This document shows positions 1-64,000 of a DNA stretch of 64,000 nucleotides, piece by piece. This stretch comes from Phytohabitans houttuyneae. Lineage in GTDB: Bacteria > Actinomycetota > Actinomycetes > Mycobacteriales > Micromonosporaceae. Made by a program: the position numbers and the translations under genes. The notes beneath the pieces were generated by a model. The model saw only the letters and a list, made by a program, of their open reading frames with translations. It was not told the origin of the DNA and ran no database searches. Numbering within the stretch: the stretch's first letter is position 1; each line of letters starts with the position of its first letter. The stretch is taken from the NCBI RefSeq assembly GCF_011764425.1, contig NZ_BLPF01000001.1:4951001-5015000 (forward strand). Direction: 5' to 3'.

Positions 1-876
1 ACCGCCCGCATCCTCGACGTGCACCTGCACCGGATGCTCGCCGATCCGTGGGTCGACGAGCAGACCGCGTGCCGTTCGCTGCTCGGTGTGATGGGCGTTT
101 CCTCCGTCGACGGGCCGATGTCCGTGGCTCGCGTGGTCGGACTGCTCGGGCTCGACGAGCACAATCCAAGCTCGGTCGTCGGCGCGCTCGCCGCGGCCCG
201 GGAAAACGCCCGCGGCGCGCGCGAGACCGTCTCGTCGGAGATGTGGGAGACGCTGAACGCGACCTGGCACGGCCTGCCCGACGCCCGCCGGCGGGTGGAG
301 CAGCAGGGCGTGCACGCGTTCTTCCGCTGGGTCCGCGAGCGGTGCTCCGTGCTCGCCGGCCTCACCGACGCGACGATGAGCCGCGACGAGGGGTGGCTCT
401 TCCTCGTGCTGGGACGCAGCGTGGAGCGGGTCGACATGACCGCGCGGCTGCTCTCCACGCACGTGCGCGCCGGCGGCAGCATCCCGTCGTGGCTGACGCT
501 GCTCCGCTCGTGCGGCGCGTGGGAGACCTACCTGCGCACGTACCGGGGCTCGCTCGACGACCGCCACGCCGCCGAGTTCCTGCTGCTGGACCGCCTCTTC
601 CCACGCTCGGTCTTCGCCGCGCTGTCCTCGGCCGAGTCGTGCCTGGCCGAGCTGGAGCCGGACCCCAGCCGGGCCGGCGTCGCGACCGACGCGCAGCGGA
701 TCGTCGGCCGGTCCCGCACCAACCTGGAGTTTCGCGGCGCCGACGAGCTGATGGCCGACCTCGGCTCGGTGCTCGCCGGCCTGGAGCGCACCTGCTCGCA
801 GGTCAACGACGCGGTGTCGCGCCGCTACTTCCGCCAGACGTCGGCGGTGCTGTGGGTCTCGGAGGCGGTGGCGTGA
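1..876 (+). CDS. Alpha-E domain protein (DUF403), 5' end outside window
   Basis: The reading frame is open from base 1 with no upstream stop, so the gene begins before the window; about 291 C-terminal residues are visible. The protein is helical and Arg/Leu/Ala-rich, with segments such as LGRSVERVDMTARLLSTHV that resemble the alpha-E (DUF403) family. In many bacteria alpha-E proteins sit between a circularly permuted ATP-grasp protein and a transglutaminase-like protein, in a cluster thought to make or modify peptides; the biochemical role is not established. The transglutaminase gene follows directly, with its GTG start overlapping this stop by 4 nt, so the two are translationally coupled. 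The family call rests on motif similarity and this context. Confidence 0.8.
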   Translation, partial: TARILDVHLHRMLADPWVDEQTACRSLLGVMGVSSVDGPMSVARVVGLLGLDEHNPSSVVGALAAARENARGARETVSSEMWETLNATWHGLPDARRRVEQQGVHAFFRWVRERCSVLAGLTDATMSRDEGWLFLVLGRSVERVDMTARLLSTHVRAGGSIPSWLTLLRSCGAWETYLRTYRGSLDDRHAAEFLLLDRLFPRSVFAALSSAESCLAELEPDPSRAGVATDAQRIVGRSRTNLEFRGADELMADLGSVLAGLERTCSQVNDAVSRRYFRQTSAVLWVSEAVA

Positions 877-1736
877 GCGCGTCGAGCTGGCGGCTGCGAG
901 TGCAGCACAAGACCGGTTTCACGTACGCGGGGCCGGTGGCCGCGTCCTACAACGAGGCCCGCATGTCCCCGCGCAACGAGGCCCGCCAGGCGGTGCTCGA
1001 CGCGCGGGTGGAGGTGTGGCCGCCGGCGCGCACCTACCGCTACGAGGACTACTGGGGCACGGTCGTCACCGCGTTCGACGTGCACGCCGCGCACGAGACG
1101 CTGCAGGTCACCGCGACCGCGACCGTCGAGACGCTGCCGGCGGGCGACCTGATCGCGGGCGACGGCGGTGCCACGTGGGGCGAGCTGGCCGTGCCGGAGA
1201 CCGTCGACCGCTGGCACGAGCTGCTGCTGCCGACCCCGCGCACCGCGCTCGACGAGGAGCTGACCGAGGTGGCCAAGCGGGTGCGCGGCGAGCACCCGAC
1301 CCCGCACGCCGCCGCGCTGGCCACCTGCACGCTGGTCCGCGAGGAGGTCGAGTACGTGCCGGGTGCCACCGGCGTGCAGACCGACGCGGTGCAGGCGTGG
1401 CGCCAGCGCAAGGGCGTCTGCCAGGACATCAGCCACCTGGTGGTCGGGCTGCTGCGGGCGATGGGCACGCCCGCGCGGTACGTCTCGGGCTACCTGCACC
1501 CTTCGCCGGCGGCCGCGATCGGCGAGGCTGTCGTCGGGCAGAGCCACGCCTGGGTGGAGTGGTGGGTCGGTCGTTGGACGGCCTTCGACCCCACCAACGG
1601 CATACCGGTCGGCGAGCGGCACGTCGTCGTCGGGCGCGGCCGGGAGTACGGCGACGTGCCGCCCCTGAAAGGCGTCTACTCCGGACCGGAAAACAGCGGG
1701 CAGGGCGTGGAAGTCACTGTGACCCGGCTGCGCTGA
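873..1736 (+). CDS. Transglutaminase-like cysteine protease family protein
   Basis: A 287-residue protein with an N-terminal beta-rich bacterial transglutaminase domain (about 1-100) and a C-terminal transglutaminase core. The likely catalytic triad is visible: Cys183 in GVCQDISH, His225 in QSHAWVEWW, and Asp239 in AFDPTNG. The start is the GTG at 873, which overlaps the stop of the alpha-E gene (GTGA); a longer open frame upstream is a shadow of that gene. The family acts on peptide bonds or amide crosslinks. With the alpha-E protein it probably belongs to the alpha-E/ATP-grasp/transglutaminase cluster, whose ATP-grasp gene would lie upstream of the window. The substrate cannot be predicted. 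Confidence 0.88.
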   Translation: MSASSWRLRVQHKTGFTYAGPVAASYNEARMSPRNEARQAVLDARVEVWPPARTYRYEDYWGTVVTAFDVHAAHETLQVTATATVETLPAGDLIAGDGGATWGELAVPETVDRWHELLLPTPRTALDEELTEVAKRVRGEHPTPHAAALATCTLVREEVEYVPGATGVQTDAVQAWRQRKGVCQDISHLVVGLLRAMGTPARYVSGYLHPSPAAAIGEAVVGQSHAWVEWWVGRWTAFDPTNGIPVGERHVVVGRGREYGDVPPLKGVYSGPENSGQGVEVTVTRLR

Positions 1737-1754
1737 GGGCTATCCTGGTCGGCA
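1718..1754 (+). promoter_or_regulatory. Promoter of the thrS attenuator leader
   Basis: TGTGAC at 1718-1723, a 17-nt spacer, and TATCCT at 1741-1746 form a sigma-70-type promoter inside the end of the transglutaminase gene. The ATG of the leader peptide begins 7 nt after the -10 box, so the transcript would be leaderless with the A of ATG at or next to +1. Confidence 0.6.
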
Positions 1755-1807
1755 TGCGAAGCGCAGTAGTCACGACGACGCCGGGATGTCCCGGCGTGAC
1801 CTCGTGA
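1754..1807 (+). CDS. Threonine-rich leader peptide of the thrS attenuator
   Basis: A 17-codon ORF encodes MRSAVVTTTPGCPGVTS. Three consecutive ACG threonine codons at 1772-1780 are followed by an ACC threonine codon near the end. It has no Shine-Dalgarno sequence, but a -10 box lies 7 nt upstream. It ends 18 nt before a terminator hairpin and 85 nt before a threonyl-tRNA synthetase gene. This is the arrangement expected for ribosome-mediated attenuation: stalling on Thr codons when charged tRNA-Thr is scarce. The peptide itself is not expected to have a function. Confidence 0.7.
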   Translation: MRSAVVTTTPGCPGVTS

Positions 1808-1834
1808 TGCGCTAGTCCTGACTGAGGCCCGGGC
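1778..1834 (+). promoter_or_regulatory. Attenuator: alternative RNA pairing in the thrS leader
   Basis: A perfect 8-bp hairpin (1778-1785 with 1790-1797, loop ATGT) begins at the third ACG codon. Its 3' arm contains CCCGG, which can also pair with CCGGG in the 5' arm of the terminator (1825-1834). A ribosome stalled on the Thr codons would cover the 5' arm of the first hairpin, release CCCGG, and let it block the terminator. This pairing is inferred from complementarity only. Confidence 0.6.
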
Positions 1835-1855
1835 GACTCCGCCCCGGGGCCTTTT
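1825..1855 (+). terminator. Attenuator terminator upstream of thrS
   Basis: AGGCCC-GGGC (1825-1834) pairs with GCCC-GGGCCT (ending at 1852) around a short loop with one bulged G, and is followed by TTTT. It lies between the leader peptide and the synthetase gene, so it acts as the regulated terminator in the attenuation model. Confidence 0.65.
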
Positions 1856-1892
1856 CGCTCTTCGGGGGCGGCTGCCCACGAAGGAGACGACG

Positions 1893-3080
1893 ATGATCGA
1901 CCACCGCAAGCTCGGCCGCGAGCTCGAGCTCTTTCACTCCGACCCGCTCGCCGGCGCGGGCCTGCCGATCTGGCTGCCCGCCGGCGCCGCCGCCCGGCAC
2001 GCCGTCGAGGAGTACATCCGGGAGGAGGAGCGGCGCGCGGGATACCAGCACGTGTACTCGCCGCCGGTCGCCAAACGCCAGCTGTACGAGCTTTCCGGGC
2101 ACCTGCCGCACTTCGCCGAGGACATGTTTCCGCTCATGCGCCTGTCGCCGGACGACGAGTTCGTGCTGCGGCCGGCACTCTGCCCGCACCACGCGCTCGT
2201 GTACCGGTCGCGTGGCCGCTCGTACCGCGACCTTCCACTGCGGATCGCCGAGCTCGGCGGCATGTACCGCGCCGAGCGCTCCGGCGTGCTCGGCGGGTTG
2301 AGCCGGGTGCGCTCGATCTGGCTCAACGACGGGCACAACTTCTGCCCCGTCGACCGGGCCGGCGAGGAGGTGGCCGCGGTGCTGGAGATGATCCAGCGGG
2401 CGCACGCGGCGCTCGGCGTGCGGCCGGCCGGTTTCCGCCTCTCGCTGCACGGCGCCGGCGACAAGTACGTCGACAACCCGCCGATGTGGGAGCGCACCGA
2501 GGACGTGCTCCGCGGCGTGCTCAAGGACCTCGGCGTGTCCTATGTGGAGGCGCCGGACGAGGCGGCCTTCTACGGCCCGAAGATCGACGTGCAGGTGCTC
2601 GACGCGGCCGGACGCGAGATGACCCTCTCGACCGTGCAGCTCGACTTTCACCAGGCCGCCCGCTTCGAGCTGTCCTATGTGGACCGCGATGGCGCGCGGC
2701 GCCGCCCGGTAATCGTGCACCGCAGCGTCGTGGGGAGCATGGAGCGCCTGTTCGCGTACCTCATCGAGGTGCACGAGGGCGCCTTCCCCGCCTGGTACGC
2801 CCCGGTGCAGCTGGAGATCCTGCCGGTCGGCGACGCCGCGGTGGAGCGCTTTGCGCGGTCCGCCATCACCGCCGGCCTGCGCGCCGAGGTGGCCGGCGAG
2901 GGCACCCTCGGCGCCCGGATCAGAGACGCGGCGCGGCGCAAGGTGCCGTACGTCGCGGTCATCGGAGCCCGAGAGGCCGCCGCCGGCGCGGTCTCGCTCC
3001 GCCTGCGCGACGGCCGCGAGCACGGCCCGCTCCCCGAGGGGGAGGCACTGGACCTGATCGCGGCCGCCGCCCGTCCGTAA
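1893..3080 (+). CDS. thrS: Threonyl-tRNA synthetase, short form without N-terminal editing domains
   Basis: A 395-residue protein covering only the catalytic core and C-terminal anticodon-binding domain; bacterial ThrRS is usually about 640 residues with TGS and editing domains in front. The class II motifs are present, including motif 2 around YRAERSGVLGGLSRVR (125-140) and motif 3 around RSVVGSMERL. The three zinc ligands expected of ThrRS are kept: Cys97, His148 and His276, with spacing matching the E. coli enzyme. The start at 1893 follows a good Shine-Dalgarno sequence (GAAGGAGA). Without the editing domain it should activate Thr but could not clear Ser-tRNA-Thr itself. It may be a second ThrRS induced under threonine limitation; a full-length thrS is presumably elsewhere. 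Confidence 0.88.
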   Translation: MIDHRKLGRELELFHSDPLAGAGLPIWLPAGAAARHAVEEYIREEERRAGYQHVYSPPVAKRQLYELSGHLPHFAEDMFPLMRLSPDDEFVLRPALCPHHALVYRSRGRSYRDLPLRIAELGGMYRAERSGVLGGLSRVRSIWLNDGHNFCPVDRAGEEVAAVLEMIQRAHAALGVRPAGFRLSLHGAGDKYVDNPPMWERTEDVLRGVLKDLGVSYVEAPDEAAFYGPKIDVQVLDAAGREMTLSTVQLDFHQAARFELSYVDRDGARRRPVIVHRSVVGSMERLFAYLIEVHEGAFPAWYAPVQLEILPVGDAAVERFARSAITAGLRAEVAGEGTLGARIRDAARRKVPYVAVIGAREAAAGAVSLRLRDGREHGPLPEGEALDLIAAAARP

Positions 3081-3131
3081 GCGCGTGCGGGCGCCCCCCG
3101 TGGGCGCCCGCCAGCACAACACGTCAGGGCC

Positions 3132-3941
3132 TTAGTTGATCGCGCGGCGCATGAAGCCCCTTATGCCGACCGCGGTGAAGATGACGCCCGAACCGATCAG
3201 GACCAGCACGCAGACCCACGGCGGCATGTGCGGCACCTCGGGGACCACGGCGGCGCGGACCGCCTCGGACAGGTACGTCAGCGGGTTCAATGCGGTCACC
3301 ACCTGAAACCATCGCATCGAGTCGAGGGACTGCCACGGGTACTGCGTGGCGCCGGTGAACATGAGCGGCGTGAGGATCACCGCGAAGATGACGCTGATCT
3401 TCGAGGGCGGGACCATCGTGCCGAGGGTGAGCCCGATGCCGGCGCCGACCCAGCTGCCCAGGACGAGGCTGGCGATCAGCAGCGGTACGCCGTCGGAGTG
3501 CCACGGCGCCGAGCCGAGCACCAGCGCGCCGATCGGAAACATCACCACCGCCGAGGCGAGCGCCCGGATGATGGCGAGGAGCAGCTTCTCGAGCGCCACC
3601 AGGTACGTGGGCAGCGGTGCGAGCAGCCGGTCCTCGATCTCCCGCGTGAAGCTGAACTCCATGATGAGCGGGAACGAGACGGTCTGCAGCGCGGTGAGAA
3701 ACGCGGTCAGTGCCACGATCCCGGGCAGCAGCAGGTGGGCGTAGTCGTCCGTCACGTATCCACCGGCGTTGAGCACCTTGGCGAAGACGAACAGCATGAA
3801 CAGCGGCTGGAGCGCCACCTGGGCGAGGAACACCCAGAACTCCTTGCCGGTCACGAAGACGTCGCGCCACAGGATCGCCCGGAACGCCTTCGCGGCCGAC
3901 GGGCGGGCCTCGGTCGGCGTGGGAGTGTCCAGGACGGTCAT
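3132..3941 (-). CDS. ABC-2 type exporter permease (DrrB-like)
   Basis: A 269-residue membrane protein with about six hydrophobic segments starting near residue 35, typical of ABC-2 permeases of the daunorubicin-resistance type. It contains the conserved region EIEDRLLAPLPTYLVALEKLL between early membrane segments. It overlaps the upstream ATPase gene by 4 nt (ATGA), so the two are translated together as a half-and-half exporter. The substrate is unknown; such pairs commonly export hydrophobic drugs or lipids. A MarR regulator heads the operon, which suggests induction by a small molecule. Confidence 0.9.
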   Translation of the reverse strand: MTVLDTPTPTEARPSAAKAFRAILWRDVFVTGKEFWVFLAQVALQPLFMLFVFAKVLNAGGYVTDDYAHLLLPGIVALTAFLTALQTVSFPLIMEFSFTREIEDRLLAPLPTYLVALEKLLLAIIRALASAVVMFPIGALVLGSAPWHSDGVPLLIASLVLGSWVGAGIGLTLGTMVPPSKISVIFAVILTPLMFTGATQYPWQSLDSMRWFQVVTALNPLTYLSEAVRAAVVPEVPHMPPWVCVLVLIGSGVIFTAVGIRGFMRRAIN

Positions 3942-4897
3942 CGCAGGCCCCTTCCGGTCAGCTCGATGAAGACGTCCTCCAGGCTCGCCGCTCCCATGTG
4001 GACGTTGGTGAGGATCGCCGACCGTCCATTCAGGACAGCGATGACCGGTGCGAGGACGGTGGCGGGGTCGCTGGTCAGGTAGAGCCGGATCGTGCCGCCG
4101 GCCACCGCCTCGCCGCGCTCGACGCCCGCCACGTCGGTGAGGGCGGCGATCAGCTTGTCGGGGTCGTCGCCCTCGCCCGGCGTCACGGACAGGTCGAGCA
4201 CAAGGTGGCCGGCGAGGCCTCGGGTCAGCCCTTCGGGCGTGTCGAGGGCCAGCAGCTTGCCGTGGTCGACGATGCCCACCCGGTCGGCCATCTCCGCGGC
4301 CTCGTCCATGTCGTGCGTGGTCAGCACCACCGTCACGCCGCGGGACCGCAGGTCACGGACCCGCTCCCACATGAACAGCCGGGACTGCGGGTCGAGGCCG
4401 GTCGTCGGCTCGTCCAGGAAGAGCACCTTCGGCTCGTGCATCATCGCCCGCGCGATCATGAGGCGCTGGGCCATGCCGCCCGAGTACCAGTCGACCTTGA
4501 CGTCTGCCTGGTCGGCCAGGCCGAACTCGTCGAGCATGGCCGCCGCCTTCGCGTTGCGGTCGGTGCGGGACAGGCCGTGGTACGCCGCGTGGAAGGCGAG
4601 ATTCTGCCGCGGCGTGAGCGAGCGGTCCAGGTTTGTCTGCTGGGGTACCACCGCGAAGAGCTTGCGCGCCGCGACGGGGTCCCGGATCACGTCGACACCC
4701 GCGACACGGGCCTCGCCTGCGGTGGCCTTGACCCGCGTGGTGAGCACGCCGATCGTGGTGGACTTGCCAGCTCCGTTCGGCCCGAGCAGGCCGAAGATCT
4801 CGCCCGGCTCGACGGTGAACGACAGCCCGTCGACCGCGTTCACATCGCGTTTCGGGTATCGCTTGACGAGGTCGCGGACCTCAACCGCGGGCGTCAT
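3938..4897 (-). CDS. ABC exporter ATP-binding protein (DrrA-like)
   Basis: A 319-residue ABC ATPase. Walker A is GPNGAGKST (about 40-48), the signature is YSGGMAQRLMIARAM, Walker B is VLFLDEPTTGLD, and the switch His lies in VLTTHDMDEA. The C-terminal 90 residues match the DrrA-type extension. It partners with the permease gene downstream (4-nt overlap) and overlaps the MarR gene upstream by 4 nt, so all three form one operon. Transport substrate not predictable. Confidence 0.92.
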   Translation of the reverse strand: MTPAVEVRDLVKRYPKRDVNAVDGLSFTVEPGEIFGLLGPNGAGKSTTIGVLTTRVKATAGEARVAGVDVIRDPVAARKLFAVVPQQTNLDRSLTPRQNLAFHAAYHGLSRTDRNAKAAAMLDEFGLADQADVKVDWYSGGMAQRLMIARAMMHEPKVLFLDEPTTGLDPQSRLFMWERVRDLRSRGVTVVLTTHDMDEAAEMADRVGIVDHGKLLALDTPEGLTRGLAGHLVLDLSVTPGEGDDPDKLIAALTDVAGVERGEAVAGGTIRLYLTSDPATVLAPVIAVLNGRSAILTNVHMGAASLEDVFIELTGRGLR

Positions 4898-5385
4898 GAG
4901 CTCTCCTCCCCGTGCAGGATGGGCACTTCGGCAGCCTCCGTGTCGGTCATGTTGGCGATGATTTCGAGCAGGAACTCGCGGATCACCTGCGCTTTCGCCG
5001 GGTCGGCGTCGACCGAGGTGAGAGGCCGAGGGTTGCGGATCAGGCTGATCAGGGACTGGGCGGCGACCGCCCCGTCGAGGGTGAGGGCGAGCCGTACCGC
5101 CCGGCGGTCGGCCCCGTCGCGGCGCCGCTCCACGAGCCCACCCTTTTCGAGCGTGTCGACGATGCCGGTGAGCGTGGGCGGCTTGACGAAGCAGAGCAGC
5201 GCCAGCTCGCCGTGCGTGAGCTCACCCCGGCCGTGCAGCGCGAGCAGCACCGACATGCCCGAGTTGGTGAGGCCGAAGCGGTCGGCCAGCAGCTTGTTCC
5301 ACCGGGCGGTGGCGCGCTGGCCGGCGACCACGAGCAGGCGCCCGAGGGGGATGTCGTGCAGGTTCACGAGTTCCACGGGCAACAT
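4894..5385 (-). CDS. MarR-family transcriptional regulator
   Basis: A winged-helix regulator of 163 residues when started at the ATG at 5385; the frame stays open to 5448 but the extra N-terminal residues do not look like MarR sequence. The recognition region is THGELALLCFVKPPTLTGIVDTLEKGGLVERRRDGADRRAVRLALT, with the typical wing DGADRR. It is the first gene of an operon with the DrrAB-like exporter, overlapping it by 4 nt, so it most likely represses its own operon in a ligand-dependent way. The start is less certain than the family. Confidence 0.85.
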   Translation of the reverse strand: MLPVELVNLHDIPLGRLLVVAGQRATARWNKLLADRFGLTNSGMSVLLALHGRGELTHGELALLCFVKPPTLTGIVDTLEKGGLVERRRDGADRRAVRLALTLDGAVAAQSLISLIRNPRPLTSVDADPAKAQVIREFLLEIIANMTDTEAAEVPILHGEESS

Positions 5386-5432
5386 GTTAGCCACCTGACT
5401 GTTAGGTGCCAAACTATTTAGGCGGAGGCAGC

Positions 5433-5451
5433 AACTTGTCGCTGGCAAGTT
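5433..5451. promoter_or_regulatory. Inverted repeat between divergent MarR and TetR genes
   Basis: AACTTG-N7-CAAGTT, a 6-bp-arm dyad, lies 12 nt upstream of the TetR start and abuts a -10-like TAAAGT (5451-5456) placed 6 nt before the TetR ATG. It could be an autoregulatory operator; which protein binds it cannot be told from sequence. Confidence 0.45.
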
Positions 5452-5462
5452 AAAGTGTGCGG

Positions 5463-6032
5463 ATGACCGAGAAGCGCTCGTACCACCACGGTGACCTGCG
5501 GCGCGCCCTGCTCGTGGCGGCGGCCGAGGCGATCGCCGAGTCCGGCCCGGCCGCGCTCAGCCTGCGCGACCTGGCCCGGCGGGCGGGCGTGTCACACGCG
5601 GCGCCGGCGCACCACTTCGGCGACAAGGCCGGGCTGCTCACCGCGCTCGCCGTCGAGGGCTTCCACCGGCTGGCGGACGCGCTCGACGCGAGCCGGGCGG
5701 AGACCGGCAGCCTGCTGGAGTCCGGGGTGACCTACGTGCGCTTCGCGACGGAAAACCGGGCGCACTTCGAGGTGATGTTTCAGCCCAGCCTCTTCGACCA
5801 GGAGGACGGCGAGGTCATCGCCGCCCGCGAGCGCGCGGGCGCCGCGCTGAGTGCTGGGGTGTCCACTCTGGACGAACCGCCGCCGGCCGAGGGCGCGCGG
5901 GAGACCGAGCTGGCCGCCTGGTCGATCGTGCACGGCTTTGCCACGCTGTGGCTCGCGGGCGCGTTTCCCGACCCGCTCGGCGACAACGCCGGCGACGCCG
6001 CGCGTCCGATCATTCGCCGTCTTTTCGACTGA
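5463..6032 (+). CDS. TetR-family transcriptional regulator
   Basis: A 189-residue TetR-family repressor. The N-terminal helix-turn-helix spans about residues 8-50, with the recognition segment LSLRDLARRAGVSHAAPAHHF; the C-terminal ligand domain (WHG-type) follows. The ATG at 5463 is preferred over the GTG at 5457 because TAAAGT lies exactly 6 nt upstream, consistent with a leaderless transcript. It is divergent from the MarR/DrrAB operon and runs into the convergent MarR gene, overlapping it by 23 bp. Target unknown; it may regulate itself or the adjacent efflux genes. Confidence 0.88.
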   Translation: MTEKRSYHHGDLRRALLVAAAEAIAESGPAALSLRDLARRAGVSHAAPAHHFGDKAGLLTALAVEGFHRLADALDASRAETGSLLESGVTYVRFATENRAHFEVMFQPSLFDQEDGEVIAARERAGAALSAGVSTLDEPPPAEGARETELAAWSIVHGFATLWLAGAFPDPLGDNAGDAARPIIRRLFD

Positions 6033-6513
6033 CCCGGGTGGCGTGCGTCCGCCCCTCCCGCCGTAGCCGCTCGGTCTCCGAGCGGGTGAACTCGACGCTG
6101 CCGTCGAGAAAGTCCACCAGAAACCGCACCTGGTCGTCGCTGAAGCCGGCGACCGCCTGCTCCAGGTGGATGGCCATGCCGGCGAACTGGGCGCCGACCT
6201 GCGTCGTGGCCTCGGGCGTGAGGTCGACCAGCACCCGCCGCCGATCGGCCGGATCGGCCACCCGCTGCGCGAACCCCCGCTCGACCAGCCGGTCGATGAC
6301 CCGGGTGACGGCTCCGGTGGTCAGGCCGAGCCGGCTCGCCAGCTCGCCGGCGGACATGGGGCCGGCGTCGATGAGCGCCCCCGCGCAGTGCAGGTCGGTG
6401 ATGTGAATGCCCATCTGGTCAGCGACCGCGTCATAGAAGCGCACCGTTTCCTGCACGTGGCGGGGCATCACACGGAACAGCTCCGTGATCGCCCGTTCGC
6501 GCTCGGTTGACAC
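6010..6513 (-). CDS. MarR-family repressor divergent to an MFS exporter
   Basis: A 167-residue MarR protein with helix-turn-helix SAGELASRLGLTTGAVTRVIDRLVERG and wing RVADPADRRRVLVDLT. It is transcribed away from the MFS gene at 6596. The 82-bp gap holds a perfect 10-bp-arm palindrome, the likely operator. Its 3' end overlaps the convergent TetR gene by 23 bp. Expected role: ligand-released repression of the MFS exporter and probably of itself. Confidence 0.9.
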   Translation of the reverse strand: MSTERERAITELFRVMPRHVQETVRFYDAVADQMGIHITDLHCAGALIDAGPMSAGELASRLGLTTGAVTRVIDRLVERGFAQRVADPADRRRVLVDLTPEATTQVGAQFAGMAIHLEQAVAGFSDDQVRFLVDFLDGSVEFTRSETERLRREGRTHATRVSRKDGE

Positions 6514-6539
6514 GGGTCTCCAAACTCCCTTAGCGTTGG

Positions 6540-6564
6540 AAGTATCTGCACCAAGCAGATACTT
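6540..6564. promoter_or_regulatory. MarR operator palindrome
   Basis: AAGTATCTGC at 6540-6549 and GCAGATACTT at 6555-6564 are perfect inverted arms around the loop ACCAA. The site sits midway between the divergent MarR and MFS starts, where a MarR dimer would block both promoters. Confidence 0.75.
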
Positions 6565-6595
6565 CTTGGGTCAATAAGTCTACGGGGGACATCGC

Positions 6596-7972
6596 GTGTA
6601 CCGGCAGCGCCGGCTGGCGCTTCTTGTGGTTCTGCTCGCTCTCTTCATGGACCTACTCGACAATACGATCGTCAACGTCGCTCTCCCGGCGATTCGGGAC
6701 GACCTAGGCGCAAGTTCTTCCGCGCTTCAATGGGTGGCCGCCGGCTACGCGCTGTCGTTCGCGCTCGCGCTGATCACCGGCGGGCGGCTCGGCGACATCT
6801 ACGGCCGCAAGCGGATCTTCATGATCGGGATCGGCGGCTTCACGGTCGCCTCGGCACTGTGCGGCGCCGCGCAGACACCGGGCCAGCTTGTCGCCGCCCG
6901 GGTCCTGCAGGGGATCGCCGCCGCGCTGATGGTGCCGCAGGTGCTCTCGATCATCCAGGTGCTCTTCCCGCCGGGGGAGCGGGGCAAGGCGATGGCCGCG
7001 TTCGGCGCGCTCGCCGGCGTCGCCACGGTCGGCGGACCGATCGTCGGCGCGCTGCTCACCGACGGCGACGTCGGCGGGCTGGGCTGGCGCTCGATCTTTC
7101 TGGTCAACCTGCCGGTGGGAATCTTCGCGCTGGTGGCCACCGCCCTCGTCGTGCCGGAGTCGAAGGCGGAACACGCCAACCGCCTGGACCTGCCCGGCGT
7201 GGCCCTGGTGACTGTCGGCCTGCTGCTGCTCATCTACCCGCTGGTGCAAGGCCGCGACATGGCTCCACTGTGGATATACACGAGCCTCGCCGGCTCGCTG
7301 GTGGTGCTGGCCGTCTTCGTGGCGTACCAGCGCCGTCGCGTCAACTCACCCCTCGTGGTGCTCGACCTCTTCCGGCACCGCTCGTTCTCCGGCGGGCTGC
7401 TCGTCGCGCTGCTCTTCTTCGGCGGCGTGTTCGGCTACCTGCTGGTCTTCACCGTGTACCTCCAGGCCGGCCAGGGCTACAGCGTCCTGCGCGCCGGGCT
7501 CGCCGGCATCCCGTGGGGAGCGGCGGTTCCCGTGTTCGCGGCGATCTCGCTCGCGGTCTTCGGGCCGCGGCTGGGCCGGCCGGTGCTGCAGGTGGGGCTC
7601 GCCCTCATCACCGCGTCGATGCTCTGGCAGATGCTGATAGTCGAAGACGGCGTGAGCGCACTGTCGCTCGCACCCGCGCTTGTCGTCGGCGGGGCGGGCA
7701 TGGGCCTGATCCTTGCGTTGCTCTTCGACTTCACGCTGGCCGACGTGCCGGTCGAGGATGCCGGCTCCGCGTCCGGCATGGGCACGACCGTGCAGCAGGT
7801 GGGCACCGCGATCGGCATCGCCGCGATCGGCGCGGCGTTCTTCACGCTGCCGTCCGGGTCCGGGCTCAGCGACGCCTTCCGGTCCGCGCTGTGGCTGCCG
7901 GTCGCGATGTTCGCGGCGGGCTTCGCGGCGAGCTTCCTGCTGCCCCGCAAGGCACCGCACAGGGAGATCTGA
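6596..7972 (+). CDS. MFS drug exporter, DHA2 (EmrB/QacA-like) family
   Basis: A 458-residue integral membrane protein with about 14 hydrophobic segments. The family motifs are visible: LDNTIVNVALPAI in the first helix, GRLGDIYGRKR in the loop after helix 2, and a GPIVGALL antiporter motif in helix 5. The GTG start at 6596 has a GGGGG element 7 nt upstream. It is divergent from a MarR gene with a clear operator between them, so it is probably induced by the exported compound. Proton-driven efflux of drugs or a secondary metabolite is the likely role. Confidence 0.9.
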   Translation: MYRQRRLALLVVLLALFMDLLDNTIVNVALPAIRDDLGASSSALQWVAAGYALSFALALITGGRLGDIYGRKRIFMIGIGGFTVASALCGAAQTPGQLVAARVLQGIAAALMVPQVLSIIQVLFPPGERGKAMAAFGALAGVATVGGPIVGALLTDGDVGGLGWRSIFLVNLPVGIFALVATALVVPESKAEHANRLDLPGVALVTVGLLLLIYPLVQGRDMAPLWIYTSLAGSLVVLAVFVAYQRRRVNSPLVVLDLFRHRSFSGGLLVALLFFGGVFGYLLVFTVYLQAGQGYSVLRAGLAGIPWGAAVPVFAAISLAVFGPRLGRPVLQVGLALITASMLWQMLIVEDGVSALSLAPALVVGGAGMGLILALLFDFTLADVPVEDAGSASGMGTTVQQVGTAIGIAAIGAAFFTLPSGSGLSDAFRSALWLPVAMFAAGFAASFLLPRKAPHREI

Positions 7973-7976
7973 CGTG

Positions 7977-11177
<3,201 letters not shown>

Positions 11178-11226
11178 GAACCGGAGTGTACGACCAGACG
11201 GAGCCAGGAAGTTACTAGTAGGTTAG

Positions 11227-11239
11227 TCAAACTTGTCTA
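11227..11239. promoter_or_regulatory. PadR operator candidate, copy 1
   Basis: TCAAACTTGTCTA lies 13 nt upstream of the PadR GTG start, just before its -10 box TACGCT (11241-11246). It matches 11 of 13 bases of the element upstream of the ABC exporter, including the palindrome-like core TCAA-N2-TTG, which suggests PadR autoregulation. Confidence 0.55.
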
Positions 11240-11252
11240 TTACGCTTGTGGG

Positions 11253-11858
11253 GTGTCGACAACCCGCATGATGATCCTCGGTCTGGTCAACTGGATGCAG
11301 CCGGTCCATGGCTATGACGTACGGCGCGAGCTGCTCAGCTGGAGCGCTGATAAATGGGCGAATGTCCAACCCGGCTCGATCTACCATGCTCTGCGCAAGC
11401 TGACCGAGGAAGGGCTGCTGCGCGAGGTCACCACCGAGCAGGTGGGGAGCCGCCCGGCCCGCACGACGTACGAGATCACGCCCAAAGGCCAGGACGAGTT
11501 CGACAACCTGCTGCGCGGCTACTGGTGGGAGATGAAGACGGTCACCGACCCGTTCTTCGCGGCCCTGTCCTTCCTGCCCGCGCTGCCCCGCGAGGAGGCC
11601 GTGGCGGCGTTGCGCAACCGGGTGGCCCAGCTGCGGGTGGCCAACGAGACCGTGCAGGCGGCCGCGGAAAAGGGCTGGCTGCGCGAAAAGCCGCCGCACG
11701 TGACGTGGATGTGGGAGCTGATGGTGGCCCGCAACGAGGGGGAGATCGCCTGGTGTGAGCGGGTGGCCGGGCTTGTCGAGTCGGGAGTGTCGTACCTGCC
11801 CGCCAAGCTGCCTCCGGCGAGCGAGGAGTGGGAGAAGTGGCGCCAGCAGGTCGAGTGA
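11253..11858 (+). CDS. PadR-family transcriptional regulator
   Basis: A 201-residue PadR/Vir-type repressor. The winged helix includes HGYDVRRELLS and PGSIYHALRKLTEEGLL, followed by the wing RPARTTYEITPKG; a C-terminal dimerisation helix domain follows. GTG at 11253 has TACGCT 6 nt upstream, so it is probably leaderless; the frame is open much further upstream but that part is antisense to the carboxylase gene. It precedes a DrrAB-like exporter and shares a 13-bp sequence element with that promoter, so it likely represses the exporter and itself. Confidence 0.9.
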   Translation: MSTTRMMILGLVNWMQPVHGYDVRRELLSWSADKWANVQPGSIYHALRKLTEEGLLREVTTEQVGSRPARTTYEITPKGQDEFDNLLRGYWWEMKTVTDPFFAALSFLPALPREEAVAALRNRVAQLRVANETVQAAAEKGWLREKPPHVTWMWELMVARNEGEIAWCERVAGLVESGVSYLPAKLPPASEEWEKWRQQVE

Positions 11859-11880
11859 GCGGCGATAGATCGCGAAATAA

Positions 11881-11916
11881 TCAACCTTGACTAGATGCGC
11901 TATATCGCGTTAGCGT
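11881..11916 (+). promoter_or_regulatory. ABC exporter promoter with PadR operator, copy 2
   Basis: TCAACCTTGACTA (11881-11893) overlaps a -35 box TTGACT (11887-11892); TAGCGT (11911-11916) follows after 18 nt as -10. Binding of PadR here would cover the -35 element. The exporter ATG is 39 nt downstream of the -10 and has a GGGGAG Shine-Dalgarno sequence. Confidence 0.6.
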
Positions 11917-11955
11917 GTGGCGGCATACAGACACGTCCGACGGGGAGCGACGTTC

Positions 11956-12908
11956 ATGATCGAGACAAAGGGCTTGCGGAAATCGTTCCGCTCCCGGCAG
12001 GGGCGGGAGACCAAGACGGTCGACGCTGTGCGAGGCGTCGACCTTTTCGTGGCCGAGGGCGAGATCTTCGGCTTTCTGGGGCCAAATGGCGCGGGCAAGA
12101 CGACCACCCTGCGCATGCTCGCCACGCTCATCGAGCCCGACGGCGGCGAGGCCACGATCGCTGGCGCCGACCTCCGCCGCAACCCGGGCGAGGTGCGCCG
12201 GCGCATCGGCTATGTCGCGCAGGGCGGCAGCACGTGGGATGAGGTGAGCGCCCGCGAGGAGCTGGTGCTGCACGCCCGGATGTATGGGATCGGCAAGGCC
12301 GAGGCGCAGCGCCGGGCGGTCCGCGCGCTCGATGCCTTCCAGCTCACGGAGTATGCGGATCGTAAGTGCAAGACGTATTCGGGGGCCAGCGCCGCCGCGT
12401 CGACATCGCGCTCGGCATCATCCACGACCCCAAGGTGGTCTTCCTCGACGAGCCGACCACCGGCCTCGACCCGCAGAGCCGCGCACACATGTGGGATGAG
12501 ATCCGCCGCTTGCGCAGCGAGGGCGTGACCGTCTTCATCACCACGCACTACCTCGAAGAGGCCGACGCGCTCTGCGACCGACTGGCCATTATGGACAATG
12601 GCGAGATCGTCGCCGAGGGCACGCCCGACGAGCTCAAGCGCGACGTGGCCGGCGACGTGGTCACCGTGGGGCTCAACGGCTCGACCCCCGAGGCGGCCCA
12701 GCTGCTCGACGGCGAGGCTTATGTCAACAAGCTCGAGACCGTCGACCACGGCCTCCGCCTCTACGTCGACGAGGGCGCCACAGCGATTCCGCAGATCCTC
12801 CGCAAGATCGACGCCGCCGGCCTCCACCTCGGCACGATCGAGCTGCACCGCCCCAGCCTTGACGACGTCTTCCTGGAGAAGACCGGACGTTCCCTCCGGG
12901 AGAGCTGA
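11956..12908 (+). CDS. ABC exporter ATP-binding protein (DrrA-like), apparent 1-nt deletion
   Basis: Daunorubicin-resistance-type ABC ATPase. The first frame from ATG 11956 carries Walker A (GPNGAGKTTT) and the Q-loop; the second frame carries the signature GGQRRRVDIALG, Walker B VVFLDEPTTGLD and switch His TTHYLEEAD. The frames join at a run of five G (12381-12385) inside codons for YSGGQ. Six G would restore one 317-residue protein with an intact signature. The precise position and conserved flanks argue for a lost base in the consensus, not decay. The permease follows after 3 nt; PadR is upstream. Confidence 0.88.
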
Positions 12909-12911
12909 CCG

Positions 12912-13658
12912 ATGAAACTGCTTCGTGACACCTGGCTGATCTTCCAGCGGCAGATGCTGCTCGTGCTCCGCAACCCGGTCTGGGTCGTGATCGGCATCCT
13001 CCAGCCGCTCTACTTCCTGCTGCTCTTCGGCCCGCTCCTCAAGGACGCGCTCCAGGCGCCCACCGCCGCGGATGCGTACCGGTTCTTTGTGCCGGGCCTG
13101 CTGGTGATGCTCGCGATGTTCGGCTCGATGTTCGTCGGCTTCGGCCTTATCGCCGAGCTCCGCGCCGGCGTCATCGAGCGCAGCCGGGTCACGCCGGTGA
13201 GCCGTCTCGCCCTGATGCTCGGCCGCTCGCTGCGCGACGTCGCCACGCTGATCGTTCAGGCCGCGCTCATCACGGTGCTGGCGATCCCGTTCGGGCTCAC
13301 CGTGCGGGTGGGCGACGTGCTGCTGGCCTACCTGCTGCTGGGCCTCATCGGCGTGATGCTCTCCGCCGCCTCCAACGCGCTCGCGCTCAAGCTGCGCAGC
13401 GAAGACGCGCTGGCCCCTCTGATGAACGGGGTGGCACAGCCGCTGCTGCTCCTGTCCGGCATCCTTCTTCCGCTGACCGGGTGGGTGGCGACGGTGGCCG
13501 ACTTCAACCCGTTCTCGTGGGCGGTCGACGCCGCCCGCGCGCTCTTCGCCGGAAACCCCGGCGACAGCAGCGTCTGGCAGGCCCTGCTCATCATCGGCGC
13601 GCTCACCGTGCTGACGCTCTTCTGGTCGGCCCGGTCGTTCGCCCGCAGCGTCCGCTGA
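12912..13658 (+). CDS. ABC-2 type exporter permease (DrrB-like)
   Basis: A 248-residue membrane protein with six predicted hydrophobic segments, the first at about 20-42. It contains the DrrB-type segment ERSRVTPVSRLALMLGRSL in the cytoplasmic loop after helix 2. It begins 3 nt after the ATPase gene, so the two make one exporter under PadR control. A similar DrrAB pair lies at 3.1-4.9 kb. Substrate unknown. Confidence 0.9.
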   Translation: MKLLRDTWLIFQRQMLLVLRNPVWVVIGILQPLYFLLLFGPLLKDALQAPTAADAYRFFVPGLLVMLAMFGSMFVGFGLIAELRAGVIERSRVTPVSRLALMLGRSLRDVATLIVQAALITVLAIPFGLTVRVGDVLLAYLLLGLIGVMLSAASNALALKLRSEDALAPLMNGVAQPLLLLSGILLPLTGWVATVADFNPFSWAVDAARALFAGNPGDSSVWQALLIIGALTVLTLFWSARSFARSVR

Positions 13659-13713
13659 GAGCTGCGTCTCACACCTCTCCGGGGCACGGTCCGCGGCGCC
13701 TAGCGTAAGGACC

Positions 13714-14879
13714 GTGCCCCCGCTCGTTCATGACCGCGTCACCGTGCTCACGTATGCGCAGCTCGGGTTGTGGGGCTTCTTCCTGTACGGATTCGGCCCG
13801 TCGTCCCCCTCCTCCGCGACGAGCAGGGCACCACGGCGGCGGTCGCGAGCCTGCACAGCACCGGACTCGCGGCGGGCGCCCTGATCGGGGCGTCCGCCTT
13901 TCCCTGGCTTGCCGGCCGCCTCGGCCGCGGCGGCGTGTTGTGGCTCGCCCTGGCGGGGGTCGCGGGCGCGGTTGTGGTGCTGTGCGCGTTCGAGGCGCTG
14001 CCGGCGACGCTGGCCGCCGCGGTGCTCGCCTCGACGTTCGGCACGATGGTGGTCAGCGGCGTCAACGCGGCGCTCGCCGATCACCACGGCGCCGGCGCCA
14101 CCGCCGCGATCAGCGAGGCCAACGCGGTCGCCGCGGGCGCGGGGGTGGTGGCGCCCATCGTGATCGGCCTGTCGGTGAGCGCCGGCTTCGGGTGGCGTCC
14201 GGGGATCGCCGTCGTGGTCGGCCTTATCGCGCTGGTCTTCGCCGCCGGTTTCCTTTTTCGGGTACGGCTCCCGTCAGTGGCCACCTCCTCGGTGGTGGCC
14301 ACGGGACGCAGCCGGCTGCCGCGCTCGTTCTGGCTCGCCTGGGCGATGATGGCCGCGACCGGCTCCGTGGAGGTGTGCCTGTCGCTGTGGGCGGCGGACG
14401 TGTTGCGCACCCATGCCGGCATGTCGCCCGGTGCCGCCTCGGCCACGGTCGCGGCGATCGTGGGTGGGATGTTCGTGGGGCGCTTGGTGGGCTCGGCCCT
14501 GGCCAGGCGCCTGCCCGCGGTGCCGCTGCTGCTCGGTGCACTGGCCGTCAGCGTGGTGGGCTTCGCGATCTTCTGGCTGTCACCAGTGCCGTGGATCGCC
14601 GCGTTCGGGCTGATGGTCCTCGGCGTCGGCAACGCGATGCACTACCCGCTCGGCGTCTCGATGGCGCTGGCGGTGGCCGACGGGCAGCGCGACCGCGCCT
14701 CGGCCTACTCGATGTACGCGACCGCGATCGGCTTCGGCGTCGCCCCGGTCGCACTGGGGTGGGTGGCCGACGGTGTGGGTCCGCACCGCGCGTTCCTGCT
14801 GATGCCGCTCTTCATCGCGTTGGCTGCGGTGCTCGCGCTGCGGCTGCGGCGCGCCCTGCTCGTGCCCACCCCGGCGTGA
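13714..14879 (+). CDS. MFS transporter, apparent 1-nt deletion
   Basis: A 12-helix MFS permease of about 388 residues. The first 30 residues from GTG 13714 (to GFFLYGFGP) are in one frame and the rest (VVPLLRDEQGTTAAVASLHSTG onward) in another. The break is at 13796-13801, where one extra G in CCCGTCG restores a continuous protein. TAGCGT lies 7 nt before the GTG, so it is probably leaderless. It resembles FucP/YbjJ-like sugar or drug permeases only in general MFS features; substrate unknown. Confidence 0.8.
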
Positions 14880-14972
14880 GGCGGTTGCGGGCTTGTCGCG
14901 CGGACCCGGCAGCGGAGGTCGGGGGTTTCGGCGAGCGCCAGCTCGCCGCCGACCTCCGCGCTGCCCGCGGGA

Positions 14973-15020
14973 GCATGCGGTCCGCACCTGATGCGGACCG
15001 GGGCAAATCTGCTTTGAAGC
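14973..15020. repeat. Dispersed hairpin repeat, copy 1
   Basis: CGGTCCGCA (14978-14986) and TGCGGACCG (14992-15000) form a 9-bp hairpin, flanked by GCAT and GGGGCAAATCTGCTTTG. A closely similar sequence occurs at 61215-61257. It lies between convergent genes, so it may also act as a terminator. The rest of 14880-15052 holds another palindrome (AGAGGCGCCTCT) and no gene. Confidence 0.6.
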
Positions 15021-15052
15021 TGCTTTAGAGGCGCCTCTGCTCTGAAGGCTCT

Positions 15053-15705
15053 TTAGCGGCGCCGTGCCAGCGTGAGGCCGTCGGCGATCGGGAGCATGAC
15101 GACCTCGACCCGCTCGTCGCGGGCGGCGATGTCGTTGAAGTGCACGATCGCCTTGTCGCTGTCGTCGCGCGGCGCCAGCACCCGCCCGTCCCGCAGCACG
15201 TTGTCGACCACGATCAGCCCGCCCGGCCGGGTGCGCGGGACGAGCTCCTCCCAGTAGGCGGGTAGCCGGTCTTGTCCGCGTCGATGAAGGACAGGTCGAG
15301 GTGCGCCTCGGTGGGCAGCTCCCGCAGCCGCTCGGCCGCCGGACCGATGCGCAGGTCGATGCGGTCGCTCACGCCGGCCCGCTCCCAGTAGCGCCGGGCC
15401 ACCGACGTGAACTCGTCCGAGATGTCGAAGCAGACGACCTTGCCGCCCTCCACCAGCCCGCGGGCCATCGCCAGCGACGACAGGCCGGTGAACGTGCCAA
15501 TCTCCACCACGTGCCGCGCGCCGACCAGCTTGGTCAGCAGCGACAGGAACGCGGCCTGCTCGGGCGCCACCTGCATCTGCGCGCTTGCCGGCAGCGAACG
15601 CTCGGTCTCCTCGATGAGGTCACGCATGATCTCGTCGGGCGGTGTGCCGTGCGCGACGACGTACGCGTGGAGCTCGTCGGTCATGGGCAACGTCTTGACG
15701 GTCAT
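15053..15705 (-). CDS. SAM-dependent O-methyltransferase, apparent 1-nt deletion
   Basis: A class I methyltransferase of the caffeoyl-CoA O-methyltransferase-like family. The SAM-binding motif VVEIGTFTGLSSLAMA is near residue 67 and the metal-binding DADK near residue 140. The frame breaks just after DADKTGYP (about 15256-15261). Adding one base joins it to a second segment containing RPGGLIVVDNVLRDGRVLAP and the end GLTLARRR, giving 217 residues, the usual size. The gene overlaps maf by 4 nt (ATGA). It may methylate a catechol-like metabolite; substrate unknown. Confidence 0.85.
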
Positions 15706-16358
15706 GGGTTGAGCCTAGGGTGCTGCGCCCACAGTTCGGTGATCGAGTGGCCGAGGTCGGCCAGAAGCTCGCGGAACAGCGGCAGCGACAGCCCGATCAC
15801 CGTCCCCGCGTTTCCCTCGATCCGGTCGACGAACGCCCCGCCGATCCCGTCGATCGTGAAGGCGCCGGCCACGTTGAGCGGCTCGCCCGTCGCCACGTAC
15901 GCCGCGATCTCGTCGTCGCTGACATTGGCGAAGTGCACGACCGTCGAGGCCACCGCGGCCGCGCGGACGTCACCCTTGATCAGGCAGTGGCCGGTGTGCA
16001 GGACGCCCCACTGACCCCGCATGTGCTGCCACCGCTTGAACGCCTCACTCGCGTCACCTGGCTTGCCATAGATCTCGCCCTGAAACTCCAGCACCGAGTC
16101 GCACCCCAGCACCAGCGTCTCCCCGGGCGGCAGGTGCCCGGACACGATCGCGGCGAGCACCCGGTCCGCGACGGCCTGAGCCTTGCGCAGCGCCAACTCC
16201 AGGCACAGCTCCTCGGCGTTTGCGGCGTGGACATCGGACTCGTCGACGCCGCTGACCAGTATCTCCGGCTCGATGCCAGCGGCCTGCAACAGCTTGCGAC
16301 GGGCCGGGCTGGCGGAGGCGAGGACGAGGCGTGGCGGGACCTGAGGACGTGTACGCAC
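15702..16358 (-). CDS. maf: Maf-family nucleotide pyrophosphatase
   Basis: A 218-residue Maf/Ham1-fold protein. The N-terminal motif is LVLASASPARRKLLQAAG, followed by ESDV and the ALRKAQAV and LGCDSVLEFQGEIYGKPGD segments. Maf proteins hydrolyse non-canonical or canonical NTPs to NMPs and are linked to septum control. The start is the GTG at 16358, which fits the family N-terminus and has TACCGT 7 nt upstream (leaderless). A maf gene near accE and the carboxylase genes is a common actinobacterial arrangement. It is coupled to the methyltransferase downstream. Confidence 0.88.
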   Translation of the reverse strand: MRTRPQVPPRLVLASASPARRKLLQAAGIEPEILVSGVDESDVHAANAEELCLELALRKAQAVADRVLAAIVSGHLPPGETLVLGCDSVLEFQGEIYGKPGDASEAFKRWQHMRGQWGVLHTGHCLIKGDVRAAAVASTVVHFANVSDDEIAAYVATGEPLNVAGAFTIDGIGGAFVDRIEGNAGTVIGLSLPLFRELLADLGHSITELWAQHPRLNP

Positions 16359-16507
16359 GGTGATGACGGTACTTGCCGGTCCGTCGATGCAACCGCGCGG
16401 CACGGTGGGGCGTGACTAGGTTCGATTCAACTCTTGGCGCGCTCACGGGTTCGGCCTGGTAGAAGCCCTGCAATGGTCGCGTCGCGGAGGAACCTGGGGA
16501 GTCGCCC

Positions 16508-17005
16508 GTGCCGGAAACCGACAGCTTTGACACGTTCTACGCGGAGAGTCGCCAGCGCCTGTTCGACTGCCTGTACGCCGTCACCGGCAACGCCGCCGAA
16601 GCGCAGGACGCGGTGCAGGAGGCGTTCGCGCGGGCGTGGCAGCGGTGGTCGACGATCCGCGAGTACGGCGACCCCGAAGCATGGGTACGCACCGTAGCGA
16701 GACGCATCGCGATCAGTCGCTGGCGCCGCGCCCGCACGGCGGTCCTGGCACACCGCCGCCACGGGCCACCGCCCGCCATTCCCGGCCCCAACGCCGACGC
16801 CATCGCACTAGTGGACGCGCTCGCCCGCCTCCCGATGGCCCAACGCGTCGCGATCGTCCTCCACCACCTGGTGGGCCTGCCGGTGGCCGAGGTGGCCCGG
16901 GAGACCGGCGTACCCACCGGCACGGTCAAGGCCCGCCTGGCCCGCGGACGCCGCGCACTGGCCGAACTCCTCTCTCTGGACCCGACGGAGGACTCTCATG
17001 TCTGA
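16508..17005 (+). CDS. RNA polymerase sigma factor, SigE/ECF family
   Basis: A 165-residue ECF-type sigma factor with region 2 at about 8-75 (FDTFYAESRQRLFDCLYAVTG, DAVQEAFARAWQRW) and region 4 at about 100-155 (LPMAQRVAIVLHHLVGLPVAEVARETG, TVKARLARGRRAL). GTG 16508 has a GGGGAG Shine-Dalgarno sequence. It overlaps the next gene by 8 nt; that gene encodes a single-pass membrane protein, the usual place for an anti-sigma factor. Target promoters unknown. Confidence 0.9.
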   Translation: MPETDSFDTFYAESRQRLFDCLYAVTGNAAEAQDAVQEAFARAWQRWSTIREYGDPEAWVRTVARRIAISRWRRARTAVLAHRRHGPPPAIPGPNADAIALVDALARLPMAQRVAIVLHHLVGLPVAEVARETGVPTGTVKARLARGRRALAELLSLDPTEDSHV

Positions 17006-17786
17006 GCAGCTCACGGCGCTGTTCGAGCAGCTGCGCGGCAGCCAGCCTCCAACCCCCTTCGCCTCGCCCGAGCAGATCCGCCGCCGCGGCCGGCAACGCA
17101 ACCACCGCCGCGCGCTGGCGGCCGGGTCCGCGGTGCTCACGGCGGCCGGCGTGGGAACGGGGTGGGCGTTCGGCACGGCGGGCCAGCCCGAACCCACGCC
17201 GCCACCACCGGCGCCGCCGGCGTCGTCTCCCGCAACTGCATCGCCCGCACCCTCGACCTCCGCGCCCCGGACGGTCGATCCGCCGGGGGTATCGGCTGCG
17301 CGGTTGCTGAGGCCCGCGGACTTCGCAGCCCGGCCCGGCGTGACCACCACGGAACTAGAAGGCGGTGCCCGCGAGTGGCCGTGGCTGACGGTGGTGAGCG
17401 GCTGTCCCGACTATCGCGCCGCCGACTACCCGACGATCCCGAACCGCCACGACGGCCGCGGCCTCGCCTATTCCACCGGAGAGTGGTACGCCTGGGAGAT
17501 CGTCGAGAGCTACCCCGACGCCACCGCCAACCTGGCCGACATCCGCAGGGCCATCGAGACCTGCCCGACCTTCCGGTACCCCGAGGGCGCCCAGATCGAG
17601 CAGACGCTGGTAGCCGAAGGCATCGCCGGCGACGACTCGCTGCTGGTCCGCATCCAGCGCGACGCCAACACCGACTACATGGTGGTGGTGCGGGTGGGCG
17701 CGTTGGTGGCCACGCTCATGTACTCCGACGGGCCGGAGGCCGAGGCCCGCGCCATGGCGGCGGCGATGGAGGCCCACCTTCGCTGA
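16998..17786 (+). CDS. Single-pass membrane protein, putative sigma-factor partner
   Basis: A 262-residue protein with a cytoplasmic N-terminus (about 1-38, Arg-rich RRRGRQRNHRR), one membrane segment (39-60), a Pro/Ala/Ser-rich linker (65-95) and an extracytoplasmic C-terminal domain. It overlaps the sigma gene by 8 nt, which is typical of an anti-sigma factor, but no zinc-finger anti-sigma motif is seen. The outer domain may sense a signal or be a lipoprotein-like binding domain; I do not recognise it. Function inferred from position only. Confidence 0.65.
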   Translation: MSEQLTALFEQLRGSQPPTPFASPEQIRRRGRQRNHRRALAAGSAVLTAAGVGTGWAFGTAGQPEPTPPPPAPPASSPATASPAPSTSAPRTVDPPGVSAARLLRPADFAARPGVTTTELEGGAREWPWLTVVSGCPDYRAADYPTIPNRHDGRGLAYSTGEWYAWEIVESYPDATANLADIRRAIETCPTFRYPEGAQIEQTLVAEGIAGDDSLLVRIQRDANTDYMVVVRVGALVATLMYSDGPEAEARAMAAAMEAHLR

Positions 17787-17827
17787 CGCGGTCGCGGTTT
17801 CGCTTCGCCTGCGGCGGCGCTGTCCTT

Positions 17828-18924
17828 CTACGCGGGCGGGTTGCGGTGCCTGTTTTGCCGACGGCGCCACGCGATGCCGGTGGCTATTGTCGCCGCGGCC
17901 GCTGCTGCCGCGGCGGCTAGCCAGGCGGCGAGGCTGCTGCCTTTGCCGCCGTTGTCCGGGCCGGGGCCATCGGGGTCGCGGTGGCGGTCGTCGCGGAACC
18001 GAGGGGTGGCACGTCGGCGGTGAGGGCCGCGACGAGGTTGAGAACCCCGTAGCCGTATTGCTCGTCGCGACCCGGCGGGCCTTTGTCGGTGGCGGTGGCC
18101 GTAAGCCGATGCACAACTTCGGGCGCCGACAACTCTGGATACTTACTCCGCACGAGCGCGACAGCCCCAGACACGATCGCGGCCGCGTCTGAGGTGCCGG
18201 TCCCTTTGCGGTAGAGGCCTTTGTAGCTGGTGCTGTAGATATCTACGCCAGGCGCGGAGATGGCGATCTGCTTGCCCGAAACCGAGACTTCCGCGTGGTT
18301 GCCCTGCCGATCAACTGCACCAACAGCAAGCACTCCGTCATACGCCGCCGGAAAGGTCACACCCCGAACGGCGGGCCGATTCCCTGCGCTTGCTACTACG
18401 ACTACGTCCGCCCGAACTGCGGCATCGATTGCGCTCCGAAGTTCTTCCCCAGGGCCGCCTCCTCCGGAAATATTGATCACATCCGCGCCATGCGTGACGG
18501 CCCACGCGATGCTCCTAGCAATACGATCGCTGTTTCCCTGGTTACTTAGATCTTGATAGCGAATTGGGAGCACTTGCGCGTGCGGCGCAATTCCAAGAGC
18601 ACCTGTATCCGGTCCTAGGCCGTGAGCTGCGATTAAGCCGGCCATCCCCGTCCCGTGGGAATCGACATCGTGCTGGCCAGTGTCGTTTGTAGTATCAATA
18701 TCGACGCCAGGCAAGAGGTTGTCTGTCAAGTCAGGATGACGATCAACTCCCGTGTCGATCACCGCGACGATGACCCCATCGCCTCGGCTGTGTCGATGTG
18801 CTTCGGCGGCCTGAAGATAGCGCAAGTGCCACTGGTCGTTGCGGATCCGGTCAACATGTGGAGCGTGTGAAATCACAGTCACAAGGCCAAGAATCGCGAG
18901 GGTGATCGATCTCATCGTTGACAA
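17828..18924 (-). CDS. Mycosin-like S8 serine protease, apparent 1-nt deletion
   Basis: A subtilisin-family protease of the mycosin (MycP) type linked to type VII secretion. It has an N-terminal signal-like segment, catalytic Asp in VIAVIDTGVD, His in DSHGTGMAGLIAAHG and Ser in GTGTSDAAAIVSG. As given, the frame stops right after ADVPPLG and loses the C-terminus. Reading one base over gives DNGGKGSSLAAWLAAAAAAA plus TIATGIAWRRR, the C-terminal membrane anchor expected of mycosins, ending at 17828. One lost base in the run at 18003-18006 explains this; the restored protein is 365 residues. No ESX ATPase or channel gene is nearby. Confidence 0.85.
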
Positions 18925-18925
18925 A

Positions 18926-20131
18926 TCAGCGTTCCAGTCCTATTGCAGGGCCTGGATCATATTTGACTACTTTTCGCGGCTCGATGACGGGAGGCACTCC
19001 ATTGGGTACTTCCCAGTTTGTTTCCCTGGTTCGTTGAGCTTCCGACCGATCTTTTCGGAGTCCCTGACTTGCGGCTGTACTGCCAAGAACTGGTGAGATC
19101 ATGCTTGATGGATGATTAGCTGGTTCGCGGACGTGTTGTCCTCCAATAATCCCTCCGACGGGGTTTACGCGGAGCGGTGCTCGTGGTGCATGCCGATCTT
19201 CCAACTCGGGACTTGCGCCTATAATGCCGCCGCTTATCGCGGTCCCTCGTGCCTGATGAATCAGAGAACCACCGGATCCATCGGTCGCTTCTCGTGGATG
19301 ACGACCACGTCCGATTTCCCCGTCGCGCGCTGTCAAGCTTTGTTTGCCTCTCGGTGAAATGACGCGGTCTAACGGACCGCCGGTACCCGGAATAGCCGAA
19401 GCCGGGGTCGAGCCAGCGTTGGGATCGCTTCGGGTGCTGTCCACGGCTGGGTGTTCCGGGGACGGTGGTCGGGTAGCGGATGTAGTCGGAGATGGCCTGC
19501 CGCTATCCCCGTATGTGTTTGCGCGCCCTTGATCCCAATGGACGGTTGGCTCGTACGTCGGGGGTTGGCGGATTGCGGCCTCGGCCTCCACGAGGGTGTG
19601 GCTCAGCGTGTACATGATGGCGCGCGCCCGATTGTTCAAGCGCTCCAGGTCATCCGGCCTCACCGGCGCCGCGCCGATCACGGTGGAGCCCTCGGCCGCT
19701 GCGTTGAAGGCGGCCAGCTCGCGGTAAGCCGTCAGTGCCTTCGCCTTCGTCATGTACTCGTCGTACAAGGGCTTGAGGTCGTTGCGGGCTGAGGCGAGGG
19801 CGCCCACCGTGGCGGCGAGAGTGGAGTAGTTGGCGGCGGCGACGTCGTGGGTGGTGCGGACGTTCTGGATCAGGAAGTCCAGGCGGGACACGTAGGCGGC
19901 GGCCGCCGCGTTGCGGTCTGGGGGCCATGCCTCGACCAGGTTGGTGCGGTAGTGCTCCAGGCGGCGCAAGTGGATCGCGGTGAGGTCCGCTGCCTTGCGC
20001 CAGCCGGCCACCAGGCGCCAGTGGTCGTCGCTCTGCTGGTTTTCGAGTGTGCGCCACATCGCGGGCACGTCGCGGTCGAACCAGCTCGTGCGGGTCGCCG
20101 TGCCGGGCACGCCGCTTTTCTCCCAGGCCAT
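18926..20131 (-). CDS. Mycosin-linked helical protein with disordered C-terminus
   Basis: A 401-residue protein of unknown function. The first 200 residues are predicted helical and recall ESX/PPE-like alpha-hairpins (for example LRRLEHYRTNLVEAW followed by AAAAYVSRLDFLIQNVR). The remaining 200 are Pro/Ser/Gly-rich and probably disordered, with repeated GGIIG segments. It lies 1 nt upstream of the mycosin gene and 2 nt downstream of a second helical protein. The 3' half of the gene is clearly lower in GC than its surroundings, suggesting transfer. It could be a type VII secretion substrate or a mycosin target; this is inference. Confidence 0.7.
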   Translation of the reverse strand: MAWEKSGVPGTATRTSWFDRDVPAMWRTLENQQSDDHWRLVAGWRKAADLTAIHLRRLEHYRTNLVEAWPPDRNAAAAAYVSRLDFLIQNVRTTHDVAAANYSTLAATVGALASARNDLKPLYDEYMTKAKALTAYRELAAFNAAAEGSTVIGAAPVRPDDLERLNNRARAIMYTLSHTLVEAEAAIRQPPTYEPTVHWDQGRANTYGDSGRPSPTTSATRPPSPEHPAVDSTRSDPNAGSTPASAIPGTGGPLDRVISPRGKQSLTARDGEIGRGRHPREATDGSGGSLIHQARGTAISGGIIGASPELEDRHAPRAPLRVNPVGGIIGGQHVREPANHPSSMISPVLGSTAASQGLRKDRSEAQRTRETNWEVPNGVPPVIEPRKVVKYDPGPAIGLER

Positions 20132-20133
20132 CG

Positions 20134-20567
20134 TCAGTCCTCCGGGGCAGCGGCGGGGCTGCCGGGAGAGTGGGCGGGGCGGCCGCGGCCGTGTGGTCCA
20201 AGGCTGACTCCACTTCGGACGCTTTGGCGGCGGCGAAGGCGTCGGCCGCGCCGTAAAGGGCGCTCACCTCGGCGGCGGCGGTGGCCAGGCCCCACGTGGC
20301 TTCTTGGTAGAAGTAGACGAGGTCGGACGTGTTGAGCTGCGACGTGCGGTGGGTCTGCAGGAAGCTGCTCAGCTCGTCGAACGTCTCCGGCGGGGCGGGC
20401 AGGTCGACGGCCATGTCGTCGGTGACGTGGGTGAGATGGGGCGCGTAGTTGTCCACGACCTCGGCGCGAAGCTTTTCCGCGAACTCTTCCATCCGGGCTA
20501 TGTCGGCCTCGATCTGGGCGTAGCCGCCCAGCCAGGAAGGTCCGTAATCATCCGCTGGTAGGCCCAT
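20134..20567 (-). CDS. Small helical (WXG100/ESX-like) protein, probable 1-nt deletion
   Basis: From ATG 20567 (Shine-Dalgarno GGGAGG) the frame encodes an all-helical protein of about 140 residues containing ARMEEFAEKLRAEVVDNYAP and VYFYQEATWGLATAAAEVSA. As given, the frame runs on for 480 nt antiphase over the next gene, which is implausible. One extra base in the C-run near 20143-20160 would end it at a TGA (20134-20136), 2 nt before the next ATG, giving 144 residues. It looks like a small ESX-type helical-hairpin protein. It heads a three-gene cassette with the 401-residue protein and the mycosin. Confidence 0.6.
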
Positions 20568-20625
20568 CGGCCCTCCCGACGAAAGTCGAAACGGGCTTGC
20601 ACGCTTTACCTGAACGAGATTAGTC

Positions 20626-20998
20626 GATGCCTCCGAATCGCGGCGGCCACGATCCCAAGATCGAGGGACGAGCTGCAGTCGCGCGCCGCTGCGAATTCAA
20701 GATCGAGGTCCGCAGCGCAAACTGCGGCGGCCACAGATCGAGGGACGAGCCCGAATCGCGCGCGGTCACGAAGCCAAGATCGAGGGACCCGCTCCCGAAT
20801 ATCGCGCGGCCCGCAAACCCACGATCGAGGGCCGCGGCCCAAACCGCGGCAGACGCACAAGACTGACGCACAAGACTAAGGAAGAGCCCGGGTGGCGCGC
20901 GGGCGCGAATCCCAGGATCTCGGGAGGCGCCACGAATCCCGTGTGACGCGCGAATTTAAGATCGCGCGGCGCGGCGCGGAAGTGTTCTCAAGAGCGAA
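20626..20998. repeat. Degenerate tandem repeats, gene-free
   Basis: About eight imperfect copies of a motif built on AAGATCGAGGGACGAGC and GAATCGCGCGCGG, spaced roughly 35-60 bp apart, between the helical-protein operon and accE. Typical starts are near 20650, 20698, 20737, 20779 and 20821. Open frames across it follow from the repeat and show no protein-like sequence. Confidence 0.6.
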
Positions 20999-21193
20999 TC
21001 AAGATAGCGAACCCCGCCAGCCCGTGCGCCCCGCACCCGGACGGGCGCTGCGGGCCCACGCAGACGCTGCCGCGGCCGGCGTCTGCGCGGCCGCCGGCCT
21101 GCGGCGGAGCAGCACCGCTCCGACCAGGGCGGCCAGTTCCTCGGCCGTTGGCACACCCCGGGTCACCCGAATGACCGGCTCCGGCTCCGACAT
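20999..21193 (-). CDS. accE: Acyl-CoA carboxylase epsilon subunit
   Basis: A 64-residue protein: MSEPEPVIRVTRGVPTAEEL, then ALVGAVLLRRR, an Ala-rich linker, and the end SAWARSARPGAGRTGWRGSL. This is the layout of actinobacterial carboxylase epsilon subunits, which stabilise and activate the alpha-beta complex. The ATG at 21193 fits the family. In related genomes the gene usually follows the beta subunit directly; here pccB is 5.5 kb away, separated by a kinase/wall-hydrolase block. Confidence 0.85.
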   Translation of the reverse strand: MSEPEPVIRVTRGVPTAEELAALVGAVLLRRRPAAAQTPAAAASAWARSARPGAGRTGWRGSLS

Positions 21194-21277
21194 GGGGGCA
21201 GCGTACAAGAGAGAAGACAGTCACAAACCCACACATCCACCGGTGTGCGCCGCATCTCCTCCGGGTAAGTTCTTCGG

Positions 21278-23110
21278 GTGTCTCCCGCGCCCACCCAACT
21301 TGTCGATGACCGCTACCGGCTGCTCGAGCCGCTCGGTCAGGGCGGCATGGGCCGGGTCTGGAAGGCGAGCGACGAGGTCCTGCACCGCGAGGTCGCGATC
21401 AAAGAGCTGGTGCCGCCGCCCGGGCTGACGACCGAAGAGCGCCAGGAGATGCGCGAGCGGTCGTTGCGCGAGGCGCGCGCCATCGCGCGGCTCAACCATG
21501 CCAACGTCGTGCGGATCTTCGATGTGCTGAGCACCGACGGCGATCCGTGGATCGTGATGGAGTACGTGCCGTCGCGTTCGCTGCAGGACGTGCTCGCCAG
21601 CGACGGCCCGGTCTCGCCCACGCGGGCCGCGGAGATCGGCATCGGGGTCCTGGGCGCGCTGCGGGCCGCTCACCGTTCTGGCGTGGTGCACCGGGATGTC
21701 AAGCCGGCCAACGTTTTGCTCGCCGAAGACGGGCGGGTCGTGCTCACCGACTTCGGCCTGGCCACCGTGCCGGGCGATCCCAACGTCACGCGCACGGGCC
21801 TGGTGCTCGGCTCCCCGGCGTACATCGCGCCGGAGCGGGCGCGTGACGGCACCGCGGGGCCCGAGGCCGATCTGTGGTCGCTGGGCGCCACGCTCTACGC
21901 GGCGGTCGAGGGGCAGTCGCCCTTCGCGCGGCCCTCGGCGATCGGCACGCTGGCCGCGCTCGCCACCGAGCCGGTGCCGACGCCGCGCCACGGCGGCGCG
22001 CTCAAGCCTGTGCTCAACGGCCTGCTGCGTAAAGATCCGACCGCGCGGATCAGCGCGGAGGATGCAGACCGCATGTTGCGGCGCGCGGCCGGCCGCCGGC
22101 CCCGCGCGACGCTTTCCCTCCTGGATGGGGTACGGCGTCCGTCCGCGACCCCGCGTCCAAGCCTGCTGCCGGAGGCGAAGCCGACAACGGTCGTGGCGGC
22201 TGCCGAGCCGCCGACGAAGGTGGTGCCGGAGCCCGAGGCCGAGGGCGCGACCAAGACCGCGACGCCGGAGCGCGAGCAGGGTGACGAGCAGGAAAAGCTT
22301 GCCGTGCCCGCGCCCCGCAAGCCCGGTGACGCTTTCCTGCCCGTGGTGCCGGGTAAGGCCGAGGAGACAGTCGAGAAGGCGGCGGATGCCGCTCCGCTCC
22401 TGGTGCCGCCCTCGGCTCCGCGCCTGGGCCGAGTCGCGTTGGTCGCGGGAGCAGCCGTTCTTCTCGTACTAACGCTGGTTGTGATCATTGCTCTCAATGC
22501 CGGTGGGGGTGAGGAGCCGTCGGGCGCTGGGGCCACGACGGCGGCGGGCCCGGCGGCCACGAGCGCCGCGCAGCCGCCGCCCACGACGGCGGCCGCGGAG
22601 CCGACCACCGCCGCGCCGACCACGGCCGCGCCGCCCACACCCTCCCGCGACGGCGGCAACACGGCGCTGCCGGCGGGCTGGCGGATGTACACGGACCGCA
22701 CCGGCTTCTCGGTCGCCGCGCCGCAGGGATGGTCGGTGAGCAGGGAGGGCACCATGGTGTTCTTCCGCGAGCGGGGCGGCGAGGGGCGCGTGCTCGGCGT
22801 CGACCAGACCGACCAGCCCAAGCCCGACCCGGTGGCCGACTGGACGCAGCAGGAGCGGGCGCGGCGCGGCAACTACAACGACTACCAGCGCGTGAAGATC
22901 GCGGCCGTCGACTACTTCGACAAGGCCGCTGACTGGGAGTGGACGTACACGAGCCGCAGCGGCAACCGCCTGCACGTCGTCAACCGCGGCTTCATCACCT
23001 CGCCGAATCAGGCATATGGGATCTACTGGTCCACGCTCGACTCCACCTGGGCCGAGAATCAGAAGAACTTTGCGCTGGTGGTGGGGAGTTTCCGCCCTGC
23101 GAATGGCTGA
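21278..23110 (+). CDS. Receptor-type Ser/Thr protein kinase (PknB-like) with novel sensor domain
   Basis: A 610-residue kinase. The N-terminal kinase domain (about 12-270) has the Gly loop GQGGMGRVW, Lys42, HRDVKPANVLL (Asp140) and DFGLA. An Ala/Pro/Glu-rich juxtamembrane region follows, then one membrane segment (about 390-412), a Thr/Ala/Pro-rich stalk, and a C-terminal extracellular domain of about 150 residues (NTALPAGWRMYTDRTGF onward). No PASTA repeats are present, so the ligand differs from that of PknB. TAAGTT lies 6 nt before the GTG, consistent with a leaderless mRNA. It stands upstream of TPR and wall-hydrolase genes and may regulate wall growth. Confidence 0.92.
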   Translation: MSPAPTQLVDDRYRLLEPLGQGGMGRVWKASDEVLHREVAIKELVPPPGLTTEERQEMRERSLREARAIARLNHANVVRIFDVLSTDGDPWIVMEYVPSRSLQDVLASDGPVSPTRAAEIGIGVLGALRAAHRSGVVHRDVKPANVLLAEDGRVVLTDFGLATVPGDPNVTRTGLVLGSPAYIAPERARDGTAGPEADLWSLGATLYAAVEGQSPFARPSAIGTLAALATEPVPTPRHGGALKPVLNGLLRKDPTARISAEDADRMLRRAAGRRPRATLSLLDGVRRPSATPRPSLLPEAKPTTVVAAAEPPTKVVPEPEAEGATKTATPEREQGDEQEKLAVPAPRKPGDAFLPVVPGKAEETVEKAADAAPLLVPPSAPRLGRVALVAGAAVLLVLTLVVIIALNAGGGEEPSGAGATTAAGPAATSAAQPPPTTAAAEPTTAAPTTAAPPTPSRDGGNTALPAGWRMYTDRTGFSVAAPQGWSVSREGTMVFFRERGGEGRVLGVDQTDQPKPDPVADWTQQERARRGNYNDYQRVKIAAVDYFDKAADWEWTYTSRSGNRLHVVNRGFITSPNQAYGIYWSTLDSTWAENQKNFALVVGSFRPANG

Positions 23111-23151
23111 AGGCGGCATGACCGGCGACGTACACGGGTACTGCTATCGCC

Positions 23152-23364
23152 GTGAGCTACCGACAGCATGTACTTAAGCCGAGCGTGGCGCTCTGGGCGA
23201 TGACCGGAGTGTTGTTGCTTTACAGCCTGGGCATCGTGGTCGTGCTGCTCACCCTGTCCGCGGTCGTTGTCGGCTTCGGCGCTTGGTGGGTAGTGCGGCA
23301 GCATCATCCCGTCGTGGTCCAGAGAGTTGGATCGCGGCGACAACCCAACGTCGTCAATCGATAA
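23152..23364 (+). CDS. Small membrane protein, hypothetical
   Basis: A 70-residue ORF with one long hydrophobic stretch at about 12-47 that could span the membrane once or twice, followed by a basic tail. GTG start 42 nt after the kinase stop; no Shine-Dalgarno sequence. It could be a small partner of the kinase, but it could also be a chance ORF. Confidence 0.45.
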   Translation: MSYRQHVLKPSVALWAMTGVLLLYSLGIVVVLLTLSAVVVGFGAWWVVRQHHPVVVQRVGSRRQPNVVNR

Positions 23365-23436
23365 CTCGCAGTTGCTGACCCCACCTCCGGTCCGCGACGA
23401 TGGACCCCGGCCGACGGGACGATTGGCGGGTACGGG

Positions 23437-24351
23437 ATGACGCAGTTCCAGCGCGGTTATTCCGCACAGGAGGACGAGATCTCCCAGCTCATGGGAGAGG
23501 CGCTGGAGCTCTACCGCAGCGGAAACTTGGACAGGTCCCGGCGCAAGGGCGAGGAAGCCATCGCCCTGTGCCGGGACCTCGCCACAGCCGAGCCGGATGA
23601 CCCGCAGCACCCCCGGGTGCTCGCCTCCCTGCTCTACAACCACGCGGTGGTGCTCAACGCGATGGACCGGCGGGCCGCCGCGCTCTCCGTGATCCAGGAG
23701 TCCTCCCGCATCTACGAGGACCTCGTCGCGTTCGACCCGGCCACCTTCGAGCCACTCCACGCCGACGCGCTGTCCCGCGTCGGCGTCACGTACACCGGGC
23801 TGGGCCTGACCGAGGAAGCCGTCACCTGCCAGCGGCGCGCGGTCACCACCTACCTGTCGCTCCCGCCCGACGTGGCCGTGGAGCGGAGCGTGGCGCGCGC
23901 GATGAGCCTGCTGGCCTCCTCCTTGGAAGCTGACGACCGGCCCGACGAGGCGATGGCGGCGGCCGACGACGCGCTGCGCCGGTACGCGGACCTCGATGCC
24001 CGCGACCAGCTGCCGCTCGACGCCGCCGGCTTCTACGCGATGACCGCCCGCACGCTCGCCCGCCTGCACGCGCGCGGCGGCGACTACGAGGCGGCGGCGA
24101 GCGCGAGCGCGGTGGCCGTCGCGGTGTACCGCCTGCTGCTGGAGCAGGTGTCGCCGGAGTGGGGCGAGCCGCTGGCGGCCGCGGTGGGTGAGCGGGCCGC
24201 GCACCTGTCGGCGGCGGGCCGGGCCGACGAGGGGCTCGACCAGGCGCGCGACGTGTTGCGGCTGGTCGGGGCGCTCGACGCGCGCCGGCCGGACATCTAC
24301 ATGGGCGCGTTCACCCGGGTCGCGGCGGTGGTCGCCGCCCTGGAGGCGTGA
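23437..24351 (+). CDS. Tetratricopeptide-repeat protein
   Basis: A 304-residue helical protein made of TPR-like repeats, for example LASLLYNHAVVLNAMDRRAA, DALSRVGVTYTGLGLTEEAV and RAMSLLASSLEADDRPDEAM. It lacks a signal peptide or membrane segment, so it should be cytoplasmic. Such proteins act as scaffolds. Its place between a receptor kinase and secreted wall hydrolases is suggestive but gives no direct function. Confidence 0.8.
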   Translation: MTQFQRGYSAQEDEISQLMGEALELYRSGNLDRSRRKGEEAIALCRDLATAEPDDPQHPRVLASLLYNHAVVLNAMDRRAAALSVIQESSRIYEDLVAFDPATFEPLHADALSRVGVTYTGLGLTEEAVTCQRRAVTTYLSLPPDVAVERSVARAMSLLASSLEADDRPDEAMAAADDALRRYADLDARDQLPLDAAGFYAMTARTLARLHARGGDYEAAASASAVAVAVYRLLLEQVSPEWGEPLAAAVGERAAHLSAAGRADEGLDQARDVLRLVGALDARRPDIYMGAFTRVAAVVAALEA

Positions 24352-24372
24352 CTCTGGCACTTTCCTCCACGT

Positions 24373-24407
24373 CGATGGATGGCTACGGTAACTTTTGCCA
24401 TCCATCG
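24373..24407 (+). promoter_or_regulatory. Strong inverted repeat before the amidase gene
   Basis: CGATGGATGGC (24373-24383) and GCCATCCATCG (24397-24407) are perfect 11-bp arms around a 13-nt loop. The Shine-Dalgarno AAGGAGG begins at 24408, right after the 3' arm. A -10-like TACGGT (24384-24389) lies in the loop, so at DNA level it could be a repressor site and at RNA level a hairpin limiting ribosome access. Confidence 0.6.
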
Positions 24408-24420
24408 AAGGAGGTCTCTC

Positions 24421-25059
24421 GTGCCACAACGACGAACCTTGCTCGCCGGTGCCGCCGGGATAGCCGGCGGCGTCCTGCTGGGCGCCAGACCGGCTGAGGC
24501 CGCGGCGACGCCGCCGAGGGTCTACACCCGGGCGGAGTGGGGCGCCCGCGCGGCGACCGGGTCGATCCGCTACCTCGATCGCATGCCGGACCACATCGTG
24601 GTGCACCACACGGCCGGCGCCAACACGACGGACTACTCGCTGGCGGCGGCCTTCCGCCACTCGAAGTGGATCCAGGACCTGCACATGGACCAGAACGGCT
24701 GGATCGACTCGGGACAGCAGCTCACGATCAGCCGCGGCGGCTACGTGATGGAAGGGCGGCAGCTCAGCCTCCGCGCCATCCACGAGCGCCAGCACGTGAG
24801 CGGCGCGCAGACCGCAAACCACAACGACCACACGATCGGCATCGAAAACGAGGGCATCTACGTGTCCGCGACGCCACCCGCCGCGCTCTTCAACTCCCTG
24901 GTACGCACCTGCGCGTGGCTGTGCGACGTCTACTCGCTCGACCCGTTCGGGGCGATCGTCGGCCACCGCGACTACGTCGCCACTCAGTGCCCCGGCGACG
25001 TCTTCTACGCCCGGCTTCCCGAGCTACGGCAACGCGTCGCGACCGAGTTGGGTGCATGA
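24421..25059 (+). CDS. Secreted N-acetylmuramoyl-L-alanine amidase (PGRP type)
   Basis: A 212-residue peptidoglycan amidase. The start is the GTG at 24421, after a full Shine-Dalgarno (AAGGAGG, 6 nt spacing), not the earlier ATG. The N-terminus has a Tat-like signal (RRTLLAGAAGIAGGVLLG) ending near ARPAEAAA. The amidase_2/PGRP domain shows zinc-ligand motifs VVHHTAGA and the C-terminal TQCPGDVFY, and HTIGIENEG. It should cleave the stem peptide from MurNAc outside the cell. A strong inverted repeat directly upstream suggests controlled expression. Confidence 0.9.
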   Translation: MPQRRTLLAGAAGIAGGVLLGARPAEAAATPPRVYTRAEWGARAATGSIRYLDRMPDHIVVHHTAGANTTDYSLAAAFRHSKWIQDLHMDQNGWIDSGQQLTISRGGYVMEGRQLSLRAIHERQHVSGAQTANHNDHTIGIENEGIYVSATPPAALFNSLVRTCAWLCDVYSLDPFGAIVGHRDYVATQCPGDVFYARLPELRQRVATELGA

Positions 25060-25166
25060 GCCGGCTACGAAAAATTTCCACAGGATCTATTGCGATCAAG
25101 GTTAGTTTCCTTCAAAGATGTCAAGAAATATCCATCCTTGTTGGTCCCTAGTCCTGGGGAGGCACT

Positions 25167-25943
25167 ATGACCAGCACCAGCACAGATGGCATGGTTAGAC
25201 GCTCGCGCACCGGCCTTCGCCGGCTCACCAGCGCGGCACTCGCCATGGTGGCCGCGACCGCGACAGTGGTGGGCATCTCCGCCACGCCGGCCATGGCCGC
25301 GACGACCCCCGGCATCGACGTCTCCAACCACCAGGGCGCGATCAACTGGACGAGCGTGCGCAACGCCGGCATCCAGTTCGCGTTCATCAAGGCGACCGAG
25401 GGCACGTCTTACCTCGACCCCCGCTTCGACACCAACTACGTCGCGGCGTACAACGCGGGCGTGATCCGCGGGGCGTACCACTTCGCCCTGCCGGACCGCA
25501 GCACCGGCGCGACCCAGGCCAACTTCCTGGCCAGCAACGGCGGTGCGTGGTCCGCCGACAGCCGTACGCTTCCGGCCGCCCTCGACCTCGAAGCCAACCC
25601 CTATGGCGCCTACTGCTACGGCCTCAGCACCACGGCCATGCGCAACTGGGTGCAGAGCTTCCTCAACCAGTACCGCGCCCGCACCGGCCGGTACGCGGTC
25701 ATCTACACCACCACCAGCTTCTGGAACACCTGCACCGGCAGCTGGAGCGGCCCGTGGAGCACCAGTCCACTGTGGGTCGCCCGCTGGGCCAGCACCGTCG
25801 GCGCGCTTCCCCCGGGCGCACCGTTCTGGACCTTCTGGCAGTACACGAGCAGCGGTGCCGTCTCCGGCATCTCCGGCAACGTGGACCGCAACCACTTCAA
25901 CGGCGCACGTGACCGTCTGATCGCACTCGCTAACAACACGTAG
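25167..25943 (+). CDS. Secreted GH25 lysozyme (muramidase)
   Basis: A 258-residue protein with a signal peptide (Arg-rich n-region RRSRTGLRRL, hydrophobic core, cleavage near PAMAA). The mature part is a glycoside hydrolase family 25 domain: GIDVSNHQGAINW at the start and the catalytic-pair motif ALDLEANPYG. It should hydrolyse MurNAc-GlcNAc bonds in peptidoglycan. ATG 25167 has Shine-Dalgarno GGGGAGG. The 107-nt upstream region is AT-richer than average and probably holds its promoter. It follows the PGRP amidase, so the two may act together. Confidence 0.92.
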   Translation: MTSTSTDGMVRRSRTGLRRLTSAALAMVAATATVVGISATPAMAATTPGIDVSNHQGAINWTSVRNAGIQFAFIKATEGTSYLDPRFDTNYVAAYNAGVIRGAYHFALPDRSTGATQANFLASNGGAWSADSRTLPAALDLEANPYGAYCYGLSTTAMRNWVQSFLNQYRARTGRYAVIYTTTSFWNTCTGSWSGPWSTSPLWVARWASTVGALPPGAPFWTFWQYTSSGAVSGISGNVDRNHFNGARDRLIALANNT

Positions 25944-26009
25944 TCGCGCGGTGGGGCGGTGCCACCGGCGCCGCCCCACTCATAGCGTCGTGAGCTAGGC
26001 TCGCCGGCT

Positions 26010-26744
26010 GTGATGTCGGTAGACGGTCTGACAGACGCCTGGGACTGGCTCTTCGGTGGCCAGCCTGACCCGCCGCTGCTGCTGGTGATCCTCACCGGCG
26101 TGGCGGCCCTCGCCGTTGTGCTGACCCGGATGGCATGGCGGGTGGCGCGCAACGCGATCACTATCGCGCACGAGGGTGGCCACGCCCTGATCGCGCTGAT
26201 CACCGGGCGCAAGCTGCGCGGGATCCGGCTGCACTCGGACACCTCCGGCCTCACCCTCTCCGCGGGGCGGCCCACCGGTCCGGGCATGGCGTTCACGCTG
26301 CTGGCCGGTTACGTTGCCCCGTCGCTGATAGGCCTGGGCGGCGCCTGGCTGCTGGCCGGCAACCGCATCCGGCTCCTGCTGTGGGTCACCGTGGTGCTTC
26401 TGCTCGCGATGCTCGTGATGATTCGCAACGCCTTCGGCATAGTGTCCATTGTGGTCACTGGCGGCGTCGTCTTCGCCGTGTCGTGGTTCGCTTCCCCCGA
26501 CGTGCAGTCGGTGTTCGCCTACGCGAGCGTGTGGTTTCTCCTCCTCGGCGGCGTGCGCCCGGTCGGCGAGCTGCAGACACTGCGAGCGCGCGGCCAGCTC
26601 CCCGACTCCGACGCCGACCAGCTCGCCGGCGTCACGCACGTGCCCGGCATCGTGTGGGTCGGCTTCTTCGGTTTGGTCAACCTGGGCGCGCTCGCGCTGG
26701 GCGGCTACCTGCTGGTCAAGCCCTTCGTCGACGACCTGCTCTAA
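26010..26744 (+). CDS. M50-family membrane metalloprotease-like protein
   Basis: About 244 residues with six or seven hydrophobic segments. The zinc-binding motif HEGGH lies in [18 protein letters not shown] (about 53-70), as in peptidase M50B proteins. TAGGCT lies 8 nt before the GTG, so it may be leaderless; ATG 26013 is an equal choice. Its stop overlaps the convergent pccB stop. It may do intramembrane proteolysis, or be a non-proteolytic M50B relative; the second metal motif is not obvious. Confidence 0.78.
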
Positions 26745-28333
26745 AGCGGTATGTTGCCGTGCTTCTTGGGCGGCAGGGTCTCGCGCTTGGTGCGCAGCGC
26801 CCGCAGCGCGCGCACGATCTGCACCCGGGTCTGCGACGGCTGGATGACCGCGTCGACATAGCCCCGCTCGGCGGCGATGTACGGGTTGGCGAGCGTGTCC
26901 TCGTACTCGGTGATGAGCTCGGCCCGCAGCGCCGCCGGATCCTCCGCATTGGACAGTGCCGCCCGGTGCAGGATGTTCACCGCGCCCTGCGCGCCCATCA
27001 CCGCGATCTGCGCGGTCGGCCACGCGAAGTTCAGGTCGGCGCCGAGGTGCTTGGAGCCCATCACGTCGTACGCGCCGCCGTACGCCTTGCGCGTGATGAC
27101 GGTGACCTTCGGGACGGTGGCCTCCGCGTACGCGTAGATGAGCTTGGCGCCGCGCCGGATGATGCCCTCCCACTCCTGGCCGGTGCCGGGCAGAAAGCCG
27201 GGGACATCCACAAAAGTCAAGACCGGGATGTTGAACGCGTCGCACGTGCGCACAAACCGTGCCGCCTTCTCCGACGCCGCGATGTCCAGGCACCCGGCGA
27301 AGTGCATCGGCTGGTTGGCCACCACACCGACCGGGCGCCCTTCGACGCGGCCGAAGCCCACCACGATGTTCTGCGCGTAGAGCGCGTGCACCTCGAGGAA
27401 CTCGCCGTCGTCCAGCACGTGCTCGATGACCCGGTGGATGTCGTACGGCTGGTTGGCTGAGTCGGGGATCAGCGTGTCCAGCGCGCCGTCGTCCTCGGTG
27501 GCCTCCAATGTGGACTCCGCCGCGAACACCGGCGCGTCGTCCATGTTGTTGGACGGCAGGTACGACAGCAGGGCCTTGACGTAGTCGATCGCGTCCTCCT
27601 CGTCCGTGCCGAGGTAGTGCGCGTTGCCGGAGCGGGTGTTGTGGGTGCGGGCGCCGCCCAGCTCCTCGAAGCCCACGTCCTCACCGGTGACCGTCTTGAT
27701 CACGTCGGGCCCGGTGATGAACATGTGTGACGTCTGGTCGACCATCACCGTGAAGTCGGTGACCGCGGGGGAGTAGACCGCGCCGCCCGCGCAAGGCCCC
27801 ATCACCAGCGAGATCTGCGGGATCACGCCGCTGGCCCGCACGTTGCGGAAGAAGATCTCGCCGTACAGCCCGAGGCTGACCACACCCTCCTGGATGCGCG
27901 CGCCGCCGGAGTCGTTGATGCCGATCACCGGGCAGCCGGTCTTCATCGCCAGGTCCATGACCTTGACGATCTTTTCGCCGAAGACCTCGCCCAGCGAGCC
28001 GCCGAAGACCGTGAAGTCCTGCGCGAACACGCACACCGGGCGCCCGTCGACCGTGCCGTAGCCGGTCACCACGCCGTCGCCGTACGGCCGGGTCTTGTCC
28101 AGCCCGAACGCGGTGGAGCGGTGCCGGGCCAGCTCGTCCAGCTCGACGAACGATCCCTCGTCCAGCAGCATCGCGATCCGCTCGCGGGCCGTCTTCTTGC
28201 CGCGGGCGTGCTGCTTTTCCACCGCGCGGGCGGAACCGGCGTGTGTCGCCTCGTCGACCCGGCGCTCCAGGCCGGCGAGCTTGCCGGCGGTGGTGTGCTC
28301 GTCGATCGGGGCGGCGCTCTCCTGAACGGTCAC
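26741..28333 (-). CDS. pccB: Acyl-CoA carboxylase beta subunit (carboxyltransferase)
   Basis: A 530-residue carboxyltransferase for acetyl/propionyl-CoA. It has the N-terminal domain with [18 protein letters not shown] and the C-terminal domain with [14 protein letters not shown] and [14 protein letters not shown], which build the CoA and biotin sites. The GTG at 28333 fits the family start ([11 protein letters not shown]) and has TACGAT 6 nt upstream, so it is leaderless; the open frame to 28684 is a shadow. It acts with the alpha subunit (9.4-11.2 kb), accE (21.0 kb) and BirA (29.5 kb). Confidence 0.92.
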
Positions 28334-28411
28334 TACTGGATCGTAACTACCGGTGAGTCGGCACATTACCTGAGTCGTTTCGCGGCAAATGCCCTGTTCG
28401 TTGTAGTTAAC

Positions 28412-28672
28412 GTGATGGTCTTCGGGATCGCGCTCATCGTGAGCGGGGTGATCGTGCTCTACGCGCTGCGGCGGGCACTGTGGCGGCGCCTCGACGACGA
28501 GGAGGCCGAGTCGCCGCCGGCCGAGCGGGTGCACTACGTCGGGCCCGACGACGACCCGTACGACGCGGTCGACATCCCACTCGACGAGAGCGACTACGGC
28601 ACCCGCCCGATCTACGTGCCACCGGAGCGTGGCACCGTCTACATGTCCCGCACCACCGAAGGCCCGGACTAG
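28412..28672 (+). CDS. Small membrane-anchored hypothetical protein
   Basis: About 86 residues from GTG 28412 (or ATG 28415): one membrane segment ([20 protein letters not shown]) followed by an acidic tail with [20 protein letters not shown]. It is divergent from pccB; the open frame upstream is antisense to pccB. Small proteins of this type occur beside pccB in related actinobacteria; function unknown. Start uncertain. Confidence 0.6.
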
Positions 28673-28711
28673 CCCGTGTTTCAACCTTCGAACCCAAAAG
28701 CCAAAAGATGT

Positions 28712-29420
28712 GAGCTACCGCGACGTCCGCGGTGGTCCGGACCGTTGCTCCCGCGGCCTCACCCTCCGCGGTCGCACAACCATCCGGGCGCGCACGGCCC
28801 GCGGCTGGGTCCAGGCCGCGGGACGCTACAGAGCTGGTAGCACCAATGCGCCCAGCCCGCGGTGCGCTCCCAACGCGAGCGTGCTGGGCGCGGGGAGCCG
28901 CCGTGGGCTTGGCAGGTGGGCCTGGCGGCGCTCGCTGGCGTTGGGCGGGTGGGAAAGACGGTGTCCAGGTCGGTGGTTCCGCCGGGGCGCCGTGGCCGCC
29001 GTGCTCGGGCGGCGGCGTGGAATGGATCGTCGGTCGAACCTCCTGCCGCTCTCGTCGGATCGTGCTCACCGGCGGTCGTGGACCTCTCGCGGAGTAGCGC
29101 GGCCGGTGGCAGGGGTCCGTCCGCTGAGGAACCCCCGCTCTGGCCGCGGAGTCCGAGGCCGCACAGCCGCGGCGAGGCGGCGAGCAGTGGAGGCGCATTG
29201 GTGGCCTCAGGGGAGGGATCGCTGTGGCGGTCGGGGCGGTTCTCCGGACGTCGAGTCGACGAACCCCGACGGGCGCCGCGTCCCTGGGAGTGGGCGCATT
29301 GGTGCGCCCAGCTTGAGAGCCACCCGGGGCCTGCCCCGCACCCCGAGAGACCGTGCCCAACAGCGGAGGGTGAGGCCGCGGGAGCAACGGTCCGGACCAC
29401 CGCGGACATCGCGGTAGCCC
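28712..29420. mobile_element. 709-bp palindromic element with 58-bp terminal inverted repeats
   Basis: The left end (28712-28769) and the reverse complement of the right end (29363-29420) match at 56 of 58 bases, starting GAGCTACCGCGACGTCCGCG. Further in, the two halves still show inverted similarity around GCACCAATGCGCCCA (28840s and 29290s). A solo copy of the end sequence occurs at 61107-61164. Long open frames cross it on both strands but none resembles a protein. It may be a non-autonomous mobile element or a large structured repeat; the interval 28673-29512 holds no convincing gene. Confidence 0.65.
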
Positions 29421-29512
29421 AAAGCTCTTAGGCCCTGCTCAAAAGATTGTCGGGCCAGCCCAGGCCTGGCGCGGCCGGCAAGGGTATGCGAAACAGCGAC
29501 TAGGCTCGGTGG

Positions 29513-30370
29513 GTGAGCTCGCCGTACACGGACCTGGACCGGCCGCCGCTCAACGCCCGCCGGCTGACGGACGCGCTGGTCACCGACTCCGGGCCGTGGA
29601 CCCGCCTTGACCTGCGGGCGGAGACCGCCTCGACCAACGCTGACGCCGCGAGTGCCGCCCGCGAGGGCGAGCCGGAGGGCCTCGTGGTCGTCGCCGAGGC
29701 GCAGACGGCGGGGCGGGGGCGCAGGGGGCGTGCGTGGACCTCGCCGCCCCGTGCGGGCATCACCGCGAGCATGCTGCTCCGGCCTGGCGTGGCCGTGCCG
29801 GAGCGGGAGTGGCCGGCCGCGCCCGCCGCTGCGTACGGGTGGTTGCCGCTGCTCGCCGGCGTCGCGCTGGTGGAGACCGTCGCCCGGGTGGCTGAGGTGC
29901 CCGCCGTGCTCAAGTGGCCAAACGACCTCATGATCGGCGACCTGAAGTGTGCCGGCATCCTCGCTGAGGGCGTGGCCAACGGCGGCCCGCCGGCGGTGGT
30001 CGTGGGTGTCGGGCTGAACGTGACCCTCCGCGCTGGCGAGCTGCCCCCCGACCGGCCGGCCACCTCGCTCCAGCTCGCCGGCGCGGCCATGACCGACCGC
30101 GACCCGCTGCTGCGGGCGCTGCTTCGCGGGCTCGGCGGGTGGTACGCGAAATGGCGGTTCGCCGGCGGCGACGCGGAGGCGTCCGGCCTCGCCGAGGCGT
30201 ACCGGCACCACTGCGGCACGCTGGGGCGCAGCGTGCGGGTGCAGCTACCCTCCGGCGAGGAACTGGCCGGCGAGGCGACCACCGTGGACGCGGATGGGCA
30301 GCTCGTCGTCCGTACGGCCGAAGGTCGCAGCCAATCCGTTGCCGCGGGGGACGTGCTCCACGTGCGCTGA
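29513..30370 (+). CDS. birA: Biotin-[acetyl-CoA carboxylase] ligase
   Basis: A 285-residue class I biotin ligase without the N-terminal DNA-binding domain. The biotin/ATP motif is AGRGRRGRAWTSPPRAG (about 66-82), with KWPNDLMIGDLKCAGIL and a C-terminal SH3-like domain (LGRSVRVQLPSGEEL). It attaches biotin to the Lys of the EAMKM motif in the carboxylase alpha subunit. TAGGCT lies 6 nt before the GTG, so it is leaderless. It belongs to the conserved pccB-birA neighbourhood. Confidence 0.93.
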   Translation: MSSPYTDLDRPPLNARRLTDALVTDSGPWTRLDLRAETASTNADAASAAREGEPEGLVVVAEAQTAGRGRRGRAWTSPPRAGITASMLLRPGVAVPEREWPAAPAAAYGWLPLLAGVALVETVARVAEVPAVLKWPNDLMIGDLKCAGILAEGVANGGPPAVVVGVGLNVTLRAGELPPDRPATSLQLAGAAMTDRDPLLRALLRGLGGWYAKWRFAGGDAEASGLAEAYRHHCGTLGRSVRVQLPSGEELAGEATTVDADGQLVVRTAEGRSQSVAAGDVLHVR

Positions 30371-30415
30371 ACCGATACCGTCAGCCCCGTCACGAATGTG
30401 AATGAGGAGGTTGGC

Positions 30416-30988
30416 GTGGCCTTTCCGGAAGACGTGCTCACCAAGGACGAGCACGTCGTGCTGCACATGCACCCCCACTGGAAGGAGGCGATCCGGCCGG
30501 TACTGGTGCTGGTGTTGGCACTCGTCGGCCTGGTTGCCGCCTGGATCTTCCTCCCCGACGGCAGCGGCGGCACCATCGGCCTCTACGTCGTCGCGGCGGT
30601 GGCGCTCGTCCTCGTGCTCTGGCTGACCGTCTGGCCGATCCTGGTCTGGCGGACCACTCACCACGTGTTCACCAACGAGCGCGTGATCCTGCAACACGGT
30701 GTCTTCTCCCGCGACCGGCGGGACATCCCGCTCGGCCGCGTCAACGACCACTCGATGAGCCAGACGTTCATCGAGCGCCTGCTCAGCTGCGGCACGCTCA
30801 CGATCGAGTCCGCCGGTGAGCGCGGCCAGTCGGTGCTGCGCGACATGCCCTCCGTGGAGAAGGTCCAGACCACGCTCTACGAGCTGATCGAGGCCAACCA
30901 CGACAAGCACAGCCTCGGCGACGAGGAGATGCGCGACATCATGCGGGACGCCAACCGCGAGACCCGCGAGGCCCAGCAGCAGCCGTAG
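30416..30988 (+). CDS. PH-domain (DUF304) membrane protein
   Basis: A 190-residue protein starting VAFPEDVLTKDEHVV. Two membrane segments (about 28-45 and 58-78) are followed by a bacterial PH domain (WRTTHHVFTNERVILQHGVFSRDRRDIPLGRVNDHSM). GTG 30416 is chosen over 30398 because GAGGAGG lies 5 nt upstream and homologous proteins begin here. Such proteins are common downstream of birA in actinobacteria; role unknown, perhaps membrane sensing. A strong terminator follows. Confidence 0.88.
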   Translation: MAFPEDVLTKDEHVVLHMHPHWKEAIRPVLVLVLALVGLVAAWIFLPDGSGGTIGLYVVAAVALVLVLWLTVWPILVWRTTHHVFTNERVILQHGVFSRDRRDIPLGRVNDHSMSQTFIERLLSCGTLTIESAGERGQSVLRDMPSVEKVQTTLYELIEANHDKHSLGDEEMRDIMRDANRETREAQQQP

Positions 30989-31010
30989 TAGGCGTCATGG
31001 GCAACGAAAA

Positions 31011-31034
31011 GAGGGCGCCCTTCGGGGCGCCCTC
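31011..31034. terminator. Bidirectional terminator
   Basis: GAGGGCGCCC and GGGCGCCCTC are perfect 10-bp arms around the tetraloop TTCG. It lies between the convergent PH-domain and GtrA genes. No long T-run on either side, which is usual for high-GC terminators. Confidence 0.85.
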
Positions 31035-31056
31035 AGTGTTGTGCGGTGCTTGTGGG

Positions 31057-31722
31057 TTAGTGCGCGGTCGAGCGGCGGGCCGCGTCGAGCTCCACCGCCA
31101 GCTCGGCGTCGAGCGCCACGTCGTCGATCGGCGAGGCGAGCTCGGCCTCCAGCGGCTCGGTCAGCTCCTGGAAGTCCGCCTCGCCGGTGCGGGCCTGCGC
31201 CGGCACGGTGGCCGACGGCGTGGGCTCCTCCAGCGCGTCGACGATCTCGGCGACCGGGTCGAGGTGGTGCTGGTGCGCGACGCCCACCGGCTGCGGCTTG
31301 AAGACGAACGTGCGGTACGACCAGAACCGGAACGCCATGCCGAGCACCAGGCCGACGGTCTTGACCAGGTTGAGCGCCAGCAGGCCGTGGATGTCCAGCC
31401 CGTACTTGGCGATCGCCAGCACGCCCAGCTCGATGAAGAGACCGGCCGCGTTGAAGACGAAGAAAAGCGCGTATTCGCGACGCATCGCCGACTTCGACCG
31501 GTCGCCGAAGGTCCAGTGCCGGTTCATGAAGTACGACGAAGTGGTTGCCACAATCGTCGCGAAGACGGTCGCCTTCAGCTGCCCGTCAGCAAGGACGGTG
31601 AGCACAAGAACGTTGAACAGCGCGTAGTTGAGGACGGTGTTGACACCGCCGACCGCGCCGAACTTCAGCGCCTCCTTGACGAACTTCTGCCAACGCTCGG
31701 GCAGCAGGCGGACAAGACGCAT
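31057..31722 (-). CDS. GtrA-family membrane protein (first of two)
   Basis: A 221-residue protein with four membrane segments between about residues 18 and 140, GtrA-type motifs KFGAVGGVNTVLNYALFN, YFMNRHWTFG and MAFRFWSYRTFVF, and a long acidic C-terminal tail. GtrA proteins help flip polyprenyl-linked sugars for cell-wall polysaccharides. A paralog follows upstream in the same direction. No glycosyltransferase (GtrB) is adjacent. Confidence 0.88.
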   Translation of the reverse strand: MRLVRLLPERWQKFVKEALKFGAVGGVNTVLNYALFNVLVLTVLADGQLKATVFATIVATTSSYFMNRHWTFGDRSKSAMRREYALFFVFNAAGLFIELGVLAIAKYGLDIHGLLALNLVKTVGLVLGMAFRFWSYRTFVFKPQPVGVAHQHHLDPVAEIVDALEEPTPSATVPAQARTGEADFQELTEPLEAELASPIDDVALDAELAVELDAARRSTAH

Positions 31723-31793
31723 TCGGCCACCTTACGGCAGTCTGGCGGCCGCGTCTCCGCGACCGGCTGGAGGTTTGCTGAAGGTCACTCCCG

Positions 31794-32357
31794 CTACTTG
31801 CTCTCCGTAACTGTCGCGGGCACGGGCTGTGTATCGGGATTCAGGAATACCCAGCGCCGGTACGACCAAAAACGAAATGTGGTGCCCATCGCGGTGCCCA
31901 CGATGTTTGCGGAAATGTTATCGACGATCGGGCTTTGGAAAACCGGCCAGACGCTGCCCAGGCCGTAGTGCGAAATGGCCAGTGTGAGCAGGCTGAAGCT
32001 GAGGCCGATCGCGTTCAGCACGAAGTACAGCATGTACTCCCGGGCGAGGTTGGACCGTGCGCGGTGGCGCCAGGTCCAGAACCGGTTGCCGACGAACGCG
32101 AAGGTCGCCGCGATGGCCGTGGAGAAGACCTTGGCGGTCAGGGACTCCATGTCGAGCACGGCAAGGGCGATGTTGAACAGCACCAGGTCGAGGCCGAACG
32201 CCAGGATGCCGACCGTGCCGAACTTGCCAAGCTCGTGGACAAGGTGCCCGAAACGCTCCCAGAGCCGGCGCAGGGGCCCTGGTTTGGGATCGGAAGACGC
32301 CGAGGGCTCACCCGTGACGGTTGCGGACACGCAGTCGAGGGTACCGGTTTTGGTCAC
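31794..32357 (-). CDS. GtrA-family membrane protein (second of two)
   Basis: A 187-residue GtrA-like protein with four membrane segments, motifs KFGTVGILAFGLDLVLFN, FVGNRFWTWRHR and TTFRFWSYRRWVF. It overlaps the ECF sigma gene upstream by 4 nt (ATGA), so sigma factor and flippase are translated together. It diverges clearly from the neighbouring GtrA protein, so the pair is an old duplication or has different substrates. Confidence 0.88.
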   Translation of the reverse strand: MTKTGTLDCVSATVTGEPSASSDPKPGPLRRLWERFGHLVHELGKFGTVGILAFGLDLVLFNIALAVLDMESLTAKVFSTAIAATFAFVGNRFWTWRHRARSNLAREYMLYFVLNAIGLSFSLLTLAISHYGLGSVWPVFQSPIVDNISANIVGTAMGTTFRFWSYRRWVFLNPDTQPVPATVTESK

Positions 32358-32914
32358 CCCGCACTGGACGCCTCCCGCGCATATATCTGACGCAGGCGCT
32401 CGCGCGCCCGGTACGCCAGGGCGGCCACCCCACCCGGCGTGAGCCCCAGGCGGGGCGCCACCTGCGCGTGCGGCTCACCCTCGACCTCGGTGTGCCACAG
32501 CACCGTGCGCCACCGCTCGGGCAGCTGGGCGAAGGCGCGCGCCGCCTGGGCCCGCTCGAGCTGCCGCACGGCGGTGTCCTGGAACGGCTCACCTCGCTCG
32601 TACCGGGTGAGGTCGTCGGTGAACTCGATCCGCTGGTCCCGCCGCATCCGGTCGTACCGCACGTGCCGCAGCGTGGTGTGCAGGTAGGCGCGGAAGGCGA
32701 CGTCCGGTCCGCGGCCGGCGCGCAGCACGGCCAGGACCTTCGCGAACGTCTCGGCAACGAGGTCGTCGGCGTCCGCGGGACATCGCACGAGCGTGTACGC
32801 GAGGCGTCTGGCCGCGCCGGCGTGGCGGGTGTAGAGCGCTCCGTAGGCCGTGCTGTCGCCGCCGCGAACGGCCGCCAAAAGGTGGGCATCACTCAACTCG
32901 ACATGGCTAGTCAC
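32354..32914 (-). CDS. ECF-family RNA polymerase sigma factor
   Basis: A 186-residue ECF sigma factor: region 2 (AYGALYTRHAGAARRLAYTLV, ADDLVAETFAKVLAVL) and region 4 (LPERWRTVLWHTEVEGEPHAQVAPRLG, VAALAYRARERLRQ). GTG 32914 has Shine-Dalgarno GGAGG with 6 nt spacing; the frame is open to 33088 but the extension has no sigma features. No anti-sigma gene is adjacent; instead a GtrA gene is coupled to it. It is divergent from pckG. Confidence 0.9.
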   Translation of the reverse strand: MTSHVELSDAHLLAAVRGGDSTAYGALYTRHAGAARRLAYTLVRCPADADDLVAETFAKVLAVLRAGRGPDVAFRAYLHTTLRHVRYDRMRRDQRIEFTDDLTRYERGEPFQDTAVRQLERAQAARAFAQLPERWRTVLWHTEVEGEPHAQVAPRLGLTPGGVAALAYRARERLRQIYAREASSAG

Positions 32915-33229
32915 TGTCGCCTCCGGGGGATTAATCAGGCGTAACAGGGAGCTAACCTGAACCTTAGGGCAATTCGGTCGTACCCGGAAGAGGTGAACGG
33001 CAGCAGAAAGGTTTGCGTGAAACTGCGCGTGGGAGCGCGGAAACCATCGCCTGAACTCATAAACGCCGGACTTTGTGCAGATTTTCACAACCGTCCACGC
33101 TGCCCTGAACGACCGATCGGCTTACGCTGAGCTGAAATCCGATGACTCGTGCGGCGCGCCGGCCTCTCGCCGGCTCGCCCGCTTCGCGCATCTCGATTTC
33201 CGGTCAACGACGACCAAAAGGAGACAGTC
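32915..33229. other. Intergenic region between ECF sigma and pckG
   Basis: About 315 nt without a convincing gene. It must hold both divergent promoters. The pckG side has a GC-rich hairpin (GCCGGC around CTCTC, about 33159-33175) about 55 nt upstream of the ATG, which could be a 5'-UTR structure. No known riboswitch was recognised. Confidence 0.5.
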
Positions 33230-35074
33230 ATGACGGCCCCACCGGCGACAGTGCGAGGGCTCGCCAGCGCCCCGACCAACCATCAGAAGCTGCTCTCCTG
33301 GATCCGCGAAGTCGCCGAGCTGACCACTCCCGACGAGGTCGTGTGGTGTGACGGGTCGCCCGAGGAGTGGCGCCGCCTCACCGACGAGCTCGTGGAGGCC
33401 GGCACGTTGGTCCGGCTCGCCGACGACCGCAAGCCCAACTCCTTCTGGGCGCGCACCGACCCGACCGACGTGGCGCGGGTCGAGGAGCGCACCTTCATCT
33501 GCTCGGTCGACGAGGCCGACGCTGGTCCCACCAACAACTGGATGGCGCCGGCCGAGATGAAGCGGACCATGACCGAGCTGTACCGGGAGTGCATGCGCGG
33601 CCGCACGATGTACGTCATCCCGTTCTGCATGGGCCCGCTCGACGCGCCGGAGCCGATGTTCGGCGTCGAGCTGACCGACAGCCCGTACGTGGTGACGTCG
33701 ATGCGCATCATGACCCGCATGGGCACCGAGGTGCTCGACGCGATGGGCGACGACGCCTGGTTCGTGCCGGCGCTGCACTCGGTGGGTGCACCGCTGGACG
33801 ACGGGCAGCCGGACGTGGCGTGGCCGTGCAACCAGACCAAGTACATCTCGCACTTCCCGGAGACCCGCGAGATCTGGTCCTACGGCTCGGGCTACGGCGG
33901 CAACTCGCTGCTCGGCAAGAAGTGCTACTCGCTGCGGATCGCCAGCGTGATGGCGCGCGACGAGGGCTGGCTCGCGGAGCACATGCTGATCCTCAAGCTC
34001 ACCTCGCCCGAGGGCACCGTGCGGTACGTGGCCGGCGCCTTCCCGTCCGCCTGCGGCAAGACCAACCTGGCCATGCTGGAGCCGACCATCCCCGGGTGGA
34101 AGGTCGAGACGATCGGCGACGACATCGCGTGGATGCGGTTCGGCGACGACGGCCGCCTGTACGCGACCAACCCCGAGGCAGGGCTCTTCGGTGTCGCCCC
34201 CGGCACCGACTGGAGGACCAACCCGAACGCGATGCGCACGCTCGACGTGGGCAACTCCGTCTTCACGAACGTGGCGCTCACCGACGACGGTGACATCTGG
34301 TGGGAGGGCATGGGCGAGCCGCCCGCGCACCTGACCGACTGGCACGGCGACGACTGGACGCCCGACTCCGGCGAGCTCTCCTCGCACCCCAACTCGCGCT
34401 TCTGCACGCCGATCGCGCAGTGCCCGATCCTCGCGCCGGAGTACCACGACCCGCGCGGCGTGCCGATCGACGCGATCCTCTTCGGCGGGCGGCGCAAGAC
34501 CACGATCCCGCTGGTCACCGAGGCGCGCGACTGGGTGCACGGCGTCTACCTCGGCGCCACGCTCTCCTCCGAGACCACGGCCGCCGCCGCGGGCAAGGTG
34601 GGTGTCGTGCGTCGCGATCCGATGGCCATGCTGCCCTTCATCGGGTACAACGCGGGCGACTACTTCCGGCACTGGATCGAGATGGGCAAGGGCACCGACG
34701 GAGACGCGGCCAAGCTGCCCAAGATCTTCTACGTCAACTGGTTCCGCCGCGACGAGGACGGCGGCTTCCTGTGGCCCGGGTTCGGCGAAAACTCCCGGGT
34801 GCTCAAGTGGATCGTCGAACGGCTGGAGGGGCGCGGCGCGGCCGTCGAGACGCCGATCGGCCTCGTGCCGACCGCCGACGCGCTCGACGTGAGCGGGCTC
34901 GACATGTCCCGAGAGGCCGTCGAGGCCGTGCTCCGCGTCGACACCGCCGAGTGGAAGGCGGAGATTCCGCAGGTCACCGAGTGGTTCGAGAAGTTCGGCG
35001 ACAAGCTGCCCGGCGTGCTCTGGGCCGAGCTGGACGCCCTCAAGGCCCGCTTGGACGCCGCGCCCTCGACTTGA
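33230..35074 (+). CDS. pckG: Phosphoenolpyruvate carboxykinase (GTP)
   Basis: A 614-residue GTP-dependent PEPCK, converting oxaloacetate + GTP to PEP + GDP + CO2. The catalytic P-loop with the reactive Cys is [12 protein letters not shown] (about residues 278-289). Other family segments are [30 protein letters not shown] and [22 protein letters not shown] 33230 has Shine-Dalgarno AAAAGGAGA. Actinobacteria use this enzyme for gluconeogenesis; class II FBPase for the same route is at 47-48 kb. Confidence 0.97.
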
Positions 35075-35105
35075 GGGACCGCCTGAACACAGGGAAGCTG
35101 GGCGG

Positions 35106-35945
35106 GTGACCGCCACGCGTGCCGCCGCCGCACCGGGCCGGCGTCCGCTGGCGGTCCGGTCCCTCGTGCTCCTGCTCGCCGCGACCGCGGCGGCCACCGT
35201 CGCGGTCGAGGTCCTCAACTGGTGGTACACGGACGAGCAGGGCTTCGCCCTGGCCGTGCGCACCGGCTGGGCGATGCTCCGCGCGCTCGGCTTCCTGATC
35301 CTGATCTGGCACGTGCGGCGAGGACGCGCCGGCGCCAAGCCGTTCGGCCTGATCCTCGCGGTCACCACGGTCTTCGCGGTCGGCCGCCTGGTCGTGCCCC
35401 GCGACGGGCTGCCCGCGCTCCCCGGCGTCGTGGGCTTCGCCGGCCTCGCCGCCCTCTGCGCGACGGTGGTGCTGCTCCTCTACCGCTCACCCGCGCTGGG
35501 TGACTACCTCGTCCGCCACCCCAGCCGCCTCGTGATCGACCGGAAGGGCCTCTCCTGGCAGGAGGCGGCACCCCGGCGGCCGCAGGTGGCTGGCTGGCTG
35601 TTGACAGCGCGGGTGGCCGCGTTCACGTACGCGCCGCTGATGCTCGTGCCCTGCCTCGTGTCGATCGGCGCGATCCCGGACCGTGGTCCGCTCGCGCTCA
35701 CGGCCGTGGTGCTGTGGTTCTGCGTCGCGGTCGGTGTGAGCTACGCGGTGCTGCTGGCCACCTTCTTCCTTCTGCGCGGGCGCGGATGGGCACGCGGCCT
35801 CATGTGGGGTATCACCGCTCTCGTGTTGCTGGTGGACCTGCCGCTGTGCTGGTGGCTGCTGGGCACGGACGGCCTGATCCGCGACGGCGCGCCGCTGGTG
35901 GTGGCCGCCGCGCTCACCCACTACGCGATGGGACGGTCGTCGTGA
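35106..35945 (+). CDS. Multi-pass membrane protein, hypothetical
   Basis: A 279-residue protein with about seven hydrophobic segments and no recognised motif. A Trp-rich loop (LNWWYTDEQGF) follows the first helix, and a soluble loop lies at about 135-160. Its stop overlaps the GTG of the geranylgeranyl reductase gene, so the two are coupled; it might be a membrane partner in isoprenoid metabolism. Confidence 0.7.
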   Translation: MTATRAAAAPGRRPLAVRSLVLLLAATAAATVAVEVLNWWYTDEQGFALAVRTGWAMLRALGFLILIWHVRRGRAGAKPFGLILAVTTVFAVGRLVVPRDGLPALPGVVGFAGLAALCATVVLLLYRSPALGDYLVRHPSRLVIDRKGLSWQEAAPRRPQVAGWLLTARVAAFTYAPLMLVPCLVSIGAIPDRGPLALTAVVLWFCVAVGVSYAVLLATFFLLRGRGWARGLMWGITALVLLVDLPLCWWLLGTDGLIRDGAPLVVAAALTHYAMGRSS

Positions 35946-37051
35946 GCGCGTTCGACGTCGCGATCGTCGGTGCCGGTCCGGCCGGAGCCAGCGCCGCCCT
36001 CGCCGCCCGGCGGGCCGGTGCCAGCGTGCTGCTGCTCGATCGCGCCGACTTTCCGCGGGACAAGGCGTGCGGCGACGGCATCGCACCCCACGCCGTGGAG
36101 GTCCTGGCCGGACTCGGTGTGGCCGATGCTGTCGACGGCTACGCGCCGGTGCCGGTGCTGCGACTGGTCGGGCCCGGCGGCGAGGAGGTTGCCCGGCCGC
36201 TGCCCCGCCCGGCGTACACGGTGCCCCGGAAGGTCTTCGACGCCCGGCTCGTGGCAGCCGCGGTAGCCGCCGGTGCCGACCTGCGGCGGCACACCGTGCG
36301 CCGGCTGGAAGAGCGCGGCGACCGGGTGGTGGTCGACGGCGAGTTCAGCGTGGGAGCCCTCGTCGGCGCGGACGGCGCCGGATCGGTCGTGCGGCGCACG
36401 CTCGGCTTCGCGCCCAACCCCGACGGCCACCTCGCGATCGCCATCCGCGGCTACGCGCCCGCCCGTCCCAAGGTCGAGCAGCTGATCGTGACCTCGGGCG
36501 ACGGGTGGCCGGCCTACGCGTGGTCGTTCCCGATCGGCGACGGGCGGGCCAACATCGGGTACGGCGAGGTGCTCCGCGGCCAGCCGCTCACCCGCGCTCA
36601 CCTGCTGGACAGGATGGCCGCGCTGCTGCCCGGCCTCGACCCGACCGCCGCCACCGGGCTGCGCGCGCACCACCTGCCGCTGTCCACGCGGCGGCCGCCG
36701 GCCGGGCGCGGGCGGATGGTGCTCGCCGGTGACGCGCTGTCGCTGATCAACCCGTTCACCGGAGAGGGCATCTTCTACGCGGTGCTCTCCGGTGCCCTGG
36801 CCGGGGAGGCGGCGGCCGCGGGCGGACACGTCGCCGACCGGTACACGGCGGCACTCCGGCGCCGGCTCGGCCGTCATTTCCGTCACAGCCGCGCCGCCGC
36901 CTGGCTCGGCGGCCGCCGCCGGATGGTCGACGGGGCGGTGCGCGCGGCCGCCCGGGACGCCCGGGTCTTCGCCACACTGGCCGAGTTGGGGCTCGGCGAA
37001 GGGTTGCTGGATGCCTACACGTTGGTACGGATAGGGCTCGCCGCACGGTAG
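35942..37051 (+). CDS. Geranylgeranyl reductase-family flavoprotein
   Basis: A 369-residue FAD-dependent oxidoreductase. The Rossmann motif is VAIVGAGPAGASAALAARRAG near the start, then DKACGDGIAPHAVEVL, and the second FAD motif MVLAGDALSLINPFTGEGI. Enzymes of this family saturate double bonds of isoprenoid chains (menaquinone or polyprenyl lipids). GTG 35942 overlaps the upstream stop. An isoprenyl transferase follows 33 nt downstream, which supports a polyprenyl substrate. Confidence 0.9.
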   Translation: MSAFDVAIVGAGPAGASAALAARRAGASVLLLDRADFPRDKACGDGIAPHAVEVLAGLGVADAVDGYAPVPVLRLVGPGGEEVARPLPRPAYTVPRKVFDARLVAAAVAAGADLRRHTVRRLEERGDRVVVDGEFSVGALVGADGAGSVVRRTLGFAPNPDGHLAIAIRGYAPARPKVEQLIVTSGDGWPAYAWSFPIGDGRANIGYGEVLRGQPLTRAHLLDRMAALLPGLDPTAATGLRAHHLPLSTRRPPAGRGRMVLAGDALSLINPFTGEGIFYAVLSGALAGEAAAAGGHVADRYTAALRRRLGRHFRHSRAAAWLGGRRRMVDGAVRAAARDARVFATLAELGLGEGLLDAYTLVRIGLAAR

Positions 37052-37084
37052 TGGATCGGTCCGGTAAGCCCTACTCTGCATAAG

Positions 37085-37852
37085 GTGAATCTGCGGAGCC
37101 TTGTCTACTCGGTGTACGAGCGTCGGCTGACCCGGAAGCTCATTGGCAAGCCGGTGCCCAGCCATGTCGGCGTGATGTGCGACGGCAACCGGCGCTGGGC
37201 CAAGGAGATGGGGTTCATCGACCCCAACGACGGTCACCGCATGGGCGCCGTAAAGATCAAGCATCTGCTCGACTGGTGTGACCAGGCGAGCATCGCGCAC
37301 GTCACGCTCTACCTCCTGGCCACCGACAACCTGCGCCGGCCGGCGAGCGAGCTGGACCCGCTTCTGCGGATCATCGAAGACCTGGTCACCGAGCTGGCCG
37401 AAGACGGCAACCCTTGGCAGCTGCGGGTGGTCGGCGCGCTCGACATTCTCCCCGCGGAGACGGCAACAGTCCTCAAAGCGGCACAGGAGCGCACCGTCGG
37501 GCGCACGGGAGTCCAGGTCAACCTTGCGGTTGGCTACGGTGGGCGCCGCGAGATCGCCGACGCGGTGCGGTCACTGCTGAGCGAGCACGCGCAGGCCGGC
37601 GGCACCATCGAGGAGCTGGTCGAGGTTCTCGATGTCGAGCACATCGCCGAGCACCTCTACACGCGCGGGCAGCCGGACCCCGACCTCATCATCCGGACCA
37701 GCGGCGAGCAGCGGCTCTCCGGCTTCCTGCTGTGGCAGTCGGCACAGTCGGAGTTCTACTTCTGCGACATGAACTGGCCCGACTTCCGGCACATCGACTT
37801 CCTCCGCGCACTGCGGGCATACGGCCAGCGCCAGCGCCGCTACGGCGCCTGA
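37085..37852 (+). CDS. uppS: Cis-isoprenyl (polyprenyl) diphosphate synthase
   Basis: A 255-residue cis-prenyltransferase. The catalytic Asp lies in VMCDGNRRWAKEMGF (about 31-45). Other conserved parts are LYLLATDNLRRP, VNLAVGYGGRREIADAV and LIIRTSGEQRLSGFLLWQSA. It condenses IPP units onto an allylic diphosphate to make the carrier lipid for wall synthesis or a shorter Z-prenyl precursor; the exact chain length cannot be told here. TACTCT lies 7 nt before the GTG (leaderless). Confidence 0.92.
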   Translation: MNLRSLVYSVYERRLTRKLIGKPVPSHVGVMCDGNRRWAKEMGFIDPNDGHRMGAVKIKHLLDWCDQASIAHVTLYLLATDNLRRPASELDPLLRIIEDLVTELAEDGNPWQLRVVGALDILPAETATVLKAAQERTVGRTGVQVNLAVGYGGRREIADAVRSLLSEHAQAGGTIEELVEVLDVEHIAEHLYTRGQPDPDLIIRTSGEQRLSGFLLWQSAQSEFYFCDMNWPDFRHIDFLRALRAYGQRQRRYGA

Positions 37853-37894
37853 GCGCTCAGTCAGCTTTCTGTCCCGTTTGAGCGCTCAGTCAGC
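37850..37894. repeat. Direct repeat of a palindromic 16-mer
   Basis: TGAGCGCTCAGTCAGC occurs at 37850-37865 and 37879-37894, period 29 nt. Each contains the 10-bp palindrome TGAGCGCTCA. The first copy includes the uppS stop codon. It lies between convergent uppS and otsB and may be a terminator pair or a protein-binding site. Confidence 0.5.
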
Positions 37895-37929
37895 CTCCTG
37901 ACCGAGTCCTGCCACCCCTGAGTCGCGGC

Positions 37930-38757
37930 TCAGGCGCGGAGCGCCTGCAGCGCCTCGGCGAGAAACTTGCCCAGCGCCTGCGGTGAGTCGATGGTCAGGT
38001 CGGCGGCGCGGGCCACCTCCTGGCCGGTCTCCGGGTTGGCCACCGCCACGCAGATGCCGAAGAAGCGCTCGTCGGCCGCCTCCAGCTCACGCAGCGCGTT
38101 GAACGCCTTGATGTCCGACACGTCGTCCCCGAAGTACCAGGCGCAGCCGGCCGAGGACGCGACGTCGCGGATGACCATGCCCTTGTCGCGGTCGACCGGG
38201 GGCTTGATCTCGATCACCATGCGGCCGGTCTGCACGCGCAGCCCCAGCCGCTCCGCCTCGGCCCGCCCCCACGCGTCGACCTGCTCGGCCAGGTGCGGGT
38301 TGGTGCGGTAGTGGAGCGCGACGGACAGCCGCTTGTACTCCACCAGCGCGCCCTCGGGCAGCTCGGTGCGGGCCCGCTCGGCGAGCTCAGCCATCACCGG
38401 CACCCAGGGCAGGGCGGCCGGCTCGGTGACCGTCTCACCCGAGCCGTGGCTGTGCTCCAACCCGTACAGCCCGTACAGGTCGATGTCCGCCAGGTGGCCG
38501 AAGCGCTCGCGAAGGAAGTCGACCGGACGTGCGGAAACCACCGAGACACGCTGAACGAACTCAGCGAGGCCAGCAATGGCGGCCATGACCTCGGGCACCG
38601 GCTGGACCGCGTTCGGGTCGTCGCCAACCGGTGCCACCACACCGTCGAAGTCGAAGAAAAGCATGCACTCCGCGGCCCTCGCCGTGGTGATCTGCCACGC
38701 CTGGTCCACGGTCAGGGGACGGGACGGGCGCTGGTTACCCGCATCGTTCGGCCGCAC
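37930..38757 (-). CDS. otsB: Trehalose-6-phosphate phosphatase
   Basis: A 275-residue HAD-fold phosphatase. Motif I is FFDFDGVVAPVGDDP (about 34-48), motif II VSVVSARPVDFLRERF, then the cap and MVIEIKPPVDRDKGMVIRDV, and motif III/IV WYFGDDVSDIKAFNAL. It should dephosphorylate trehalose-6-phosphate; the synthase OtsA is not in the window. The gene is convergent with uppS. Confidence 0.9.
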   Translation of the reverse strand: MRPNDAGNQRPSRPLTVDQAWQITTARAAECMLFFDFDGVVAPVGDDPNAVQPVPEVMAAIAGLAEFVQRVSVVSARPVDFLRERFGHLADIDLYGLYGLEHSHGSGETVTEPAALPWVPVMAELAERARTELPEGALVEYKRLSVALHYRTNPHLAEQVDAWGRAEAERLGLRVQTGRMVIEIKPPVDRDKGMVIRDVASSAGCAWYFGDDVSDIKAFNALRELEAADERFFGICVAVANPETGQEVARAADLTIDSPQALGKFLAEALQALRA

Positions 38758-38824
38758 GCGCGCCAGCGTACCGAATGAACTTCCCTTCGACCTGATGACC
38801 TGGCGTTCGACGGTCGCGTAAGGA

Positions 38825-39217
38825 TCAGTCGTCCCTTCCGCTCATGGCTCGCCGGCCCGACCGGAAACCCAGCGGTACGACGCTGCCTTCGTGGCTCTGC
38901 GCCACCGCGTGACCGTCGTGGCCCTGACCCAGCAGATAGCCCTCGACGAAGCCGGTGTTGCGATCGCCGGTACGGTCGTCGAGCTCGGCAAGCCGTACGA
39001 CCAGAAACTCGGTCATCGCGTTGAGCCGGTCATTGACGCGCTGGTAGAACTCGGCCATCACCGCGACGATCGTCGCCACCGAGGCAGCGGATATCGCGAA
39101 CAGGTTGACCACGGTCGGCACGTGTCTGGCGCTCAGCACTTCGACCAGGATGTTGGCGGTCACGCACAATGTGACCGCTACGGTCGCTGTGACGACCGCG
39201 CTCCATTTCAGGGGCAT
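38825..39217 (-). CDS. Small membrane protein downstream of an XRE regulator
   Basis: A 130-residue protein with two membrane segments (about 6-27 and 37-58) and a soluble C-terminus (RLAELDDRTGDRNTGFVEGYLLGQGHD). ATG 39217 has Shine-Dalgarno GGGAGGGG; the open frame further upstream is antiphase to the XRE gene. It may be co-transcribed with the XRE gene 170 nt upstream. Unknown function. Confidence 0.65.
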   Translation of the reverse strand: MPLKWSAVVTATVAVTLCVTANILVEVLSARHVPTVVNLFAISAASVATIVAVMAEFYQRVNDRLNAMTEFLVVRLAELDDRTGDRNTGFVEGYLLGQGHDGHAVAQSHEGSVVPLGFRSGRRAMSGRDD

Positions 39218-39386
39218 GGAAGACCCCTCCCTCTTGTCCCGCAGGGCTGTGTCCGGCCTTGTCCCGTCCCCCCGCCGACGACGAGCCCAAGCAGTACGAA
39301 GTGGACGGTAGCCTGCCGCGCGCCCACGCACGGCAGTTTGCGACAGTGCGGGCAGCCTTCTTTCGCCATTTGCAGACTTGGCGTAG

Positions 39387-39962
39387 CTAGCTAGCCCTTT
39401 TGCGTCCTTTACGGGAGTCGGAGGGGACGGTTGGCCGGTAGGCGAGGTACCGGACGGTCTCCCGGATGTGGAACTTTTCGGCCTCGGAGACGTTGGGGTC
39501 GACGAGTCGGCGCAGCAACGCCTCCACGTCGGGATCCATCGGCGGTGCCGTGGGCGCGGGCCGCGAGGGGGCGGCGTCGGCCCAACCGAGTACGCCGAAG
39601 GCCACCGTCGGGTTGATGCCGAGGCCTTCGCAGAACGCCACGACCCGCTCCGCTTCGGGGTCGCTTGCCCATTCGCCCCGCACCCACCGGTTGATGGTCT
39701 GGCGGGACACGCCGGTGCGGCGGGCCACCTCCGAACCGGTCCAGGCGCGGGTCGCGCGGGCATCTTCCAGCGCTTTACGTACGAACGCGGCGAAAGCGAT
39801 CTTTCGCCCAGGCGTGTCCGGCACCGGGTGACGGTACGGCCAGTTCGCCCTCGTACTTTCTCGAGAAACGGCTCTGTCCCGTGCGCGTGACGGGTCATCA
39901 TCTCCATCGCTTACTTCGTAGTTCCTTCTCTTGAGGGGTGCCACGCCGCTAGGGTAGGTCAT
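39387..39962 (-). CDS. XRE-family helix-turn-helix regulator
   Basis: A 191-residue DNA-binding protein with the helix-turn-helix WTGSEVARRTGVSRQTINRWVRGEWASDPEAERVVAF at about 75-110, a disordered N-terminus and a Pro-rich linker before a C-terminal helical part (VEALLRRLVDPNVSEAEKFHI). Its upstream region holds repeated TGTCACG dyads, likely its own operators. It is divergent from two small unknown genes. Confidence 0.82.
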   Translation of the reverse strand: MTYPSGVAPLKRRNYEVSDGDDDPSRARDRAVSRESTRANWPYRHPVPDTPGRKIAFAAFVRKALEDARATRAWTGSEVARRTGVSRQTINRWVRGEWASDPEAERVVAFCEGLGINPTVAFGVLGWADAAPSRPAPTAPPMDPDVEALLRRLVDPNVSEAEKFHIRETVRYLAYRPTVPSDSRKGRKRAS

Positions 39963-39999
39963 CTGTATGTCTTGTACATATCAGCCGAAAAGATGATGC

Positions 40000-40078
40000 T
40001 GTCACGCGTATGTGACGCCGTACGCTCTGTCACGTGCTTGGGACGAATAGTAGTCAATTGTGTCACGTGTGCGTGACA
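40000..40078. promoter_or_regulatory. Cluster of three TGTCACG dyad operators
   Basis: Three related sites: TGTCACGCGTATGTGACG (40000-40017), TGTCACGTGCTTGGGACG (40028-40045) and the perfect palindrome TGTCACGTGTGCGTGACA (40061-40078). They fill the gap between the divergent XRE gene and the gene at 40113. Another dyad, TATGT-CTTGT-ACATA, sits at 39966-39980 beside the XRE start. Confidence 0.7.
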
Positions 40079-40112
40079 GGCCCAAGAGGGGGCATGTTGC
40101 AGGGAGGAACGG

Positions 40113-40439
40113 ATGACCGAGGTTGAGACGCGAGCCGACGCCTTCGGAGTGATTGCCGAGGGGGTGGCGGCTGGGCTGAGTGCCCCCTGGCGGCTGTACC
40201 TTGCCCGCGGTTCGCGCTACGTCTCGCTCAACGTCGGAAACCGGTCCGAGTGGGACTCCTGGCGGACCCACCTTGGCTGCCCCGAGCTGAGTGTGCGGGT
40301 GTACGACGCGGGAGGCGACATCCGCCGGTCGTCGGTGGCCGAGGTGGTGCTCGGGGGGTGCCGGATCAGCGTAGAGCTCGTCGAGGAGGTGAGCATGACG
40401 GACATCAGTCGGCTGCTGGATGCCGAGGTTGATCCATGA
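40113..40439 (+). CDS. Hypothetical protein, regulated by XRE dyads
   Basis: A 108-residue soluble protein of unknown function, rich in beta-like segments (WRLYLARGSRYVSLNVGNRSEW, LSVRVYDAGGDIRRSSVAEV). ATG 40113 follows a GGGAGGAACGG Shine-Dalgarno. It overlaps the next gene by 4 nt (ATGA) and begins 35 nt after a perfect operator palindrome. I do not recognise the family. Confidence 0.7.
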   Translation: MTEVETRADAFGVIAEGVAAGLSAPWRLYLARGSRYVSLNVGNRSEWDSWRTHLGCPELSVRVYDAGGDIRRSSVAEVVLGGCRISVELVEEVSMTDISRLLDAEVDP

Positions 40440-40735
40440 GTCCCTTTTTCGCGCTGTTCTTCGTGCTGCTTCTGGGATCTTCGAGCTACGCCGCTGGCCG
40501 GCTGCACGGCCAGTTGAGCTACCGCATCGGGTACCGGTTCGGGTACCGACAAGGCTATTTGGACGGCGATCGCGGTGCCTGGAACCGGCGACGTCGTGAG
40601 GCGCAGGCGGCCAAGGCCGCGGACGGCAAGCCGCTGGCCAGGCCCGTGGTCGTGCGGCAGGGAACCACGTACACCAGCGCCTCATTCGTGGGAGCCGTGT
40701 CCAACGGCGGAAGGCACTCCACTCGCGTGGGGTGA
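40436..40735 (+). CDS. Small membrane protein, hypothetical
   Basis: A 99-residue protein with one N-terminal membrane segment (MSPFFALFFVLLLGSSSYAA), then a Tyr/Gly/Arg repeat-like stretch (YRIGYRFGYRQGYLDGDRG) and a basic tail. It is translationally coupled to the preceding gene. Function unknown; the pair and the divergent XRE gene look like one accessory module. Confidence 0.65.
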   Translation: MSPFFALFFVLLLGSSSYAAGRLHGQLSYRIGYRFGYRQGYLDGDRGAWNRRRREAQAAKAADGKPLARPVVVRQGTTYTSASFVGAVSNGGRHSTRVG

Positions 40736-40751
40736 ACGGCTCCCTCAGGGG

Positions 40752-40968
40752 GTCGTACGGCCAGACCGGTGGCCGTACGACTCGCCGGCCGGGATGCGCG
40801 CAGGGGGCACGCATCCTGGTCGGCCCCTCCCAGCCGGCCCGCCCGACCCTGGGTTTGCAGCCGCCCTCGGGTCGGGCGGGCCGGCGCCTAAAACGTGGCG
40901 CCAGCCGCCTGAAGTAGCGGCGCTGGACGCCTGCAGCACCGGGACCATCGGCGGGCCGGTGGTCCCGG
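40752..40968. other. Gene-free stretch with four strong hairpins
   Basis: Four perfect inverted repeats in 217 nt: 11-bp arms 40752-40762/40771-40781; 7-bp arms 40792-40798/40810-40816; 17-bp arms 40833-40849/40869-40885; 9-bp arms 40939-40947/40960-40968. The interval 40736-41042 has no credible gene. The third could terminate the upstream operon; the series as a whole suggests a structured RNA or repeat remnant. Confidence 0.6.
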
Positions 40969-41042
40969 TTCCAATGCGTTGTCACGGCGCGCCGCCCGTC
41001 ACGTACTAGCCCAAGCTGGCCTCGGCCGGTTAGCTTCTACCC

Positions 41043-42590
41043 ATGGCGCGGGGTCATCCCAAGCCATCCGGCCGGCCCGGGACCTTGCGTTTTACGCCAC
41101 GGGACCTCGCATCCGACCCCGTGACTCCGGGCACCGGACGAGGCGGATCGCGGGCGGTCCGGGTGCACGCTCGCCGGAGCAGGCCTGTGACGACTCGCCG
41201 TACCAATCCCCGGGCCACCAACCAGGACCCAGCCGCCACGACCGCCAGCCGCCGCCCGAAGTCGCGTACCGCGTCGGACGAGCCCGCACCCGCGGAGCCT
41301 GCCGAAAAGTCGTACGTATTGGACACTTCGGTGCTGCTGTCTGACCCAGCGGCCTTCTACCGCTTCAACGAGCACGAAGTGGTGCTCCCCCTGGTAGTCA
41401 TCTCCGAGCTGGAGGGCAAGCGACACCACCCCGAGCTCGGCTGGTTCGCCCGCCAGTGCCTGCGGATGCTCGACGAGCTGCGCATCAAGCACGGCCGCCT
41501 CGACGCGCCGCTGCCGGTCAACGACCTCGGCGGCACGCTGCGGGTGGAGCTCAACCACGCCGACCCGTCCGTGCTGCCGCAGGGCTTCCGGAACGAGTCG
41601 AACGACGCGCGGATCCTCTCCGTCGCCCTTGGACTGGCCGCCGAAGGGCGCGACGTCACGCTGGTGAGCAAGGACATGCCGCTGCGGGTCAAGGCCGCGT
41701 CGGTCGGCCTGCACGCCGACGAGTACCGGCACGGCCAGGCCAGCGACCCCACCTGGACCGGCATGGCCGACCTCGAGCTGAGCGAGGAGCAGGTCAACCA
41801 GCTGTACGCGGGCGAGGCGCTCGACGTCGACGAAGCCGCCGGCCTGCCCTGTCACACCGGCCTTGTGCTCCACTCGGCGCGCGGCTCGGCGCTGGGCAGG
41901 GTGCTGCCCGACAAGACCGTGCGCCTGGTGCGCGGTGACCGGGAGGCGTTCGGCCTGCGTGGACGTTCGGCGGAGCAGCGGGTCGCGCTCGACCTGCTGC
42001 TGGACGACTCGATCGGCATCGTGTCGCTCGGCGGGCGGGCCGGCACCGGCAAGTCCGCGCTCGCGCTCTGCGCCGGCCTGGAGGCCGTGATGGAGCGGCG
42101 CAAGCACAAGAAGGTCATCGTCTTCCGTCCCCTGTACGCGGTCGGCGGCCAGGAGCTCGGCTACCTGCCCGGCTCGGAGGCCGAGAAAATGTCGCCGTGG
42201 GCCCAGGCGGTGTTCGACACGCTGGGCGCGGTGGTGCACGAAAACGTGATGGAAGAGGTGCTGTCCCGCGGCATGCTCGAGGTCCTGCCGCTGACCCACA
42301 TCCGGGGACGGAGCCTGCACGACGCGTTCGTGATCGTCGACGAGGCGCAGTCGCTGGAGCGGGGCGTGCTGCTGACCGTGTTGTCCCGGATCGGCCAGGG
42401 CTCGCGGGTGGTGCTCACCCACGACGTGGCCCAGCGCGACAACCTGCGGGTGGGCCGCCACGACGGTGTGACCGCGGTGATCGAGGCCCTGAAGGGACAC
42501 CCGATCTTCGCGCATGTCACACTCAACCGCTCGGAACGATCACCGATCGCCGAGGTCGTCACCGACTTGCTGGAGGACATCCCGCGTTAG
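41043..42590 (+). CDS. PhoH2-type protein (PIN domain + PhoH ATPase)
   Basis: A 515-residue protein. After a basic, disordered N-terminus (1-85), a PIN ribonuclease domain begins at [19 protein letters not shown] (about 88-220), and a PhoH P-loop ATPase follows: [16 protein letters not shown] (about 333) and Walker [11 protein letters not shown]. PhoH2 proteins unwind and cut RNA. TAGCTT lies 6 nt before ATG 41043, which supports the long N-terminus; GTG 41187 is an alternative. In mycobacteria a PhoAT antitoxin precedes phoH2; none is evident here. Confidence 0.88.
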
Positions 42591-42812
42591 CGTTCGGGAT
42601 CTGTCCATATTTGCCCTGGTAAACGGCGTGGCGCAAGTCACAAAGGGCTGACGCGCCTCCACATTCGCCTCACTGTGCGCAATGGTGTCCTGCGGGCACC
42701 CGCGCCACACCGGCACCATTCGTCGGTCCAGGAGCAGGTGCCCACGGCGCGGACCGCCGTCCCCCTTACGGCCGTCCGCACCGTGTCCTTGCCCCCGACG
42801 AAGGGACACTTC
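42591..42812. other. Intergenic leader before the transglycosylase gene
   Basis: About 220 nt without a convincing gene. It holds several short inverted repeats (AATGGTG...CACCATT around 42682, GCGGGCACCCGC inside it). A c-di-AMP (ydaO) riboswitch was considered because of the downstream wall enzyme, but its conserved core was not found. Confidence 0.4.
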
Positions 42813-43502
42813 GTGAGTCGGCTGTGGAGCCGGTTCGGGATCCGAGCGCTAGCCCTCGGCCTGCTTGTCGCAGGCGTTGGCGGCGGCTACTACCTGGGTC
42901 AGGACCGGGAAGCCCAGCAGCAAGGGATCAGCGCTCAGCTGGCCGCGGATGCCGATCAGGAGGAGATCGAGTACATCAAGGAGCGGCACCGCGAGCACAT
43001 GATCGCCACCGCGCACCAGCGCGAGGCCCAGCGGATCGCCGCCGAGAAGGCGGCCGCTGCGGCCAAGGCCGAAGCTGAGCGGGCCCGGAAGGCTGCCGAG
43101 GCGGCGAGCCGCAAGAAGCGCGAAGAAGAAGAGCAGAAGGAAGAGGCCAACTCGGCACCAAAGCCGTACACCGGGCCGATTCCCGCTTCGTGCAACGAGT
43201 ACAGCGGCAACCGCAAGACCGGCTGCGCGCTCCTGTTGAGCAGCGGCTTCAAGATCGACCAAATGCCCTGCCTGGACAAGCTGTGGACCAAGGAGAGTGG
43301 CTGGAACCACAAGGCTCGCAACCCCTCGTCCGGCGCCTACGGCATCCCGCAGGCGCTGCCTGGCCCGAAGATGGAGTCGGCGGGTTCCGACTGGGAGACA
43401 AACCCGGCGACCCAGATCAAGTGGGGCCTGGGCTACATCAAGGGGCGGTACGGCGACCCCTGCGGTGCGTGGGCGCACTCGCAGGACGTGGGCTGGTACT
43501 GA
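42813..43502 (+). CDS. Transglycosylase-like wall protein with coiled coil
   Basis: A 229-residue protein. A membrane/signal segment (about 10-28) is followed by an Ala/Glu/Lys coiled coil (45-115, QRIAAEKAAAAAKAEAERAR) and a C-terminal lysozyme-like domain: LWTKESGWNHKARNPSSGAYGIPQALPG, the Glu being the likely catalytic residue. Cysteines in the domain may form disulphides. GTG 42813 has Shine-Dalgarno GAAGGGA. It probably cleaves or binds peptidoglycan at the cell surface. Confidence 0.85.
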   Translation: MSRLWSRFGIRALALGLLVAGVGGGYYLGQDREAQQQGISAQLAADADQEEIEYIKERHREHMIATAHQREAQRIAAEKAAAAAKAEAERARKAAEAASRKKREEEEQKEEANSAPKPYTGPIPASCNEYSGNRKTGCALLLSSGFKIDQMPCLDKLWTKESGWNHKARNPSSGAYGIPQALPGPKMESAGSDWETNPATQIKWGLGYIKGRYGDPCGAWAHSQDVGWY

Positions 43503-43519
43503 CCGTCTGAAGATCGCGG

Positions 43520-43552
43520 AAAGGGTGCGCACCTCGCCGGTGCGTACCCTTT
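43520..43552 (+). terminator. Transcription terminator
   Basis: AAAGGGTGCGCAC and GTGCGTACCCTTT form a 13-bp stem with one G-T wobble around a 7-nt loop, 17 nt after the transglycosylase stop. The 3' side ends in TTTCTGG. Confidence 0.85.
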
Positions 43553-43625
43553 CTGGCGTTTCGTGGCAAGGATTGTGCGGACCAACCGTCCATACTGGGC
43601 GAACTGCCTAAATGGGGGGTTTCGC

Positions 43626-44432
43626 ATGCGTGTTGCGGGGTGGCTCGGCGCGTTGGTCGCCGGCGCGATGGTTGGCTCGATCGCGGTGGCCGTCCCGGCC
43701 GCGGCGGCACCGGTACCCCCGCCCCCGCCGCATACCGAGATCGTCGGTGGTGAGCTCGCCGAGCCGGGCCAGTTCCCGTGGGTGGTGCGGCTGTCGATGG
43801 GCTGCGCGGGCGCGCTGACCGCGCCGCGGGTGGTGCTGACCGCGGCGCACTGCGTCGACCGGACCGGCTTCAACAGCGGCATCACGGTCATCGCCGGCGC
43901 GGTCGACCAGCACTCGCCGGACGCGATCCGGGTCAAGTCGCGGTACGTGGTCCGCGCCTCCAACTTCCGCGACGCGACCGAGGGCGACGACTGGGCGCTG
44001 ATCCAGCTCGCCGAGGCACTTGACCTGCCGCTGCTGCCGCGGGCCGCCGACAACACGTACGACCGCGGGCTGTTCACGATCATGGGGTGGGGCTCCACCC
44101 GGGAAGGCTCGGCGACCCAGCAGCGGTACCTGCGAACGGCCGAGGTCCGATACGTCTCCGACCGGGCGTGCGACCGCGCTTACCGGGAGGCCGGGTACTC
44201 GGTGGTGCACAGCAAGATGATCTGTGCGGGCGACACCCGGCGCGGCGGCGTCGACGCCTGCCAGGGCGACTCCGGTGGCCCGATGGTGCGCCCCGACGCC
44301 TCCGGCGCGTGGGTACAGGTCGGCATCGTCAGCTGGGGCGTGGGCTGCGGCCGCCGCGACTACCCCGGCGTCTACACCCAGGTCTCCCGCTACGCCGAGG
44401 TCATCCAACGCAAGACCGATGAATTGAGCTAG
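43626..44432 (+). CDS. Secreted trypsin-like serine protease
   Basis: A 268-residue protein with a signal peptide (MRVAGWLGALVAGAMVGSIA) and a chymotrypsin-fold domain beginning IVGGELAEPGQFPWVVRL. The triad is visible: His in VLTAAHCVD, Asp in DDWALIQL, Ser in CQGDSGGPM. Cysteines match the trypsin disulphide pattern. ATG 43626 has a GGGGGG Shine-Dalgarno. The short propeptide (about 10 residues) suggests activation by cleavage before IVGG. Confidence 0.93.
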   Translation: MRVAGWLGALVAGAMVGSIAVAVPAAAAPVPPPPPHTEIVGGELAEPGQFPWVVRLSMGCAGALTAPRVVLTAAHCVDRTGFNSGITVIAGAVDQHSPDAIRVKSRYVVRASNFRDATEGDDWALIQLAEALDLPLLPRAADNTYDRGLFTIMGWGSTREGSATQQRYLRTAEVRYVSDRACDRAYREAGYSVVHSKMICAGDTRRGGVDACQGDSGGPMVRPDASGAWVQVGIVSWGVGCGRRDYPGVYTQVSRYAEVIQRKTDELS

Positions 44433-44484
44433 ATGACCTCCGACTCATTTGGCGGTGGCCGGCGTCGCCTGATAGCAGTGAGAC

Positions 44485-45120
44485 GTGGCATACGGCGGCA
44501 GCTCCAGCGGCGATCCCAACCGCTTCGGCACTGAGGCGTTCTACGCCTCGCTGGGGCGGGCGTTCGTGGCGATGTGCGCGGTCATCCCTGTGCTCTTCCT
44601 GATCGAGGCGCTGGACGGCTGGCTGGGCAACCCGTTCGACAGGTCGGTCGGCATCGTGCCGCATCACATCGAGGGCCTCGACGGCGTCTTCTTCGCGCCG
44701 TTTCTGCACCACGGCTTCGACCACCTGTACAGCAACAGCGTGCCGCTGATCCTGCTGGGAACGTTTGTGCTGGCCGCGGGCGGTAGGCGCTTCCTGTACT
44801 CGACACTGTTCATCATCTTCGCCAGTGGCCTGGGCGTGTGGTTCACGGGCAGCCCGAACACGGTCGTGGTGGGCGCGAGCGGCGTCATCTTCGGGTACCT
44901 CGGCCTGCTTCTGATGCGTGGCCTCGTCGAACGCAGCTGGTGGAACGTCGGGGTCGTCCTCCTCGTCGGCCTGCTCTACGGCTGGCAGCTCATCGGGGGC
45001 ATCCTCCCCTCCGACCCGCAGGTCTCCTGGCAGGGGCACCTTTTCGGCTTCCTGGGCGGCCTGGTCGCCGCGATCCTGTTCCGTCGCCGCCGCACTGACA
45101 CCCCCTACGCCATGTCCTAG
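44485..45120 (+). CDS. Rhomboid-family intramembrane serine protease
   Basis: A 211-residue protein with six or seven membrane segments. The catalytic Ser lies in VVVGASGVIFGYLGLL and the His in WQGHLFGFLGGLVAA; the loop HHGFDHLYSNSVPLILLG resembles the rhomboid HxxxN region (HLYSN). It should cleave membrane proteins. GTG 44485 has TAGCAG 6 nt upstream, so it may be leaderless. It is followed by a separate flavoprotein gene. Confidence 0.92.
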   Translation: MAYGGSSSGDPNRFGTEAFYASLGRAFVAMCAVIPVLFLIEALDGWLGNPFDRSVGIVPHHIEGLDGVFFAPFLHHGFDHLYSNSVPLILLGTFVLAAGGRRFLYSTLFIIFASGLGVWFTGSPNTVVVGASGVIFGYLGLLLMRGLVERSWWNVGVVLLVGLLYGWQLIGGILPSDPQVSWQGHLFGFLGGLVAAILFRRRRTDTPYAMS

Positions 45121-45227
45121 ATGTGGCGGGACGCTCCTTGCCGGGCGGCGTGGGGTGTGCCACCGTCTGGTCCAGCGGTGCATCTGTTAGCGGCGGGTTC
45201 GGTCCGACGGAAGGCTACGGTGGACGC

Positions 45228-46194
45228 ATGCGCGAGATCGATGTCGCGATAGTGGGGCCGGGCCCACAGGGCTCTACGCGGCGTACTACGCCGGGTTCCG
45301 AGGGCTCTCGGTGGCGGTCATCGACGCGCTGCCCGAGCCGGGGGCCAGGTCACGGCGATGTACCCGGAAAAGGCCATCTACGACGTCGCCGGCTTTCCGG
45401 TGATCAAAGGTCGCGACCTGGTGGCCAACCTCGTCGAGCAGGCGGCCCCCTACAACCCGGAGTACATGCTGGGTGCGCGCGCCGAGGAGCTGTCCTATGT
45501 GGATGAGCGTCCGCTGCTCGCGCTCGGTGACGGGGAAAAGCTGCTCTGCGGCGCCATCATCATCACCGGTGGGCTGGGCAGCTTCAGCCCGCGCCCCCTT
45601 CCGGCCGCGGCGGCGTTCGCCGGCGATGGCCTTGTCTACTTCGTGCCCCGCCTCGCCGACCTGGCCGGCCACGACGTGCTGATCGTGGGCGGCGGCGACT
45701 CGGCGTTCGACTGGGCGCTCGCGCTGGAGCCGCTGGCCAAGTCGATCACGCTGGTGCACCGCCGGGAAAAGTTCCGGGCGCACGCCGCGACCGTGAGCCG
45801 GGTGCAGCAGCTGCCGGTGCGCATCGTGGTCAACGCCGAGATCACCAAGATCCACGGCGAGGAGCGGGTGTCCCACGCCGACATCACCGTCAAGGGCGGC
45901 GTGGCGGAGACGATCCCGGTCGACACGGTCGTGGCCGCGCTCGGGTTCACCGCCGACCTCGGCCCGCTCGGGGAGTGGGGCCTGGAGCTGGACAAGCGCC
46001 ACATCAAGGTCGACAGCACCATGCTGACCAACCGCCCGCGGGTCTTCGCGGCCGGTGACATCGCGGAGTACCCGGGAAAGGTGCGCCTCATCGCGACCGG
46101 CTTCGGCGAAGCGGCCACCGCGGTCAACAACGCCGCCGTCGTGATCGACCCGGCCGCCCACCTCTTCCCCGGGCACTCATCCGACGCGGGCTGA
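45228..46194 (+). CDS. NAD(P)/FAD oxidoreductase (ferredoxin-NADP reductase type), two apparent 1-nt deletions
   Basis: A thioredoxin reductase-fold flavoprotein without a redox CxxC, like TrxB-type ferredoxin/flavodoxin-NADP reductases. Segments in three frames join at two G-runs: 45254-45257 (four G, five expected in VGAGPTGLY) and 45340-45344 (five G, six expected in [22 protein letters not shown]). Restored, it has 322 residues, with the NADPH motif [17 protein letters not shown] and the FAD end [31 protein letters not shown] lies 6 nt before the ATG. Two separate lost bases in one gene favour consensus error. Confidence 0.85.
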
Positions 46195-46266
46195 TAGTCA
46201 CCGTAGATTCACCTTCGTCCCCTAGGGTCCTGTTTGTTGGCACCCATCGATACGGGGAGAATCTCG

Positions 46267-47112
46267 ATGTTCCGACGCGCACTCTCGGTGCTCGCCGTCG
46301 CCGGCGCGCTCGTCGCCATGGCGGCGCCCGCCGCGCAGGCAGGCGGCCACTCCGGGCGGCACGACAAGCCGCTGGCACGGGCGCACGCACACAACGACTA
46401 CGAGCACGAACGGCCGCTGTTCGACGCGCTGAGCCACGGCTTCACCAGCGTGGAAGCGGACATTTACCTGGTCAACGGGGAGTTGGTCGTCGCCCACGAC
46501 CCGGAGGACATCGTGCCGGGCCGCACGCTGCAGAAGCTGTACCTCGACCCACTGGTCCGCCGGATCCGCGCCAACCACGGGACGGTCTTCCGGGGCAGCC
46601 GCCAGCAGCTCCAGCTCCTTGTCGACATCAAGAACACGGGCGTCGAGACGTACACCGAGCTGCACCGCGTGCTGCGCGAGTACCGCAAGATGCTGACCAC
46701 ATACGCGCGCGGCAAGGTCCACCAGGACGCCGTCACCATCGTGATCAGTGGTGACCGCCCACGCGCGCTGATGGAGAGCCAGCCCGTGCGGTACGCCTTC
46801 TTCGACGGCCGGGGCGCCGACCTCGGCGCCGGTGCGCCGGCCTCGTTCATGCCGCTGATCAGCGAAAACTGGACCGGCGTATTCACCTGGCGGGGCGTCG
46901 GCCCGATGCCGGCTGGGGAGCGCGCCTTCCTCCACCAGGCCGTCGCCACCGCGCACGCCAACGGCCAGCGGGTGCGCTTCTGGGCCACGCCGGACCTCCC
47001 CGGCCCCGAGCGCGACGCGGTGTGGCGCGAGCTGGTCGCAGCCGACGTCGACCACATCAACACCGACGACCTGGCCGGCCTCGAGGCGTTCCTGCGGGCC
47101 GGCCGCTTCTGA
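46267..47112 (+). CDS. Secreted GDPD/PI-PLC-like phosphodiesterase
   Basis: A 281-residue protein with a signal peptide (cleavage near AAQAGG) and a TIM-barrel phosphodiesterase domain. Typical parts: LARAHAHNDYEHERPLFDAL, FTSVEADIYLVNGELVVAHDP (acid residues of the active site) and VDHINTDDLAGLEAF at the end. It resembles glycerophosphodiester phosphodiesterases of the AIM6/PI-PLC-like type. ATG 46267 has Shine-Dalgarno GGGGAG. Likely role: hydrolysis of phospholipid head groups outside the cell; substrate unproven. Confidence 0.82.
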   Translation: MFRRALSVLAVAGALVAMAAPAAQAGGHSGRHDKPLARAHAHNDYEHERPLFDALSHGFTSVEADIYLVNGELVVAHDPEDIVPGRTLQKLYLDPLVRRIRANHGTVFRGSRQQLQLLVDIKNTGVETYTELHRVLREYRKMLTTYARGKVHQDAVTIVISGDRPRALMESQPVRYAFFDGRGADLGAGAPASFMPLISENWTGVFTWRGVGPMPAGERAFLHQAVATAHANGQRVRFWATPDLPGPERDAVWRELVAADVDHINTDDLAGLEAFLRAGRF

Positions 47113-47125
47113 AGCCCCGGAGGAC

Positions 47126-48151
47126 TCAGGCGAGCTCGGCCAGCGGTCGGCCGTCGAAGTCGACGGCGGAGTAGAGGGCGAGCTTTTCCAGGCGGTGGTA
47201 CGAGTCGATCACGCGGATCGTGCCGCTCTTGGACCGCATGACGATCGACTGGGTGTAGGCGCCGCCGGCGCGGTAGCGGACACCCTTGAGCAGGTCGCCG
47301 GTCGTGATGCCGGTGGCCACGAAGAAGCAGTTGTCGCCGGTCACGAGGTCGTCCGTGGTGAGCACGCGGTCGAGGTCGTGGCCGGCGGCGATCGCCTTCT
47401 CCCGCTCGGCCTCGTCGCGCGGCCAGAGCTTGGCCTGCATCGCGCCACCCATGCACTTGAGCGCGCAGGCGGCGGTGATGCCCTCGGGCGTGCCGCCGAT
47501 GCCCACCAGAACGTCCACATCGGACTGCTCGCTGGCGGCCGAGATGGCTCCCGCGATGTCGCCGTCGGAGATGAAGCGGATCCGGGCGCCGGCCTGGCGC
47601 ACCTCGCGGACAAGGTCTTCGTGGCGAGGGCGGTCGAGGATGCAGACCGTTACATCCGATATGCCGGAGTTTTTCACCTTGGCGATGCGGCGGAGGTTTT
47701 CCGTCACGCCGGCGTTGATGTCGATCACGTGCGCGCAGTCGATGCCGACGGCCAGCTTTTCCATGTAGAAGACCGCGCTCGGGTCGAACATCGCGCCCCG
47801 CTCGGCCACGGCCAGCACCGCGATCGCGTTCGGCATGCCCTTGCTCATCAGCGTCGTACCGTCGATGGGGTCGACCGCGACGTCGACCTCGGGCCCGGTG
47901 CCATCGCCCACCTGCTCGCCGTTGAAGAGCATGGGTGCGTTGTCTTTCTCACCCTCGCCGATGACCACGACGCCGCGCATCTGGATCGAGTTGATCAGCT
48001 TGCGCATCGCGTCGACCGCCGCGCCGTCACCGCCCTCCTTGTCGCCCCGGCCGACCCAGCGGCCGGCCGCCATGGCCGCCGCCTCGGTGACCCGGACGAG
48101 CTCAAGGGCGACGTTGCGGTCGAGATCCTGCGGAATACGGTCCTGCGGCAT
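47126..48151 (-). CDS. glpX: Fructose-1,6-bisphosphatase, class II
   Basis: A 341-residue GlpX-type FBPase. Metal and substrate motifs: [54 protein letters not shown], and [24 protein letters not shown] 48151 has Shine-Dalgarno GGAGG. It supplies gluconeogenesis together with pckG. It is divergent from a DUF4245 gene, a conserved actinobacterial arrangement also seen in Mycobacterium. Confidence 0.96.
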
Positions 48152-48294
48152 GGCGGTCCTCCTCGCGACGTTGCGGGGCAGTGCGGCGCCCGGCCGGCGC
48201 TGACACCGCCGTACGCAGGGCGCTGGGCTGCCCAAATCTTTTCATGGCCGGGGGCTGAACGCCTGTTCGGTCGGCGGACTGAGAAGATGGTTAC

Positions 48295-48828
48295 GTGGAC
48301 CAGCCGACGCCGCCGCCCGCCACCAACTCGCGCACCCCGCGCGACATGGTGCTGTCGCTGATCGTGTTGCTCGTCCCCGTGCTCCTGGTGGTGTTGATCT
48401 ACCGGGTCGTGCAGGGCGGTGACCAGCCGGTCGAGGTCGACACCGCACCGGCGATTGCGCAGGCCCGCACGGCCAACGCGTTTCCGGTCGCCGAGCCCAC
48501 AGGGCTGTCGGAGGACTGGCGGGCGATCAGCGCCACGTTCCAGAAGGCGGAGGGCGGCCAGATCCTCCGGATCGGATACGTGACGCCGGACGGCGCCGGC
48601 CTCCAGCTGATCCAGAGCGACGTGCCGGCCGAGGAGCTGCTCCCCATCGAGCTCACCAAGAGCGGGCGGGCCGAGGGCACTGTCAAGATCGACGGGCAGA
48701 GCTGGCAGCGCTACCGCGCCCGCCCCGGCGAGCGGGCACTTGTGCTGCTGGAGCGGGATCGGACAATCGTCATCGTGGGCGGTGCCCACGAAGAGGAGCA
48801 GCGCGAGCTGGCCGCGGCCGTACGCTGA
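48295..48828 (+). CDS. DUF4245 membrane-anchored protein
   Basis: A 177-residue protein with one N-terminal membrane segment (about 18-40) and an extracytoplasmic domain (NAFPVAEPTGLSEDWRAISATF, LRIGYVTPDGAGLQLIQSD). This is the DUF4245 family found divergent to glpX in many actinobacteria; its function is not known. GTG 48295 has a weak -10 (GAAGAT) 6 nt upstream. The last codons hold the -10 box of the GntR gene. Confidence 0.88.
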   Translation: MDQPTPPPATNSRTPRDMVLSLIVLLVPVLLVVLIYRVVQGGDQPVEVDTAPAIAQARTANAFPVAEPTGLSEDWRAISATFQKAEGGQILRIGYVTPDGAGLQLIQSDVPAEELLPIELTKSGRAEGTVKIDGQSWQRYRARPGERALVLLERDRTIVIVGGAHEEEQRELAAAVR

Positions 48829-48833
48829 ATGCC

Positions 48834-49499
48834 GTGACCGACCTCGGAGCCGCCTCCGTCGAGGGCGAGCTGGAGAGCTACAGCCTCGTGGAGCTGGCCG
48901 TCGCCCGCCTGCGGCGGGAGATCCTCAGCGGCCGCACAGATCCCGGCGAGCGCCTGGTGGAGGAGCAGCTCACCCGCCGCCTCGGCATCAGCCGGGCGCC
49001 ACTGCGGGAGGCGCTGCGCCGGCTGGCCGAGCAGGGCCTCGTGGAGCACGTGCCCCGCCGGGGAGTGCGGGTGGCGACGCTCTCCGACCGTGACGTCCAA
49101 GAGTTGTACGAGGTGCGTGACGTGCTCGAGCGCCACGCGATCGCGACCGCCCTGCCGCTGGCGCGGGACAGCGACCTGGTCGGGCTGCGGGCCGCGCTCG
49201 ACCAGATGAGCGAGGCCACCAGGGCGGGCGACCGGCTGCAGATCGCCGAGGCACACCGCAGGTTTCATGTCGCGGTCGTCGGCTTGGCGGGCAACAGCCA
49301 GCTGACCGCGATCTACGAGTCGATCCTCGTCAAGCTGCAGCTCTACATGGCTCGCAACCTGAGCCGAGAGGCAGAGGTGGCCCAGCCCGTCGATGGGGTG
49401 CACCGGCATGAGCGCCTGCTGACCGCCGCGGCGGTGGGCGACCCGGAGGCCATGCTGGCCGCGCTCGCCAGCCACGGCGCCCGCACGTACCTGGCGTAA
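48834..49499 (+). CDS. GntR-family regulator (FadR subfamily)
   Basis: A 221-residue regulator: N-terminal winged helix ([42 protein letters not shown]) and C-terminal FCD ligand domain ([42 protein letters not shown]). TACGCT lies 7 nt before GTG 48834, overlapping the stop of the DUF4245 gene. It precedes an operon of hydrolases and a permease in the same direction and probably senses its substrate. Confidence 0.92.
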
Positions 49500-49539
49500 T
49501 TTCGCCGTTACGCCAGCGACTCGGGTGGGTAACGGTTCG

Positions 49540-49552
49540 GTCGACAATCGAC
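49540..49552. promoter_or_regulatory. Candidate GntR operator before the hydrolase operon
   Basis: GTCGA-CAA-TCGAC is a perfect dyad that overlaps a -10-like GACAAT, 7 nt before the ATG of the first hydrolase. A second wider dyad, CGTTAC-N17-GTAACG, lies at 49506-49534. Both fit a repressor site, but neither has been tied to this regulator. Confidence 0.45.
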
Positions 49553-49555
49553 TAT

Positions 49556-50248
49556 ATGCCAGGCTCAACCATCGGACCCGTCAAGGCGGACCCCTATCTC
49601 TGGCCGTACGACGGCGCGGCTCCGGTCGCGCGTACCGCTCTGCTCTGCATCGACTGGCAGACCGACTTCTGCGGTCCCGGTGGCTACGTCGACAGCATGG
49701 GCTACGACATCGCACTCACGCGGGCCGGTCTGCCCGCGACCCAGCGGCTGCTCTCGCACGCCCGCGACCTCGGCATGCTGGTCATACACACCCGTGAAGG
49801 GCATGATCCCGACCTCGCCGACCTGCCGCCGAACAAGCGCTGGCGCTCAGCGCAGATCGGCGCCGAGATCGGCTCGGCCGGCCCGTGCGGGCGGATCCTG
49901 GTCAAGGGCGAGCCGGGTTGGGAGATCGTGCCGGAGGTCGCGCCGGCACCCGGCGAGGTGGTCATCGACAAGCCCGGCAAGGGCGCGTTCTACGCCACCA
50001 ACCTCGACCTTGTACTCCGCACCCGCGGCATCACCCACCTCATCCTCACCGGCATCACGACCGACGTCTGCGTGCACACGACGATGCGCGAGGCGAACGA
50101 CCGCGGGTACGAGTGCCTGATCCTCTCCGACTGCACGGGCGCCACCGACGCGGGCAACCACGCCGCCGCGCTGCACATGGTGACCATGCAGGGCGGCGTC
50201 TTCGGCTGCGTCGCGACGTCGGACGCGGTTATCGAGGCGACGTCGTGA
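49556..50248 (+). CDS. Isochorismatase-family cysteine hydrolase (biuret/ureidoacrylate amidohydrolase-like)
   Basis: A 230-residue cysteine hydrolase. The likely triad is Asp in [21 protein letters not shown], Lys in [13 protein letters not shown] and Cys in [20 protein letters not shown]. The closest recognisable types are biuret hydrolase and RutB-like ureidoacrylate hydrolase, which cleave C-N bonds of ureido compounds. It heads an operon with a second such hydrolase and a permease. The exact substrate is not certain. Confidence 0.85.
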
Positions 50249-50916
50249 CCACGGTGGAGGCGCGGCCGGCGCCGTTCACGTTCGACCCGATCAGCACGGC
50301 CCTGCTGGTCATCGACATGCAGCGGGACTTCCTGCTGCCGGGTGGGTTCGGCGAGACGCTCGGCAACGACGTCAGCCAGCTCCGCCGCACGATCGCACCG
50401 CTCGCGGCGCTGCTCGCGGCGTGGCGGGCGGCCGGGCTCACCGTCATCCACACGCGCGAGGGGCACCTGCCCGACCTCTCCGACTGCCCGCCTGCCAAGC
50501 TCGCCCGCGGTGCGCCGAGCATGCGGATCGGGGACGAGGGGCCGCTGGGTCGCATCCTGATCCGCGGCGAGTACGGCCACGACATCGTCGACGAACTCGC
50601 GCCGGTACCGGGTGAGCCGGTGGTCGACAAGCCGGGCAAAGGCGCGTTCTACGCCACCGAACTGGGTGAGCTGCTCGACGAGCGCAAGGTGGTCAGCCTC
50701 CTCGTCGCCGGTGTGACGACCGAGGTCTGCGTGCACACCACGGTCCGCGAGGCGAACGACCGCGGGTACGAGTGCCTCGTGCTCGCCGACTGCGTCGGGT
50801 CCTACTTCCCGGAGTTTCAGCGGGTGGGGCTCGAAATGATCGCCGCACAGGGCGGCATCTTCGGTTGGGTCGCCGACTCGACCAACGTGCTCAGAGCCCT
50901 TCGGGAGGAGCCGTGA
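50245..50916 (+). CDS. Second isochorismatase-family cysteine hydrolase
   Basis: A 223-residue paralog of the preceding gene: Asp in [21 protein letters not shown], Lys in [13 protein letters not shown], Cys in [20 protein letters not shown]. The GTG start overlaps the previous stop (GTGA), so the two are made together, possibly as a heteromeric enzyme or for two successive steps. The next gene also overlaps by 4 nt. Confidence 0.85.
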
Positions 50917-52490
50917 AACTTCCTTACTGGGTGCGCGGGGACACCAACGCATTCTTCGGCTTCGGCGTCAATGTGCTGGTCAACGTCCTCACGCTGACCG
51001 GGCTGTGCATCGGCGTCGTACACATGGCCTCGGGCGACGTGTTCGGCACGGTGCTGCCGGCGCTCGGCGTCGCCCTCGTCTTCGGCAACATCTACTACAC
51101 GTACCTGGCGCGGCGGCTGGCCCGGAAGGAAAACCGCGCGGACGTGACGGCGATGCCGTACGGGCCGAGCGTGCCGCACATGTTCATCGTGATCTTCGTG
51201 ATCATGCTGCCGATCTACCTGCGCACGGACGACCCGATGCGCGCGTGGCAGGCGGGTCTGGCGTGGGCCTTCATCATCGGCGTGATCGTCCTCATCGGAG
51301 CGTTTGTCGGACCCTACATCCGCAAGTACGCGCCGCGCGCCGCGCTGCTGGGCACGCTGGCCGGCATCTCCATCACGTTCATCTCGATGAACCCGGCCGC
51401 GCAGATGTGGGACATGGCCTGGATCGCGCTGCCGGTGTTCGCGCTGCTGCTCATCGGCCTTCTGACGGACATCAAGCTGCCCGGCAACATCCCGATCGGC
51501 CTCGCCGCTCTCCTGGTGGGTACGGCGATCGGCTGGATCGGCGGCGCGATGTCGGTACCGGACGTCGAGTCGGCCGCGGGGGACATCGCCGTGGCGGTGC
51601 CGGATCTCAAGCTGGGGCTGCTCTTCGACGGCCTCGGTGACATGGCGCCGTTGCTGGCGACCGCGATCCCGTTGGGCGTCTACAACTTCACCGAGGCGAT
51701 GACCAATGTGGAGAGTGCGGCCACGGCGGGCGACAACTACAACCTTCGCAGCGTACTGCTCGCCGACGGTGCCGGCGCGGTCATCGGCTCCGCGCTCGGC
51801 TCGCCGTTCCCGCCGGCTGTCTACGTTGGACACCCGGGATGGAAGGCGGCGGGCGGACGCACCGGCTATTCCATGGCGACGGGCGTGGTCATCGCACTGC
51901 TCTGTTTCCTCGGCATGTTCGGCCTGCTCGGTGCGCTGCTACCGACACCCGCCATCGTGCCCATCCTGCTCTACATAGGACTACTGATCGGCGCGCAGGC
52001 ATTCCAGGCGACTCCGCGGGCACACGCGGCCGCGGTGGTGGCCGCGCTGATACCCAACATCGCGGCGTGGGCCAGCGGCCAGATGGACAACGCGCTCGCT
52101 GCGGCCGGCACGTCGGCGGCCCAGGTCGGCGACGCGGCGCTGGAAGGTGCGGGCGTCTTCTACCACGGCCTGCTCGTCCTCGGGCAGGGCGCGATCCTGG
52201 CCGGGCTGGTACTCGGTGCGATTGTCGCGTTCATCATCGACAAGCGCTTCTGGCATGCGGCGGTCTTCGCCGGCTCGGGGGCGGTGCTGTCGTTCATCGG
52301 CCTCATCCACGGGGAGAAGGTGGCCTGGAACGCGAACGGGCAGGTCGCGCTCGGCTACGCCTTCATCGCCGTGGTCTGCGTCGGGTTTGCGCTGGCCAAG
52401 GTGCCACCGCGGGAGCCCGAGCCGGGCGAGGACGACGCGGAGGTGCCGGCACCCCGCCCGGCGCCCGACCTCGAAAAGGCGGCCGCCTGA
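50913..52490 (+). CDS. NCS2-like permease for a nucleobase or ureido compound
   Basis: A 525-residue protein with about 13 membrane segments. It resembles the NCS2/AzgA-type nucleobase permease fold ([16 protein letters not shown] at the start; [31 protein letters not shown], where the acidic residues often bind substrate). GTG 50913 overlaps the previous stop and has Shine-Dalgarno GGGAGG. As the transporter of the operon it probably imports what the two hydrolases cleave. Confidence 0.82.
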
Positions 52491-52495
52491 CACGT

Positions 52496-52533
52496 GGGGC
52501 GACGGTCGCAGGGCCCGCTGCGACCGTCGCCCC
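52496..52533 (+). terminator. Terminator after the permease gene
   Basis: A perfect 16-bp stem (GGGGCGACGGTCGCAG with CTGCGACCGTCGCCCC) around a 6-nt loop, right after the permease stop. Lacks a T-run. It may reduce rather than stop transcription into the AtzH-like gene 26 nt on. Confidence 0.85.
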
Positions 52534-52558
52534 ATCCCCCACGAAAGGACCCCACTCG

Positions 52559-52954
52559 ATGGAGATCAACCGCCCCGACGTGGTGGCCGAGGTGAGCCGG
52601 GCGTTCGCCGCGTACGAGTCGGCTCTCGTCGCGGGCGAGCCCGACCGCATCGTCGACTTCTTCTGGCAGTCGCCGGAGACCGTCCGCTACGGCATCGCCG
52701 ACCACCAGGTCGGCATCGAGGAGCAGCGGACCTGGCGATGGGCCCAGGCACCGCTGCCCGCCGGGCGGCGGCTGCGCGACACCCGGATCACCACATTCGG
52801 TATCGACTACGCCGTGGTCAACACGATGTTCCACTACCCCGGCAGCACCATCGTGGGCCGGCAGTCCCAGACCTGGGTCCGCCTGCCGGCCGGCTGGCGC
52901 ATCGTGGCCGCGCACGTCTCCGAGCCGGCCGCCTCCGCGGTCCCGTCCAGTTGA
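52559..52954 (+). CDS. AtzH/HpxZ-like (DUF3225) protein
   Basis: A 131-residue SnoaL/NTF2-fold protein: VSRAFAAYESALVAGEPDRI, FFWQSPETVRYGIADHQVG and TIVGRQSQTWVRLPAGWRIVAAHVS. This matches AtzH-like/HpxZ proteins, which accompany amidases in the breakdown of carboxybiuret or oxalurate. The usual amidase partner (AtzE type) is not in this window. ATG 52559 has Shine-Dalgarno AAAGGA. Confidence 0.82.
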   Translation: MEINRPDVVAEVSRAFAAYESALVAGEPDRIVDFFWQSPETVRYGIADHQVGIEEQRTWRWAQAPLPAGRRLRDTRITTFGIDYAVVNTMFHYPGSTIVGRQSQTWVRLPAGWRIVAAHVSEPAASAVPSS

Positions 52955-53011
52955 TCAGGGACTTGGTGGAGCGGCGCGCCGACGGACACGCCGACCAACT
53001 CCCTGATCAAC
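52950..53011. terminator. Bidirectional terminator between AtzH-like gene and xseB
   Basis: GTTGATCAGGGA and TCCCTGATCAAC (52950-52961/53000-53011), continued after one mismatch by TTGGT/ACCAA, form a long hairpin that contains the stop codon of the AtzH-like gene. It separates two convergent genes. Confidence 0.8.
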
Positions 53012-53021
53012 GGGGAGGGGG

Positions 53022-53225
53022 TTAGGCGTCTTCGCGGGCGGCCTTCGCGGCCTCCAGGCGGGCGCGGGCGCCGTCCAGCCACCGCTGGCAGATGTCGGCG
53101 AGCTGCTCGCCACGCTCCCAGAGCGCGAGCGACTCCTCCAGTGAGCCGCCGCCGGTCTCCAGCCGCTCCACCACGGAGGCCAGCTCCGCGCGGGCCTGCT
53201 CGTAGCTCAACTGCGGCTCGCTCAT
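53022..53225 (-). CDS. xseB: Exodeoxyribonuclease VII small subunit
   Basis: A 67-residue helical protein: LSYEQARAELASVVERLETGG, then SLEESLALWERGEQLADICQ. Length and the LEESL..WE.GE motif are typical of XseB. It forms exonuclease VII with XseA, encoded 41 nt upstream in the same direction. The enzyme degrades single-stranded DNA into oligonucleotides. Confidence 0.93.
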   Translation of the reverse strand: MSEPQLSYEQARAELASVVERLETGGGSLEESLALWERGEQLADICQRWLDGARARLEAAKAAREDA

Positions 53226-53266
53226 GGTCGGTCACCCTACCCGTGGCGCGGCGGCGGTCCGGTGAC

Positions 53267-54496
53267 TCACCCCGGTGAGTCGGTCACCTGGGCGGACAGG
53301 TCGCCGGCCGCGAGCCGTACCCGAAGATCGTCTCCCTTGGCCACGTCGGAGGGCGCCCGGACCACGTGGCCGTCCGCACGCTGCACGATCGCGTACCCGC
53401 GCTCCAGCGTCGCGGCGGGTGACAGCGCGCGGAGGCGGGCCAGCGTGTGGCGCAGGTCGCCGGCGGCGGCGGTGAGCTTGTGGTCCAGCGTGCGGGAGGC
53501 GCGGTCGCGGAGCGCGCCCACCTCGGTCGCGCGCTGATCGATCATGACGTGCGGGCGGGCGAGGACCGGGCGGGAGCGGATCGAGTCGAGGCGGTGCTGC
53601 TCGCGGTCGAGCAGGCCGGTGACCGCGCGACCCAGCCGCTGCCGGGCGAGGCCGATCAGGCGCAGCTCCTCGGCCAGGTCGGGCACGATCCGCTTGGCGG
53701 CGTCGGTCGGTGTCGAGGCGCGCACGTCGGCCACGTAGTCGAGCAGCGGGATGTCGGTCTCGTGGCCGATCGCGCTGACCACGGGCGTACGGCAGTCGGC
53801 GACCGCGCGGCACAGCGCCTCGTCGGAGAAGGGCAGCAGATCTTCGACGCTCCCGCCGCCGCGCGCGATGATGATCACATCGATCGTCTCGTCGCCGTCG
53901 AGCACCTTGAGCGCGTCGATCATCTGTGGCACCGCGGTCGGCCCCTGCACGGCCACGTTGATCACGCGGAACTCCACCGCCGGCCACCGGCGGCGGGCGT
54001 TGGTGAGCACGTCCCGCTCGGCGGCCGACGAGCGCCCGGTCATCAGCCCGATCCGCGACGGCAGGAACGGCGGGCGGCGCTTGCGCTCGCGCGCGAAGAG
54101 TCCTTCGGCGGCGAGCTGCTTCTTGAGGCGCTCCAGGCGGGCCAGCAGCTCGCCCAGCCCCACCTGCCGGATCTCGTCGGCCCGCAGACTGAGCGTGCCC
54201 CGCGCCGCGTAGAACTCGGGCTTTGCGTGCAGGACGACGCGGGCGCCCTCTTCGAGGTTCGGGGCGCCGATGTCCAGTACATCCCGGTTTGTCGTAACCG
54301 TCAGGCTGAGGTCGGCCGACGGATCACGCAGTGTGAGGAAGACGGTGCTCGCGCCCGGGCGGCGGCTGATCTGGGCCACCTGCCCGTCGACCCACACCCA
54401 CCCGAGCTTGGCCACCCACGCGCCGACCTTCTGGCTGACCACCCGGACCGGCCACGGCTCCTCGGGCGTGCTCTTGGGCGTCTCGGGCTGCGTCAC
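53267..54496 (-). CDS. xseA: Exodeoxyribonuclease VII large subunit
   Basis: A 409-residue XseA. It has an N-terminal OB-fold ([31 protein letters not shown]) and the catalytic domain: [35 protein letters not shown], and [29 protein letters not shown]. The long coiled-coil part follows. GTG 54496 is chosen because TAGGCT lies 7 nt upstream (leaderless) and homologs begin with the OB-fold; the frame open to 55003 is antisense to ispH. Confidence 0.95.
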
Positions 54497-54577
54497 GCTG
54501 GCCAGCCTATGTGCCGTACGGGGTAATCCCGGTCTCGGCCAGGGCCGGTGGCGCGGCGTGGCACGTACGATGGCCGG

Positions 54578-55585
54578 GTGACCGAGATCCGGAAGCGCGT
54601 GCTGCTGGCCAAGCCCCGCGGGTACTGCGCAGGCGTCGACCGCGCCGTGCAGACCGTCGAGGAGGCGCTCAAGCTCTACGGGCCGCCGATCTACGTGCGC
54701 AAGCAGATCGTCCACAACAAGCACGTGGTGTCGACGCTCGAGGCAAAGGGCGCCATCTTCGTCGAGGAAAACGAGGAGGTCCCCGAGGGGGCCATCGTGA
54801 TCTTCTCGGCGCACGGCGTGGCGCCGGAGGTGTACGAGCAGGCCAAGGCGCGTTCGCTCAAGGCCATCGACGCGACGTGCCCGCTGGTGACCAAGGTGCA
54901 CCAAGAGGCGAAGCGGTTCGCGGCCGACGACTACGACATCCTGCTCATCGGCCACGAGGGCCACGAGGAGGTCATCGGCACGGCCGGTGAGGCGCCCGCG
55001 CACGTCCAGCTCGTCGACGGACCGGAAGGCGCCGACAAGGTCACCGTGCGTGACCCGTCAAAGGTCGTGTGGCTCTCCCAGACGACGCTCTCCGTCGACG
55101 AGACGATGGAGACCGTGGCCCGGCTCAAGCAGCGGCTCCCGCTGCTCCAGTCGCCGCCCAGCGACGACATCTGCTACGCCACGCAAAACCGCCAGCACGT
55201 GGTCAAGGAGATCGCGCCGCAATGCGACGTGGTGCTCGTCGTGGGCTCGCGCAACTCCTCCAACTCGGTGCGGCTTGTCGAGGTCGCCATCGACGCCGGC
55301 GCGCGCGGCGGTCACCTGGTCGACTACGCGCACGAGATCGCCGACGAGTGGCTGGAGGGCGCCACCACGGTCGGCGTCACGTCCGGCGCGAGCGTGCCCG
55401 ACGAGCTTGTCATGCAGGTGCTGGAGCACCTCGCGGCGCGCGGCTTCGCCGACGTGGCCGAGGTCACGACCGCCGACGAGCGGCTGACCTTCTCCCTGCC
55501 GCAGGAGCTCAAGCGCGAGATGAAGGCGGCGGCCGCGAGCCGCGCCAAGGAGGCGGCCGCCCTAGTCTCCGACCAGCTCGGGTGA
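54578..55585 (+). CDS. ispH: 4-hydroxy-3-methylbut-2-enyl diphosphate reductase
   Basis: A 335-residue iron-sulfur enzyme of the MEP isoprenoid pathway. The three cluster cysteines are in [25 protein letters not shown] and [20 protein letters not shown] is also conserved. GTG 54578 has TACGAT 6 nt upstream (leaderless). It is divergent from xseA and overlaps rmuC convergently by 24 bp. It makes IPP and DMAPP for the prenyl enzymes found at 36-38 kb. Confidence 0.96.
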
Positions 55586-56701
55586 CTGGGGCTGGCGCGG
55601 CGAGATCTCGACCTGCGCCGGCGCCGGCAGCTCGTCGTCGGAGACGCCCAGCTCGGCCAGCTTGCGGGCGCTGACGAGCACGCGCGCCTCCAGCGAGCCG
55701 ACCGCCCGGTTGTACGCACTTACCGCGCCGCCGAGCGCCCCGCCGAGCCGGCTCACGTGGTCACCGAGCGTGGAAAGCCGCCCGTAGAGCTCGCGGGCCA
55801 GCGTGTGCACCGCGAGCGCGTTTCGGGCCAGGGCCTCCTGACGCCACACGTACGCCACCGTGCGCAGCAGCGCCATCAGCGTCGCCGGCGTGGCGAGCAC
55901 GACGTTGCGGGCGAACGCGTGCTCCAGCAGCGTGGGGTCGCGCTGCAGCGCCGCGTCGAGAAACGGGTCGGCCGGCACGAAGAGCACCACGAACTCGGGC
56001 GTCTGCTCGAACGCGCTCCAGTACGACTTTGCCGCCAGCGCGTCGACGTGGCCGCGCAGGTGGCGGGCGTGCGCGTCGAGGTGCGAGTCGCGGCCCCGCT
56101 CGTCGCGCGACTCCATCGCCGCCAGGTACGCCTCGAAGGGAGCCTTGGCGTCGACCACCACCGACCGTCCACCTTGGAGCTTGACGACCAGGTCGGGGCG
56201 TACACCCTGGATGTCGTTGACCGCCGTCACCTGCTCGGAGAAGTCGCAGTGCTCCAGCATGCCCGCTGCCTCGACGATCCGCCGCAGCTGGTGCTCACCC
56301 CACCGCCCGCGCACCTGAGGCGCCCGGAGCGCGGCGACAAGCTGCTTTGTCTCGGTGCGCAGCTCACCGGAGACCGTGGACATCGCGCGCACCTGCTCGC
56401 GCAGCTCCGCGTACGCGTCGACGCGCTCCCGCTCCAGGTCGGCCACCCGCATCTCGTACCGCCGGAGGGACTCGTGCAGCGGTGCGACCGCGCGGGCGAC
56501 GGCCTCCTGTGACTGTGCGGTGGCCTCATAGGACAGAGCCCGCATCGACTGCTCCAGCCGCTCCTCACCCTCGCGGGTGGCGCGCAGCGTCGCGTCGAGG
56601 CGGGCCAGCTCCGCGCTGGCCCGGGCCCGTGCGGCCAGCCACCCGACGGCGCCTCCGGCGCCCAGGCAGACGACCACCACGGCCAGCGTCGAAATGTCCA
56701 C
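55562..56701 (-). CDS. rmuC: RmuC-family DNA recombination protein
   Basis: About 379 residues: an N-terminal membrane segment (1-25), coiled coil ([18 protein letters not shown]-like region), and the RmuC nuclease-like domain ([61 protein letters not shown]). The role in limiting DNA inversions is known from E. coli. GTG 56701 is the best start; the frame extends to 56872 with low-complexity sequence. Start uncertain. Confidence 0.88.
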
Positions 56702-56754
56702 GTCCGTGAGCTTGCCAAACGAGTACGACGAAACGGGCCGGGTACCGTCGGGAC

Positions 56755-57525
56755 ATGGAGTGGTTTTTGCTGGTCGTGCTCGTCGTGCTGATCGCCGGCG
56801 GTGCGTTCCTGCTACGGAGGGCGAGCGCGGAGCGGCACGCCCGGGACCTGGCGGACGCGCGGGCCGAGGCACAGCGGTGGTACGAGCGGCTGGGTGGCCA
56901 GGTCATGAACCTGCACGGCGACGAGCCGGCTGTCCGGCAGGCGCTGGTGGACGCGGGTGAGCGGTACACGGCCGCGGGCAGCCAGCTGGAGCAGTCCCGG
57001 ACGGTGCGGCAGTTTGCGCTGGCCAGGGAGACGGCGATCGAGGGGCTGGCGTACGCGCGGGCCGCCCGCGTCGCGCTCGGCCTCGACCCCGGCCCCGACC
57101 TGCCGCCGCTGGCCGCCGCCCACGGCGCCGGGCAGCTGACGGTGGAGCGCGAGGTCGATGTTCAGGGCCAGCACTTCAAGGCGGGGCCGCAGCCGGGCAA
57201 CGACACGCCTTACTACTACCCGGGTGGGCGGGTGCAGGGCCGCCCGGTGCCGGCCGGCTGGTACTCGCAGCCCTGGTGGAAGCCCGCCCTCGCCGGTGCC
57301 GCCGGCGCGATCGGCGGTCTGTTGATCTTTGACGCGCTCTTCTCGCCCGCCTTCGCCGACCCGGGGTACGGCTATGACGCCGGGCAGGCGGAGGGCTTCG
57401 ACGACGGCTCGGGCGGAGGCGACGGCGGCGACGCGGGTGGTGACTACGGGGGCGACTACGGCGGCGGCGACTTCGGCGGCGATGCCGGCTTCGGCGGTGG
57501 CGACTTCGGCGGCGGCGACTTCTAG
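56755..57525 (+). CDS. Membrane protein with Gly/Asp-rich tail, hypothetical
   Basis: A 256-residue protein: N-terminal membrane segment (3-20), a helical region (30-115), a linker with PYYYPGG, a second membrane segment (about 178-197), and a Gly/Asp/Phe tail made of GGDFGG-type repeats. Such tails are disordered and may sit outside the cell. TACCGT lies 6 nt before the ATG (leaderless). Homologs near ispH are common in actinobacteria; function unknown. Confidence 0.75.
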   Translation: MEWFLLVVLVVLIAGGAFLLRRASAERHARDLADARAEAQRWYERLGGQVMNLHGDEPAVRQALVDAGERYTAAGSQLEQSRTVRQFALARETAIEGLAYARAARVALGLDPGPDLPPLAAAHGAGQLTVEREVDVQGQHFKAGPQPGNDTPYYYPGGRVQGRPVPAGWYSQPWWKPALAGAAGAIGGLLIFDALFSPAFADPGYGYDAGQAEGFDDGSGGGDGGDAGGDYGGDYGGGDFGGDAGFGGGDFGGGDF

Positions 57526-57605
57526 AGCCGTCGGGACAGCCCCCGCCTGGAGGGTAGGGCTAGCTGGATGGTGTTTGCCCGGCCGCGGGGGCAGAGTCGG
57601 TTAGC

Positions 57606-58271
57606 GTGAGCGTAGAGACGCATTCGAGGGCGGGGGTCCAGTCGGTGGCGGTCCAGCCGATGCGGGCCTGGTGGTTCGCGGCCGCCGCCGTGGCCTTCGG
57701 CGCCGCGGCCGTGACAGCCGTCGCGCAGGGCACCGGACACTTCCACTGGTGGGCCGGGTTCGTGCTCGTGCCGGGCGCGTTCATCGCGGCGGCCGGCGCG
57801 CCGCTGCTCACCCGGGGTGGGGGCAAGGCCGCCACGGGCTACCTGGTGGCCTGGGTCGGCCTGATCGTGTTCGCGGTCGGCGCCATGCTGATGTTCGGCG
57901 TGATGACCGATGGCTGGCCCATCATGATCATCCTGCCCACTCTCGCCATCGCCGGGACGTACGCGTGGCGCCCGGCACACCCGCTCGCCCGCGCGTTCCA
58001 CCGCACGATCGCCACTCTGGCGCTCTGCGGCACCGCGTTGGGCGTGCTGTTTCTGCTGATGAATGCCGGCGTCGTCGACTTCGGCGACACCGACTGGTGG
58101 GGCGGCTTCATGATGGCCGCGGCTGTGGCCGTCGCGCTCAACGGGCTGGCACTGCTCCGCCACCAGATCGAATACCGCCTACAGGCCGTCACGCTCGCGG
58201 TCTTTCCCGCCCTGATCGTCTTCCTGCTCGGCTTGCGCTTCATCCGCGGCGACTGGCCGACAACCTTCTAG
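57606..58271 (+). CDS. Multi-pass membrane protein, hypothetical; stop codon inside a repeat element
   Basis: A 221-residue protein with six hydrophobic segments between residues 22 and 212 and no recognised motif. Its TAG stop (58269-58271) is the first three bases of a MITE-like element, so the element may have set the present C-terminus. No Shine-Dalgarno or clear -10 was found for GTG 57606. Confidence 0.68.
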   Translation: MSVETHSRAGVQSVAVQPMRAWWFAAAAVAFGAAAVTAVAQGTGHFHWWAGFVLVPGAFIAAAGAPLLTRGGGKAATGYLVAWVGLIVFAVGAMLMFGVMTDGWPIMIILPTLAIAGTYAWRPAHPLARAFHRTIATLALCGTALGVLFLLMNAGVVDFGDTDWWGGFMMAAAVAVALNGLALLRHQIEYRLQAVTLAVFPALIVFLLGLRFIRGDWPTTF

Positions 58272-58436
58272 GCCCTGTTTGGAAAATCCTTGCCGGGCTG
58301 CGCCGGGCCCAGGCGGCGTCCGGCGGCGTCGGGCGTAAGGCCGCATACAACACCGGTATGTGACCTTGCGTCCGCCACCCCCGGACGCCGCCTGGACTCC
58401 GGCTCGCCTCGACAATCCTTTTTCAAACAGGGCCTA
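58269..58436. mobile_element. 168-bp MITE-like element
   Basis: Terminal inverted repeats TAGGCCCTGTTTG (58269-58281) and CAAACAGGGCCTA (58424-58436) are perfect. Inside, CCAGGCGGCGTCCGG (58309-58323) and CCGGACGCCGCCTGG (58381-58395) form a second 15-bp inverted pair. No coding capacity. The TA ends may be target duplications. Related end sequences occur at 58470-58520 and near 29428. Confidence 0.7.
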
Positions 58437-58458
58437 GCCCTGCTTCGCATCCGTTGGT

Positions 58459-58520
58459 GCGAGCGGGATCTTCGAAGCAGGGCCTAGCAAGGCGAGCGGG
58501 ATCTTTGAAGCAGGGCCCAG
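58459..58520. repeat. Tandem 29-mer, two copies, period 33
   Basis: GCGAGCGGGATCTTCGAAGC plus AGGGCCTAG (58459-58487) is repeated with two changes at 58492-58520, seven nt before the valS stop. The ends (GAAGCAGGGCCTAG) resemble the ends of the neighbouring MITE-like element. Could act in termination. Confidence 0.6.
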
Positions 58521-58526
58521 TGAGTG

Positions 58527-61040
58527 TCAGAAGGCGCAGGCGATGACCAGCTCGGGCGTCCGGTCGGGCAGCAGGTCGAGCCGCTCGATGCGGCCGGCCG
58601 CCTTGAAGTCGCCGGCCACGCGCGACAGCCGGTCGAGCTGCTCCGCCGGGCCGAGCGCCTCGGCGAGTGGCACCTCCGCCCGCATCGACAGCCGCCGCTC
58701 GGACTTGGCCCGCCGCACCTGGGTCAGCGCCGCGCTGGCCACCTTGAGCAGCTCGGGGTCGCCGTCGCTCTTCAGCTCGTAGCGGGAGGGCCAGGGTGCG
58801 CGGTGCACCGAGCCGTACCGCCACCACGACCACACCTCCTCGGTCGCGTACGGCAGGAACGGCGCGAACAGCCGCAACTGCACCGAGAGCGCGGTCGCCA
58901 GCGCGGCGCGGGCGGAGTCGGCGCCGTCGCGTGAGCCGTACGCCCGCTCTTTGACCAGCTCGATGTAGTCGTCGCAGAACGTCCAGAAGAACGCCTCCGC
59001 CGCCTGCAGCGCACCGGTGTGGTCGTAGTCGTCGAGGGCCGCCGTGGCCGTGCGCAGCGCCCCGGCGAGGCCGGCCAGCATCGAGGCGTCCAGCTCCTCG
59101 GTCACCGGTGCTCGCAGCGCCTCCGCCGCGCCCAGCCCGAGGGCGAACTTGGACGCGTTGAGCAGCTTTGTCGCCAGCCGCCGGCCGACCTTGATCTGGC
59201 GCGGCTCGTAGGCGAGGTCGGTGCCGGGGCGGCCGCTCGCCGCCCAGTACCGGACCGCGTCGGCGCCGTGCTCTTCCAGCAGTGCCATCGGCGTGACCAC
59301 ATTGCCACGGGACTTGGACATCTTCTTGTGGTCGGGGTCGAGGATCCAGCCGGACTGGACAGTGGTGTGCCACGGAAGCACGCCCTGCTCCAGGTGGGCG
59401 CGGACCACGGAGGTGAACAGCCAGGTCCGGATGATCTCCTGCCCCTGCGGCCGCAGGTCCATCGGGAACACCCGCGCGAACAGGTCGGGATCCTCTTCCC
59501 ACCCTCCGATGATCTGGGGTGAAAGCGAGGAAGTAGCCCACGTGTCCATAACATCCGGATCGCCCACGAAACCGCCCGGGCGTCCCCTGTCTTCGGCGGT
59601 AAATCCGGCCGGAATGTCCGAAGATGGGTCGATCGGTAGCAGCGCCTCGCTGGGTGTGAGAGGGTGGTTGTGGTCCGGCTCGCCAGCGTCGTCGAGCCGG
59701 TACCAGACGGGGATCGGCACCCCGAAAAAGCGCTGGCGGCTGATCAGCCAGTCACCGTTGAGCCCACCCACCCAGTGTTCGTACCGGTGGCGCATGTGCT
59801 CCGGCACCCAGCGCAGCTCCCGCCCCCGCTCGAGCAGCGCGTCCCGGAGGCCGGGGTCGCGTCCGCCGTTGCGGATGTACCACTGGCGGGTCCCCACGAT
59901 CTCCAGCGGCTGCTCGCCGTTTTCGTAGAACTTCACCGGGTGGGTGATCGGCCGTGGCTCGCCGACGAGGTCTTCGCCGAGCAGCTCGACAACCGCCTTG
60001 CGGGCGGCCTTGACGGTGAGGCCGGCGAGCGGCGCGTAGGCATCGGCCGGCACGCCCGCCGGCGCTTCGGGCAGCAGCCGCCCGTCTCGCCCGATCACCA
60101 CGCGGGTGTCCAGCTGCAGCTCGCGCCACCAGGTCACGTCGGCAAGGTCGCCGAACGTGCACACCATCGCGATGCCGGTGCCCTTGGCCGGGTCGGCGAG
60201 CGGATGCGCACGCACCGGCACCTCGACACCGAACAGCGGCGTCCGGACCGTGCGGCCGACCAGCGGCGCGTACCGCTCGTCGGAGGGGTGGCACACCAGC
60301 GCCACGCAGGCCGGCAGCAGCTCGGGCCGGGTGGTCTCGATCAAGATCGGTGCGTCGCCGTGGAAGCGCAGCTTGTGGTACGCACCGGGCCGCTCGCGGT
60401 CCTCCAGCTCCGCCTGGGCCACCGCGGTGCGGAAGCCCACGTCCCACAGCGTCGGCGCCTCGGCGGTGTACGCCTCGCCCCGGGCCAGGTTGCGCAGGAA
60501 CGCCCGCTGCGACACGAGCCGGGCCCGGTGCCCGATCGTCGTGTACGTCAGCGACCAGTCCACCGACAGCCCCAACCGCCGCCACAACGCCTCGAACGCC
60601 TGCTCGTCCTCGGCCGTCAGCCGCTCACACAGCTCGATGAAGTTGCGCCGCGAGATGTTTTCCGGCTTTCCGCTGGGCGCCCACTCCGGGTCGTACGGCA
60701 GCGAGGGGTCGCAGCGCACCTGGAAGACGTTTTGCACGCGGCGCTCGGTCGGCAGGCCGTTGTCGTCCCAGCCCATCGGGTAGAACACCATCTTGCCGCG
60801 CATGCGCTGGAATCGGGCCACGAGGTCGGTGTGCGTGAACGAGAAGACGTGCCCCATGTGCAGCTCGCCCGATACGGTCGGCGGAGGCGTGTCGATCGCG
60901 TATACGTCCGAGCGGTCCTTCGACCGGTCAAACGCGTACGTGCCCTCCTCCTGCCAGCGGCGCGCCCACTTCTCCTCCAGCCCGTCCAGCGTGGGACGGT
61001 CCGGGAGACCGGGGCGCGCGGTCCGCACCGTATCAGTCAT
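58527..61040 (-). CDS. valS: Valyl-tRNA synthetase, archaeal/short type
   Basis: An 837-residue class I synthetase. The HIGH motif is PPPTVSGELHMGH (about 52-64), KMSKS is DHKKMSKSRGNVV, and an editing domain lies between. The N-terminal sequence DLVARFQRMRGKMVFYPMGWDDNGLPTERRVQN differs from the common bacterial type and resembles the archaeal/Rickettsia-like ValS; the C-terminal coiled-coil arm is short or missing. ATG 61040 has TACGCT 7 nt upstream (leaderless). Whether this is the only ValS cannot be seen from the window. Confidence 0.92.
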   Translation of the reverse strand: MTDTVRTARPGLPDRPTLDGLEEKWARRWQEEGTYAFDRSKDRSDVYAIDTPPPTVSGELHMGHVFSFTHTDLVARFQRMRGKMVFYPMGWDDNGLPTERRVQNVFQVRCDPSLPYDPEWAPSGKPENISRRNFIELCERLTAEDEQAFEALWRRLGLSVDWSLTYTTIGHRARLVSQRAFLRNLARGEAYTAEAPTLWDVGFRTAVAQAELEDRERPGAYHKLRFHGDAPILIETTRPELLPACVALVCHPSDERYAPLVGRTVRTPLFGVEVPVRAHPLADPAKGTGIAMVCTFGDLADVTWWRELQLDTRVVIGRDGRLLPEAPAGVPADAYAPLAGLTVKAARKAVVELLGEDLVGEPRPITHPVKFYENGEQPLEIVGTRQWYIRNGGRDPGLRDALLERGRELRWVPEHMRHRYEHWVGGLNGDWLISRQRFFGVPIPVWYRLDDAGEPDHNHPLTPSEALLPIDPSSDIPAGFTAEDRGRPGGFVGDPDVMDTWATSSLSPQIIGGWEEDPDLFARVFPMDLRPQGQEIIRTWLFTSVVRAHLEQGVLPWHTTVQSGWILDPDHKKMSKSRGNVVTPMALLEEHGADAVRYWAASGRPGTDLAYEPRQIKVGRRLATKLLNASKFALGLGAAEALRAPVTEELDASMLAGLAGALRTATAALDDYDHTGALQAAEAFFWTFCDDYIELVKERAYGSRDGADSARAALATALSVQLRLFAPFLPYATEEVWSWWRYGSVHRAPWPSRYELKSDGDPELLKVASAALTQVRRAKSERRLSMRAEVPLAEALGPAEQLDRLSRVAGDFKAAGRIERLDLLPDRTPELVIACAF

Positions 61041-61106
61041 GCCGTAGAGCGTACGTACGCCCGCGGCGGCGAGCACCGCGTTATCCCTCCGATCTGAAGC
61101 CCCTTT

Positions 61107-61164
61107 GAGCTACCGCGACGTCCGCGGTGGTCCAGACCGTCGCTCCCGCGGCCTCACCCTCCGC
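61107..61164 (+). repeat. Solo copy of the 58-bp end of the 709-bp element
   Basis: Matches the left end of the element at 28712-28769 at 56 of 58 bases, starting GAGCTACCGCGACGTCCGCG. No second inverted copy is near it within the window. The interval 61041-61257 has no gene. Confidence 0.75.
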
Positions 61165-61214
61165 CGTTGGCCGCGCGGGTGGAACGCTGCGCTCCACGTT
61201 TCCCCCGGGCCCGC

Positions 61215-61257
61215 GCATGCGGTCCGCGGCTGAAACGGACCGGGGCATATCGCTTTG
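61215..61257. repeat. Dispersed hairpin repeat, copy 2
   Basis: GCATGCGGTCCG...CGGACCGGGGCATATCGCTTTG resembles the element at 14973-15020. The stem here is 7 bp (61220-61226 with 61236-61242). It ends just before the stop codon of the ABC exporter gene and may terminate it. Confidence 0.6.
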
Positions 61258-63090
61258 TCAGATCAGGGACTCGCGCCACTGGCGGTGCAGGTCGGCGTAG
61301 CGGCCGCCGCCGGTGATGAGGGTGGCTGGGGGGCCGTCTTCGACGATGCGGCCGGCTTCGAGGACGAGCACGCGGTCGGCGATCTCCACTGTGGACAGGC
61401 GGTGGGCGATGACGAGGGCGGTGCGTTCGCGCAGGATGGTGCGGAGGGCGTGCTGGACGAGGCGTTCGCTGGGGACGTCGAGGGATGAGGTGGCCTCGTC
61501 GAGGATGAGGACGGTGGGGTCGGCGAGGAAGGCGCGGGCGAACGCGACGAGTTGGCGTTGCCCGGCGGAGAGGCGGCCGCCGCGGCGGTGTACGTCGGTG
61601 TCGTAGCCGTGTGGCAGGGCCTCGATGAAGGCGTGCGCGCCGATGGCGCGGGCGGCGTCGGCCACTTCGTCGTCGGTGGCGGTGGGTCGGCCGAAGCGGA
61701 TGTTGTCGGCGACGGTGCCGGAGAAGAGGTGGTTTTCCTGGGTGACCATGACGACGGCGCGGCGCAGGTCGGTGTCGTTGACGTCGCGCAGGTCGACGCC
61801 GTCGAGGGTGACGGTGCCGTCGACGGGGTCGTAGAAGCGGGCGACGAGCTTGGCGATCGTGGACTTGCCGGCGCCGGTGGCGCCGACGAGGGCGACGGTC
61901 TGGCCGGCCGGGATGTCCAGGTCGAGGGCGGGCAGGATCGGTTTGTCCGCGCGGTAGTGGAAGGTCACGGCGCGGAACTCGACGGCGCCACCGGCGTCGG
62001 CCGGCAGCGGGGTGGGCGTGGACGGTGGGGGGACCGAGGGCTTCTCGTCGAGTACACCGGCGAGTTTTTCCAGGGCGGCGGTGGCTGACTGGAGCGCGTT
62101 GTAGAACTGGCTGAGCTCCTGCATGGGTTCGAAGAAGCGGCGTAGGTAGAGCAGGAACGCGGCCAGGACGCCGATCTCGGTGTGGCCTTGCATGACCTGC
62201 CAGCCGCCGTAGGTGAGCACGGCGGCGATGGCGATGTTGCCGATGACCTTGATGCCGGGGGAGTAGATGGCGATGAGGCGGAAGGCGTGCAGGTTGGCGC
62301 GGCGGTAGTCGTCGTTGAGGTCTTCGAAGATCTGTTGGTTGCGTGGCTCGCGGCGGAATGCCTGTACGGCGCGGATGCCGCCGAGCGACTCGACGAAGTG
62401 GACGATGACGAGGGCGACGGCTTCGCGGGTGCGGCGGTACGCGCGGGCGGAGGCGCGGGCGAACCAGCGGGAGAGCCACAGCAGAAACGGGAAGGCCATG
62501 AGCGTGACGGCGGCGAGCGGGGCGTCGAGCCAGAGCAGGATGCCGGCGACGGAGAGCACGGAGAGGCCGGCGAGGACGAGGTCGTCGATGCCGCCGTCGA
62601 CGAGCTCGGCGATGGAGTCCATGTCGCTGGTGAGGCGGGCGACGACGCGGCCGGATGTGTAGCGCTCGTGGAAGTCGATGGAGAGGCGCTGGAAGTGGTC
62701 GTACACGCGCTGGCGCAGGTCGAGCAGGACGGCTTGGCCGATGCGGGCGGAGAGGATGAGGAAGCCGCGCTTGCCGAGGTATTCGCCGATGGCCGCGGCC
62801 AGGAACGCGGTGGCGATCACGATGAGCACGGTGGGGTCGCCGTCGTCCCGCAGGGGTGGGATGCCCTTGTCGATGCCGAGCATGACGAGGAAGGGGCCGG
62901 CCATGCCGGCGGCGTTTTGCAGCAGCAGCAGGCCGATGGCGAGCCCGAGCGCGCGGCGGTGCGGGCGGATCAGCGAGGCGAGCAGCACCCGGCTGCGGGC
63001 GCGCAGCCGCACCACCGAGCCGGTCTCCGCCAGGGTCTGATCCGCGGCCTGGTCCGCCGCCCGGCCGCGCCAGCTATCGGCTGACGACAC
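61258..63090 (-). CDS. ABC exporter half-transporter, membrane + ATPase fusion
   Basis: A 610-residue exporter: six-helix membrane domain (about 30-330, with [26 protein letters not shown]) and ATPase domain: Walker [14 protein letters not shown], signature [15 protein letters not shown], Walker [18 protein letters not shown] 63090 overlaps the preceding ABC gene by 17 bp; the open frame further upstream is a shadow of it. The two genes probably make a heterodimeric exporter. The signature LSAGQ differs from the canonical LSGGQ. Confidence 0.9.
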
Positions 63091-64000
63091 CGCTTCGCTC
63101 CACGTCTCCGCCGGGGCCGGTAGCTCCCACGGCTTCGGCGGACAGGGCGGCGCGGTAGGCGGGCACGGTCTCGAGCAGCTCCGAGTGGGTGCCGACGGCG
63201 GTGATCTGGCCGTCGGCGAGAAGCGCCACCCGGTCGGCGAGGGCCACTGTGGACGGTCGGTGCACGACGAGCAGCGCGGTCGTGCCGTGCAGCACGCGGG
63301 CCAGCGCGTCCTCGACGAGCGCCTCGGTGTGCACGTCGAGCGCCGAGAGCGGATCGTCAAGCACCAGCACGCGCGGGCGGCCGATCACCGCGCGGGCCAG
63401 CGCGAGCCGCTGCCGCTGCCCACCGGACAGGGACAGGCCCTGCTCGCCGATGCGGGTGTCGAGGGCCCACGGCAGCTCGTACACAAACTCGGCCTGCGCC
63501 ACCCGCAGCGCCTCGTAAATCTCGTCGTCGGTGGTCTCGCGGCGGCCGAGGGTCAGGTTTTCCCGCACCGACATCGAGAAGAGCGTCGGATCTTCGAACG
63601 CCATGCCCACCAGACGCCGAAGCGAGCCGAGCTTGATGTCGCGGATGTCGCGCCCGTCGAGCGTGATCTGCCCGCCGGTGATGTCGTAGAGGCGCGGCAT
63701 CAGCGAGACGAGGCTCGTCTTTCCGCAGCCGGTCGTGCCGACGATGGCAAGCGTCTCGCCGGGACGCACGTCGAGGTCGATGCCGCGCAGGACCGGCGTG
63801 TCGGTGCCGGGATAGGTGAACGTCACCCCCTCGAACCGCACGTGCCCCGGGACTCGGTCACCGCGACCGCCCCATCACTGTCCACGATGGAGGGCGGGGT
63901 GTCGAGCACCTCGTGGATGCGGTCGGCGGCGGTCATCGCCTCCTGCGCGTTTGCGATGATCCAGCCCAGCGACTCGATCGGCCAGATCAGCATCAGCTGG
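63074..64000 (-). CDS. ABC exporter half-transporter, partial, apparent 1-nt deletion
   Basis: The C-terminal part of a membrane-ATPase exporter that continues past the window end. The segment 63850-64000 encodes the end of the membrane domain ([36 protein letters not shown]), and the ATPase domain follows in another frame from [13 protein letters not shown]. They join at a run of four C/G (63845-63848); five would restore the frame. Motifs: Walker [12 protein letters not shown], signature [16 protein letters not shown], Walker [15 protein letters not shown]. In Walker B, Asp replaces the usual catalytic Glu, so this site may be degenerate, as in many heterodimeric exporters. Confidence 0.85.

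Follow-up and report, generated by a model that had tools for sequence, protein, structure and literature searches.

The window analysed here, a 64,000-nucleotide stretch of the Phytohabitans houttuyneae genome, carries a short thrS gene preceded by a promoter, a small open reading frame (ORF) with three consecutive threonine codons and a series of potential RNA helices, as follows:

1718..1746, + strand: promoter, with -35 TGTGAC (1718-1723), a 17-nt spacer and -10 TATCCT (1741-1746)
1754..1807, + strand: leader ORF MRSAVVTTTPGCPGVTS, 17 codons, predicted leaderless, its TTTP/TTP core recurring in 158/163 regions
1760..1813, + strand: outer stem that encloses the leader ORF, AGCGCA (1760-1765) with TGCGCT (1808-1813) and TCACGA (1770-1775) with TCGTGA (1802-1807), from the fold
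1772..1780, + strand: putative sensor codons ACG ACG ACG
1778..1797, + strand: H1, an 8-bp hairpin from the third Thr codon, 1778-1785 with 1790-1797, from the fold
1790..1833, + strand: candidate antiterminator pairing, CCCGG (1790-1794) with CCGGG (1829-1833)
1824..1855, + strand: H2, a terminator-like hairpin (1824-1853) with TTTT (1852-1855), from the fold
1831..1877, + strand: H2 apical strand GGGCGACT (1831-1838) with GGCTGCCC (1870-1877), 7/8 pairs by hand, two of them G-U
1858..1886, + strand: H3, a hairpin over the Shine-Dalgarno sequence, CTCTTCG (1858-1864) with CGAAGGAG (1879-1886), one G bulged
1893..3080, + strand: short thrS, encoding 395 aa with just the catalytic and anticodon domains (TIGR00418, 412.5 bits; cut-off 383.65)

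The initial annotation had described the promoter TGTGAC-N17-TATCCT, a 17-codon leaderless-type ORF with three adjacent ACG codons, an 8-bp hairpin beginning at the third Thr codon, a terminator hairpin with TTTT, and complementarity between the CCCGG of the first hairpin's 3' arm and the CCGGG of the terminator's 5' arm; all are present in the sequence, the hairpin before TTTT being terminator-like. The outer stem around the leader ORF, the hairpin over the Shine-Dalgarno sequence and the codon partition discussed below were absent from that annotation. The -35 hexamer matches TTGACA at 4/6 positions, and the leader ATG (1754) lies 7 nt past the -10 box, a spacing that fits a leaderless transcript predicted to start at the ATG. 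Five ORFs of at most 40 aa lie behind a TAnnnT box on the two strands of the window, and the leader ORF alone encodes TTT. Folding of the RNA 1754-1862 yields -59.0 kcal/mol, versus -42.0 ± 3.7 for 200 shuffled sequences (z -4.6; 0/200 as good). The 5' arm of H1 (1778-1785) is within ~13 nt of the first ACG and, judged by geometry and the usual ribosome footprint, would be masked by a ribosome stalled at the ACG run. The gene start at 1893 is preceded by the Shine-Dalgarno sequence AGGAG (1882-1886).

The initial annotation had proposed comparing the leader with its relatives, and as regards conservation the outcome is favorable: the Thr run is kept, as a TTTP/TTP leader preceded by a -10 box, in 158 of the 163 regions compared upstream of short thrS genes (2 of the 158 further upstream), and alignment A2 retains both H1 and H2. 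Three of the 163 regions have no leader and two are cut by contig ends; the regions were not de-duplicated, 155 of 156 leader regions being distinct (L020 = L160). A TAnnnT box stands 10-16 nt ahead of the chosen start in all 158 leaders, having been the selection rule for 156 with the remaining two checked separately; no TTP ORF was discarded for want of it, and it precedes just 27 of 1509 other ATG/GTG codons in the same regions. A covariance model built without the window's family gives the window leader a score of 37.4 bits (E 2.5e-7 for a search of the window), and this leader is the sole match at E≤1 in the whole genome among the 150 of 23,922 first-look candidates that were scored. In a sample of 394 genomes of the class, scanned with stricter filters and eight scored candidates per genome, there are 57 matches at E≤1e-10, which speak for specificity and not for independent discovery because many of those sequences built the model; 56 lie in genomes that also contain a match to short thrS, and the 57th is a TTTP leader at a contig end. 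The weaker model matches that were read were rejected, since a Thr leader is absent (L266, L268, L270), the leader is aromatic (L260-L264) or no TTT ORF with a box occurs (L280, L281, L283, L284). No short TT ORF with a -10 box was found before the 14 full-length thrS genes scanned in the window's family (L099 truncated), nor before L234, a Streptomyces gene scanned alongside.

We take SLIV_19410 to be the short thrS paralogue. The basic element is already known, since in Streptomyces lividans TK24 a leader peptide, thrL, reported as leaderless on RNA-seq evidence, precedes thrS, and its sequence MKRVRPFLETTPGFVPAR shares the TTP core and VPAR end of the leaders found here (PMC8079986). That account, in the portion drawn on here, concerns one genome and one hairpin and calls termination not clear; comparison and codon partition, absent from that portion, are given here (PMC8079986).

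The core of the peptide is TTTP, proline included, in 154 of 156 leaders, which would also suit a signal other than threonine supply, such as nascent-peptide arrest at TTTP or binding of the RNA by the ThrRS protein. This is very improbable: the CCG codon belongs to the H1 stem, the residues flanking TTTP vary, and the loop of H2 varies and covaries, unlike what a protein-binding site would probably do.

The choice of threonine codon divides sharply between leader and gene. ACG occupies 437 of 462 threonine positions in TTTP leaders (135/154, 148/154 and 154/154 by position), and only 5 of 605 threonines in 88 short thrS genes, compared with 24-38% in comparison sets; 83 of the 88 have none, and the five threonines of the window's gene are all ACC. 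Within the window's family the count is 0/220, against 24.1% in neighboring frames (Fisher p 4e-25), and in other families 5/373 against 34.7% (p 1e-51), where neighbor frames, like the window comparison genes, are open frames picked by GC at codon positions and not annotated genes. The 88-gene set includes L166, for which no leader was found, and omits L086, L076, L151 and L176, along with the 501-base pieces and any frame of ≤360 codons (L084 among these frames). Threonine itself makes up 1.7% of short thrS compared with 4.2%. The strong codon bias common to expressed genes, with ACC the commonest Thr codon in the neighboring frames, is a highly improbable explanation, as GCG, CCG, GTG and TCG are used normally in the same genes, and ACG is used freely in the same genome by full-length thrS (16/28), EF-Tu (10/34 and 19/32) and alaS (18/41); thrC has 8/17 and 4/21. 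Such a leader also stands before two full-length thrS genes, which have ACG at 0/24 and 0/22 (part read), and L176, a short thrS without one, has 7/14. Running the other way are L166, with ACG at 0/8, and L084, which has a leader and three ACG. Genes needed during starvation should shun sensitive codons, which is the theory of leader codons seen from the opposite side. According to that theory, tRNA isoacceptors lose their charge at unequal rates in starvation, and a leader would be expected to use the codons that respond most sensitively; selective isoacceptor charging accounts for biased leader codons (PMC1183508).

In alignment A2, double changes occur at 8 of 14 pairs of H2, whereas H1 is nearly invariant (99.1% paired) and the equivalent of the antiterminator (7 bp, 95.4% preserved) is invariant with no covariation, which therefore lends it no support. 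The outer stem equivalent is 89.9% paired (4 pairs) with no double changes. As a point against the covariation, the nested structure gives more double-change cells when slid by +1 (32) than in place (26). Automatic placement of H2 kept 141 of 152 leaders, being wrong or filtered for the window and 10 others, after 4 leaders had been dropped ahead of it; the window's H2 was taken from the RNA fold, and segments of the window's genus were placed by hand for the duplex, swap and overlap tests.

A GC-rich hairpin followed by a U-tract is present in the window (TTTT). Such an arrangement, together with the U-tracts of the phylum's classical trp attenuators (PMC1262725), would favor purely transcriptional attenuation, with H2 serving as an intrinsic terminator, while H3 and the additional pairing would be irrelevant by-products of GC-rich sequence. 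However, among the relatives with a placed H2, a set outside which the window lies, a T-run of at least four follows the hairpin in just 7/141 and is lacking in 134/141, which suggests that the output may also be translational. The pairings of the H2 apex and of the Shine-Dalgarno strand did better than swapped partners in both non-redundant sets examined, which also argues against purely transcriptional control, and we regard it as a plausible but rather doubtful account of the system.

Alternatively, in most of the class attenuation may be translational, H2 being a switch hairpin whose apex and the Shine-Dalgarno strand compete to pair with the intervening segment, and the window adding a terminator. 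In the window the best computed duplex of the apical pairing also takes in GGGG 1865-1868 and has an energy of -11.4 kcal/mol (-13.9 to -16.9 in five genus relatives). The apical pairing passes the swap test in the window's family (p 1.1e-7), as does segment 5, before the Shine-Dalgarno sequence, with the Shine-Dalgarno strand (p 2.4e-5). Outside that family the apical pairing covaries (93.5% paired, 26 double-change cells; score 0.252 versus 0.185 shuffled, 0/500), with two of five measures falling within shuffles (double-change pairs 64/500; pair types 62/500). Outside the window's family the two pairings share at least 3 nt in 61 of 68 sequences; within it they overlap in 34 of 76, and the four genus members tested show no overlap. 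Streptomyces lividans thrL, reported with a hairpin and, in the part of the account used, without a U-rich run, is consistent with translational control (PMC8079986). On the other side, static nested folding of 152 leaders gives no general switch: Shine-Dalgarno access is alike when stalled and released (means 0.291 and 0.282), rising by >0.2 in 5 and falling by >0.2 in 3, and the probability that the sequence is unpaired in the window's fold is 0.17 released and 0.27-0.34 stalled. The hiding of the Shine-Dalgarno sequence is in slight excess over shuffles (0.289 versus 0.354, n=141), a weak signal for translational control and one that would suit the transcriptional account. Taken together, we give translational control across most of the class close to an even chance. 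The stability of H2 far exceeds that of the antiterminator, so the switch has to be a kinetic one.

Comparison across relatives shows, at the level of sequence, the leader, its codon run, the hairpins, the codon partition and the conservation of both helices that involve segment 5. The leader very probably controls, by ribosome-mediated attenuation, a spare threonyl-tRNA synthetase that lacks editing and would be induced when charged tRNA-Thr is scarce. The initial annotation had claimed attenuation of the short thrS by threonine supply; the comparison (158/163) supports this well, while its termination step rests on the window's TTTT, and covariation lends the antiterminator no support. From these features we infer stalling, the direction of the response, the transcription start, termination, Shine-Dalgarno control and the tRNA sensed, in the following chain. 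With charged tRNA-Thr plentiful, the ribosome would pass ACG-ACG-ACG and reach the stop codon, upon which H2 would form (a terminator in the window) and H3 would hide the Shine-Dalgarno sequence, so that little enzyme is made. With charged tRNA-Thr scarce, chiefly the ACG-reading tRNA, the ribosome would stall on the ACG run and cover the 5' arm of H1, whose freed 3' arm (CCCGG) would pair with the 5' arm of H2; the apical strand of H2 could then pair with segment 5, and thrS would be transcribed and translated. Since the gene is Thr-poor and nearly ACG-free, the enzyme can probably still be made in the very starvation that induces it.

Several known systems resemble parts of this arrangement. 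According to Vecchione and Sello (2010), an auxiliary, antibiotic-resistant TrpRS gene of Streptomyces coelicolor is reportedly under ribosome-mediated transcriptional attenuation. It too would be a second actinobacterial aminoacyl-tRNA synthetase switched on by a leader peptide, but drug resistance stands in its title, and since Trp has a single codon that system has no isoacceptor choice, unlike the Thr leader. The E. coli thr operon leader governs biosynthesis and not a synthetase. Like the present leader it works by ribosome-mediated attenuation at Thr codons, which in E. coli are eight ACC and here are ACG (PMC1183508). The LEU element and the translational ileS T-boxes of Actinobacteria are likewise predicted leader peptide or RNA switches at the Shine-Dalgarno sequence; in LEU, as presented in the sections consulted, the codon run pairs with it, whereas in the Thr leader a separate segment is predicted to do so (PMC1262725). 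Neither was identified in the window: by eye, ACGACGACG has no CUCC for AGGAG, the predicted partner being 1858-1864, and no Rfam family scores at its gathering score, T-box included. As a caution against the present reading, the ilvB leader of S. coelicolor looked like an attenuator, but changing its codons made no difference (PMC1262725).

The enzyme shows no sign of zinc independence, as the residues matching what we take to be the three catalytic zinc ligands of ThrRS are the invariant C97, H148 and H276 of alignment A1. For borrelidin, we presumed the E. coli ThrRS sequence and its L489 numbering. By our reading of the alignment, Gln stands opposite L489 in the short and the full-length enzyme alike, so that this site does not tell them apart and speaks neither for nor against borrelidin resistance as the role of the paralogue (PMC4389257). 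Anabaena ThrRS T2 is similarly an inducible second ThrRS, with impaired editing, but it is Zur-repressed and induced by low zinc, and the portion of the report used makes no mention of a leader peptide (PMC4787780).

New here are the codon partition between leader and thrS, a near-pure split in many genomes that extends to the two leader-bearing full-length genes, and the predicted complementarity, with covariation, of the H2 apex to a segment before the Shine-Dalgarno sequence that also pairs with the Shine-Dalgarno strand. We tentatively propose, with a little less than even confidence, a class-wide emergency system in which ACG serves the leader as alarm codon and has been removed from the gene under its control, that of a Thr-poor, ACC-only, editing-less synthetase, while a chain of competing helices ties ribosome position to transcription and Shine-Dalgarno access. 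Codon swaps in leader and gene would be a direct test of the isoacceptor-charging prediction. If the proposal is true, an ACC-only synthetase would be made just when the ACG-reading tRNA-Thr is uncharged. This suggests that the editing-less second ThrRS of actinobacteria is an emergency enzyme for times when the main ThrRS or threonine fails, a role that may extend to antibiotics that inhibit ThrRS.

The leader preceding the short thrS gene in the window (1718–1893) carries the elements proposed in the initial annotation: the TGTGAC-N17-TATCCT promoter is present, the open reading frame (ORF) with three adjacent ACG codons begins where claimed, the hairpins assigned to the third Thr codon and to a terminator with TTTT correspond to H1 and H2, respectively, and by sequence CCCGG in H1 is able to pair with CCGGG in H2.

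Elements of the thrS leader read from the window

From 1718, plus strand: promoter, -35 TGTGAC, 17-nt spacer, -10 TATCCT
1754 (ATG) to 1805–1807 (stop), plus strand: leader ORF MRSAVVTTTPGCPGVTS, starting 7 nt after the -10 box
1772–1780, plus strand: sensor codons ACG-ACG-ACG
1778–1785 with 1790–1797, plus strand: H1, starting at the third Thr codon
1824–1853, plus strand: H2, then TTTT at 1852–1855

The leader folds far more stably than shuffles (-59.0 versus -42.0 ± 3.7, z = -4.6). Folding also shows an outer stem closing the leader ORF and a further hairpin covering the Shine-Dalgarno; no Rfam family reached its gathering score in the window. An open frame upstream ends with a stop at 1734–1736, and its 3′ end runs over the -35 box, which places the promoter inside coding sequence.

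The short thrS encodes a 395-aa ThrRS in which only catalytic and anticodon-binding domains were found, and the P. houttuyneae genome also encodes a full-length ThrRS (667 codons as read) that is 42% identical across the shared part. Of 250 genomes in the family, 179 have a short ThrRS (E ≤ 1e-120), as do 62 of 394 in the class (E ≤ 1e-100). Threonine is scarce in the short enzymes (mean 6.9 each, 5 in the window's; 1.7%) compared with 13 full-length enzymes over the corresponding region (13–19; 4.2%). A GC hairpin, seen by eye at 3081–3131, lies between thrS and a convergent minus-strand frame (3132–3941) that by the look of its sequence resembles an ABC-transporter permease; thrS therefore seems to be transcribed alone.

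Leaders were called as ORFs encoding a Thr-Thr-Thr-Pro (TTTP) or Thr-Thr-Pro (TTP) core with a start 10–16 nt past a TAnnnT box, and were found in 156 of 163 regions upstream of short thrS genes, 154 with TTTP. Core and box are placed further upstream in two more (L119, L086), two regions are cut by a contig end (L076, L151) and three lack the leader (L066, L166, L176). The box is a selection rule, yet no TTP ORF was discarded for want of it; its position is -13 or -12 for 146 of the 156 leaders, and a box of this kind precedes 27 of 1509 other ATG or GTG codons in the same regions. Leaders typically read M-Q/K-RA-x-TTTP-E/D-x-VPAR outside the family and frequently MRSAxxTTTPGxPG inside it, and the peptide ends appear to follow the RNA, because the outer stem is formed by pairing of the leader's start with the region of its stop codon. 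A covariance model (R1) trained solely on 56 non-family leaders (alignment A2) scores the window leader at 37.4 bits and finds nothing besides it in the same genome at E ≤ 1. A scan of 394 class genomes with R1 yields 57 matches at E ≤ 1e-10, of which 56 come from genomes that also have a short thrS match and the remaining one (G481, with leader MQRAANTTTPERVPAR) is at a contig end; many of these sequences belong to A2 and match by construction, so the scan indicates that there is no strong match elsewhere rather than an independent discovery of the family. Seen in passing, five loci of one family (L260–L264, in G453, G470, G444, G369 and G479) carry a leaderless-looking aromatic leader, e.g. 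MQRKFWRFYGYRPLGRTVARLALR, with a TATAGT box in front, a GC hairpin behind and then a gene for DAHP synthase, the NF006421 identification being for L264 alone; the arrangement resembles a single attenuator that responds jointly to Phe, Trp and Tyr.

The segment between H2 and the Shine-Dalgarno is complementary to both the H2 apical strand and the Shine-Dalgarno strand. Native pairings are stronger than those with partners swapped between genomes (n = 141; -15.7 versus about -12.8 kcal/mol for the H2 apex, -15.0 versus about -12.6 kcal/mol for the Shine-Dalgarno strand), while in two control pairings native partners were no better than swapped. Swap tests on non-redundant sets give p = 1.1e-7 (apex) and 2.4e-5 (Shine-Dalgarno strand) for the family (n = 44, with members of the window's genus placed by hand), and 3.7e-5 and 0.0032 outside it (n = 26). 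On A2 pairing in the apex helix reaches 93.5%, and there are 26 double-change cells, 25 of which fall in three loop positions unpaired within H2; the helix has a covariation of 0.252 against 0.185 shuffled (0/500) and 0.04–0.12 slid, with two of five measures not beyond shuffles (64/500, 62/500). For the Shine-Dalgarno helix pairing is 79% and 4 of its 9 pairs show double changes, and the whole nested structure has 26 double-change cells at 88.6% paired, compared with 32 cells at 46.6% for a +1 slide. The two pairings overlap by at least 3 nt, and are there mutually exclusive, in 61 of 68 non-family and 34 of 76 family sequences; the overlap is found in 0 of the 4 genus members printed (L001, L005, L007, L008), in which the apex target is mainly inside the loop of the Shine-Dalgarno hairpin.

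T-runs after H2 are rare (at least four in 7 of 141, at least three in 26 of 141), and together with the apex and Shine-Dalgarno pairings this suggests that across most of the class H2 acts as a switch hairpin and not as a terminator with a U-tract. In the window H2 could be both; transcription termination is a plausible output there, as is translational control across the class. Some results count against a switch. Shine-Dalgarno hiding is slightly past that of shuffles (0.289 versus 0.354, n = 141), with 21 leaders below 5% of shuffles. In static nested folding (n = 152) access to the Shine-Dalgarno did not differ in general between the stalled (0.291) and the released state (0.282); for the window, access rises from 0.17 released to 0.34 stalled. 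The stability of H2 far exceeds that of its rival helices, so any switch would probably have to be kinetic and co-transcriptional, and the antiterminator (H1 3′ arm with H2 5′ arm) is invariant, so covariation lends it no support. Overall, the leader is very probably a ribosome-mediated attenuator sensing Thr-tRNA.

Control by attenuation has reportedly been described for an auxiliary TrpRS gene. An S. lividans RNA-seq study describes eight leader peptides; one of them is thrL, located before thrS, which is reported as leaderless with a single hairpin and without a U-rich run (PMC8079986). A 2005 survey of actinobacterial attenuators lists, in the sections available, none for threonine, and reports that the S. 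coelicolor ilvB leader is attenuator-like, yet codon changes were without effect (PMC1262725); this counts against our reading of the window leader. No further actinobacterial thrS leader appeared among the listings and passages searched, which take in few subscription journals.

The three leader positions are ACG in 135, 148 and 154 of 154 leaders, only the third sitting within the H1 stem. Of the 605 Thr codons counted over 88 short thrS genes, 5 are ACG, and 83 of the genes have none: 0/220 versus 401/1662 in neighbouring open frames for the window's family (Fisher p = 4e-25) and 5/373 versus 490/1411 for other families (p = 1e-51). This is not general codon bias, because NNG codons stay common in those genes for Ala (41%), Pro (70%), Val (46%) and Ser4 (43%). 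Elsewhere in the window's genome ACG supplies 16/28 Thr codons in full-length thrS, 18/41 in alaS, 10/34 and 19/32 in EF-Tu, and 8/17 and 4/21 in thrC; the window's short thrS has 0/5, small numbers for one gene. ACG stands at 26.3% in full-length thrS of 13 family genomes and 38.1% in the remaining window frames (30 kept in all). As natural tests of the split, two thrS genes from one genus outside the family also sit behind such leaders, MARVFWSTTTPGISRRLSLAR and MARMHRPTTTPGTSRRHPRMR; these TTTP-led loci (L265/L279 and L282) come from two genomes. The first gene is full-length (tRNA_SAD domain, 684 codons, ACG 0/24 Thr) and is the sole ThrRS match in its genome at E ≤ 1e-10, and the second is full-length by likeness to the first, with ACG 0/22 in the part read. 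The short thrS of a Gemmata bin (L176; contig labelled uncultured Gemmata, 52% identical), which lacks the leader, has ACG 7/14. As counter-cases, L166 has ACG 0/8 although no leader was found, and L084 has the leader, yet its thrS frame, too short to enter the counts, has 3 ACG and 3 ACC.

The element is known in kind, and its novelty as a variant lies in the split codon use and the additional helices, the literature comparison for the split covering general theory and E. coli only. Elf and Ehrenberg give a rationale for leaders to use the codons read by whichever tRNA is first to lose its charge (PMC1183508). We infer that the first-discharged tRNA here is the ACG-reading tRNA-Thr, and that the short thrS was purged of ACG so that its product can still be synthesized during starvation. 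Sensing is likely biased to the ACG-reading tRNA, and the gene itself is likely starvation-proofed.
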